This document shows positions 1 to 38,466 of a stretch of 38,466 nucleotides of DNA, piece after piece. This DNA comes from an uncultured Clostridia bacterium (GTDB taxonomy: Bacteria > Bacillota > Clostridia > Oscillospirales > Ruminococcaceae): positions 1-38,466 of the forward strand of contig CAMEKR010000005.1 of the NCBI GenBank assembly GCA_945921515.1. Reading direction: 5' to 3'. Each line of letters begins with the position of its first letter. Position 1 is the first letter of the stretch. Below the pieces are notes generated by a model. The model ran no database searches. It had not been told where the DNA came from and saw nothing but the letters and a program-made list of their open reading frames with translations. The translations under genes and the position numbers were made by a program.

Positions 1-210
1 GACCTTGAAAGATTCCCCGATCGTAATGACTTTAAGTCTTTCATCGAAGCTTGCGGCGGAAAGCTTGTTGGCTCGGTATCCTCAAAAACAAACTACCTTA
101 TTACGAACGATCCCGACTCCGGAACCGTAAAGAACCGAAAGGCAAAAGAGCTTGGAGTGAAGGTTATTTCAGAAGATGAATTCTTCAAAATGCTGGAAGA
201 ATCCAAGTGA
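1..210 (+). CDS. C-terminal end of a BRCT-domain protein (partial)
   Basis: Frame 1 is open from the first base to a TGA at 208-210 and encodes about 69 residues; the start lies outside the window. The pattern GGKLVGSVSSKTNYLI, then KAKELGVKVISEDEF, is typical of a BRCT domain, a fold that binds DNA ends, phosphopeptides or partner proteins and often ends NAD-dependent DNA ligases. The segment NDPDSGTVKNRKAKELG resembles BRCT tails of element-borne proteins (small ligases, DnaQ-type exonucleases) as much as chromosomal LigA, so the parent protein cannot be named. The next gene starts 37 bases downstream in the same direction. Confidence 0.75.
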   Translation, partial: DLERFPDRNDFKSFIEACGGKLVGSVSSKTNYLITNDPDSGTVKNRKAKELGVKVISEDEFFKMLEESK

Positions 211-247
211 ATAAAAGTTTGTTAAGATTTTAGATAAGGAGTATCCC

Positions 248-1030
248 ATGCAGGAGTTTCAGCTAACCGATATACAGTCCACCGATATAACCGAGTGGAA
301 CTTTGAGCAGATACGTTCATACTTAACACAGGTGCTTGACAGTGGTAAAGAGACGGTTTACACCGATGAAGCCTCAGCAAAGGCGGACAAGAGCGAGCTT
401 ACCCGTGCAAAGAAACTTCTTGAGGACAAGCGTAAGGAGTACAAGGCAAAGTGCCTTGCTCCTTATGAGATTGTCGAGAAGCAGATAAAGACGCTGACCT
501 CGATGCTTGACGAACGAGCTGCGGAGATAACCGCCTCGGTCAATGCATTCGCCGAACAACGCAAACGAGAAAAAGAGCAGGAACTTTATTCGTATTATAT
601 GAAAAAAGCTGCTGACTTGGGAGCTTTCGCCGAGCCGCTATGGAAGCGCATACTCTCTGCGAAATGGCTCAACGCAAGTGCTTCTCAGAAGAAAACGGAG
701 GAAGCAATATTGCTTGCAATAAGCAATGCAAGCGGCGAGTTGGAGCGGATAAGAGCGTTGAAATCACCTTATGTTGACACGCTAATTGAGAACTACATAG
801 GCGGAGCAACTATCGAGGATTGTTTCAAGAAGAATGAGGAACTAACTGCGGCATATGAAAAAGCCGGTTTCGAGGACATTGGCACAGCGAAAAGCGTTGT
901 CCGCAGCGAGATAGCACAGAACGCCTCATCGGACGCGGGAATCACGCTTACGATAAAGGGCGACAAACTACAGTTGGAACAGGTCTTTGACTTCATGCGG
1001 GCTATCGGTGTGGAGTTTGAGATAAAGTAA
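248..1030 (+). CDS. DUF1351-family phage-type protein
   Basis: A 260-residue protein with RBS AAGGAG before ATG. The N-terminal half is strongly helical and charged, with a heptad-like stretch around residues 45-115 (ELTRAKKLLEDKRKEYKAK). The whole resembles DUF1351 proteins, which occur in Firmicutes prophages and conjugative elements, often near RecT or single-strand-binding genes. The biochemical role of the family is not established; a part in phage-style DNA replication or recombination is inferred from its usual neighbours. No enzymatic motif is visible. Its place just after a BRCT protein supports a mobile origin for the left end of the window. Confidence 0.7.
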   Translation: MQEFQLTDIQSTDITEWNFEQIRSYLTQVLDSGKETVYTDEASAKADKSELTRAKKLLEDKRKEYKAKCLAPYEIVEKQIKTLTSMLDERAAEITASVNAFAEQRKREKEQELYSYYMKKAADLGAFAEPLWKRILSAKWLNASASQKKTEEAILLAISNASGELERIRALKSPYVDTLIENYIGGATIEDCFKKNEELTAAYEKAGFEDIGTAKSVVRSEIAQNASSDAGITLTIKGDKLQLEQVFDFMRAIGVEFEIK

Positions 1031-1050
1031 TTCTTAAGGAAAATAAAATT

Positions 1051-1566
1051 ATGTCATATAGTAGTTATTCAAATGTTGGTTTGTTTTTTCATCCAAAACA
1101 AAACGATCAGAAGCTTATTCGACAGGTAATGGAGTGTTATGAATTGGAAGAAAGCGACTTTTTGTATCGTGATGATTCGCCGGGAACATTAGGACCTCAA
1201 TTTCACGATATCTATGAATCTGAACTGTACTATAATTGCGATTCATTTGACGCTGATTTTTTATTTGATATACTTAATACGCTGTTCGATAATATAGCTG
1301 TTTACGCTGTTATGGATGAATATTGTTACGGTACAGAAGATAGTTATGATCCGGTTAGTCGCAAGCAATATGGCAGTTCTTTCACCTATTTTGATTTTGG
1401 ATCAGATGAGGCTGAAATAGATGATTCTGAAGAAACTATTGATTTTGAATACTGTGATGTTGATTGTTTGAATAGTTTGCTTAGCATAGCTAAAGAACGC
1501 AATTTTCATGAGCTTTGTGATTTAATTACCATAAAAAGAAAGCCTTTTCTTGACAACAATGCATAA
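1051..1566 (+). CDS. Acidic hypothetical protein
   Basis: A 171-residue protein of no family I recognise. It starts 20 bases after the DUF1351 gene with an RBS (AAGGAAA). By hand count it has about 37 Asp/Glu against about 11 Lys/Arg, plus many Tyr and Phe; the acidic run around residues 120-142 (DEAEIDDSEETIDFEYCDVD) is striking. No signal peptide or membrane segment is visible. The gene is more AT-rich than its neighbours. Such composition is seen in immunity proteins and DNA-mimic inhibitors, but there is no sequence evidence for either role here. Confidence 0.6.
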   Translation: MSYSSYSNVGLFFHPKQNDQKLIRQVMECYELEESDFLYRDDSPGTLGPQFHDIYESELYYNCDSFDADFLFDILNTLFDNIAVYAVMDEYCYGTEDSYDPVSRKQYGSSFTYFDFGSDEAEIDDSEETIDFEYCDVDCLNSLLSIAKERNFHELCDLITIKRKPFLDNNA

Positions 1567-1682
1567 TAAAGCCCTTTATAAAGCCAGACGATGAAATTTC
1601 AATAGAAGAATCAGGAAAGATGTTTGATGAACTCAACAAGAGGATTGAGTTGCAGTTAAAAGAAATGCAAGAAGACGAATAA
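1554..1682 (+). pseudogene. Remnant of an unidentified gene (C-terminal tail only)
   Basis: A reading frame is open from about 1554 to the TAA at 1680-1682 and encodes roughly 42 residues ending ELNKRIELQLKEMQEDE. It has no convincing start: the only ATG with room (1620) lacks an RBS and would give a 20-residue peptide. The amphipathic, charged end looks like the tail of a real protein, perhaps the original partner of the upstream genes whose front was replaced when the acidic gene arrived. It could equally be chance open sequence. Confidence 0.3.
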
Positions 1683-1705
1683 TTATTAAGCAGGAGGCAT
1701 ACCCT

Positions 1706-4501
1706 ATGCTCACACCCTCACAACACAAAGCCATAACCACAACCGAGGGCGCAGTGCTGCTTATTGCAGGTCCCGGTACCGGCAAAACATATACTCTTGT
1801 AAAACGCATTGTACATCTTGTTGTTGACAAAGGTATCGGACTCGGTGAGATTGTGGTGGTGACTTTCACACAAAAAGCCGCAAATGAGCTGCTCACGAGA
1901 ATTTCCGATGAGTTTGCTTCACTTGGTCTTGATGTAAACCTTAGTGAAATGTACATAGGAACCTTCCATGCAATTTGCCTTCGGTTACTTAGAGAGAATG
2001 CGGAGCTTTGTCCTGATGGCGTACCGGGCATTTTAGACGCTTTTGAGGCGACCTATATGGTTTGCCGTAACATAGACCTATTTGAAAATCTCGGTGGTTT
2101 TGCAAAGCACTTTCCCGCTACTATGGGCGCTTGGAAACAAGCGGAAGAAATATGCAGATATGTCAGCCGGCTTCGTGAGGAGCTGGCTGATATTCGTGCT
2201 ATGGAGCAATCACCTGACGAGGATATACGCCTGCTTGCGAAGCTCACCAACCGTTACAACGAGCTTTTAGGTAAAAGAAAAGCTATGGATTTTTCCATGA
2301 TACAGACCATGACCTATGACCTGCTGAAAGCAAATCCGCAGGTGCTGGAGCGTATTCAGAACAGCGTGAAATACATAATGGTTGACGAGTATCAGGATAC
2401 CAACTGTATACAGGAAAAACTTATGTTTATGCTTGCCGAAAAGCACGGTAACATCTGCGTTGTGGGCGATGATGATCAGGGAATGTACCGCTTTCGTGGC
2501 GCAACTATCCGCAATATACTGGAGTTTCCGAAAAAATTTCCCGAGGGAAAATGCGAGAAGATTTACCTTGACATAAATTTCCGCTCACAACCCGATATAA
2601 TCCGCTTCTACAGCGATTATATGGAGCATCCGCCGTTTGATTGGGAGAATTATCGCTTTGAAAAACACATTACCGCAGGTCGTTCGGACATAAAAATCGG
2701 CTCTTCGGTGTTCCACTGCAACGGTGAAGAAGAGATATTCCGACTGCTGCAACAAATGAAATCGGATGGCAGGATAACCGACTATAATCAGACGGCATTC
2801 CTGTTCCGTTCGGTTAAGAGCAACGAAGCGTTGGAACTTATGCAGTATCTTGAGGAAAACGGTATTCCGGTATATTCGCCACGCTCAGAGCTTTTCTTTA
2901 TGCGAGATGAAGTGAAACAGCTTATAGGTCTGCTTATCCTGTGCTTTGCAGACTACTTTTCCGACCTCAGAAAGAACAGCTTTATTCACGGTATTTACGA
3001 CATTTTGAGGAATTATTATAAGGAATGTGTCGGTGCGGCTTCGATTTTGGTAAAGGCTGATATGACTCTGCACGATTACATTTGTGAAGAAAGCAAAGCG
3101 ATAAAATCGGCAGACGATAAAACGCTGCTTGATGTGTTCTACAAAATTATATCCTTTGAGCCGTTCAGAACACTTCTTTCTGCTGATTTGAACGATACTG
3201 CGGTAAATGTCCGTGCTGCAAGAAATATTGCTGAAGTCAGTCGAATTATCTCCCGTTTCAGCCGCTTGCATGATATGTACAGGATAACCGAAGCACTACC
3301 CGAACAATTCTTCAATGTATATATGAAATTTCTTTTCATTGATGGTATCGGCGAATACGAGGATAACGCCGAATATGCGCCGCACGGCTGTGTTTCTTTT
3401 ATGACTATACATCAGTCAAAGGGACTGGAATTTCCAATTGTGATTGTCGGTTCGCTTGGAAATTCGCCACGGGCGCAGACCGATCCTCTTATGCTTTCTG
3501 CAGAACTAAAATATTTCAGCAGAGGGCAGTTTGAACCGTACGAGTGCATAAAGCTGTTTGATTTCAGGCGGTTGTATTATACTGCATTTTCCCGTGCAAA
3601 GGATATGCTTATTCTGAATTCAAAAGGAGATTGTCATTACTTTGAAAGAGAGATTGACATACTTCCGGATGCTCGAGATATTCCGTGTAACATTTCTGTA
3701 TCTGCTGTAAAAAAGAATAACTTCAAGCGTGTGTATTCATTTACCTCACACATATCCATTTATGACAGCTGCCCACAGCAATACAAGTATTATAAGGAGC
3801 TTGGCATGGCACAGCATAAAATGCTCCACACATCCATAGGCTCTATTGTCCACGAAACGCTGGAAAGCATGAATAAATATATCATCGGTGGCGGTAATGA
3901 TGTTGATGAGCAGCTTCTGCGGGAATGGTTCAGTATCTGTTGCGGAGAAATTGAAGCCTCAACAGGTTATTCGCTTGATGTGGAGCAAAAAGAAAACGCC
4001 CTGAGTCATGTTCTGTGCTATTACAGGAACAGGGGTGAGGACATTCTTAGCGTTTGGAAAAGCGAAGAGGAAATCAACCTCATCCTACCCGAGTTCATTT
4101 TGCAGGGAATAATCGACCTTATCGAGTACGATAAAGATACGGATACCCTTGAAATAATCGACTTCAAGACCGGACCGAAGCCCGATGTAGAGCACTATCC
4201 CGAAAGTATCGACCATTACCGTAGGCAGCTTGAAATATACGCATATCTCGCCGAAAAGCGTTTTCACAAACCTGTTTCCCGAATGAAGTTGTATTATACA
4301 AGTGTTTTTGAGGGTAATCCCTGGATAGTGTTTGAATATAACAAAGACAATATTGATGGCGCAATTGCAGAACTTACCAAAACGATAAAGAATATTGAAA
4401 GCAGGAACTTTACTGAAAGCTGCCGGAACACATACAGCTGTCACTACTGTGATATGAAGTATTTCTGCAACAAAAAAGAAATCCCGGAGGAATTTAAATG
4501 A
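1706..4501 (+). CDS. UvrD/PcrA-like helicase fused to a Fe-S PD-(D/E)XK nuclease
   Basis: A 931-residue superfamily 1A helicase that should move along single-stranded DNA using ATP. Visible motifs: Walker A AGPGTGKT (about 21-28), Ia VTFTQKAANEL, II VDEYQDT (about 226), III VGDDDQGMYRFRGA (about 252), NFRS, V TIHQSKGLEF (about 565) and VI YYTAFSRAKD (about 623). The last 240 residues form a Cas4/AddB-type nuclease: YDSCPQQYKYYK (about 686), GSIVHETLE, GIIDLIEYD, IIDFKTG (about 818) and QLEIYAYL. A final C-x5-C-x2-C-x5-C set (about 906-921), with the Cys near 688, matches the 4Fe-4S staple of AddB and Cas4. It resembles a one-chain helicase-nuclease rather than housekeeping PcrA. RBS AGGAGG precedes ATG; the stop overlaps the next start by 4 bases (ATGA), so the two are translationally coupled. 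Confidence 0.9.
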   Translation: MLTPSQHKAITTTEGAVLLIAGPGTGKTYTLVKRIVHLVVDKGIGLGEIVVVTFTQKAANELLTRISDEFASLGLDVNLSEMYIGTFHAICLRLLRENAELCPDGVPGILDAFEATYMVCRNIDLFENLGGFAKHFPATMGAWKQAEEICRYVSRLREELADIRAMEQSPDEDIRLLAKLTNRYNELLGKRKAMDFSMIQTMTYDLLKANPQVLERIQNSVKYIMVDEYQDTNCIQEKLMFMLAEKHGNICVVGDDDQGMYRFRGATIRNILEFPKKFPEGKCEKIYLDINFRSQPDIIRFYSDYMEHPPFDWENYRFEKHITAGRSDIKIGSSVFHCNGEEEIFRLLQQMKSDGRITDYNQTAFLFRSVKSNEALELMQYLEENGIPVYSPRSELFFMRDEVKQLIGLLILCFADYFSDLRKNSFIHGIYDILRNYYKECVGAASILVKADMTLHDYICEESKAIKSADDKTLLDVFYKIISFEPFRTLLSADLNDTAVNVRAARNIAEVSRIISRFSRLHDMYRITEALPEQFFNVYMKFLFIDGIGEYEDNAEYAPHGCVSFMTIHQSKGLEFPIVIVGSLGNSPRAQTDPLMLSAELKYFSRGQFEPYECIKLFDFRRLYYTAFSRAKDMLILNSKGDCHYFEREIDILPDARDIPCNISVSAVKKNNFKRVYSFTSHISIYDSCPQQYKYYKELGMAQHKMLHTSIGSIVHETLESMNKYIIGGGNDVDEQLLREWFSICCGEIEASTGYSLDVEQKENALSHVLCYYRNRGEDILSVWKSEEEINLILPEFILQGIIDLIEYDKDTDTLEIIDFKTGPKPDVEHYPESIDHYRRQLEIYAYLAEKRFHKPVSRMKLYYTSVFEGNPWIVFEYNKDNIDGAIAELTKTIKNIESRNFTESCRNTYSCHYCDMKYFCNKKEIPEEFK

Positions 4502-5823
4502 GAAACTGCCTGAACTGTGGAAAAGAATGCGACTTTCTGCTGTGTGATAAATGCAAAGAAGTTGTTGATGTGGAGAATCTTTGTCTGGAGATAAGTCGTT
4601 ATGATACACAAACAGGAGAAAACAAGCTGTGGAATAGTTTTGCCGCCAAGCTACAGAACAAGCGCAATTTTAAGAATGTGTCCTTTGCGTTGGCGGCTGA
4701 TATTCCATCGCCGAGAAGAGAATATGTTCGTCTGAAATGCCTGCTTGGCGGAATATATCTTGGCAAAAGAAGTCACAGCTGGTTGTTTGAGAATGCACCG
4801 AAAATGCTGGGAAGCGACGCACTTTCGCAAGACGAAAAGGAAACTGTGCGCGCAGTTATGCTGTATGCTTATTCGGCTGCTCACGAATACGAAAAAGCCG
4901 AAAATATTGCAAACGAAATAGGCATACCGAAGCAGGACTTTACCGCTGTTCATTTAGCGGAATATCTTATAAAAACCCGTCGATATGTAAAGGCGGAGGA
5001 TATCATCGGAAAAGCTATTACCGAAGGCGTTTCCGATGAAATAACCGATGAGTTGAAAAAGTTGATTGAAAGAATCGCTTACTACAGTAACGGCCAAGAC
5101 TACCTTCCTGCAAGCAGAGAGGACAAGAAAAAGTATATTGAGTTTATAAACACTCTGGGCTTTGCCGTTCAAATGCCTGTATACAAAAAAGACAGTGTGC
5201 CGGAAAAGCTGACGAGAGCGGAGTATCCCGAGTTTACGATCGAAAGAAACGCAGGCTTTAACAGCTTTGTTGCTTATGATGTCGAAACAACCGGCTTGAG
5301 TCATTTCATAGATGAAATAATCGAAATAGGTGCAGTAAGGGTTGTGAACGGAGAAATAACCGAAAGGTTCAGCACATTTGTACAGACATATAAAAAAGGT
5401 ATTTCCGAGCAAACGACCGAGCTTACCGGAATAACAAAGGATATGATCAAGTCTGCACCGATGATGTGGGATGCTTTCAACTATTTCGCGGATTTTATCG
5501 GTGAGGATATCGTTATCGGCTATAACAACACTGCGTTTGATAATAAGTTTCTGATGCGAGCCGGAAGATATGCAAGGCGTACGCTCCAAAACAGGTTTTT
5601 TGATGTGAAAACCTATGCGAAAGAAAACGCCGGTAAACTTCAATGTGCGGGGTTTAGTCTTAGTGGGCTTTCCGAGTATCTTGATATAGAAAATCCTTCG
5701 GCACACAGGGCACTTGCCGATGCGGAAACTACCGCAAAGGTATATCTTGCTTTACTGGATCGCTTTGGCACAGAAAAAACACATACCGGATTTGATGAAC
5801 AGCTTGAAGAGGAGTGGGTATAA
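4498..5823 (+). CDS. DEDDh 3'-5' exonuclease with N-terminal zinc ribbon
   Basis: A 441-residue protein. A CxxC...CxxC knuckle at the extreme N-terminus (Cys4/7 and 16/19) should bind zinc. A helical middle (about 100-200, with repeated AExIxxE-like segments) may form a TPR-like scaffold. The C-terminal 190 residues are a DnaQ/epsilon-type exonuclease: ExoI DVETTG (about 261-266), ExoII NNTAFDNKFLM (about 342) and ExoIII HRALADAET (about 402), giving the DEDDh set for metal-dependent 3'-5' cleavage. It starts inside the stop of the helicase gene and its TAA overlaps the ATG of the WYL regulator, so the three form one operon. A joint role with the helicase-nuclease in processing DNA ends is inferred. 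It is not the replicative proofreading subunit, given the zinc ribbon and context. Confidence 0.85.
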   Translation: MRNCLNCGKECDFLLCDKCKEVVDVENLCLEISRYDTQTGENKLWNSFAAKLQNKRNFKNVSFALAADIPSPRREYVRLKCLLGGIYLGKRSHSWLFENAPKMLGSDALSQDEKETVRAVMLYAYSAAHEYEKAENIANEIGIPKQDFTAVHLAEYLIKTRRYVKAEDIIGKAITEGVSDEITDELKKLIERIAYYSNGQDYLPASREDKKKYIEFINTLGFAVQMPVYKKDSVPEKLTRAEYPEFTIERNAGFNSFVAYDVETTGLSHFIDEIIEIGAVRVVNGEITERFSTFVQTYKKGISEQTTELTGITKDMIKSAPMMWDAFNYFADFIGEDIVIGYNNTAFDNKFLMRAGRYARRTLQNRFFDVKTYAKENAGKLQCAGFSLSGLSEYLDIENPSAHRALADAETTAKVYLALLDRFGTEKTHTGFDEQLEEEWV

Positions 5824-6776
5824 TGGATAAGAAAACAGAACGCATTATTGATATACATAATCGTCTTCGGGATGGTAAGGTAATATCAAAGACGGAGGAA
5901 GCACTGAGCCACAATGTAAATGAACGCACTATCCAGCGCGATCTTGACGATATACGGTCATATTATTGCGATAAGTCCGAGCTTGGCGTAGAATTGGTTT
6001 ATGACAGAAGAAAAAAAGGCTATTTGCTTACCGAAAAAAAGAGAATCTCTCTGACAAACAGCGAGATTTTTTCCGTCTGCAAGATATTGTTGGAAAGTCG
6101 GTCAATGGTTAAGGACGAAATGTTCCCTATAATTGACAAACTGCTTGAGAATTGTGTTCCGCACGAGGAGGGTAAAAAGGTTGCTTCGCTTATTGCAAAC
6201 GAAAAATTTCACTATCTTGAGCCGCACCATGGTAAGAAATATGTGAATATGATGTGGGACATAAGCAGAGCAGTTTACGAGCACAGGCTTATGCGGATAC
6301 GCTACCGGAAGCTTAAAGAGCCGGACAAAGTAATGCGCCTTATTCAGCCTGTCGGAATAATGTTTTCTGAGTATTATTTTTACCTGACAGCTTATATATG
6401 TGAAAGTGAAGAAATGCCTGATGTCCCCAAAAGACCGTTTCCTACAATATATCGTATTGACCGTATTGCCGAGTATCAGACTCTGGACGAGCATTTTAAT
6501 ATTCCTTATGCCGAGCGATTTGAGGAGGGCGAGTTCAGAAAGCGTATACAATTTATGTTCGGCGGAGATTTGCGGAGGATAAAATTCCTGTACAAGGGAC
6601 TGAGTATCGAGGCGGTGCTTGACAGGTTCCCGACAGCACAGGTACTGAAGCACGATGAAAACGGCTGGCTGATTACAGCTGAGGTATACGGCGACGGCGT
6701 GGATATCTGGCTCAGAGGTCAGGGAGATATTATCGATGTTGTTGATGATGGGAAAATGCATAATAATGGAAAATAA
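5823..6776 (+). CDS. WYL-domain transcriptional regulator
   Basis: A 317-residue protein. I chose ATG at 5823 (TAATG overlap with the previous stop, GAGGAG 8 bases upstream) over the GTG at 5814 used by the ORF track. Residues 1-70 form an HTH_11/DeoR-like winged helix (ERTIQRDLDDIRSYY as the recognition region, then a wing ending KKGYLL). The centre is a WYL domain with FYLTAY in place of W-Y-L and a typical YRIDRI; the end looks like a WCX extension. WYL proteins bind ligands, often nucleic acids, and several are repressors of phage-defence operons (BrxR, CapW). Position as third gene of the helicase-exonuclease operon suggests local autoregulation; no operator could be identified by eye. 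Confidence 0.85.
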   Translation: MDKKTERIIDIHNRLRDGKVISKTEEALSHNVNERTIQRDLDDIRSYYCDKSELGVELVYDRRKKGYLLTEKKRISLTNSEIFSVCKILLESRSMVKDEMFPIIDKLLENCVPHEEGKKVASLIANEKFHYLEPHHGKKYVNMMWDISRAVYEHRLMRIRYRKLKEPDKVMRLIQPVGIMFSEYYFYLTAYICESEEMPDVPKRPFPTIYRIDRIAEYQTLDEHFNIPYAERFEEGEFRKRIQFMFGGDLRRIKFLYKGLSIEAVLDRFPTAQVLKHDENGWLITAEVYGDGVDIWLRGQGDIIDVVDDGKMHNNGK

Positions 6777-6808
6777 CGACTAAGGTTAAAATAGAAAGAG
6801 GTTGACTT

Positions 6809-8938
6809 ATGAGTAATTTAGATATAGAGTCATTATTAAAATCCACATTAGAAAATTTTTCAAATACAAGGCATAATTTAGACGCTTCATCAAAGAAATA
6901 TTTGTTGGAAAAAGATGATACAAAATTTGATCCTAAAGCAGACTCGATTCTGAATTGGACGTTTACCAAGGGAAGAAGAATAAAATGCGATGATTGGTCT
7001 GTAGAGATACCTGACGGTTTTATTGCAAGAAATCCAACGGAAAGCTGGAGGGGATTTGAACTTGTACCGAAAGGGTGTAAGAAAAACAGTATTTCTGATG
7101 AAGTGACTATTTATCCAAGTGCAAGAAACGATAAATATAGCGAATCGAATAGTGAATTTTTAAGAAATACATATCTTCCGGAATCCAGAAAAAGCTTGGC
7201 TGATTTGAGGTGTAACATACCATTTGTTGCTTCGAATTCATATGATTGCTTTTCTGCTGCATGGGATGATATTTATGGCGTTGTTATTGTTAATAAAATA
7301 TCTACAAGTTACTACACTCATATTATTTCAATATTTAACGATAAATGCAGTGTGAATTTTTGTATTGATGCAGGTAACATCACCAAAGCCAAACAAGAAA
7401 TATTATATGATTCAATTACCCGATTTATGAAGACATTTAAATTTGATAAGCCTAATTCTTTGGTTAAGAAAAATATTCTGTTTGATAAGCTGTCATGTTA
7501 TAATTCTATAAAAAATGGGAATATGAACCAACTGGAAGAGGCCGTACAAGAGGGAAACAGAGAAATGGTCTTTTCGTATGAAATCGGATTTAAAGCATTA
7601 GAAATATTAAGCAGTAAAGTAACATATAATGATAAATTTAATAAAAAAATAAAAGATTTGTTAATCAGAACTCATAGTATAGCGCAGTTCTACTATTTGA
7701 AGGCTCATGAACTTGTTAAAAAATTGCAAGCTGATGGTGTGTCCGAGAAAATAATGAAAAATGTGTATAAGGTGCTGTCGGATCTTGCTGTGCCACCGGA
7801 AAAACTGAAAGTCGATGGCAACACTACTATTACTGTAAAGCTCCCCGAAATAATCAATTCGTCAAATAAAGCTTGGAAAAATGGGTATAGCATAAACATT
7901 TCATCTGAATCAGCAACTACAAAAAATTCGACCAAATCTAAAACTACGACAGTATCATCTAAAGCAGACAATGAAAAACCTTCAATCGGCAAAGTCTTTC
8001 CCGAGTACTTAAAAGATAGAGAAGAGCAAAAGAAATATTTACTTAATAATTTGAAAAAAGAAGTTTCTCCGCTTAGCGTTAAAGAAATCAGAGAGAAATT
8101 CCCTTATTGTAAAAATGCGGAATATATGAGTTCGGCAAAAATCACAAGTTTATTGATTGAACTGACCAATAATGGCAAAGTTAATAGAGAAAAGTACGGT
8201 GATGTATATCGATATAGTATTAATAATAAGAAAAATAAAGATCGTGAATTAGCTCCGCCGAAAAAAGCGACGCCTAAGTTGGATAGCCAAAATGTTTCAT
8301 CACCTACCGGTTCGTCAGAAGACGAAAAATCAAAAGTACAAAACAAGACTGCGGAAATAACTATAAAGAAACGTGAAAAAACACCGGAGGAAAAAGCTAA
8401 AATAATACAACTGACAGAAAGAATTGAAATGCTGAAAATTGATATCGCGAGAATTGAGATGAAAATCCAGCATGATATTTTATCTTATGCGAAAAAGAAA
8501 GAAGTAAAGAAAAAGCAGTTAAAAGAAAAACTGTTAAATGATATCGCAACTGAACTTGATACAAGTATACGCAATGCCGAGATGGAAATGAGAAAAATAT
8601 TAGCTCAAATTCAAGCCAATGAAGCTGCAAAGAGAAGTCTCGGACAACAGTTGTACGAACATTCTGCCTCTAAAAGTAAAACAAAGAAAGCTATTAAAGA
8701 AAGAAATGCAGAAACCGACAGCCTTAACAAACGGTATTGTGTAATAAAGAACGAGGTTGACGAACTTACAGAGGAGAAAAGAATTAAAATCGCCATTCTT
8801 CAGTCCGAGATAAATCGTATAAATATTGCTATAACTAATATAGACAGTGAATCCGCTGATATAAAATCACAGCTTAAAAATATGCAAAAAATGCTTAGTG
8901 ACGCAGAGCAGCAGCTTAACAAATTGCAAATTGAATAA
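6809..8938 (+). CDS. Large hypothetical protein: winged-helix-like segment plus C-terminal coiled coil
   Basis: A 709-residue AT-rich gene, 32 bases after the WYL gene, with RBS AGAGG. I recognise no family for the N-terminal 230 residues, although KCDDWSVEIPDGF followed by alternating strands resembles small beta-rich lipocalin or DcrB-like folds. Residues about 235-330 are helical; about 365-395 are a Ser/Thr/Lys-rich linker. Residues about 408-475 look like a winged helix (SVKEIREKFPY, SSAKITSLLIEL, then GKVNREKYGDVYRYS). From about 515 to the end the sequence is a long, charged, heptad-like coiled coil (about 190 residues). No signal peptide or membrane segment is evident. The winged-helix segment is closely related to that of the next gene, so the two proteins probably pair or arose by duplication. 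Confidence 0.7.
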   Translation: MSNLDIESLLKSTLENFSNTRHNLDASSKKYLLEKDDTKFDPKADSILNWTFTKGRRIKCDDWSVEIPDGFIARNPTESWRGFELVPKGCKKNSISDEVTIYPSARNDKYSESNSEFLRNTYLPESRKSLADLRCNIPFVASNSYDCFSAAWDDIYGVVIVNKISTSYYTHIISIFNDKCSVNFCIDAGNITKAKQEILYDSITRFMKTFKFDKPNSLVKKNILFDKLSCYNSIKNGNMNQLEEAVQEGNREMVFSYEIGFKALEILSSKVTYNDKFNKKIKDLLIRTHSIAQFYYLKAHELVKKLQADGVSEKIMKNVYKVLSDLAVPPEKLKVDGNTTITVKLPEIINSSNKAWKNGYSINISSESATTKNSTKSKTTTVSSKADNEKPSIGKVFPEYLKDREEQKKYLLNNLKKEVSPLSVKEIREKFPYCKNAEYMSSAKITSLLIELTNNGKVNREKYGDVYRYSINNKKNKDRELAPPKKATPKLDSQNVSSPTGSSEDEKSKVQNKTAEITIKKREKTPEEKAKIIQLTERIEMLKIDIARIEMKIQHDILSYAKKKEVKKKQLKEKLLNDIATELDTSIRNAEMEMRKILAQIQANEAAKRSLGQQLYEHSASKSKTKKAIKERNAETDSLNKRYCVIKNEVDELTEEKRIKIAILQSEINRINIAITNIDSESADIKSQLKNMQKMLSDAEQQLNKLQIE

Positions 8939-8964
8939 CGACGTTCCGACAAGGAGGTAACAAT

Positions 8965-9792
8965 ATGGCATATTATTCAAGCGATACAAAAAAAATAAAA
9001 AGACGTGTGTACCATTTACTGATAGGTATGGGATATGAAGCTTCTGTCCAGGAAATAAAAGATGCGTATGGTCTTGATCCGTTTGATTGGTCTTCTGCGA
9101 AGATTACTCACTGTTTAGAAGAACTGATAGAAGAAGGCATAGTAAAAAAAGAAAAATATAAAGGTCGGTATATTTATTCTTCTGCTTATCAAGAACATCT
9201 GGAAAAACGTAAAAGCTTAGAAGAGCAAGTATCATACTTAAAACACGAGCATGTCAATCTGATTAATAACTTTAGACAATCGGAAAAACGATTCCTTGAT
9301 TTATTGGGAAAAATAGAACAGACGCATAATGAAAATGATAGGGTTTTATTTGACATATATGCCGAATATGACGCGAAAATACAACTGGCAGAAATAGAAA
9401 AGCAATATCTATGTGAAAAGGCAAACAGGGTATTAAAATATAAAAAAGAGCTTGAAATGAAGCTTGCTGAGGAATCATTCTTTTCATCAAAAAAGAAGGA
9501 AATCAGAGAAAATATTAAGAACGCAGTCTCTACTTATAACACGATTTCGCTTCAGCGCAATAACAAAGAGGTGGAACTTGATAACCTCATAAAAGAAAAG
9601 AATAGTCGGACAAGAAGAGCAGAAGATCAGATACTACAGGCGGAATGTGCATTAAAAGATTTTGAAAAAGAAATGGAATATACAGAAACCGAAATCATAG
9701 AGAAAAGAACATTATTGATCAATTTGGAAACCGAGTTAAGGAGAATCGGTAATCTTTTTGAGAAATGGAAGATTGAAGGATATATAAACTAA
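8965..9792 (+). CDS. Winged-helix-like coiled-coil protein, sister of the preceding gene product
   Basis: A 275-residue AT-rich gene with a strong RBS (AAGGAGG) starting 26 bases after the 709-residue gene. Residues 9-68 form a winged-helix-like unit whose core, SSAKITHCLEEL then GIVKKEKYKGRYIYS, aligns with the neighbour's SSAKITSLLIEL then GKVNREKYGDVYRYS. Residues about 75-265 are almost continuous coiled coil. No nuclease, ATPase or membrane motif is visible. The pair may act as a DNA-bound rod or a signalling scaffold; this is inference from architecture. It is the last gene before the terminator at 9978-10013. Confidence 0.65.
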   Translation: MAYYSSDTKKIKRRVYHLLIGMGYEASVQEIKDAYGLDPFDWSSAKITHCLEELIEEGIVKKEKYKGRYIYSSAYQEHLEKRKSLEEQVSYLKHEHVNLINNFRQSEKRFLDLLGKIEQTHNENDRVLFDIYAEYDAKIQLAEIEKQYLCEKANRVLKYKKELEMKLAEESFFSSKKKEIRENIKNAVSTYNTISLQRNNKEVELDNLIKEKNSRTRRAEDQILQAECALKDFEKEMEYTETEIIEKRTLLINLETELRRIGNLFEKWKIEGYIN

Positions 9793-9977
9793 TGAGATCA
9801 AGCGAGAAATGTATATATCGTTCAATGAAATACCTCGCCTTACACAAAGTTTCATTACTTGTTGTATAACCTTTATTCATGTGGGCTTAAGGCGATATCA
9901 TTTTTTCTGTTTGCTGTAAGATTAATTAATAGCTTTTTCGGGCAAACAGTGGGCAAGATTTATATGACACACTCGCA
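9793..9977. other. Non-coding stretch at the right end of the accessory block
   Basis: No plausible gene is visible. The sequence is AT-rich and contains the tandem-like motif GGGCAAACAGTGGGCAAG (about 9939-9956), where GGGCAA recurs after a short gap. Similar repeats sit near the ends of some integrated elements, so this could be a boundary, but no integrase and no matching second copy lies inside the window. Confidence 0.25.
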
Positions 9978-10013
9978 AAAAAGGAACCGTTCGGTTATGA
10001 TCGGTTCCTTTTT
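9978..10013. terminator. Bidirectional rho-independent terminator
   Basis: A 12-bp perfect stem (AAAAAGGAACCG / CGGTTCCTTTTT) with a 12-base loop. It has T-runs on both strands and lies between the convergent coiled-coil gene and the CmpB-like gene, so it can serve both. Confidence 0.85.
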
Positions 10014-10049
10014 GTGAACTTGGATATATTTCCAAACAAAGAATACCTT

Positions 10050-10553
10050 TTATACACTATTTGAGAGAAACGCAACAAAAAAATGCGGCTGATAGCCTTT
10101 TGAAAAGTGTGCACAAACGCTGAATAACGGTTTCCATATAGCTTCAACCGCAAATATTACCGCAGGCTGTATTACTTTAAGAATAAGCACGCAAGCCGCA
10201 CCCCATATTACCGAGAACTGCGGGCAGATATATCCTTTTATATTGAATTTTTTGTTGCTGTAATCCCACCATCTCCTGTGAAATATTTTGTCCAGAACAA
10301 ATCCTGTGATAAATTCAAGCAGGGTAGTAAGAACTGCCGATGCCACAAATAGCACTACCCACGATTCCTTGATCGGTGTGAGGCATATTATGACGATAAT
10401 TAGCCCGAATCCGTATATAGGACAGTACGCACCGTGAAGCATACCTCTGTTCACGAATTTTCCGTGTCTTATTGTAGCAAAAATAACCTCTGTGCACCAG
10501 CCTGCGACAGAGTATATCATAAAACAGTATAAAAGATCGTATATGTATTCCAT
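10050..10553 (-). CDS. Putative membrane protein of the CmpB-like 'ABC transporter permease' family (PF06541 type)
   Basis: A 167-residue integral membrane protein with about four to five hydrophobic segments. Recognisable family features are SVAGWCTEVIFATIRHGKFVNRG near the N-terminus, the central LLEFITGFVLDKIF, and WWDYSNKKFNIKGYICPQFS. The family is annotated as putative ABC permease, but it usually has no ATPase partner and its function is unknown. A second, diverged member lies at 24413-24856. It stands alone, convergent with the accessory block and divergent from nifS. Confidence 0.8.
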   Translation of the reverse strand: MEYIYDLLYCFMIYSVAGWCTEVIFATIRHGKFVNRGMLHGAYCPIYGFGLIIVIICLTPIKESWVVLFVASAVLTTLLEFITGFVLDKIFHRRWWDYSNKKFNIKGYICPQFSVIWGAACVLILKVIQPAVIFAVEAIWKPLFSVCAHFSKGYQPHFFVAFLSNSV

Positions 10554-10681
10554 TTTCTCACCTTGATATTATGGCGCAGATCTGCCGTTATCCGAAACTG
10601 TATAATAATTTATATTATACCGCACACCGCCGTATTGGTCAACTCTGTCCGATTTATCTACTGAAAATTTTACAAAACCTA

Positions 10682-10710
10682 TTGATTTTGTAGATAATAA
10701 GGTGTATAAT
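10682..10710 (+). promoter_or_regulatory. Sigma-A promoter of nifS-nifU
   Basis: TTGATT at 10682-10687 and TATAAT at 10705-10710 with a 17-base spacer, about 95 bases before the nifS start. No IscR-like gene is adjacent, and no clear operator was seen. Confidence 0.75.
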
Positions 10711-10803
10711 ATAAAAAGGGCAAAAACGGTTGCGGTTTAAGTGAAAATTACCTTTTCCGCACTATATTCCCATATCAGATAAAGAAAGGAAAAGTAGATA
10801 TAT

Positions 10804-12000
10804 ATGTTAAAAACGACTGTCTATCTTGATAATGCGGCTACGACAAAAGTAAGCGACAACGTCTTAAACGCTATGCTGCCTTATCTGAAAGATGAGTACG
10901 GCAACCCCTCTTCTATATATACTCTCGGAAGAAATTCGGCAATAGCCGTTAATAAAGCCAGAAAGCAGGTCGCCGATGCTTTGGGATGCGAAGACGGCGA
11001 GGTATACTTCACCGGCTGTGGAAGCGAGAGCGATAACTGGGCGATAAAAAGCACTGCAAGGATGATGGCTCAGAAAGGAAAGAAGCACATTATTACTTCT
11101 GTCTTTGAGCATCACGCTGTACTTCACTCGCTTGCTTCTCTTGAAAAAGAAGGCTTTGAGGTAACTTATCTTCCCGTTTATTCAAACGGAATAGTGAAGG
11201 TCGAAGATGTAGCGGCAGCTATCAGACCGGATACTGCGCTTGTAACGATTATGTACGCAAATAATGAGATAGGCACTATTCAGCCTATTCCCGAAATAGG
11301 AGCGCTTTGCAAGGAAAAGGGCGTTATTTTCCATACCGATGCGGTTCAGGCAGTAGGAAACGTTCATATAAATGTAAAAGAGCAGAATATTGATATGCTC
11401 TCTTTAAGCGGACATAAGATACACGCTCAGAAGGGCTGCGGAGTGCTTTATGTCAATAAGAAATACCGTCTGACGCCTTTTATGGACGGCGGAGCGCAGG
11501 AGAGAGGCAGAAGAGCCGGAACGGAAAATGTCCCTGCAATAGTAGGTCTCGGCGTAGCGATTACCGACGCTGTTAACGGTATAGATGAGAAAAATGCCAA
11601 GCTTAAAAAATTCAGCGATAGGATATGCGACGAGATACTGAAGATAGACCGTGTTCATCTGAACGGCGACAGGGAAAAGCGTATGCCGTGTAATCTTAAC
11701 TTCTCGTTTGAAGGAATAGAGGGCGAGAGCCTGCTGTTACAGCTTGACCTCCAGGGAATAGCGGCTTCAAGCGGTTCTGCCTGCACATCGGGTTCGCTCG
11801 ATCCGTCTCATGTACTGCTCAGCATAGGACTTCCGCACGAAATCGCACACGGTTCACTGCGTATCTCTATGTCGGATTATACGACAGAGGAGGATATCGA
11901 CAGACTGCTCGAGGTACTGCCTGTTATCGTAGAAAAGCTGAGAAATATGTCTCCGCTGTGGGATCATATAATAAAAGGCGAAACATTCAAGATAAAATAA
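10804..12000 (+). CDS. nifS: Cysteine desulfurase, NifS/IscS family
   Basis: A 398-residue PLP enzyme that takes sulfur from L-cysteine as an enzyme persulfide and hands it to the scaffold encoded next. Typical features: YLDNAATT at the N-terminus, [19 protein letters not shown], the PLP-binding lysine in [10 protein letters not shown] (about 200-209), and the active-site loop [10 protein letters not shown] with the persulfide Cys at about 327. Length and loop fit group I NifS/IscS. RBS GAAAGGAAAAG precedes ATG. It is followed 29 bases later by nifU, making a compact Fe-S assembly operon ending in the terminator at 12480. Confidence 0.95.
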
Positions 12001-12029
12001 TATGATTTTTCTGAAAGGAAGTATTTATA

Positions 12030-12464
12030 ATGATTTATTCCGAAAAAGTGATGGATCACTACGCAAATCCGAGAAATGTCGGTGAAATTGAGGACGCTAA
12101 CGGCGTCGGTGAAGTCGGCAACGCAAAATGCGGCGATATTATGAAGATGTATCTGAAGATCGAAGATAATATGATAAAAGATGTAAAGTTCAAGACCTTC
12201 GGATGCGGCGCCGCTGTTGCTACAAGCTCTATAGCTACAGAGATGATAAAAGGAAAGCCTTTGGATGAGGCGCTAAAACTCACAAACAAGGCAGTAGTTG
12301 AGGCTCTTGACGGACTTCCTCCCGCAAAGCTGCATTGTTCTGTTCTTGCCGAGCAAGCTATCAAAGCCGCAATCGCAGATTACTATACAAGGCAGGGAAT
12401 AGATCCCACACCCTTTGTAGGTGAGATAAAAGACGATCATTGCGATAGCTGCTGCGGAATATGA
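12030..12464 (+). CDS. nifU: Fe-S cluster scaffold, NifU/IscU type
   Basis: A 144-residue IscU-like scaffold on which [2Fe-2S] or [4Fe-4S] clusters are built from sulfide delivered by NifS. The three ligand cysteines are present: Cys34 in GNAKCGD (with Asp36), Cys59 in FGCGAAVATSS and Cys103 in KLHCSVLAE. It lacks the ferredoxin-like and C-terminal Nfu domains of classical NifU, so only the N-terminal domain is retained, as is usual in clostridia. The tail ends CDSCCGI, giving extra cysteines whose role is unclear. RBS GAAAGGAAG lies before ATG. Confidence 0.93.
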   Translation: MIYSEKVMDHYANPRNVGEIEDANGVGEVGNAKCGDIMKMYLKIEDNMIKDVKFKTFGCGAAVATSSIATEMIKGKPLDEALKLTNKAVVEALDGLPPAKLHCSVLAEQAIKAAIADYYTRQGIDPTPFVGEIKDDHCDSCCGI

Positions 12465-12479
12465 TTACCGAATAAACAA

Positions 12480-12507
12480 GCCCTCCCGATTTGATAATCG
12501 GGAGGGC
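12480..12507. terminator. Rho-independent terminator after nifU
   Basis: A 12-bp perfect stem (GCCCTCCCGATT / AATCGGGAGGGC) with a TGAT loop, followed by GTTTT. The NERD gene ends only 4 bases beyond it on the other strand, so it may terminate both. Confidence 0.9.
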
Positions 12508-12511
12508 GTTT

Positions 12512-13606
12512 TCATCTGTATCTATCAAGAATTGCAATTATGTCATTGCCGTATTTATTAATCTTATCCTCGCTAAAACCACCAATAAAATAAAGCTGTT
12601 CCGGTGTTTGCGGCATAAAATTGATTATCTCGACGAGTTCGTCATTTTTAAATATTATATATGGTTTTATATTTTCTGCTTTGCTTTTCTCGTATCTGTA
12701 TTGCCTCAGTGCTTTATAAATTGGGCTTTCTTCGATTCCATTATTACTGCTTCTTTTGATAGACGCTGAAGCGTTTCCCGAAGAAGTATTATTATAGCTT
12801 TTATATTCTATTTTTTGGATGTTTTTTTGCGATTTCTCTTCCTCATTTTTTGATGCGATGTTGATTTTTTCTTGATATTTGGCGGTATAATCAACAGGAT
12901 TTTGTCTATGTAGCGATAAAAAGAATTTTGCAAGCCCCATCATCTGATTGTCTGACATATCAAACATCGTGCTTTGCGAAATAAGAGTATTTATCTTTCT
13001 TGTTAACCCGTCTACTTTTACAATTTGTTCTTTTATATCCCTTGGTGCATAACGGTAATCAATAACTGTTTTTGGATTCGCCATAACAACAAGACTTTTA
13101 TAGTTTTTATTGAAGTTATTCTCAAACGCTATTTTAGAAATAAAATCCAATGATGCTTTACGCATATCCTTTATTAGTGCAAGATGCCTTTCATTTTGTG
13201 TAATAGGGCTATATATACCCTCTTGAGAAAATGTTTTTCCGCTACCAGATTTGCGTACAAAATTACCGCTTGAATCGACGGATATATTCCCGTAAAGATT
13301 CTTGCTTTCCAATACTATTATTAGCTTTCTTGTGATAAGAAGATAGTCAATTTGTGCTTTAAGACCATTATATTCAAAAAAGATGTCATGAATGATATAC
13401 ATAGGTATATGACTGTTTATTAATTCGTACATAATGGCTTCTTCGCCGTTAATGCCATATTTAATTAGCGCTTTGTCTCGTTCTATTAACGGTATAACAC
13501 TTTTAGGTGCGAGAATCTGGTAATATTCAAGTTGTTGAAGCTGTTCTTGAGCAGAACTGGATTCTTTAAGTACCACCGGTTCACACATTTTATTTAATAT
13601 ACCCAT
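12512..13606 (-). CDS. NERD-domain nuclease-related protein with C-terminal HRDC domain
   Basis: A 364-residue protein starting at MGILNKM (RBS GAGAGG); the 401-residue ORF in the track extends through the promoter. Residues about 50-170 form a NERD domain with nuclease-like residues: GEEAIMYEL, AQIDYLLITR and LESKNLYGNI (E-x-K). The C-terminal 70 residues (YKALRQYRYEKSKAENIKPYIIF to GGFSEDKINKYGNDII) are an HRDC-type helical nucleic-acid-binding domain. NERD proteins are thought to act on DNA but their substrates are largely undefined. The gene is more AT-rich than its neighbours and sits alone between two hairpins with its own consensus promoter, which suggests recent acquisition. Confidence 0.85.
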   Translation of the reverse strand: MGILNKMCEPVVLKESSSAQEQLQQLEYYQILAPKSVIPLIERDKALIKYGINGEEAIMYELINSHIPMYIIHDIFFEYNGLKAQIDYLLITRKLIIVLESKNLYGNISVDSSGNFVRKSGSGKTFSQEGIYSPITQNERHLALIKDMRKASLDFISKIAFENNFNKNYKSLVVMANPKTVIDYRYAPRDIKEQIVKVDGLTRKINTLISQSTMFDMSDNQMMGLAKFFLSLHRQNPVDYTAKYQEKINIASKNEEEKSQKNIQKIEYKSYNNTSSGNASASIKRSSNNGIEESPIYKALRQYRYEKSKAENIKPYIIFKNDELVEIINFMPQTPEQLYFIGGFSEDKINKYGNDIIAILDRYR

Positions 13607-13636
13607 AATAAACCTCTCATATTTCAATATGACTAT

Positions 13637-13665
13637 ATTATACCTCTTAGTATAATCTTTGTCAA
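13637..13665 (-). promoter_or_regulatory. Perfect consensus promoter of the NERD gene
   Basis: On the minus strand TTGACA (13660-13665) and TATAAT (13637-13642) are separated by exactly 17 bases. The -10 lies about 30 bases upstream of the start codon, so the leader is short. Confidence 0.85.
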
Positions 13666-13669
13666 TATA

Positions 13670-13712
13670 AAGAAAATCATACTCGATATGATTATCAGAG
13701 TATGATTTTCTT
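13670..13712 (-). terminator. Hairpin between murC and the NERD promoter
   Basis: A 15-bp perfect inverted repeat (AAGAAAATCATACTC / GAGTATGATTTTCTT) with a 13-base loop lies just after murC on the minus strand and just before the NERD promoter. It likely terminates the murC operon; since it abuts the -35 box by 5 bases, it could also be an operator. Confidence 0.65.
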
Positions 13713-13738
13713 GACAATTATTTTATTTCGTTTTTTGC

Positions 13739-15124
13739 TCATTCCCCGTACTTCTCTTTAAGCAAATCCTCTATCATAAAAGCAACTTTATATACATCTC
13801 CGCAGCCCAGCGTGATGATCATATCACCGCTTTCGGCATTATCTGCGACATAACGGGCTACCTCTTCAAAAGTAGGGAACCATCTGCATCCGGGAATCTT
13901 TGCCGCAAGGTCGGCAGAATAGACATTATAGGTATTCTTTTCTCTGCTGCCCATTATTTCTGTCAGAACAACATTGTCGGCTATCATAAGCGCATTTGCA
14001 AAGTCATCCATAAGAGTATAGGTTCTTGAATAGGTGAACGGCTGATGCACCGCCCATACACGCCTGAAGTCTTTCATCGACTTTGCCGTTTTAAGCGTTG
14101 CCGCAACTTCTGCCGGATGATGTGCATAATCGTCTACAACGGTTATGCCGCCTATCGTTGCAAGCCTTTCAAAGCGCCTTCCTGCGCCCCAGAAGGTTGA
14201 CAGTCCCTTGTTGATGTTTTCGGGAGTAACTCCCGTTGCAAGTGCGGCGGCACAGGCGGCTACCGCATTAAGAACATTATGTGCGCCGGGAACATGGATA
14301 GATATGCGTTCTATCTTTCTGCCGTTTTCCATAAGGTCAAAGTCGGTCTGAAAATCCGATATGCGCTCAATGTTTTCGGGATAGTATCTGTTCTTGTCTG
14401 TTTTACCGAAGGTGATTATCTGCTTGTCAAAGCCCGACGCCTTTACGGCTTTCAGCGTATTTTCATCATCGCCGTTTATTACAAGAATATCGGTAGTATT
14501 ATCGCAGAACTTAGTAAACGATGCTCTCAGATTATCCATCGTTTTGAAAAAGTCGAGGTGATCTGCGTCGATATTAAGTATTACCGAAATATTCGGAAAC
14601 AGGTGCAAGAATGTGTTGGAAAACTCACACGCTTCGCATACCATGACATCGCTTGTACCTGCTCTGCCGCTGCCGCCGATAGCTTTCAGCTTGCCGCCAA
14701 TCACCGTTGACAGATCGATATCCTGAGCGAGATACATATGCGTGAGCATTGACGATGTGGTGGTTTTTCCGTGAGTGCCCGAAACGCATACCGCCTTATT
14801 GTACCAGCTTGTAACAAGTCCGAGCAGTTCACAGCGCTCGACAGTCTTGACGCCGCTTGACTTTGCCGCAATAAGCTCCGGATTGTCGCTCATTATAGCG
14901 GCGGTATACACTATGAGGTCTGCGCCCTGAATGTTTTCCGCCCTCTGCCCCATATATACGGTTATGCCCATATTACGCACGGCTTTGAGCGTTTCGGTTT
15001 CGTTGTTGTCAGAGCCGGTAAGATAGTATCCTTTGCTGTGCAGTATCTGAGCCAGAGGATACATTCCGCTTCCGCCTATGCCTATAAAATGAATATGCTT
15101 CTTTCCGGTGAGGAAATCTTCCAT
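13739..15124 (-). CDS. murC: UDP-N-acetylmuramate--L-alanine ligase
   Basis: A 461-residue cytoplasmic Mur ligase that adds L-Ala to UDP-MurNAc using ATP, the first peptide step of peptidoglycan precursor synthesis. Visible: the Rossmann-like N-terminus HFIGIGGSGMYPLAQIL, ATP-binding VSGTHGKTTTSSML (about 119-132), metal and carbamate region EACEFSNTFLHL and NIDADHLDFF, and the C-terminal domain with WGAGRRFE and DDYAHHPAEV. Length is normal for MurC. It is the last gene of the leftward operon, 54 bases after the NUDIX gene, and is followed by the hairpin at 13670-13712. Confidence 0.96.
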   Translation of the reverse strand: MEDFLTGKKHIHFIGIGGSGMYPLAQILHSKGYYLTGSDNNETETLKAVRNMGITVYMGQRAENIQGADLIVYTAAIMSDNPELIAAKSSGVKTVERCELLGLVTSWYNKAVCVSGTHGKTTTSSMLTHMYLAQDIDLSTVIGGKLKAIGGSGRAGTSDVMVCEACEFSNTFLHLFPNISVILNIDADHLDFFKTMDNLRASFTKFCDNTTDILVINGDDENTLKAVKASGFDKQIITFGKTDKNRYYPENIERISDFQTDFDLMENGRKIERISIHVPGAHNVLNAVAACAAALATGVTPENINKGLSTFWGAGRRFERLATIGGITVVDDYAHHPAEVAATLKTAKSMKDFRRVWAVHQPFTYSRTYTLMDDFANALMIADNVVLTEIMGSREKNTYNVYSADLAAKIPGCRWFPTFEEVARYVADNAESGDMIITLGCGDVYKVAFMIEDLLKEKYGE

Positions 15125-15178
15125 TTTGCTTACGATCCTTTCAACCGATTATGCTACGGTAATATTCTATGATAGTTT

Positions 15179-15712
15179 TCAGCCTAATATCATCTTTGCC
15201 TTAAGCAGAGCAAGCTGAGTCTTTCCGTCTTCGATCTCGCCGTTCATAACCATTTCTACTGCTTTATCAAGCGGAATCTTTACTACTTCAAGAAATTCAT
15301 CATCGTCAAGATTCTGCTTGCCGCCTTCAAGACCGGTAGCAAGATACATATGCGTTATCTCCTGGCAGTATGCAGGCGTAGGTATCATATATCCCATATA
15401 TCTGAACTGCTTGCAGGTACAGCCGGTTTCTTCCTGAAGCTCTCTTCTGCCTGCCTTTGCGTGATCCTCTCCGGGATTGAGCTTGCCTGCGGGAATTTCC
15501 ATAAGTACCTTCTGAAAAGGATATCTGAACTGCCTTACAAAAAGCACTTGTCCGTCATCGGTAACAGGTACTACGCCGACTCCGCCGCTGTGTCTTATAA
15601 CATCACGGGATACTACCGCCCCGTTTTCAAGCTCTGCCTTGTCACAGCATACGGTAAGAATCTTACCCTCGTATTTTACCTCGCTGTCTACGGTTTTCTC
15701 AAATAAATGCAT
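15179..15712 (-). CDS. NUDIX hydrolase, ADP-ribose pyrophosphatase type
   Basis: A 177-residue protein starting at MHLFEKT with RBS AGAGGAAG 2-3 bases before ATG; the longer ORF in the track overlaps the YfhO gene and is rejected. The NUDIX box GKLNPGEDHAKAGRRELQEE (about residues 76-96) is complete, with the REL-QEETG metal-binding helix. The upstream PAGK and downstream GYMIPTPAYCQEI fit the ADP-ribose/NudF-like group that splits ADP-ribose into AMP and ribose 5-phosphate. Substrate is inferred from family, not proven. It starts 19 bases after YfhO and precedes murC. Confidence 0.9.
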   Translation of the reverse strand: MHLFEKTVDSEVKYEGKILTVCCDKAELENGAVVSRDVIRHSGGVGVVPVTDDGQVLFVRQFRYPFQKVLMEIPAGKLNPGEDHAKAGRRELQEETGCTCKQFRYMGYMIPTPAYCQEITHMYLATGLEGGKQNLDDDEFLEVVKIPLDKAVEMVMNGEIEDGKTQLALLKAKMILG

Positions 15713-15731
15713 ATCTTCCTCTTTTCTGCGA

Positions 15732-18281
15732 TTATTTCGCTTCGCCGCTTTGATTGTCCTGTTCGGTGCTTTGCGGCTCGCTGTTCTCTGCGTCATCGCT
15801 GTATGTTTCTTTATTTTCTAAAAGCAGTTTTTCAGTCTGCTTTTTGATTGTTTTAATATAAGCGTTGTGGTTATTTACCTTTTCAAGCTGTTCTTCTGCG
15901 TAGAGATGAACATTCGGATTAGGCTTATATCCGAAGACCTTCTTCAGCACGATATAATAGATTATAAGTATTACAGCCGCCGCTATCGTGCAGACTATTC
16001 CGGCTTTAAGTCCAGGCGTAACATAGCTGAATTCTATATTACATTCTCCCGACGGCACTTTAATGCCCATAACTCCACGGTTCACCTTTTCAATATCAAC
16101 AGGCTCGCCGTTAATTGCGGCGCTCCAGCCACTTTCCCAAGGAACCGTAAATACCACAAATCTGTCCTCGGTAAATGAAGAAGTAGCGGTAAATCCGTTT
16201 GCCGTAGGAGTAAATGTGTCAACGCAGGTCTTTGCAAGCTCTTCGGCGTCTTTTACAAATGTGTCGTAGCTGAAGCCGGAAGCATTATCGGGACTCAGCT
16301 CATCAATAATATCGCCGTATTTTTCTATCTGTTCATCGGTGAATACTACCGCACGCACAAGCATATTGTCACGGTGGCTCTTTGCAACCTTTTCGTATTC
16401 GTCATCCGTTACATAGAAGCTGTTGGAATAACCCATCGGTACGAATGCTTTGTTTTCAAAAATAGTGAAACCGTCCTGCTCGTCTATCTGAACAAAATTC
16501 TTCATATTATCAAGCAGAGTCTTGGTGTCTTTATATTCAAGCTTGTAGCTTTGGATTATGAGATATTTTGTAGAGTTTACCGATCTCATAGCATAATAGG
16601 TTCCGTCGGGATCGGTATTTACCGAACGGTTAAAGCCCATTCCTTCATAGTATTCAAAAGCAGAACCCGGCAGGATACTGTGGAAGCTTCTGAAACCGTA
16701 CATATCCCATAGCATATTTGCGTTGTTGGTAACGCCGTAAGTTTCGACTCTGTAGAAGCCGTCGCCCTCAAGCTCAATAGTTGCGTCAACAATGTTGTTG
16801 TAGTCACCGACCTTGGGACCGAGAGACCTGCCGTAGATAAGCGTATAGTACGAACAGCAAAGGCACGCAACCATAGTAAAGCAGTAAGCTTTGTGCAGGA
16901 ATCTGTTAGTGTTTGCTTTGTTCTTTCTGCGGACAAGGATATAGCATACAGCTACCGAAGCCACCGCAACCGCTACCGATATCCAGAACGGAATCTTCTC
17001 ATTGGGAAGCTGGAACAGCTCGGTTACCTTAACGGTCGATTCTTCTCCGGTGGCTATATCAAGAACATCCTTGCTTACTTCCGACGGAAGAACTCCGACG
17101 AGTGATATAAGAATGACCGCAAAGCCGCACCACTTCAGACCGTAACGGATGTCTATCTCCTTGCTTTCAAGCGCATAAGCGGTCATGAAGCAGCCGACCA
17201 GTATCGGCATATAGTACCATCTTGTATAATAGTTGTTGTTGAAAAGCACAAAGCTGGAGTTAAGCACAGGGATAAGCGCAAACAAAAGCATTATCGGCAT
17301 AAGCCACTTTGCCCAGTGCTTTTTCTTGTATCTGATAAACGAGATAACTCCCGCCATAGAGAACAACGGCAGATAAGCAGATACGCTCGACCATTTTGCA
17401 GAAGAGTCGGGGAAGAAGTTCTGCCTTGCAGGAACATCGGCAGGGAAGAACAGACTCTGGAAAATAAGTCCGTATCTCTGCGACGGGTTATGGAACACAA
17501 GATTCCATCCGTTTAATGTATTGCCTGATCTCGGAGTATCTATACAAGTGATTATCGCAGGAACAAACATTGCTCCTGCAAGCGCCACACCGATAACCGA
17601 TTCAAACGCAAGCGCCATAAAGGTTTTAAGCGTAACTTTGAACTTCGGATCGGTACAGCGGCAGGCAAAGTATATTACGAGGAAAACACATTCTCCGATA
17701 AAGAAGAAGTAGTTCACAAAGGCATTAAGCGCAACGGTCAGCGCAAAGAATACTCTTCTCTTGTTTATTACCGCTTCTTCAAGCGCAATAAGCATCAGCG
17801 GGAATACTACCATCGCCTCGTGGAAGTGGTTGAAGAAGACGTTATACATTGAAAATCCCGAAAAGGCATAGAGCAGACCGCCGATAAGCGCTGATACGGG
17901 CTTTTTTACAAAGCGTCTTATATATGCAAAAGCAAAGGTCGAACAGCACGACAGCTTAAGCACCATAAGCGGTGCCATCAGATATTTGGATACTTCGGCG
18001 GGAAAGGGCATTGTAAGCCAGAAGAACGGACTTCCGATGGTATAGAAAGAGTATGACCCTATAAAGTTAGCACCGAGATCTGTCTGCCAGTCCCACATAA
18101 AGCTGCCGCTTTTTATAGCCTGGTTGCACAGCGTATAGAAGGGTATCTGCTGAGCGTTGTAATCACCGTAGTAGATGAAATAGCCGCCGTCAATAAGGAC
18201 AAACGGCAGGAAAAGTATAACGCCCATTATAGCCGCCATTAAGAAAGCCTTGCGGTAATATTGCAATTCCGATTTGTACAT
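15732..18281 (-). CDS. YfhO-family membrane protein (first of two)
   Basis: An 849-residue protein with about a dozen membrane segments over the first 500 residues, a large extracytoplasmic part and one C-terminal membrane helix (GIVCTIAAAVILIIYYIVL), then a charged cytoplasmic tail. The pattern YGDYNAQQIPFY near residues 38-49, the GLLYAFSGFSMYN loop and the C-terminal VPWESGWSAAINGEPV are typical of YfhO, a GT-C-fold family. Bacillus YfhO is linked to sugar decoration of lipoteichoic acid; the same role here is inferred. It shares domain order and motifs with the YfhO protein at 28612-30948. It lies between the methyltransferase gene (33 bases upstream) and NUDIX (19 bases downstream). Confidence 0.88.
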   Translation of the reverse strand: MYKSELQYYRKAFLMAAIMGVILFLPFVLIDGGYFIYYGDYNAQQIPFYTLCNQAIKSGSFMWDWQTDLGANFIGSYSFYTIGSPFFWLTMPFPAEVSKYLMAPLMVLKLSCCSTFAFAYIRRFVKKPVSALIGGLLYAFSGFSMYNVFFNHFHEAMVVFPLMLIALEEAVINKRRVFFALTVALNAFVNYFFFIGECVFLVIYFACRCTDPKFKVTLKTFMALAFESVIGVALAGAMFVPAIITCIDTPRSGNTLNGWNLVFHNPSQRYGLIFQSLFFPADVPARQNFFPDSSAKWSSVSAYLPLFSMAGVISFIRYKKKHWAKWLMPIMLLFALIPVLNSSFVLFNNNYYTRWYYMPILVGCFMTAYALESKEIDIRYGLKWCGFAVILISLVGVLPSEVSKDVLDIATGEESTVKVTELFQLPNEKIPFWISVAVAVASVAVCYILVRRKNKANTNRFLHKAYCFTMVACLCCSYYTLIYGRSLGPKVGDYNNIVDATIELEGDGFYRVETYGVTNNANMLWDMYGFRSFHSILPGSAFEYYEGMGFNRSVNTDPDGTYYAMRSVNSTKYLIIQSYKLEYKDTKTLLDNMKNFVQIDEQDGFTIFENKAFVPMGYSNSFYVTDDEYEKVAKSHRDNMLVRAVVFTDEQIEKYGDIIDELSPDNASGFSYDTFVKDAEELAKTCVDTFTPTANGFTATSSFTEDRFVVFTVPWESGWSAAINGEPVDIEKVNRGVMGIKVPSGECNIEFSYVTPGLKAGIVCTIAAAVILIIYYIVLKKVFGYKPNPNVHLYAEEQLEKVNNHNAYIKTIKKQTEKLLLENKETYSDDAENSEPQSTEQDNQSGEAK

Positions 18282-18314
18282 TTTTTATTCCTTCCGGGTG
18301 TTATTGTGATAATA

Positions 18315-19559
18315 TCAATAAAGAACGGCGCCGTATTTTTCAGCCATTGCGCTGAGTTTTTCGGGTTCTATCAATGAGTTGGAATCTATTATGGCTCTGC
18401 CCTGATATAGCATAAGCGCCATTTTGAGAGAGATCTCGTCGTCTGACAGAAACGCAACGGGCAGAGTAGCCATGTGCATATTTCTTCCGAAGTCTATAGC
18501 GTCATCGGGCGAGTTTATGCTTACTGTCAGCACATCGTAGCTTTGAGAACACATCTCGGCTATATCGTCTTCCATATACGGACCGCATTCGACAGCAGGA
18601 GAAAACTCCGTAGTGTCGGGATCGAGGAAAAACATCTGATTCTCCGTAGCCAAAGCAAGCGTGGTATCCTGCTTTTCTATGGCAGGGAGCTTGTCATAAT
18701 CAATTTCACCGAGCATATTCCGAAGTGCCGCAATATGCTCTTTTCCTGCACCGCAACAGCCGCCGACTATCCTTGCGCCGTTAGTCACCGACTTTTTTAC
18801 TGCACAGGCAAATTCTTCGGGAGAAACTAAAACTCTATCTCCGTCCTTTTCGTATACCGCACTCGGCTTTACTATAAGCGGAATTTTTGCATACGGAGCT
18901 ATCTCGGAAATAATATCGGGGCATAGATTTGCAGAAGTGCAGTTAAGACCGAATGCCGATATACCCATCTCCTGAAGCACAAGAAGTGCACACAGCACAT
19001 TTGTTCCTATATCGGTGTCTCCGTCTTCGTCTACCTTCATAGTAGCAATTATGGGCTTGTTCTCCTTTTTGCAGGCAAGCACAGCCGCACGCATATTCCA
19101 CAGCGTAGGCACGGTTTCTATAACAAACATATCGCAGTAAGGCGATAATGCCGATACCTGCTGTCTGTACACAGACATTATCTCGGTAAATGTATAGTCG
19201 CCGTACGGCTCTATGTAGAGTCCTGTAGATGACAGACAGCCTGCGATGAGCGCCTTATCGTGAAAGTTATCATAGGTTATTTTTGCGGCAGAAGCATTGA
19301 GCTGTTCTGTCATATCTTCACAGCCGAAAGCCTTCAGATTCTCACGGTTTGCGCCGTGAGTAGCAGTATACAGCACCTGTGCGCCGCTGTCTGTAAAGCC
19401 CTGCTGGAGCTTTATCAGCGCATCGGGATGCAGGCAGACAAACTGCGCCGCAGATACCGAGCGGTCATAGCCGTATGCAAAAAGTCCGGTGCCGGTACCG
19501 CCGTCAAGCAGTATCGGCAAAGGTATAGGTATTTCCTGACTGACGGGAATACTGTCCAT
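18315..19559 (-). CDS. Homocysteine S-methyltransferase-family protein with C-terminal extension
   Basis: A 414-residue protein. Residues about 15-290 form the zinc-dependent homocysteine methyltransferase barrel: LLDGGTGTGL, GLNCTSANLCPD (first zinc Cys) and GGCCGAGKEHIAAL (the Cys pair). This domain transfers a methyl group to homocysteine to make methionine, as in the N-terminal part of MetH. The last 110 residues do not belong to this domain; ALMLYQGRAIIDSNSL resembles the end of a pterin-binding domain but is too short to be a whole one. No cobalamin-binding domain follows, so this is at most a partial MetH. Operon position between argS and YfhO gives no metabolic clue. Confidence 0.82.
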   Translation of the reverse strand: MDSIPVSQEIPIPLPILLDGGTGTGLFAYGYDRSVSAAQFVCLHPDALIKLQQGFTDSGAQVLYTATHGANRENLKAFGCEDMTEQLNASAAKITYDNFHDKALIAGCLSSTGLYIEPYGDYTFTEIMSVYRQQVSALSPYCDMFVIETVPTLWNMRAAVLACKKENKPIIATMKVDEDGDTDIGTNVLCALLVLQEMGISAFGLNCTSANLCPDIISEIAPYAKIPLIVKPSAVYEKDGDRVLVSPEEFACAVKKSVTNGARIVGGCCGAGKEHIAALRNMLGEIDYDKLPAIEKQDTTLALATENQMFFLDPDTTEFSPAVECGPYMEDDIAEMCSQSYDVLTVSINSPDDAIDFGRNMHMATLPVAFLSDDEISLKMALMLYQGRAIIDSNSLIEPEKLSAMAEKYGAVLY

Positions 19560-19577
19560 ATAGTTTCCTTTCTGAAG

Positions 19578-21329
19578 TTACATTTTTTCGGGTGCGTCGA
19601 CCTTGAGCAGATCGAGCAGATTCTTGAACACGGTTTTTGTGGCAACACAGAGCGAAAGCCTTGACTGAAGCGTGTTGTCTTCTTCGCCCTTTATCTTGCA
19701 GTTGTCGTAGAACTTGTGGAACAGCTGTGCAAGGTCGCACAGATATTTAGTGATCTTTGAGGGATTATAGTCCTTTGCCGCTTCGTTTATGCAGTCGGGC
19801 AGTGCGGCAATATGACGGATAAGCGCAAGCTCTGCAGGATGTGAGTAGTTAAGCTCACTTACCGGTATGTTCCTGTATCCTGTTCCTTCTTCTTCCATTC
19901 TGCGAATAATACTGCATATTCTTGCGTGTGCATACTGAACATAGAATACGGGGTTGCTTGAGCTTTCTTCTATAGCAAGCTCAAGGTCGAACTCAAGATG
20001 AGTGTTGGGATCCCTCAGGTTGAAGAAGAATCTTGCGGCGTCTATCGGTACTTCGTCAAGCAGAGTAGATAGCGTTATTGCCTTACCTGAACGCTTTGAC
20101 AGCTTTACGGTCTCGCCGTTTCTCACCAGCATTACCATTTGCATAATAACAATATCGAGCTTGTTTGCGTCAACGCCGAGTGCTGTCAGCGCCGCCTTCA
20201 TTCTTGCTATATATCCGTGGTGGTCTGCGCCGAGTATATCCACAGCCTTGTCAAAGCCTCTTGTGACGAGCTTGTTGTAGTGATATGCTATATCCGGCAC
20301 AAAGTAGGTGGGGATGCCGTTTGCACGGACAAGCACTCTGTCCTGATCGTCACCGAAGTCCGATGCCTTGAACCATATAGCTCCGTCCTTTTCGTAGGTC
20401 TGACCTTTTTCGGTGAGCATATCCACTATCTGCTTTACCGCACCGTTAGCGTGCAGGGTGCTTTCTCTGAACCATGTATCATATACTATGCGGTATTTCT
20501 TGAGGTCTCTTTCAAGCCCGTCGATATTAAGCGGAAGAGCATACTCTACAAGAGCAGACTTTCTTGTTTCTTCGTCTGCGTCTGCAAAGCTGTCTTTGTG
20601 CATCTTATAGAAATTATATGCGTGCTCTATTATATCTACGCCTTTGTAAACATCCTCGGGCATAGGGAAATGCTCTTCATCGGCAAAAATGCCTGCACAC
20701 ACATCATCGCCGAATGAAGCGATTATATCGGCATTATTCTTGTCTGCTATCTGTAAATATCTTATCGACAGCGATTTGCCGAACTTTTCTATCTGGTTGC
20801 CTGCGTCGTTTACATAGAACTCACGCTCGACTTCATAGCCTGCGTACTGCAGTACCGAAGATAAGCTGTCGCCCAGAGCGCCGCCTCTTGCGTTACCTAT
20901 ATGCATAGGTCCGGTGGGATTTGCGGAAACGAACTCAACGAGAACACGCTTGCCTTTGCCAAGCTCGGTCTTGCCGTAGTCGCTGCCGCTGCTTATTACT
21001 TCTCCTACCGTTTCATTAAACCAAGCAGGGCTTATGAAGAAATTAAGAAATCCGGGGCCTGCGACTTCTATCTTTTCAAATGCCGTTCCGTCTAAGATTG
21101 CGGCTTCGGCTATCATCTGACCTATTGCTCTCGGATTTGATTTCAGCGCCTTTGCGCTTGCCATTGCGGCATTGCAGGAGAAATCTCCGTGCGATACGTC
21201 TGCAGGGCGCTCAACATTGAAAGCAGGAAGCGGAACAGCTTCTATCTTTCCCTCTGCCACCAGTCTGCCCAGCGCATTCATTACCGTTTCTTTTACCTGC
21301 TGTTTAGCAAGCTCTATCATATTAGTCAT
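19578..21329 (-). CDS. argS: Arginyl-tRNA synthetase
   Basis: A 583-residue class I synthetase that charges tRNA-Arg. It shows the HIGH-type motif in SANPTGPMHIGNARGGALGD (about 119-138), the KMSKS-like loop VKLSKRSGKAITL (about 390), an N-terminal Add1-like domain and a C-terminal DALR-type anticodon domain (YVQYAHARICSIIRR onward). Length is normal. Its ATG overlaps the stop of the DUF1934 gene by one base (TGATG), indicating translational coupling, and the methyltransferase gene starts 18 bases after it. Confidence 0.96.
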   Translation of the reverse strand: MTNMIELAKQQVKETVMNALGRLVAEGKIEAVPLPAFNVERPADVSHGDFSCNAAMASAKALKSNPRAIGQMIAEAAILDGTAFEKIEVAGPGFLNFFISPAWFNETVGEVISSGSDYGKTELGKGKRVLVEFVSANPTGPMHIGNARGGALGDSLSSVLQYAGYEVEREFYVNDAGNQIEKFGKSLSIRYLQIADKNNADIIASFGDDVCAGIFADEEHFPMPEDVYKGVDIIEHAYNFYKMHKDSFADADEETRKSALVEYALPLNIDGLERDLKKYRIVYDTWFRESTLHANGAVKQIVDMLTEKGQTYEKDGAIWFKASDFGDDQDRVLVRANGIPTYFVPDIAYHYNKLVTRGFDKAVDILGADHHGYIARMKAALTALGVDANKLDIVIMQMVMLVRNGETVKLSKRSGKAITLSTLLDEVPIDAARFFFNLRDPNTHLEFDLELAIEESSSNPVFYVQYAHARICSIIRRMEEEGTGYRNIPVSELNYSHPAELALIRHIAALPDCINEAAKDYNPSKITKYLCDLAQLFHKFYDNCKIKGEEDNTLQSRLSLCVATKTVFKNLLDLLKVDAPEKM

Positions 21330-21751
21330 CAGTTACACTCCTTAACATTTATATGCATTTCATTTTCGGACATATAGCTTGAATTGATATCAAGCGTATA
21401 TCTGAGATACACATCTCCGCCCGTGCTTTTAAGCTCGTTTTTTATCTCGTCGGTGCATACGCCTATCATAAAATCACCGAACTCCGTGCCGTAATGGCAG
21501 TGGTGCTTTTTGCCCTTTTCTATGAAAAGCGAGCTTATCACCTTTCCGCTTCTTGTCATGGTCACCATATTGTCCGATACTTCAAGCGTTACCGAGCTTC
21601 CTTCAAAGCCGGTCGCCTCGCTCTCGTCATAATGAAGCCTGAAGCCTCCGTCAAACTGCTCCATTGCGCCAAAGGTGAAAAGCTCGGTGGTATCCTTTTC
21701 TTCATCGACCGTCTGCGTGCTCTTTATTGTTATACATACATTCTTTTTCAT
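21329..21751 (-). CDS. DUF1934-family protein (YwiB-like)
   Basis: A 140-residue protein rich in beta strands. It matches the DUF1934 family in size and in the pattern MxKNVxITIKSTQTVDEEKD at the start and KHHCHYGTEFGDFMIGV in the middle. The family has a lipocalin-like barrel fold and unknown function. A gene of this family directly before argS is a recurring arrangement in Firmicutes, including B. subtilis ywiB. No signal peptide, so it is probably cytoplasmic. Confidence 0.85.
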   Translation of the reverse strand: MKKNVCITIKSTQTVDEEKDTTELFTFGAMEQFDGGFRLHYDESEATGFEGSSVTLEVSDNMVTMTRSGKVISSLFIEKGKKHHCHYGTEFGDFMIGVCTDEIKNELKSTGGDVYLRYTLDINSSYMSENEMHINVKECN

Positions 21752-21772
21752 TGTTATTCCTTCCGCCTTTTT

Positions 21773-22837
21773 TCAGTCGAGTTCCACAACAGAGCCGATA
21801 AGCAGACGGATCATATCTTCATAAGTGAAGCCGTTGTCCGTAACAAGCCGTGTGAATATACTCTGCCTGTCAAGTCCCGGTATGCTTCTTACTCGTCTGA
21901 CATACACCCTGCCGTCATTACCGAGTACCATATCGACTCTTGCAAAGCATTTGCAGGAGAGTGCGGAGAATGCGGCTCTTGCCGTCTGTCTTATGCTGTC
22001 AAGCTCGGAGCCGTCGAGCTGAGCCGGTACGACAAGCTCGGAGGTCGAAGCTATATTTGCACTGCGCTTATCTGTTTCGTCGCTCAGCTTTACAAGCTCG
22101 CCGACTGTGACTTCTTCATCGTGAAGCTTCTTTTCGAGTACGGCACAGGTTATCTCTCTGCCGCTGAGTGCGCTCTCTGCAATTATATACGGATGGTGCG
22201 AAAAGCTTGCCTTTATTGCTTCTTCAAGCTCGCTTTCGTTATCGGCTCTGCAGGCACCCACAGATGCGGAACAGCTCGTAGGAGCGGTATATATCGGGAA
22301 AGCCAGCTTGTCTGTTATCTTCTTTACAGCGGAATTTATATCGTTTATTTCGCTTCTGTGAAGTGTAACATTGTCAATAACATCAAGTCCGCTGTCACAG
22401 AGGATAAGATTCATTATCCGTCTGTCGTTGGACAGCGCCGCCGCCTGAAAATCATTTCCGATTATCGGCAGACCGGCAAGCTTGCACAGTCCCTGCACTC
22501 TTCCGTCTTCTCCGTATTTACCGTGAAGAACGGGGAAAACTGCGTCTACTCTGTATATCGTGCTTTCTCCGTCGGAAATAATCTTGATTACACCCTTGTT
22601 TGTCATATCGGGGCTTATCACGCATGAACAGCAGTCGCTGTCCTGCTCCCAGCTTCCGTCCTTGATATTTTCATAGCTGCCCGGATAAAAAAGCCATCTG
22701 CCTGCTCTGGTTATGCCTATCGCAAGCGGCTCTATCTCCTTTGGCATTGCGCTGAGTACGCTGTATGCAGTATGAAGCGACGCCGCATGATCTGCCGACG
22801 CACCGCCGAACAGTACGGCTATTCGTTTTTTCGCCAT
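21773..22837 (-). CDS. D-alanine--D-alanine ligase-like ATP-grasp protein, probably catalytically altered
   Basis: A 354-residue protein starting at MAKKRIAVLF (RBS GAGG); the track's longer start is rejected. The Ddl layout is clear: FGGASADHAASL (about 10-21), HGKYGEDGRVQGLCKLAG, ALSNDRRIMN (normally ALSMDK), and ARVDMVLGNDGRVYV. However, the metal-binding segment that in E. coli DdlB reads LEANTSPG reads RRVRSIPG here, so the ligands equivalent to Glu270 and Asn272 are both Arg (about 315 and 317); the Asp of RVD is kept. ATP-dependent ligation is therefore doubtful. It may be a pseudoenzyme, a regulator, or a paralogue with another role; a standard ddl would be expected elsewhere in the genome. 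It is the first gene of the leftward operon. Confidence 0.82.
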   Translation of the reverse strand: MAKKRIAVLFGGASADHAASLHTAYSVLSAMPKEIEPLAIGITRAGRWLFYPGSYENIKDGSWEQDSDCCSCVISPDMTNKGVIKIISDGESTIYRVDAVFPVLHGKYGEDGRVQGLCKLAGLPIIGNDFQAAALSNDRRIMNLILCDSGLDVIDNVTLHRSEINDINSAVKKITDKLAFPIYTAPTSCSASVGACRADNESELEEAIKASFSHHPYIIAESALSGREITCAVLEKKLHDEEVTVGELVKLSDETDKRSANIASTSELVVPAQLDGSELDSIRQTARAAFSALSCKCFARVDMVLGNDGRVYVRRVRSIPGLDRQSIFTRLVTDNGFTYEDMIRLLIGSVVELD

Positions 22838-22883
22838 ATCGGTTCCTCTTCTTTCGTTCTGTCTTATATGCAATAATAAAATA

Positions 22884-22912
22884 AGTATATCACATTTACG
22901 CCTTAAGTTCAA
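22884..22912 (-). promoter_or_regulatory. Promoter of the leftward Ddl-like/argS/murC operon
   Basis: On the minus strand TTGAAC (22907-22912) and TATACT (22884-22889) with a 17-base spacer, about 50 bases before the Ddl-like gene. The six downstream genes are separated by gaps of about 55 bases or less, so one transcript may reach murC. Confidence 0.7.
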
Positions 22913-23056
22913 GGGTAAAAAGGGAAATTATATATAAATAGTATCAGGCACTTACCTTCGCCTCATTTATCGTGGGTTACAACGGTAAGGATATTGCAAA
23001 GTAAAAGCATCGATTGTGCAAAATAATATAGAACAGTCGAAAAATGTTAAAATGTA
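22913..23056. other. Intergenic stretch between divergent promoters
   Basis: Part of a 362-base gap between the Ddl-like gene and the lipoprotein gene. Besides the two promoters listed separately I see no ORF, RNA gene, riboswitch-like fold or obvious repeat. Confidence 0.5.
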
Positions 23057-23085
23057 TTGACAAATAAAAAAAACTTTGATATAAT
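23057..23085 (+). promoter_or_regulatory. Perfect consensus promoter of the lipoprotein gene
   Basis: TTGACA at 23057-23062 and TATAAT at 23080-23085, 17-base spacer. The leader to the ATG at 23200 is about 110 bases, long enough to hold regulation, but no clear fold was recognised. Confidence 0.85.
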
Positions 23086-23199
23086 TATAAAAAACGAACT
23101 ACTTTATTTTTCAAAACATCTGCAATATATTATCACCGTATAAAAGCTCTTTTAAAGGGGCTGTTTATAATTTTTAACAAGTTGAAAGGAGCTAATTCT

Positions 23200-24351
23200 A
23201 TGAAAATAAGATCAATACCATTAATCATTGCAACGATAACCTGTGTTACTGCGCTTTGTGCATGCCAAAGCAACGCATCAAGCAGAATAAATGACGATTC
23301 TTTGTTTGCAAGAAACTTTATAAAAGTGCAGCAGGATATGGCTTCGGCGGGACTTGGGGCTTTTGGTGACGAGGCTAACAGATACACAGTAGAAGATCTC
23401 TCCTCGGTAACCCGGCTTGATACATATCGCTTTGATGAAAGCAAGAAGAACGAGCTTTATAGCGAGGACGGTATAAAGCAGGTTGACAAAGCGTTTTTTA
23501 CAAACAAGGATTATCCCGACTATGAGTATTTTTACGGCGAAAAAGTATTATACGATATAAAGAACAATACATATAATATCGCATACGGCGGCGAGCTTTC
23601 ATTCCCGGATATCAGCCTGGCCGTAAAAGACAACGGCAGTCTTTATATGCGGATTCAGCCTTTTAATACTGAGAATAACTCTGTAGCAGAAATTAACGGA
23701 ATATATCCCTCGGATACTCTGTATGAACTGGCGCTTGAACACAGAAAAAACAGAGACGCTTCACTTTATGTAACCGATGAACAGCTTGAGAAGATAAAGA
23801 GCGAGTTTGCACAGTATATCAAGAATCACTCGTCTGTTTTCGGTGAAGGCTATACCGAAAGCTCTTTTGAAACATACGAGCTGAATGAAGAAAACGCTTA
23901 TTATCCGACTATACGCTATACGGCAAAGACAAAAACACCGTCAACTGCCGAAGAGCAGATTCTTGATTACAACGATATGTTCTGCAACACCGTGACTATA
24001 TATTATAACGGAAGCGACACATTTATATCTATGGACGGTATAGCGCCGTATCTTAAGAAAACCGGAACGGTTGATATTCTGCCGTATGAAGAAGCCAAGA
24101 AGAAAATGGCGGCAAACGAGGGCGTTTACGCTATACAGCCGTTTATAACCGAGAAGGAGGAAGACAAGGCTTATTGCCCGACGCATAACGAGCTTCTGAA
24201 AGAAGAATATACAGCGGACGGCGATATGACGCTAACCTACGCATTGACTAAAGCCGGCTATATTATCCCTGTTTATGTCGAAAACAGAACCTATAAGCAA
24301 GCCGATTCGGCAACTAACAATTATTATGCAGTAATGCCTGCGGCAAAATAA
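23200..24351 (+). CDS. Predicted lipoprotein of unknown function
   Basis: A 383-residue protein. I chose the ATG at 23200, which has RBS GAAAGGAG 9 bases upstream, over the TTG at 23182 in the track. The N-terminus is a lipoprotein signal: KIRS, then a hydrophobic run and LCAC before QSN, so the mature protein would be anchored outside the membrane at about Cys23. The rest is soluble and rich in charged and aromatic residues, without a family I recognise; GYIIPVYVENRTY near the end resembles substrate-sensing lipoproteins of the YycH/DUF type only loosely. It is monocistronic: own promoter upstream and terminator downstream. Confidence 0.75.
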   Translation: MKIRSIPLIIATITCVTALCACQSNASSRINDDSLFARNFIKVQQDMASAGLGAFGDEANRYTVEDLSSVTRLDTYRFDESKKNELYSEDGIKQVDKAFFTNKDYPDYEYFYGEKVLYDIKNNTYNIAYGGELSFPDISLAVKDNGSLYMRIQPFNTENNSVAEINGIYPSDTLYELALEHRKNRDASLYVTDEQLEKIKSEFAQYIKNHSSVFGEGYTESSFETYELNEENAYYPTIRYTAKTKTPSTAEEQILDYNDMFCNTVTIYYNGSDTFISMDGIAPYLKKTGTVDILPYEEAKKKMAANEGVYAIQPFITEKEEDKAYCPTHNELLKEEYTADGDMTLTYALTKAGYIIPVYVENRTYKQADSATNNYYAVMPAAK

Positions 24352-24362
24352 CAGCAAAGCTT

Positions 24363-24401
24363 CAGCCTGAGGAACAACGTCCGTTTCTCAGGCTGTTTTT
24401 T
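24363..24401 (+). terminator. Rho-independent terminator after the lipoprotein gene
   Basis: Stem CAGCCTGAG / CTCAGGCTG followed by TTTTTT, starting 12 bases after the stop. Confidence 0.88.
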
Positions 24402-24412
24402 CAGCATTTGTA

Positions 24413-24856
24413 TCATGCTTGCTTTGCGCCTTTTGTGGTGATACGGTAGCGTGGCTTTTTCTCACCGAACATTTTCCATCTCAGTATGTCGTCCGTCACG
24501 ATCCCGATAAGAGATAAGAAGAACCATCCCACCGTGAATACGGGGCATATCTGCCCTAAGATATTGAACGGCAGCCTTTCGTAATTCCATACATTCCAGC
24601 CAAGCCCGATGTTTACTATGCATCCGCAGATAAATTCAAGCACGGTTATTATCACGGCGGATATCAGCATCTGGACAGGCAGGGAGTAATCTTTGCAGGA
24701 GTTGATACCTCCCACCAGCACAAAGCATATCCCTCCTAAAATGAACATACTCCAATGGCTGTTTGCTCTGAACAGAAGCTCAACTATCGTATAAGCACAG
24801 CCTCCGAAGCAAAACAGCATGAATAATTTCATAGGTACGCAGATTTCGGCTTTCAT
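24413..24856 (-). CDS. CmpB-like putative membrane permease (second copy, diverged)
   Basis: A 147-residue membrane protein with four to five hydrophobic segments. It shares the PF06541-type core with the protein at 10050-10553: VLEFICGCIVNI, then WNVWNYERLPFNILGQICPVF and a WFFLS segment. Function of the family is unknown, and no ATPase or binding-protein gene is nearby. The start MKAEICV follows AAGGTGAG; an internal Met at residue 9 is a possible alternative. It faces the lipoprotein terminator. Confidence 0.78.
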   Translation of the reverse strand: MKAEICVPMKLFMLFCFGGCAYTIVELLFRANSHWSMFILGGICFVLVGGINSCKDYSLPVQMLISAVIITVLEFICGCIVNIGLGWNVWNYERLPFNILGQICPVFTVGWFFLSLIGIVTDDILRWKMFGEKKPRYRITTKGAKQA

Positions 24857-24983
24857 TTTTTCTCACCTTTCATATTTATGTAAATATATTTTACGGATTT
24901 TCGGAGATTATGCAGTTTTTTCTATAGTGCGGCATATAATCGAATAAAGAATTTTGCTTATCCCCCTTACGAAAGGAAAAAAT

Positions 24984-26147
24984 ATGATCGCAACGCTGAA
25001 AAAATTAACAATTCTTCTTGTTCTTGCGGCAATTATAATTAGCTTTGCCGTGCCGGTTTTTGCCGAATCCGTAACAGATGATATCCCCGATATAACCTCC
25101 GCCGCAATCGTGACCGAAGCTACAACCGGTCAGGTGCTTTACGAATACAATTCTCATAAGCGGCTCCCTATGGCTTCGGTGACAAAGCTGATGTGCCTTC
25201 TTATCTGGGCGGAGGAAATGGAGAAGGGGAGCTTCGATTACGACACCGTCATAACAGCTACCGCCCGTGCAAACGCTATGGACGGCTCGGTCATATGGCT
25301 GAATGTCGGGGAGGAAATGTCGGCGTACGACCTTATAAGATCGGTTGTTATCGCCTCTGCAAATGACGCCTGCGTGGCGGTCTGCGAGCATATATCGGGT
25401 ACTGAGGAGGCTTTTGTGAGCCGTATGAATAAAAGGGCGCAGGAGCTGGGAATGACGGATACTCATTACGAAAACTGCGTAGGCTTTGATGCGGATAATC
25501 ATTATACCTCTGCCTATGATACCGCAATACTGAGCGCCGCAGTTGCCCGTTATGACTGCTACAACGAGTTTTACTCCACCCGACTTGATTATGTCCGTGA
25601 GGGAGAACGACAGACTCAGCTGCTTAATACCAACAAACTTATGCAAAGCTACAACGGCATAATCGGCGGAAAGACGGGAACGACCGACAAAGCCGGCTGC
25701 TGCCTCAGCGTTTGGGCAAAGCGAGGTGATATGACGCTTTGCGCAGTCGCTTTAGGCTGTAAAGAAAGCGAACAGCGTTTTGCCGCCTGCACCGCTTTGC
25801 TTGATTACGGCTTTGCGGGATTTGAAGTATTTCGCATTGCGGTAAGCGCCGATATGCTTTCGCCCATACCCGTCACCGAGGGACTCGGAAAACAGGTAGA
25901 TGTGCGTGTTAAGCGGCTTGCTACAATAGTTATCCCTAAAGGCAGTTCAAAAAGGATACAATATACAAGCAGTACGGTTGAAACTTTGACCGCACCGGTA
26001 GCCTACGGAATGAAGGTCGGAGAGCTCAGAGCCGCTCTTGACGGTGAAGAGCTATTTTACGGAGAAATAGTGACCACGAGCGAAATAGAAGAGCTCAACT
26101 TTTTTTCTTCGCTCAGGATAATGCTTGAGAGCCTGTTCAGCTTGTGA
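24984..26147 (+). CDS. Serine-type D-Ala-D-Ala carboxypeptidase (DacA/PBP5-like)
   Basis: A 387-residue penicillin-binding protein that trims the terminal D-Ala from peptidoglycan stem peptides outside the membrane. ATG at 24984 has RBS AAAGGAAA; the TTG start in the track is rejected. A signal peptide (KKLTILLVLAAIIISFAVPVFA) ends near residue 27. Active-site motifs are complete: SVTK (65-68), SAN (125-127) and KTGTT (230-234). A PBP5 C-terminal domain follows, and the last residues (FFSSLRIMLESLFSL) look like the amphipathic membrane anchor. It shares substrate context with murC and the Ddl-like gene in this window, although it is not in their operon. Confidence 0.93.
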   Translation: MIATLKKLTILLVLAAIIISFAVPVFAESVTDDIPDITSAAIVTEATTGQVLYEYNSHKRLPMASVTKLMCLLIWAEEMEKGSFDYDTVITATARANAMDGSVIWLNVGEEMSAYDLIRSVVIASANDACVAVCEHISGTEEAFVSRMNKRAQELGMTDTHYENCVGFDADNHYTSAYDTAILSAAVARYDCYNEFYSTRLDYVREGERQTQLLNTNKLMQSYNGIIGGKTGTTDKAGCCLSVWAKRGDMTLCAVALGCKESEQRFAACTALLDYGFAGFEVFRIAVSADMLSPIPVTEGLGKQVDVRVKRLATIVIPKGSSKRIQYTSSTVETLTAPVAYGMKVGELRAALDGEELFYGEIVTTSEIEELNFFSSLRIMLESLFSL

Positions 26148-26255
26148 ATATTTTCGCCGTTGTGCGAAATGCGTCGAATATATATTAAATTTGCACAAAT
26201 ATCGGGAAATTATTTTGTTGATTTAGACAAAAGTGTCAGTTCTCTGTAAAACATC

Positions 26256-26284
26256 TTGAAAAACCTTCGGGATTTCGCTATAAT
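26256..26284 (+). promoter_or_regulatory. Promoter of pgi
   Basis: TTGAAA at 26256-26261 and TATAAT at 26279-26284 with a 17-base spacer, 94 bases before the pgi start. Confidence 0.75.
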
Positions 26285-26377
26285 AGAACTATATAAAGGG
26301 CGGAACTGCAGAAAGATAATTTTATGTGCGCCGCAATTTATAATTTGTGTGTGGAAAGTATAAAGGAGATAACAAGT

Positions 26378-27715
26378 ATGGCAGTAACACTTAACGATAA
26401 GTACCTTAAAGGCGCAGTAAACGCCGACGAGCTTAAGGGCATGGAGCCTATGGTAAAAGCGGCTCATGAGATGATTGTAAATAAGAACGGACTCGGCAAT
26501 GACTTTTTAGGTTGGGTAGACCTTCCCGTGAATTATGACAAGGAAGAGTTTGAAAGGATAAAGAAGGCCGCAGCCAAGATAAAATCCGACAGCGAGGTGC
26601 TGATTGTTATCGGTATCGGCGGTTCATATCTCGGCGCAAGAGCAGCTATAGAACTGCTCAGAAGTTCGCTTTACAATTCTCTTTGCAAGGATACTCCCAA
26701 GATATTCTTTGCAGGAAACAGCATCAGCCCTACATATCTTAACGAAGTTATCGAGCTTGTAAAAGACAAGGACTTTTCTGTAAATATTATTTCCAAGTCC
26801 GGTACAACAACCGAGCCTGCGCTTGCATTCAGAGTATTCAGAGAGATGCTCGAAGAAAAGTACGGCAAGGATGGCGCAAAGGGCAGAATATATGCAACTA
26901 CCGACAAGGCAAGAGGTACTCTTAAAGAGCTTGCCGACGCCGAAGGATATGAGACATTTGTCATACCCGATGATGTAGGCGGACGCTTCTCGGTGCTTAC
27001 TGCGGTAGGTCTGCTCCCGATTGCCTGTGCAGGTTGTGATATCGACGCACTTATGCAGGGTGCGGCAAAGGCAAGAGAAGACTTCTCTGTTTGCGATATT
27101 GAAAAGAACGATTGTTACAAGTACGCTGCACTTCGCAACATACTTTATAATAAGGGCTACAAGGTTGAGATGCTTGTGGCTTATGAAAATTCTTTTGCTA
27201 TGATGAACGAATGGTTCAAGCAGCTGTTCGGCGAGAGCGAGGGCAAGGACGGCAAGGGCTTATTCCCCTCATCCGCAACATTCTCTACCGACCTTCATTC
27301 TCTCGGTCAGTTCATACAGGATGGCTCGAATATACTGTTTGAAACGGTTGTTCACATTGCAAAGGCACAGAAGGATTTCTTCCTTAAGAATGACGCAACA
27401 AACGGCGACGGACTTAACTTCCTGTCAAATCAGAATATGTCGGTCGTAAATCAGAAGGCTTACGAAGGCACTATCATAGCGCACACAGAGGGCGGTACGC
27501 CCAATATGGTGCTTGAGATGCCCGAAGTAAACGAGAATGAGCTTGGCTACCTTATTTACTTCTTTGAAAAGGCTTGCGCAGTATCAGGCTATCTGCTCGG
27601 TGTTAATCCGTTCAACCAGCCCGGCGTTGAAAGCTACAAGAAGAATATGTTTGCTCTTCTGGGCAAGCCCGGCTACGAGGACGCAAAGGCAGCTCTCGAA
27701 GCAAAAATTGGCTAA
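26378..27715 (+). CDS. pgi: Glucose-6-phosphate isomerase
   Basis: A 445-residue cytoplasmic enzyme interconverting glucose 6-phosphate and fructose 6-phosphate. ATG at 26378 follows AAAGGAG; the upstream Met used in the track lacks an RBS. Family signatures are clear: [33 protein letters not shown] (phosphate-binding), [18 protein letters not shown], and the C-terminal [18 protein letters not shown]. Length matches the short Firmicutes type. It has its own promoter; the next gene starts about 118 bases downstream. Confidence 0.97.
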
Positions 27716-27730
27716 GGATAATAAATCGTA

Positions 27731-27786
27731 TTGCATAAGCCGTTGCCGGCCGAAGCGAGTAACGGCTATACAGCAATAGATTTTTA
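27731..27786 (+). terminator. Possible weak terminator after pgi
   Basis: AGCCGTT / AACGGCT forms a 7-bp stem extended with bulges by TTGC / GCAA, and the sequence then runs AGATTTTTATT. The loop is long (16 bases), so it may be a leaky terminator or part of the next gene's leader. Confidence 0.35.
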
Positions 27787-27832
27787 TTATATTAAACGGC
27801 GACTCTGCCGTAAAAATACGGAGGACTTCACA

Positions 27833-28240
27833 ATGATTAAACTTATAGCAGGTAAAAAAGGAACCGGTAAAACAAAGTTACTTATAAGTGCTATCCACGA
27901 TGCAGAACAGGCAAGCAAGGGCAATGTTGTTGCAGTACAGCTTGGCTCTTCGCTCAACATAGACATCTATCATAAGGTTCGTCTTGTAAACATTGAAGAT
28001 TACAAGATTTCAAACTATGATGAGATGGCAGGCTTTGTAGCAGGTATTCTCGCATCCGACTACGATTGCACCGATATATTTGTTGACGGTATACTCAGAA
28101 TCTGCGGCAGAGATATGGAAAAGATCGGCGCTATGTTTGACAAGATTGCGGCAGTAAGCGGCGAGAACACAAATGTTACATTCACTATTTCGGCTGAAGT
28201 ATCCGATCTCACCGAAAATATTAAAAAATATCTCAAATAA
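27833..28240 (+). CDS. Small P-loop NTP-binding protein upstream of rpmF
   Basis: A 135-residue protein with RBS GGAGG before ATG 27833; the longer track ORF runs through the hairpin above. Residues 3-13 hold a Walker A motif (IAGKKGTGKT), and CTDIFVDGIL near residue 80 looks like Walker B. It is a single minimal P-loop domain with no visible partner domain. It sits directly before rpmF, where many Firmicutes carry a DUF177/YceD gene. Function unknown; a role in ribosome assembly or lipid metabolism would be guesswork. Confidence 0.72.
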   Translation: MIKLIAGKKGTGKTKLLISAIHDAEQASKGNVVAVQLGSSLNIDIYHKVRLVNIEDYKISNYDEMAGFVAGILASDYDCTDIFVDGILRICGRDMEKIGAMFDKIAAVSGENTNVTFTISAEVSDLTENIKKYLK

Positions 28241-28243
28241 GTG

Positions 28244-28272
28244 TTGACAAATTTTGATTTTTGTAGTATAAT
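28244..28272 (+). promoter_or_regulatory. Perfect consensus promoter of rpmF
   Basis: TTGACA at 28244-28249 and TATAAT at 28267-28272, 17-base spacer, 4 bases after the P-loop gene stop. This is the strength expected for a ribosomal-protein gene. Confidence 0.88.
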
Positions 28273-28345
28273 ATCACTCGTGTTAACTTGAGCCTTATAA
28301 AAATGGCTGATTTTGAGATAATGAACATCAGAGGGGGGTGCTAAA

Positions 28346-28531
28346 ATGGCAGTTCCAAAGAGAAAAGTATCGAAGGCAAGAAGAGACAAGAGACGTTCAC
28401 AGGTATGGAAGCTATCCGCACCTGCATTCTCACGTTGCCCTCAGTGCGGCGAGTTAAAGCTCCCTCACAGAGTATGCGGCAATTGCGGATGTTACAAGGG
28501 TAAGGAAGTTATCGCTCGCAAAGAAGCGTAA
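28346..28531 (+). CDS. rpmF: 50S ribosomal protein L32 (zinc-binding form)
   Basis: A 61-residue ribosomal protein starting [18 protein letters not shown], the standard bL32 N-terminus. Two CxxC pairs (CPQC and CGNC) show the zinc-binding form rather than the zinc-free paralogue. RBS AGAGGGGGG precedes ATG. A consensus promoter lies 74 bases upstream and a terminator 24 bases downstream. Confidence 0.97.
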
Positions 28532-28554
28532 TTGCTTGTAGACGCAAACATTGC

Positions 28555-28588
28555 GGCAGTAGGGTCTTATTGGCTCTGCTGCCTTTTT
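28555..28588 (+). terminator. Terminator after rpmF
   Basis: A 12-bp RNA stem with three G-U pairs (GGCAGTAGGGTC / GGCTCTGCTGCC), a TTATT loop and TTTTT tail. Confidence 0.8.
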
Positions 28589-28611
28589 GTTTATAAAAAA
28601 ACGGAGGCATT

Positions 28612-30948
28612 ATGTCCGATAAAATTAAGAAGTTCCTTTCAAACGGAGGAACTATATCGTTTCTGATTGGTTTTTTTCTGTATATTGTTATTATATTGCC
28701 GATTTTAATCAATGACGGCGGTATTCTGACTTTTATGGGCGATTACAGCTCACAGTCAATACCGTTTACATATCATATAAGAGACTGCTTGTTATCGGGA
28801 AATGTCTGCTGGGACTGGTCAAGCGGACTCGGCTCGCAGTTTCTGGGCGATTATGCTTATTATAATCTTTTCAGTCCTTTTACTCTTTTTTATCTTATAA
28901 TCCCGAGAAACGCTATAATTTACGCAATGCCCTTTGTAACTGCGCTAAAATACGGCACAGGAAGCTGTCTTGCGTTTTTTTATGCAAAGCGCTTTGTAAA
29001 GAATAAACATTATGCCGTTATAGCAGGCATAATTTATATGTTTTCTTCCTTCACCGCATATAATCAGATATTTCATTTCAGTGATATAATTGCGCTTTTC
29101 CCTTTGCTTCTCATTGCTATGGAAGAGCTGTGCGAAAATAAGCGCAGATGTGTTTTTGCTCTGACTGTTTGCTTTATGGCGCTTCTGAATTACTATTTCT
29201 TTGCAGGTCAGGCAGTATTCTGCGTCATATATTTCTTTGTCCGCTTCTTTAATAAAAATCTTATCGTTCTGTTAAAAAAACTGTTATCGGTTGCAATTGA
29301 GGCTGTGATAGGCTTTGCAATGTCTTTTATATTCCTGCTGCCTGTATTGCTGTACCTTTCCGCAAGCTCAAAGGCTATGGGCATAATAGATTTTTCGGAT
29401 ATGCTCATATACAGCGACGGATTTAATTATCTGAAGCTTATTCAAAGCGCATTTATGGTACCCGATCCGTTCTATTTCACTTCATTGTTCCCGAGTGTCG
29501 ATAAAGCTTATCCGTTTGGCAATCTCGGTTCTTCGGTAGCGGCGTATCTTCCGCTTTTTTCGGCGGCAGGCGTTATATCTTTTGCTTGGGCAAAGAAAAA
29601 ATCATGGCAGACCGCATTGCTTGCAATATGCGTAGTAATGGCTTTTGTACCGGTTCTCAATCAACTGTTTTCGGCTCTTAACAGCGCATATTATGTAAGA
29701 TGGCTGTATATGCCTTTGCTTATAGCCGCAGTTATGTCGGTATCGGCGCTTGAAGAAAAGATAAGCTTCAAACCGGGAATAGTTACCTGTTCGGCAGTAG
29801 TAGCGGCTATGATGATATACCAGCTGTTTGTTGATACGGATTCGCTTATCAATTTTATATCCAACAGAGCCAGCTTCAGCGTATATCAGAATATCCTGCA
29901 TTTTGCCGTCACGATAGTGTCTATTATTCTGCTCGTTGTCATGGTAAAGTCAAAGCGTGACAAGGATTTTCTGCCCAAACTGTATATTTTTACGGTAATA
30001 TGTGTTTATATGTGCTTTGGTGTAATGACGCATTATCTTTACACGCAGATTCCGAGCGTTGAAGCCAACATTTCTTCTTATGCGTTAGGAGAAGAATTGC
30101 CCGAAGAGTGCAGGGAAGGTGATCCGAGAATAACTTTTTCCGCAAAAAACTCAAATCTTGTTTCGGGGGCAAGTTCGCCTACTCATTTCAACAGCCTTCA
30201 TGATGTCGGATTCTCACAATTCCTCAATGACAGCGGACTTGGATTTGACAGCGGTGTATATGCCAATATTACATTTGAAAACAGGGAACTGTGTGATGTT
30301 CTGTCTGTAAAATATTTTGCAGGACTCGGTGAAACAGGCGACAAATATGATGGATTTGAAACAGTCGGAAAGATGGGGAAATACACCATATATAAAAATC
30401 CCGAGTATATCCCCATGGGATTTACTTATGATAATATGATATCCCGTGACGCATTCTTAGCGGTTGAGGATAATAAGCTGAAAGAACGCCTTTATATGAA
30501 AGCGCTGATTGTCAGCGACACAAGCGAGTTTTCCGACATTCTGACAGATATAAGTGCTTCAGCCGGAGATACTATATCCGATGAAAGCTATAAACAGCTT
30601 GCAAGCCAAAGGAGAGAGTCAGCCGCTTATTATTGCGAAAAGGATACCGAAGGACTCACGGCAAAGATAAAGACAGACAAAGAAAATATAGTATTTTTCA
30701 GCGTATCTTATAACGAAAACTGGAGCGCTTATATTGACGGTACGCAAACAAAAGTGTATAATATAAATAATGGATGCGTAGGCGTCAGAGTGCCGTGCGG
30801 CGACCACGAAATAAAGCTTTGTTATAATGTAAGAGGCTTTAAAGAAGGCACTGTAATCACAGCAGTTGCTGTTATAGCGCTCGCTGTATACGCCTTTGTA
30901 TGCTACAGAAAGGAACACGGAAATGTCGGTAAAGATAATATCCGTTGA
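28612..30948 (+). CDS. YfhO-family membrane protein (second of two)
   Basis: A 778-residue multi-spanning protein with about twelve membrane segments up to residue 480, an extracytoplasmic region and a final helix (GTVITAVAVIALAVYAFVCY). MGDYSSQSIPF, GIIYMFSSFTAYN and FFSVSYNENWSAYIDGT align with the same places in the YfhO protein at 15732-18281, so the two are diverged paralogues. The family has a GT-C glycosyltransferase fold; sugar transfer to cell-envelope polymers is inferred. RBS CGGAGG precedes ATG. Its last 26 bases overlap the start of the DUF512 gene, so the two are cotranscribed; no separate promoter was seen, and readthrough from rpmF is possible. Confidence 0.87.
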   Translation: MSDKIKKFLSNGGTISFLIGFFLYIVIILPILINDGGILTFMGDYSSQSIPFTYHIRDCLLSGNVCWDWSSGLGSQFLGDYAYYNLFSPFTLFYLIIPRNAIIYAMPFVTALKYGTGSCLAFFYAKRFVKNKHYAVIAGIIYMFSSFTAYNQIFHFSDIIALFPLLLIAMEELCENKRRCVFALTVCFMALLNYYFFAGQAVFCVIYFFVRFFNKNLIVLLKKLLSVAIEAVIGFAMSFIFLLPVLLYLSASSKAMGIIDFSDMLIYSDGFNYLKLIQSAFMVPDPFYFTSLFPSVDKAYPFGNLGSSVAAYLPLFSAAGVISFAWAKKKSWQTALLAICVVMAFVPVLNQLFSALNSAYYVRWLYMPLLIAAVMSVSALEEKISFKPGIVTCSAVVAAMMIYQLFVDTDSLINFISNRASFSVYQNILHFAVTIVSIILLVVMVKSKRDKDFLPKLYIFTVICVYMCFGVMTHYLYTQIPSVEANISSYALGEELPEECREGDPRITFSAKNSNLVSGASSPTHFNSLHDVGFSQFLNDSGLGFDSGVYANITFENRELCDVLSVKYFAGLGETGDKYDGFETVGKMGKYTIYKNPEYIPMGFTYDNMISRDAFLAVEDNKLKERLYMKALIVSDTSEFSDILTDISASAGDTISDESYKQLASQRRESAAYYCEKDTEGLTAKIKTDKENIVFFSVSYNENWSAYIDGTQTKVYNINNGCVGVRVPCGDHEIKLCYNVRGFKEGTVITAVAVIALAVYAFVCYRKEHGNVGKDNIR

Positions 30949-32227
30949 TAGAGGCTCGCCTGCCGACAAGGCACATATAAAACCGGGTGACAGCCTTGTT
31001 TCAATAAATAAAAACGCAATTCACGATATACTTGACTATCAATTTTATTCATCGGAAGAAAAGCTGAAGGTTGAGCTTGAGGACAGAACTGTAACTGTAA
31101 AAAAGGGCGAATACGAAGATCTCGGGCTTAATTTCGAGACATATCTTATGGACTGCAAACAGCATTGCAAAAACAACTGCGTGTTCTGCTTTATAAATCA
31201 GCTTCCTAAGGGAATGAGGGATACGCTTTACTTCAAGGATGACGACTCCCGTCTCAGCTTTCTTCAGGGAAACTATATAACAATGACCAACCTCAGCGAT
31301 GAGGATGTTGACAGAATAATAAAAATGAAACTGCCGATGAATATATCGGTGCATACGACTAACCCCGAGCTTCGTGTTAAGCTCACGAAAAATCCCAATG
31401 CGGGAAAATGTCTCGATTATCTTTATAAAATGGCGGCGGCAGGAATTGAGCTTAATACACAGATAGTCCTTTGTCCGGGACTGAACGACGGCAAGGAGCT
31501 TGAAAAAACGCTTACCGATTTGTGCATGTTGTATCCGTCTGTAAAGAGCATAGCCTGTGTGCCTGTAGGGATAACGAAGTTTCGTGAAAAGCTTCCGAAG
31601 CTGGAGATGTTCAACAAGCAGACGGCGTCTGCGGTAGTAGATACTCTTGAGCTTTTCGGCAATATGATGTATGAAAAATACGGCGACAGAGTAGTTTACG
31701 CATCGGATGAATTTTATCTGACGGCAGAGCGCAAAATGCCCGATTACGATTTCTACGGCGATTTTGACCAGTTTGAAAACGGCGTAGGAATGTGTGCGAG
31801 TCTGCAAAAGGAGTTTATTGACGCACTTGCCGATAAGCGTGAGTATGGCGAAACCGATGATAAACAGCGTGTTGTTTCGATTGCTACAGGTGTGCTTGCA
31901 GCACCGCTTATCGACACGCTCGGAAAAATGCTGAAATCGGATTTTCCCAACACAAGAGTTGATGTATATACTATCCGCAACGAATTCTTCGGAGAGACAA
32001 TCACCGTTGCCGGACTTCTTACGGCAGGAGATATAATAGCACAGCTTGTGCCGTATAAAGAAAAGCTCGGCGGCAGACTGCTGATAACCGAGAATATGCT
32101 GAAAACGAACAGCGACCTTTTCCTTGACGATAAGACCGTGTCGGATGTCGAGCAGGCTCTCGGAGTAGCTGTAACTACCGTTGCTACAGACGGTTATGAG
32201 TTGCTTGACGCAATTCTCGGAGAATAG
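30923..32227 (+). CDS. DUF512 radical SAM protein with N-terminal PDZ-like domain
   Basis: A 434-residue protein starting at MSVKIISVDRG (RBS AAAGGAAC); the track start nine codons earlier is rejected. Residues 1-60 are PDZ-like (GSPADKAHIKPGDSLVSIN). The radical SAM cluster motif C-x3-C-x2-C is CKNNCVFC (Cys82, 86, 89). The C-terminal part is DUF512, with LITENMLKT and a closing VATDGYELLDAILGE. Members are described as Fe-S oxidoreductases of unknown substrate and commonly precede der in clostridia, as here (66 bases). It overlaps the YfhO gene by 26 bases. Confidence 0.9.
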   Translation: MSVKIISVDRGSPADKAHIKPGDSLVSINKNAIHDILDYQFYSSEEKLKVELEDRTVTVKKGEYEDLGLNFETYLMDCKQHCKNNCVFCFINQLPKGMRDTLYFKDDDSRLSFLQGNYITMTNLSDEDVDRIIKMKLPMNISVHTTNPELRVKLTKNPNAGKCLDYLYKMAAAGIELNTQIVLCPGLNDGKELEKTLTDLCMLYPSVKSIACVPVGITKFREKLPKLEMFNKQTASAVVDTLELFGNMMYEKYGDRVVYASDEFYLTAERKMPDYDFYGDFDQFENGVGMCASLQKEFIDALADKREYGETDDKQRVVSIATGVLAAPLIDTLGKMLKSDFPNTRVDVYTIRNEFFGETITVAGLLTAGDIIAQLVPYKEKLGGRLLITENMLKTNSDLFLDDKTVSDVEQALGVAVTTVATDGYELLDAILGE

Positions 32228-32293
32228 CACATATAGATTGAATTGTGATTTTTATATAAGTATCTTGGAAGACTACAGAAAGGAATGACATAA

Positions 32294-33613
32294 ATGGAAG
32301 GAATAGTAGCGGTAGTCGGCAGACCGAATGTAGGAAAGTCAACGCTTTTTAATCGTATAGTCGGAAAGAGAATGTCGATAGTTGACGATACTCCCGGTGT
32401 TACCCGAGACAGAATATATGCAAAGGCAGAGTGGCTCGGAAAGGAATTTATGCTGGTTGATACGGGCGGTATCGAGCCTGACAGCAAGGATATAATACTT
32501 TCGCAGATGAGAATGCAGGCACAGCTTGCAATAGATAAGGCAGATGTAATTATATTTGTTACAGATGTTACTTCGGGAGTAACCGCAAACGACGCCGATG
32601 TTGCTTCAATGCTTCAGAAAAGCGGCAAGCCTGTTGTACTTTGCGTAAATAAATGCGACGGGATAGGCGATGTGCCGCCGGAGTTCTACGAGTTCTACAA
32701 TTTAGGTCTCGGCGAGCCGATTGCGGTATCATCGGTACACGGACACGGCACGGGAGACCTGCTTGACGCAGTATTTGAGAATATGCCCGACACAAATCCT
32801 CAGCAGGAATACTCCGAGGACGCAATAAAAGTTGCCGTTATCGGTAAGCCCAACGCAGGAAAATCTTCGCTCGTAAACAAGATAGCAGGCGAACAGCGCA
32901 TGATAGTATCCGATATCGCAGGCACTACCCGTGACGCCGTAGATACTGTCATAGAGCGTGACGGTCAGGAATATGTGTTTATCGACACCGCAGGACTTCG
33001 CAGAAAGTCAAAGGTTAATGAACAGATAGAAAAGTACAGCGTGCTTCGTGCTTATATGGCGGTTGACAGAGCAGATGTCTGTGTTATAATGATTGACGCA
33101 ACCGAAGGCTTTACAGAGCAGGACAGCAAGGTTGCAGGCTACGCTCACGAGCAAGGAAAGGCAAGCGTAATTGCAATAAACAAGTGGGACGCTGTTGATA
33201 AAGATGGAAAGACTATGCAGGAGTTCACAAAAAAGCTCGAGGTCGATTTTTCGTTTATGTCTTATGCTCCGTTTGTGTTTATTTCGGCGCTTACAGGTCA
33301 GCGTATAGATAAGCTGTTTGAGCAGATAAAGTACACATATTCCCAGAATATAAGGCGTATTTCCACCGGCACGCTGAACGATATGCTGGGTTACGCTACG
33401 GCGAGAGTTCAACCTCCGTCGGATAAGGGCAAGAGACTGAAACTATACTATATGACTCAGGCTTCGGCAAAGCCTCCGACGTTTGTAATATTCTGCAATG
33501 ATAAAGAGCTTTTTCACTATTCTTACCAACGATATATCGAAAATCAGATAAGAGAGAGCTTCGGGCTTGACGGAACGCCTATAAGAATAATAGCAAGAGA
33601 AAGAGGAGAATAA
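32294..33613 (+). CDS. der: Ribosome-associated double GTPase Der (EngA)
   Basis: A 439-residue protein with two tandem GTPase domains and a KH-like C-terminus, needed for 50S subunit maturation. Domain 1: GRPNVGKSTLFNRI, DTPGVTRDR, DTGG and NKCD. Domain 2: GKPNAGKSSLVNKI (about 185), DIAGTTRDAVD, DTAGLRRKSK and NKWD. The C-terminal YYMTQASAKPPTFVIFCND is the typical KH-like segment. RBS AAAGGAA before ATG. It is followed 6 bases later by plsY. Confidence 0.97.
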   Translation: MEGIVAVVGRPNVGKSTLFNRIVGKRMSIVDDTPGVTRDRIYAKAEWLGKEFMLVDTGGIEPDSKDIILSQMRMQAQLAIDKADVIIFVTDVTSGVTANDADVASMLQKSGKPVVLCVNKCDGIGDVPPEFYEFYNLGLGEPIAVSSVHGHGTGDLLDAVFENMPDTNPQQEYSEDAIKVAVIGKPNAGKSSLVNKIAGEQRMIVSDIAGTTRDAVDTVIERDGQEYVFIDTAGLRRKSKVNEQIEKYSVLRAYMAVDRADVCVIMIDATEGFTEQDSKVAGYAHEQGKASVIAINKWDAVDKDGKTMQEFTKKLEVDFSFMSYAPFVFISALTGQRIDKLFEQIKYTYSQNIRRISTGTLNDMLGYATARVQPPSDKGKRLKLYYMTQASAKPPTFVIFCNDKELFHYSYQRYIENQIRESFGLDGTPIRIIARERGE

Positions 33614-33619
33614 CGGATA

Positions 33620-34276
33620 ATGATATATCTGTGCTATGCAATAATGCTGATAGTGCCGTATCTGCTGTGCGGTATAAACAGCGCAATAATTGTAACAAAA
33701 ATAAAGACGGGCGAGGATATAAGAACGCTCGGAAGCGGCAATGCAGGGCTTACAAATACACTTAGGACTCAAGGAAAGATAGCGGCACTTTTTGTGCTGC
33801 TTGGAGATGTGCTTAAGGGCGTTCTGTCGATACTTATTGTCAGATTCTCGTTTTTATGGCTTGCGGGAATAGATACTACCGATTTAGCAAACGGTATGAA
33901 TTATGTTGCGTTTGTTGCCGGATTATCTGCTATTCTCGGTCATGTATTCCCCGTATATTTCGGCTTTAAAGGCGGTAAGGGAATACTTGTTTCGGTTGCG
34001 GTGCTTATGACGATAGAATGGATTCCTGCCTGCGTTTTACTCGGAATATTCATCATCGTTGTAGCAATAACAAGATATGTTTCGCTCGGCTCGTGCATTG
34101 CCGCCGTTCTTTATCCGTTTACGATTCTCGGATACGGACTGCTGACTGGGGATCCTTGCGTATATATCAATATGATTTTGGCGGCACTTATCGGTATACT
34201 GATACTGTTTATGCACAGAGGCAATTTAGTAAGGCTTAAAAATCACACCGAGAAGAAGCTCGGGCAGAAGTCATAA
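33620..34276 (+). CDS. plsY: Acyl-phosphate:glycerol-3-phosphate acyltransferase
   Basis: A 218-residue integral membrane enzyme, about five to six membrane segments, that acylates glycerol 3-phosphate to lysophosphatidate in the first step of phospholipid synthesis. Signatures: CGINSAIIVTKIKTGEDIRTLGSGNAGLTN (motif 1) and GHVFPVYFGFKGGKGI (motif 2). It lies 6 bases after der and 17 before gpsA, which supplies its substrate. Confidence 0.95.
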   Translation: MIYLCYAIMLIVPYLLCGINSAIIVTKIKTGEDIRTLGSGNAGLTNTLRTQGKIAALFVLLGDVLKGVLSILIVRFSFLWLAGIDTTDLANGMNYVAFVAGLSAILGHVFPVYFGFKGGKGILVSVAVLMTIEWIPACVLLGIFIIVVAITRYVSLGSCIAAVLYPFTILGYGLLTGDPCVYINMILAALIGILILFMHRGNLVRLKNHTEKKLGQKS

Positions 34277-34293
34277 CGAAAAGAGGATGAAAT

Positions 34294-35286
34294 ATGGCTA
34301 AAATTACTATTCTCGGCTGCGGTTTTGGCACCGCGCTTGCAATAATGTGGGACAAGCAGGGACATCAGGTGACAGCCTGGTCAAAGTACAAGGAAGAAAT
34401 CGACGCAATACTTAACGACGGAGAGCATAAGAAACTGCTCCCCGGAGTTATCGTTCCGCCTTCCATCAGTCTCACAACGGATATTAAATGCGTCAGCGAT
34501 GCAGATATTCTTGTTTTCGCTATCCCGTCAAAGTTTGTCCGTGAGGTCGTTCTTAAGGTTAAGGAGCATATCAGAAAAGATACTATCGTAGTCAATGTAG
34601 GAAAGGGCTTTGAAGAAGGAACGGACAAGCGTCTGTCTCAGGTGCTTGCCGAAGAATTGCCCGAAAACCGCATTGCAGTGCTTACCGGTCCTTCGCACGC
34701 AGAGGAGATTGGCAGAAGTGTTCCTACTACCGTAGTATGCGCGTCAGAGGATGAAGCTTGTGTTATGTATCTGCAGGAAACGCTTCAAAACGACAGATTC
34801 AGAATATACCGCAACAGCGATCTTATAGGCTGTGAGCTGGGAGGCGCATTAAAAAACCCCATTGCCCTCTGCTGTGGAATAGTAGAAGGAATGGGGCTCG
34901 GTGACAATACGATCGCCGCGCTTATGACAAGAGGACTTGCCGAGATAACAAGACTCGGCGTGGCTATGGGAGGAAAAAGAGAGACTTTCAACGGTCTTTC
35001 GGGTGTAGGCGACCTTATTGTTACCTGCACATCGGCACATTCAAGAAATCATCGTGCCGGTCTGCTTATAGGTCAGGGTATGTCTGCGAAAGAGGCTGTA
35101 AGCCGTGTTGGAACGGTTGAAGGCTATCAGTGTGCAAAAATAGCATATGAGATAGCTTGCTCGCTCAATGTACAGGTACCGATCATCGAGCAGCTCTGCG
35201 AAGTATGCTATAACGGACAGAGCCCTCTTGACGCTGTATCAAAGCTGATGGGACGGCCGAGCAAAGCGGAAGAAGAAGTGTTCTGA
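34294..35286 (+). CDS. gpsA: NAD(P)-dependent glycerol-3-phosphate dehydrogenase
   Basis: A 330-residue enzyme reducing dihydroxyacetone phosphate to sn-glycerol 3-phosphate, which PlsY then uses. Visible: the N-terminal dinucleotide fold ITILGCGFGTALAIMW, GPSHAEEIG, the catalytic-lysine region ELGGALKNPIALCCGI, and GLSGVGDLIVTCTSAHSRNHRAG. RBS AAAGAGG. Length is normal. It ends the der-plsY-gpsA operon; the terminator is at 35354-35397. Confidence 0.96.
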   Translation: MAKITILGCGFGTALAIMWDKQGHQVTAWSKYKEEIDAILNDGEHKKLLPGVIVPPSISLTTDIKCVSDADILVFAIPSKFVREVVLKVKEHIRKDTIVVNVGKGFEEGTDKRLSQVLAEELPENRIAVLTGPSHAEEIGRSVPTTVVCASEDEACVMYLQETLQNDRFRIYRNSDLIGCELGGALKNPIALCCGIVEGMGLGDNTIAALMTRGLAEITRLGVAMGGKRETFNGLSGVGDLIVTCTSAHSRNHRAGLLIGQGMSAKEAVSRVGTVEGYQCAKIAYEIACSLNVQVPIIEQLCEVCYNGQSPLDAVSKLMGRPSKAEEEVF

Positions 35287-35472
35287 TCAGACTGCTGTGC
35301 GGTTATCGCTTTCAATATAGCTCAGCTTTTCAATTTTACATCTGTGATGCTCTGCGGTTTTTGCCTTGACGGCAAGAACCGCTTTTATCTTTTTTTCGGC
35401 AATCTGCATCAATAACGCCATGCCTGTGCATACAAAGGGTGCTGCAAAAATAGAAACTACTATAAATTCCAT
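35287..35472 (-). CDS. Possible small membrane protein, convergent to gpsA
   Basis: A 61-residue ORF starting at MEFIVVSIFAAP with RBS GAAAGG; the track start six codons earlier lacks one. One N-terminal hydrophobic helix (about 3-25) is followed by a basic cytoplasmic tail. A TATAAT box lies on this strand at 35514-35519. The ORF ends exactly against the gpsA stop and contains the gpsA terminator hairpin in antisense, which weakens the case that it is a conserved gene. Confidence 0.4.
   Translation of the reverse strand: MEFIVVSIFAAPFVCTGMALLMQIAEKKIKAVLAVKAKTAEHHRCKIEKLSYIESDNRTAV
35354..35397 (+). terminator. Rho-independent terminator of the der-plsY-gpsA operon
   Basis: A 12-bp stem with one G-U pair (GCGGTTTTTGCC / GGCAAGAACCGC), a TTGAC loop and the tail TTTTATCTTTTTTT. 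It lies about 68 bases after gpsA, inside the antisense small ORF. Confidence 0.85.
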
Positions 35473-35513
35473 TGTTTTTTCCTTTCTCATGTGGGCTTTT
35501 ATCTTATGCTTAG

Positions 35514-35519
35514 ATTATA
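35514..35519 (-). promoter_or_regulatory. Possible -10 box for the small membrane ORF
   Basis: TATAAT on the minus strand, about 40 bases before the small ORF start. No good -35 at 17 bases; GTCC...GGAC arms lie just upstream and could be an operator. Confidence 0.35.
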
Positions 35520-35587
35520 TCATCGTTGGTGTCCTATTAAACGGACAAACAAATTTCGATTTTAAATGATTTTTTATCATAAAAAAC

Positions 35588-35616
35588 TTGCAAAAACCGA
35601 ATAGATGTGATAGAAT
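35588..35616 (+). promoter_or_regulatory. Promoter of the putP-like gene
   Basis: TTGCAA at 35588-35593 and TAGAAT at 35611-35616 with a 17-base spacer, 45 bases before the ATG. Confidence 0.6.
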
Positions 35617-36794
35617 AAATAGCATAATGCAAAAACGCATAATCAGAAGGGAGTTATTATATGGAACTTAGTTCTCATCAGATAGTTATGCTGATAACTA
35701 TTGCGCTTTATCTCGTCGGAATGGTAGTGATAGGCGTATTATGTTCAAGAAAAACCGATAATGTCGGCGACTTTTATCTCGGCGGCAGAAAACTCGGACC
35801 GTTCGTAACCGCAATGAGCGCAGAAGCGTCGGATATGAGCGGATGGCTGCTTATGGGCTTGCCCGGTGTTGCATATGCATACGGTATTGCAGAGGCGAGC
35901 TGGACAGCTATAGGACTTGCGGTAGGTACATACATCAACTGGCTTGTTGTGTCAAAGAGACTCAGAAAGTATTCTCAGGCCTGCGGTGCAATAACTCTGC
36001 CCGAGTTTTTCACAAACAGACACAGAGATAAAAAGAAGATACTGACACTTATAGCGGCACTTATTATTATTGTCTTCTTCATTCCTTACACAGGTTCGGG
36101 CTTTGCGGCTTGCGGAAAGCTGTTTGAGAGTCTTTTCGGCGTTGATTATCATTTAGCTATGATAGTAAGTGCTATTGTAATCATTTCTTATACCACTATC
36201 GGTGGCTTCCTCGCCGCAAGTACAACAGACTTTATACAGAGTATTATCATGACTATAGCTCTTATAGTTGTTGTAATATTCGGTATAAATATGGCAGGCG
36301 GTATCGTAGAAGTAATGAACAACGCATACTCTATGCCAGGTTATTTCTCGGTAACACATTCGTTTGATGTTCTGAACAAAACAACGAGTGAGTACGGAAC
36401 GCTCAATATATTCTCAACTCTTGCATGGGGACTCGGTTATTTCGGTATGCCTCATGTTCTGCTAAGATTTATGGCAATAAGCGACAGCAAGAAGCTCAAG
36501 ACTTCAAGAAGAGTAGCAACCGTATGGGTAGTTATCTCTCTTGCAGTAGCAACATTTATAGGCGTTGTTGGTCTTGCTATGAGTCAGAAGGGCGTTATCG
36601 ATCCTCTGTATGACGGCGGCGACCCCGAGACTATAATTGTTGCGATAGCAAATCTGCTTGCTTCATTCGGTCCTCTTACCGCAATTGTCGGAGGCCTTAT
36701 CATTGCAGGTATTCTTGCTTCGACTATGTCAACTGCAGATTCTCAGCTGCTTGCGGCTTCCTCAGCAGTATCAGAAAACTTGTTCAGCCAGGTA

Positions 36795-36802
36795 TTCAAA
36801 AT
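36795..36802 (+). repeat. Left target-site duplication
   Basis: TTCAAAAT directly before the left inverted repeat. It matches TTCAAAAA after the right repeat at 7 of 8 bases; 8-bp AT-rich duplications are typical of ISL3. Confidence 0.75.
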
Positions 36803-36826
36803 GGCACCTCGCTATTCTGAGTGGGT
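36803..36826 (+). repeat. Left terminal inverted repeat (IRL)
   Basis: Begins GGCACCTCGC and ends TTCTGAGTGGGT; pairs with IRR at 37565-37588 at 20 of 24 positions. Confidence 0.88.
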
Positions 36827-36835
36827 AAAGTGGGA

Positions 36836-37219
36836 CTAATAAATAGTGTTAAATCTCAAATTACCTGTTTCAAGATATATCATTGAAATAAAATAATTGA
36901 TGTTGCGAAATTCTTTTGCACGGCGTTTAATCTCTTGGATGCGGCTATTAATTCCATCAGTTAATCCTGCTGTTAGTTTGCTTTTGAAGTATTGTAGCAC
37001 ACCGGTGTAATGAGATTTTATCATTTTGGCAAATTTCTTTATCGGTTCTAATCGAGAACGAACAGCCCAAGATAGCCATTTTCTAATAGCGGTTTCGGCA
37101 ACTTGCACATCAAAAATATTTCTGTATATATCTTGAAATGTCAGTTTCATTTGATATGCTTTTGCAAGATTCTTATTTTCTTTGGATACCAAATAATCAT
37201 AGGAAAGAAAAGAGGTATT
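36836..37219 (-). pseudogene. C-terminal fragment of an ISL3-family transposase
   Basis: The open frame of about 118-127 residues contains LAKAYQMKLTFQDIYR, SRLEPIKKFAKMIKSHYTGVL, GLTDGINSRIQEIKRRAKEF and FISMIYLETG, which match the end of ISL3 DDE transposases (usual length roughly 400 or more residues). The N-terminal zinc-finger/HTH region and most catalytic residues are missing. The track's start is a TTG without RBS, so this is a remnant, cut where the passenger gene begins. Confidence 0.85.
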
Positions 37220-37222
37220 TTA

Positions 37223-37996
37223 ATGATTCAAATTAACAAGAGAAGTATAGGTATGTGTATATTGTTATCCATCATAACGTGCGGAATATACGGTATTTAT
37301 TGGATGTATTTGCTTGTGAAAAATACACGTTCCATACAGAAAAACACTGACAATTGTAAAGGTGAAATGCTTTGTTTGATTTTTGTTCCATTCTACTCTC
37401 TGTATTGGTGGTATACAAGAGGTGAAAAAGTTAGACAGGGATTTGCTGAACATGATTACAATGCAACAGGTGGCGGAGTGGCATATCTAGTGCTTGCAAT
37501 TTTTGGATTAAGTATTGTTTCTATGGCTATCATGCAAAGCGATTTTAATTCATTAAAATCAGAAACCCACTCAGAACAGCGAAGCACCTTCAAAAACAAG
37601 GTTAACGAAAAGACGGCTATGCTTATTGCAAGAATAACCGTTATAGTGATAGCTGTTGTAGGCGTTGTTATTGCCTGGGATAAGAACAGCTCGGTATTCC
37701 AGATAGTATCGTTTGCGTGGGCAGGCTTCGGTGCGGCATTCGGTCCTGTAATGCTGATGTCGCTGTTCTGGAAGCGTACAACAAAGTGGGGAGCGTTTGC
37801 AGGTATCCTTGCCGGCGGCGTTATGGTATTCGTATGGAAGTTCCTTGTAAGACCGCTCGGCGGACTTCTGGATATCTACGAGCTTTTGCCCGCATTTATA
37901 GTAGCTCTTGTTGCAATAATAGTTGTTTCGCTGCTTGACAAGAAGCCTTCCGCTGAAATATGCGATGAGTTTGATTCTATTAAGACAATGGAATAA
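37223..37996 (+). CDS. Chimeric ORF: DUF4234 passenger protein fused to the PutP-like C-terminus
   Basis: A 257-residue ORF from ATG 37223 (RBS AAGAGG). Residues about 1-113 are DUF4234-like, with KRSIGMCILLSIITCGIYGIYW, then SLYWWYTRGEKVRQGF, and about three to four membrane segments. The right inverted repeat encodes roughly THSEQRST, and from FKNKVNEKTAMLIARI the frame is the missing C-terminal part of the PutP-like symporter (WAGFGAAFGPVMLMSLFW, then two helices and a charged tail). The passenger thus lacks its own stop inside the element. DUF4234 proteins are small membrane proteins of unknown function. Whether the chimera is made or stable is unknown. Confidence 0.8.
   Translation: MIQINKRSIGMCILLSIITCGIYGIYWMYLLVKNTRSIQKNTDNCKGEMLCLIFVPFYSLYWWYTRGEKVRQGFAEHDYNATGGGVAYLVLAIFGLSIVSMAIMQSDFNSLKSETHSEQRSTFKNKVNEKTAMLIARITVIVIAVVGVVIAWDKNSSVFQIVSFAWAGFGAAFGPVMLMSLFWKRTTKWGAFAGILAGGVMVFVWKFLVRPLGGLLDIYELLPAFIVALVAIIVVSLLDKKPSAEICDEFDSIKTME
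37565..37588 (-). repeat. Right terminal inverted repeat (IRR)
   Basis: Read on the minus strand it begins GGTGCTTCGC and ends TTCTGAGTGGGT, matching IRL at 20 of 24 positions. It is also coding, in frame, within the chimeric ORF. Confidence 0.88.
37589..37596 (+). repeat. Right target-site duplication
   Basis: TTCAAAAA, partner of TTCAAAAT at 36795-36802. Confidence 0.75.
37589..37996 (+). pseudogene. Sodium/solute symporter (PutP-like), 3' part
   Basis: About 135 codons completing the symporter interrupted at 36795-36802. Joining ENLFSQVFK to KNKVNEKTAMLIARI after removing the element and one duplication restores a continuous SSS-family protein of roughly 510 residues. The part holds the last membrane helices. 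It is now expressed, if at all, only as the tail of the DUF4234 chimera. Confidence 0.85.
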
Positions 37997-38012
37997 TACC
38001 GTATAAAAAATC

Positions 38013-38041
38013 AACAGCCCCTGTTTTTCAGGGGCTGTTTT
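38013..38041 (+). terminator. Terminator after the putP-like 3' part
   Basis: An 11-bp stem AACAGCCCCTG / CAGGGGCTGTT with a TTTTT loop and a short T-tail. Confidence 0.85.
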
Positions 38042-38048
38042 CATCGTC

Positions 38049-38077
38049 TTGAATATCCGCTTTTTATGTGCTATAAT
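38049..38077 (+). promoter_or_regulatory. Promoter of the sirtuin gene
   Basis: TTGAAT at 38049-38054 and TATAAT at 38072-38077, 17-base spacer, 39 bases before the ATG. Confidence 0.75.
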
Positions 38078-38116
38078 CTATAAAAGACAGATATTGATAT
38101 TGCGAAGGAGGATCAT

Positions 38117-38466
38117 ATGAAAACTTTGCAGAATATAATAGATGAAAGCAATTCAATCGTATTTTTCGGCGGAGCAGGAGTGTCAACCGAAAGCGGAATA
38201 CCCGATTTCCGTTCACCCGACGGGCTTTACAATCAAAAATACGATGTTCCGCCCGAAGAGCTTCTTAGTCACGGATATTTCTTTTCCCATACCGAGAAGT
38301 TCTATGAGTTTTACAGAGAAAAGATGATATGCCTTGACGCAAAGCCGAATAAGGCACATATCAAGCTCGCAGAGCTTGAAAAAGCAGGCAAGCTTAAGGC
38401 TGTTATAACGCAGAATATAGACGGACTTCACTCGGCGGCAGGAAGCAAAAAGGTATATGAGCTTCA
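38117..38466 (+). CDS. Sir2-family NAD-dependent protein deacylase (partial)
   Basis: The first about 116 residues of a sirtuin; the gene runs off the window. FFGGAGVSTESGIPDFRSPDGLY is the NAD-binding signature and TQNIDGLH carries the conserved Gln-Asn-Ile-Asp of the active site. These enzymes remove acetyl or longer acyl groups from lysines, using NAD and yielding O-acyl-ADP-ribose. ATG follows a strong RBS (GAAGGAGG). It has its own promoter. Confidence 0.93.
   Translation, partial: MKTLQNIIDESNSIVFFGGAGVSTESGIPDFRSPDGLYNQKYDVPPEELLSHGYFFSHTEKFYEFYREKMICLDAKPNKAHIKLAELEKAGKLKAVITQNIDGLHSAAGSKKVYEL

Follow-up and report, generated by a model that had tools for sequence, protein, structure and literature searches.

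The gene named ddlX here raises the question of how a protein with the complete fold of a D-alanine-D-alanine ligase (Ddl), a drug target and textbook ATP-grasp enzyme, comes to be kept by a bacterium when its catalytic site appears to have been dismantled. It lies in a 38,466-nucleotide stretch of DNA from an uncultured Clostridia bacterium of the family Ruminococcaceae (hereafter, the window), with its ATG at 22837 and the end of its stop codon at 21773; the initially annotated coordinates are correct. The cluster that it heads comprises the following features.

21773..22837, minus strand: ddlX, putative Ddl-fold pseudo-ligase (354 aa) that opens the cluster
23023..23050, minus strand: promoter-like site TTAACA-16-TATTAT upstream of ddlX, a consensus match only
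21329..21751, minus strand: DUF1934 (PF09148) gene, conserved neighbour
19578..21329, minus strand: argS, conserved neighbour
18315..19559, minus strand: homocysteine S-methyltransferase domain gene
15732..18281, minus strand: YfhO membrane protein gene
15179..15796, minus strand: NUDIX-like hydrolase gene, named from reading the sequence; its start as called overlaps yfhO
13739..15124, minus strand: murC, downstream and conserved within the genus
12480..12507, both strands: terminator-like hairpin with a 12-bp stem, after the NERD-HRDC gene

The initial annotation placed the end of this operon at murC, which is roughly right, although a NERD-HRDC gene lies past murC on the same strand and is preceded by a perfect (12/12) promoter-like site of its own (13637-13665, minus strand). 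That ddlX clusters with murC within the genus would fit a role linked to the cell wall but does not show one. A second perfect 12/12 promoter-like site (23057-23085, plus strand) precedes a divergent 389-aa gene at 23182, for which a Pfam search returned no family match, and two ABC_trans_CmpB (PF06541) genes are present in the window (10050-10553 and 24413-24856, both on the minus strand).

Fold and catalytic residues of ddlX

Both Pfam domains of the family, Dala_Dala_lig_N and Dala_Dala_lig_C, were found above cut-off in ddlX, and its AlphaFold model is a confident, complete Ddl fold (pLDDT 92.3, pTM 0.90), in agreement with the initial view that the fold is intact. The closest solved structure is VanG (4fu0), both in a Foldseek search (TM 0.89) and by sequence (5e-59). 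On the NCBIfam Ddl subfamily profiles NF002528 (cut-off 262 bits) and TIGR01205 (cut-off 245.65 bits), ddlX fell below the thresholds with 254.1 and 198.4 bits, respectively, and an active orthologue (L187) scored 450.8 and 368.5 bits; because L160, a pseudoenzyme of the second inactivated clade described below, passes NF002528 with 268.2 bits, that cut-off alone is not decisive for activity. The identification of ddlX as a VanG-type resistance ligase was ruled out by its score against the NCBIfam VanG profile (272 bits, for a cut-off of 495) and by its motif. VanG-like ligases, mostly with the motif FNEVNTIPG, are encoded in many genomes of the family, members of the genus included (L067-L076, L222, L223, L310, L322, L323, L328-L331, L349, L352-L354).

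The catalytic segments of ddlX, all on the minus strand, were assigned from alignments as follows.

21875..21898, minus strand: RRVRSIPG (residues 314-321); metal ligands lost, E270 to R315 and N272 to R317
21932..21940, minus strand: R300-V-D302, equivalents of R255 and D257, retained
22055..22060, minus strand: A260-N261, equivalents of omega-loop K215 and Y216, lost
22256..22288, minus strand: TAPTSCSASVG (residues 184-194), opposite VKPxxxGSSVG; K144 to A185, S150 to A191
22421..22438, minus strand: ALSNDR (residues 134-139), K97 to R139
22790..22792, minus strand: D16, equivalent of E15

Three of the Ddl residues, D257, E270 and N272, hold the two magnesium ions of the enzyme. The segment RRVRSIPG stands opposite NEVNTIPG of VanG (4fu0) and NEINTLPG of DdlA (3i12) in the HMMER alignment, and opposite the DdlB-type LEANTLPG of one related species in BLASTP; the alignments thus agree with the first reading of this locus in placing Arg at the positions of both Glu270 and Asn272, with D257 still present and no substitute acidic residue for either ligand seen in the aligned segment. 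That reading had also pointed to ALSNDR in place of ALSMDK, and the alignment, with the usual C/SMDK opposite, identifies this change as K97R. The loss is wider than was recognized there: at 13 catalytic positions where the reference reads E H K K S S E K Y R D E N, ddlX reads D H R A A S E A N R D R R, so that eight are altered (E15D, K97R, K144A, S150A, K215A, Y216N, E270R and N272R) and five are retained (H63, S151, E180, R255 and D257). The structure-guided alignment with Ddl accordingly favours a pseudoenzyme. Three independent alignments, together with a loss common to the entire orthologous clade (at least 57 sequences), rule out a chance motif, a sequencing error or a misalignment.

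From these residues, ddlX is predicted to be unable to make D-Ala-D-Ala; binding of nucleotide or D-Ala may persist, given that D257, R255, E180 and H63 are retained. The same four residues and the intact fold could also be taken to mean that ddlX is a weak but real ligase that backs up the main enzyme, but the loss of both E270 and N272 should, by the ATP-grasp mechanism, abolish Mg-ATP catalysis. The occurrence of a second ligase bears on this possibility as well.

The second ligase and conservation of the loss in the genus

The genome, which is 98.9% complete, encodes one other clear Ddl besides ddlX. This canonical ddl (G000:C73:6489-7679) lies close downstream of a MurF-like gene, has all motifs intact and exceeds both NCBIfam cut-offs (324.9 bits for NF002528 and 279.6 bits for TIGR01205); its presence, one of the checks proposed with the initial annotation, likewise favours a pseudoenzyme. 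Most genomes in the comparison are MAGs, and in one of them, the genus member G033 (4.5 Mb, 98% complete), ddlX was present and no canonical Ddl was detected. This genome would favour a weak ligase; however, the missing gene probably reflects an assembly gap, because two other members of the genus (G030 and G060) carry both ddlX and the canonical Ddl.

A full-length or near-full-length ddlX orthologue, 37-83% identical to ddlX, was found in at least 57 of the 71 genomes of the genus, which may be that of [Eubacterium] siraeum, and fragments in four further ones; in the tree the orthologues form a monophyletic clade (support 100/100). Residues were counted in 56 aligned orthologues. At E15, the murF-linked Ddl and every active orthologue have Glu, and all of these sequences have Asp (56/56); N272 is lost in 55, E270 is replaced by Arg or Lys in 50, K215 is lost in 50, D257 in 36 and K144 in 31. 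On the other hand, E180 is retained in 55 of the sequences and S151 in 52, and the K97 position is Lys or Arg in 54. The RRVR string itself is only one variant among several (RKAG, TKVS, LRRIS and CCKVS were also found), so the proposed check of whether homologues share it came out positive, in favour of a pseudoenzyme, for the loss and not for the exact letters: judged from these alignments, it is the loss that is conserved rather than the motif. In three genomes (G024, G044 and G045), ddlX is cleanly absent and the DUF1934-argS pair is still there; because of such clean absences in several species, ddlX is not essential and can be dispensed with at the genus level.

These counts also bear on the suggestion, made in the initial annotation, that the protein may have a changed chemistry. 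Such an enzyme would still draw on ATP or some other donor, but its substrate or the arrangement of its metals would differ. The charge-reversed residue at E270 is itself conserved, and the near-universal E180 and basic residue at K97 would allow phosphate or nucleotide binding. Nevertheless, with the metal ligands, the omega loop and an ATP lysine gone, K144 and D257 frequently missing among the relatives, and the C-terminal domain being the least constrained part of the protein (see below), a new chemistry is quite unlikely.

Origin of ddlX and recurrence of inactivation

The equivalent place in sister genera holds an intact DdlA-type ligase, in the order ddl-(murI)-DUF1934-argS. Because this synteny is shared, ddlX is the positional orthologue of the ordinary active ligase of the family. 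The initial description of ddlX as a paralogue is therefore qualified: its location makes it the counterpart of the ordinary ligase, and it is the working enzyme of the genome that belongs to a type of narrower distribution, the murF-linked one. Relatives with an active ddl have murI between that gene and DUF1934, and in the ddlX genome the only match to the glutamate racemase family is a fragment with a stop (G000:C34:8033-8209, L393); the missing intact murI reflects either an assembly gap or another source of D-Glu.

A census of 118 other genera scored the argS-linked Ddl orthologue as intact, inactivated or absent. It was intact in 102 genera, 101 of which have no further non-Van Ddl and one of which does; inactivated in eight, each with a second Ddl that is intact; and missing from eight, seven of which have another non-Van Ddl. 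No genus among the 118 has an inactivated copy without a backup Ddl. The association of inactivation with a backup (Fisher p ~2e-11) is descriptive, as the genera are not phylogenetically independent. That inactivated copies are found only beside an intact second Ddl is a further argument against residual ligase activity in ddlX, which we regard as very improbable.

Inactivated argS-linked copies beside an intact second Ddl, with varied lesions, are represented by L159-L167, L210-L216, L299, L303 and L173. The first of these groups, from rumen and gut MAGs of other Oscillospiraceae, forms a second inactivated clade, in which the omega loop and R255 are lost and E270 is kept, with dN/dS of 0.04-0.29. 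A careful tree nested this clade among intact rows, apart from the ddlX clade, and a larger quick tree grouped some of the inactivated rows and gave a minimum of three changes; the grouping is probably a long-branch effect. A single family-wide loss was rejected, as the careful tree separates the two inactivated clades, although the quick tree groups some rows. Because the lesions differ between lineages, these sequences suggest that inactivation recurred in separate lineages; the trees support at least a few events, and no exact number is claimed.

Shift of constraint and possible role

For close pairs, dN/dS of ddlX is 0.02-0.19, compared with 0.01-0.11 for the murF-linked active ligase, and no internal stops were found in the ddlX orthologues; on this basis, the gene is kept by purifying selection. 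The ddlX clade was compared with approximately 100 active orthologues at matched mean pairwise identity (0.50 versus 0.51). Conservation of the N-terminal domain is higher in the ddlX clade than in the active orthologues (0.66 versus 0.52), and that of the C-terminal, catalytic domain is lower (0.37 versus 0.53), indicating that constraint has shifted from the C- to the N-terminal domain rather than decayed uniformly. Residues newly invariant or near-invariant in the clade are D16, C69, C70, R161, S190, K209, H214 and H215, and C189 is also among those newly conserved; S190 is invariant and is Gly in all active orthologues. Two adjacent pairs were mapped in the window from this comparison.

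22628..22633, minus strand: C69-C70, newly near-invariant
22193..22198, minus strand: H214-H215, newly invariant or near-invariant

It is conceivable that ddlX is a decaying relic, functionless since the second Ddl took over and drifting to loss, as might be read from its clean losses in the genus, from the seven other genera that have only the second Ddl and from members such as L215 and L216 that look eroded. The low dN/dS values, the orthologues free of internal stops, the N-terminal domain better conserved than in the active enzymes and the similar constraint on the second inactivated clade make this explanation unlikely. Instead, ddlX is in all likelihood a conserved pseudoenzyme, derived from a vertically inherited argS-linked DdlA-type ligase and left after functional replacement, in which the catalytic duty would have passed to a second Ddl, the murF-linked one in this genus.

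The initial annotation proposed a pseudoenzyme with a regulatory or scaffolding role. Its first part agrees with the present analysis, and selection together with the shift of constraint argues for some non-catalytic role; a specifically regulatory or scaffolding one would be a further step. As a tentative proposal, ddlX might act by binding through its N-terminal domain: it could be a non-catalytic companion of the active Ddl or of some other enzyme acting on wall precursors, or it could sense a small ligand. The Arg or Lys at the E270 position may occupy the metal-ion site and replace the cation for phosphate binding. It is likewise possible, if somewhat doubtful, that the argS-linked Ddl ancestrally had a further function in wall synthesis that needs no catalysis, and that it was kept repeatedly, in several lineages and with different lesions, as a dead partner or sensor once another ligase relieved it of catalysis. 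A pseudo-Ddl found across a gut genus, and recurring only with a second ligase, points to an unrecognized non-catalytic role of Ddl, and the label "D-alanine-D-alanine ligase" would be wrong for many proteins in these genomes. A search of literature available without subscription found no Ddl-derived pseudoenzyme and nothing relevant to the function of DUF1934.

Among known systems, the argS-linked DdlA-type ligases of the family share the fold and genomic position of ddlX (approximately 34-37% identity for the members aligned), but all 13 of their catalytic positions are intact, whereas eight are changed in ddlX, and their clusters include murI, which that of ddlX does not. NEVNTIPG, an SSFG loop and an omega loop are present in VanG (4fu0) and lacking in ddlX, next to which no genes of a van cluster were seen. 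The genome's own murF-linked Ddl belongs to the same superfamily (29% identity) and, unlike ddlX, has every catalytic motif intact. The L159-L167 clade resembles ddlX in its location beside DUF1934 and argS, in the intact second Ddl of its genomes and in being under purifying selection, but differs in keeping E270 and, in most members, N272 while losing R255 and the omega loop; most of its members also show changes at H63 and in the GSSVG loop. Pseudokinases and other pseudoenzymes have lost their metal ligands and retained both the fold and selection, a combination that recurs in ddlX.
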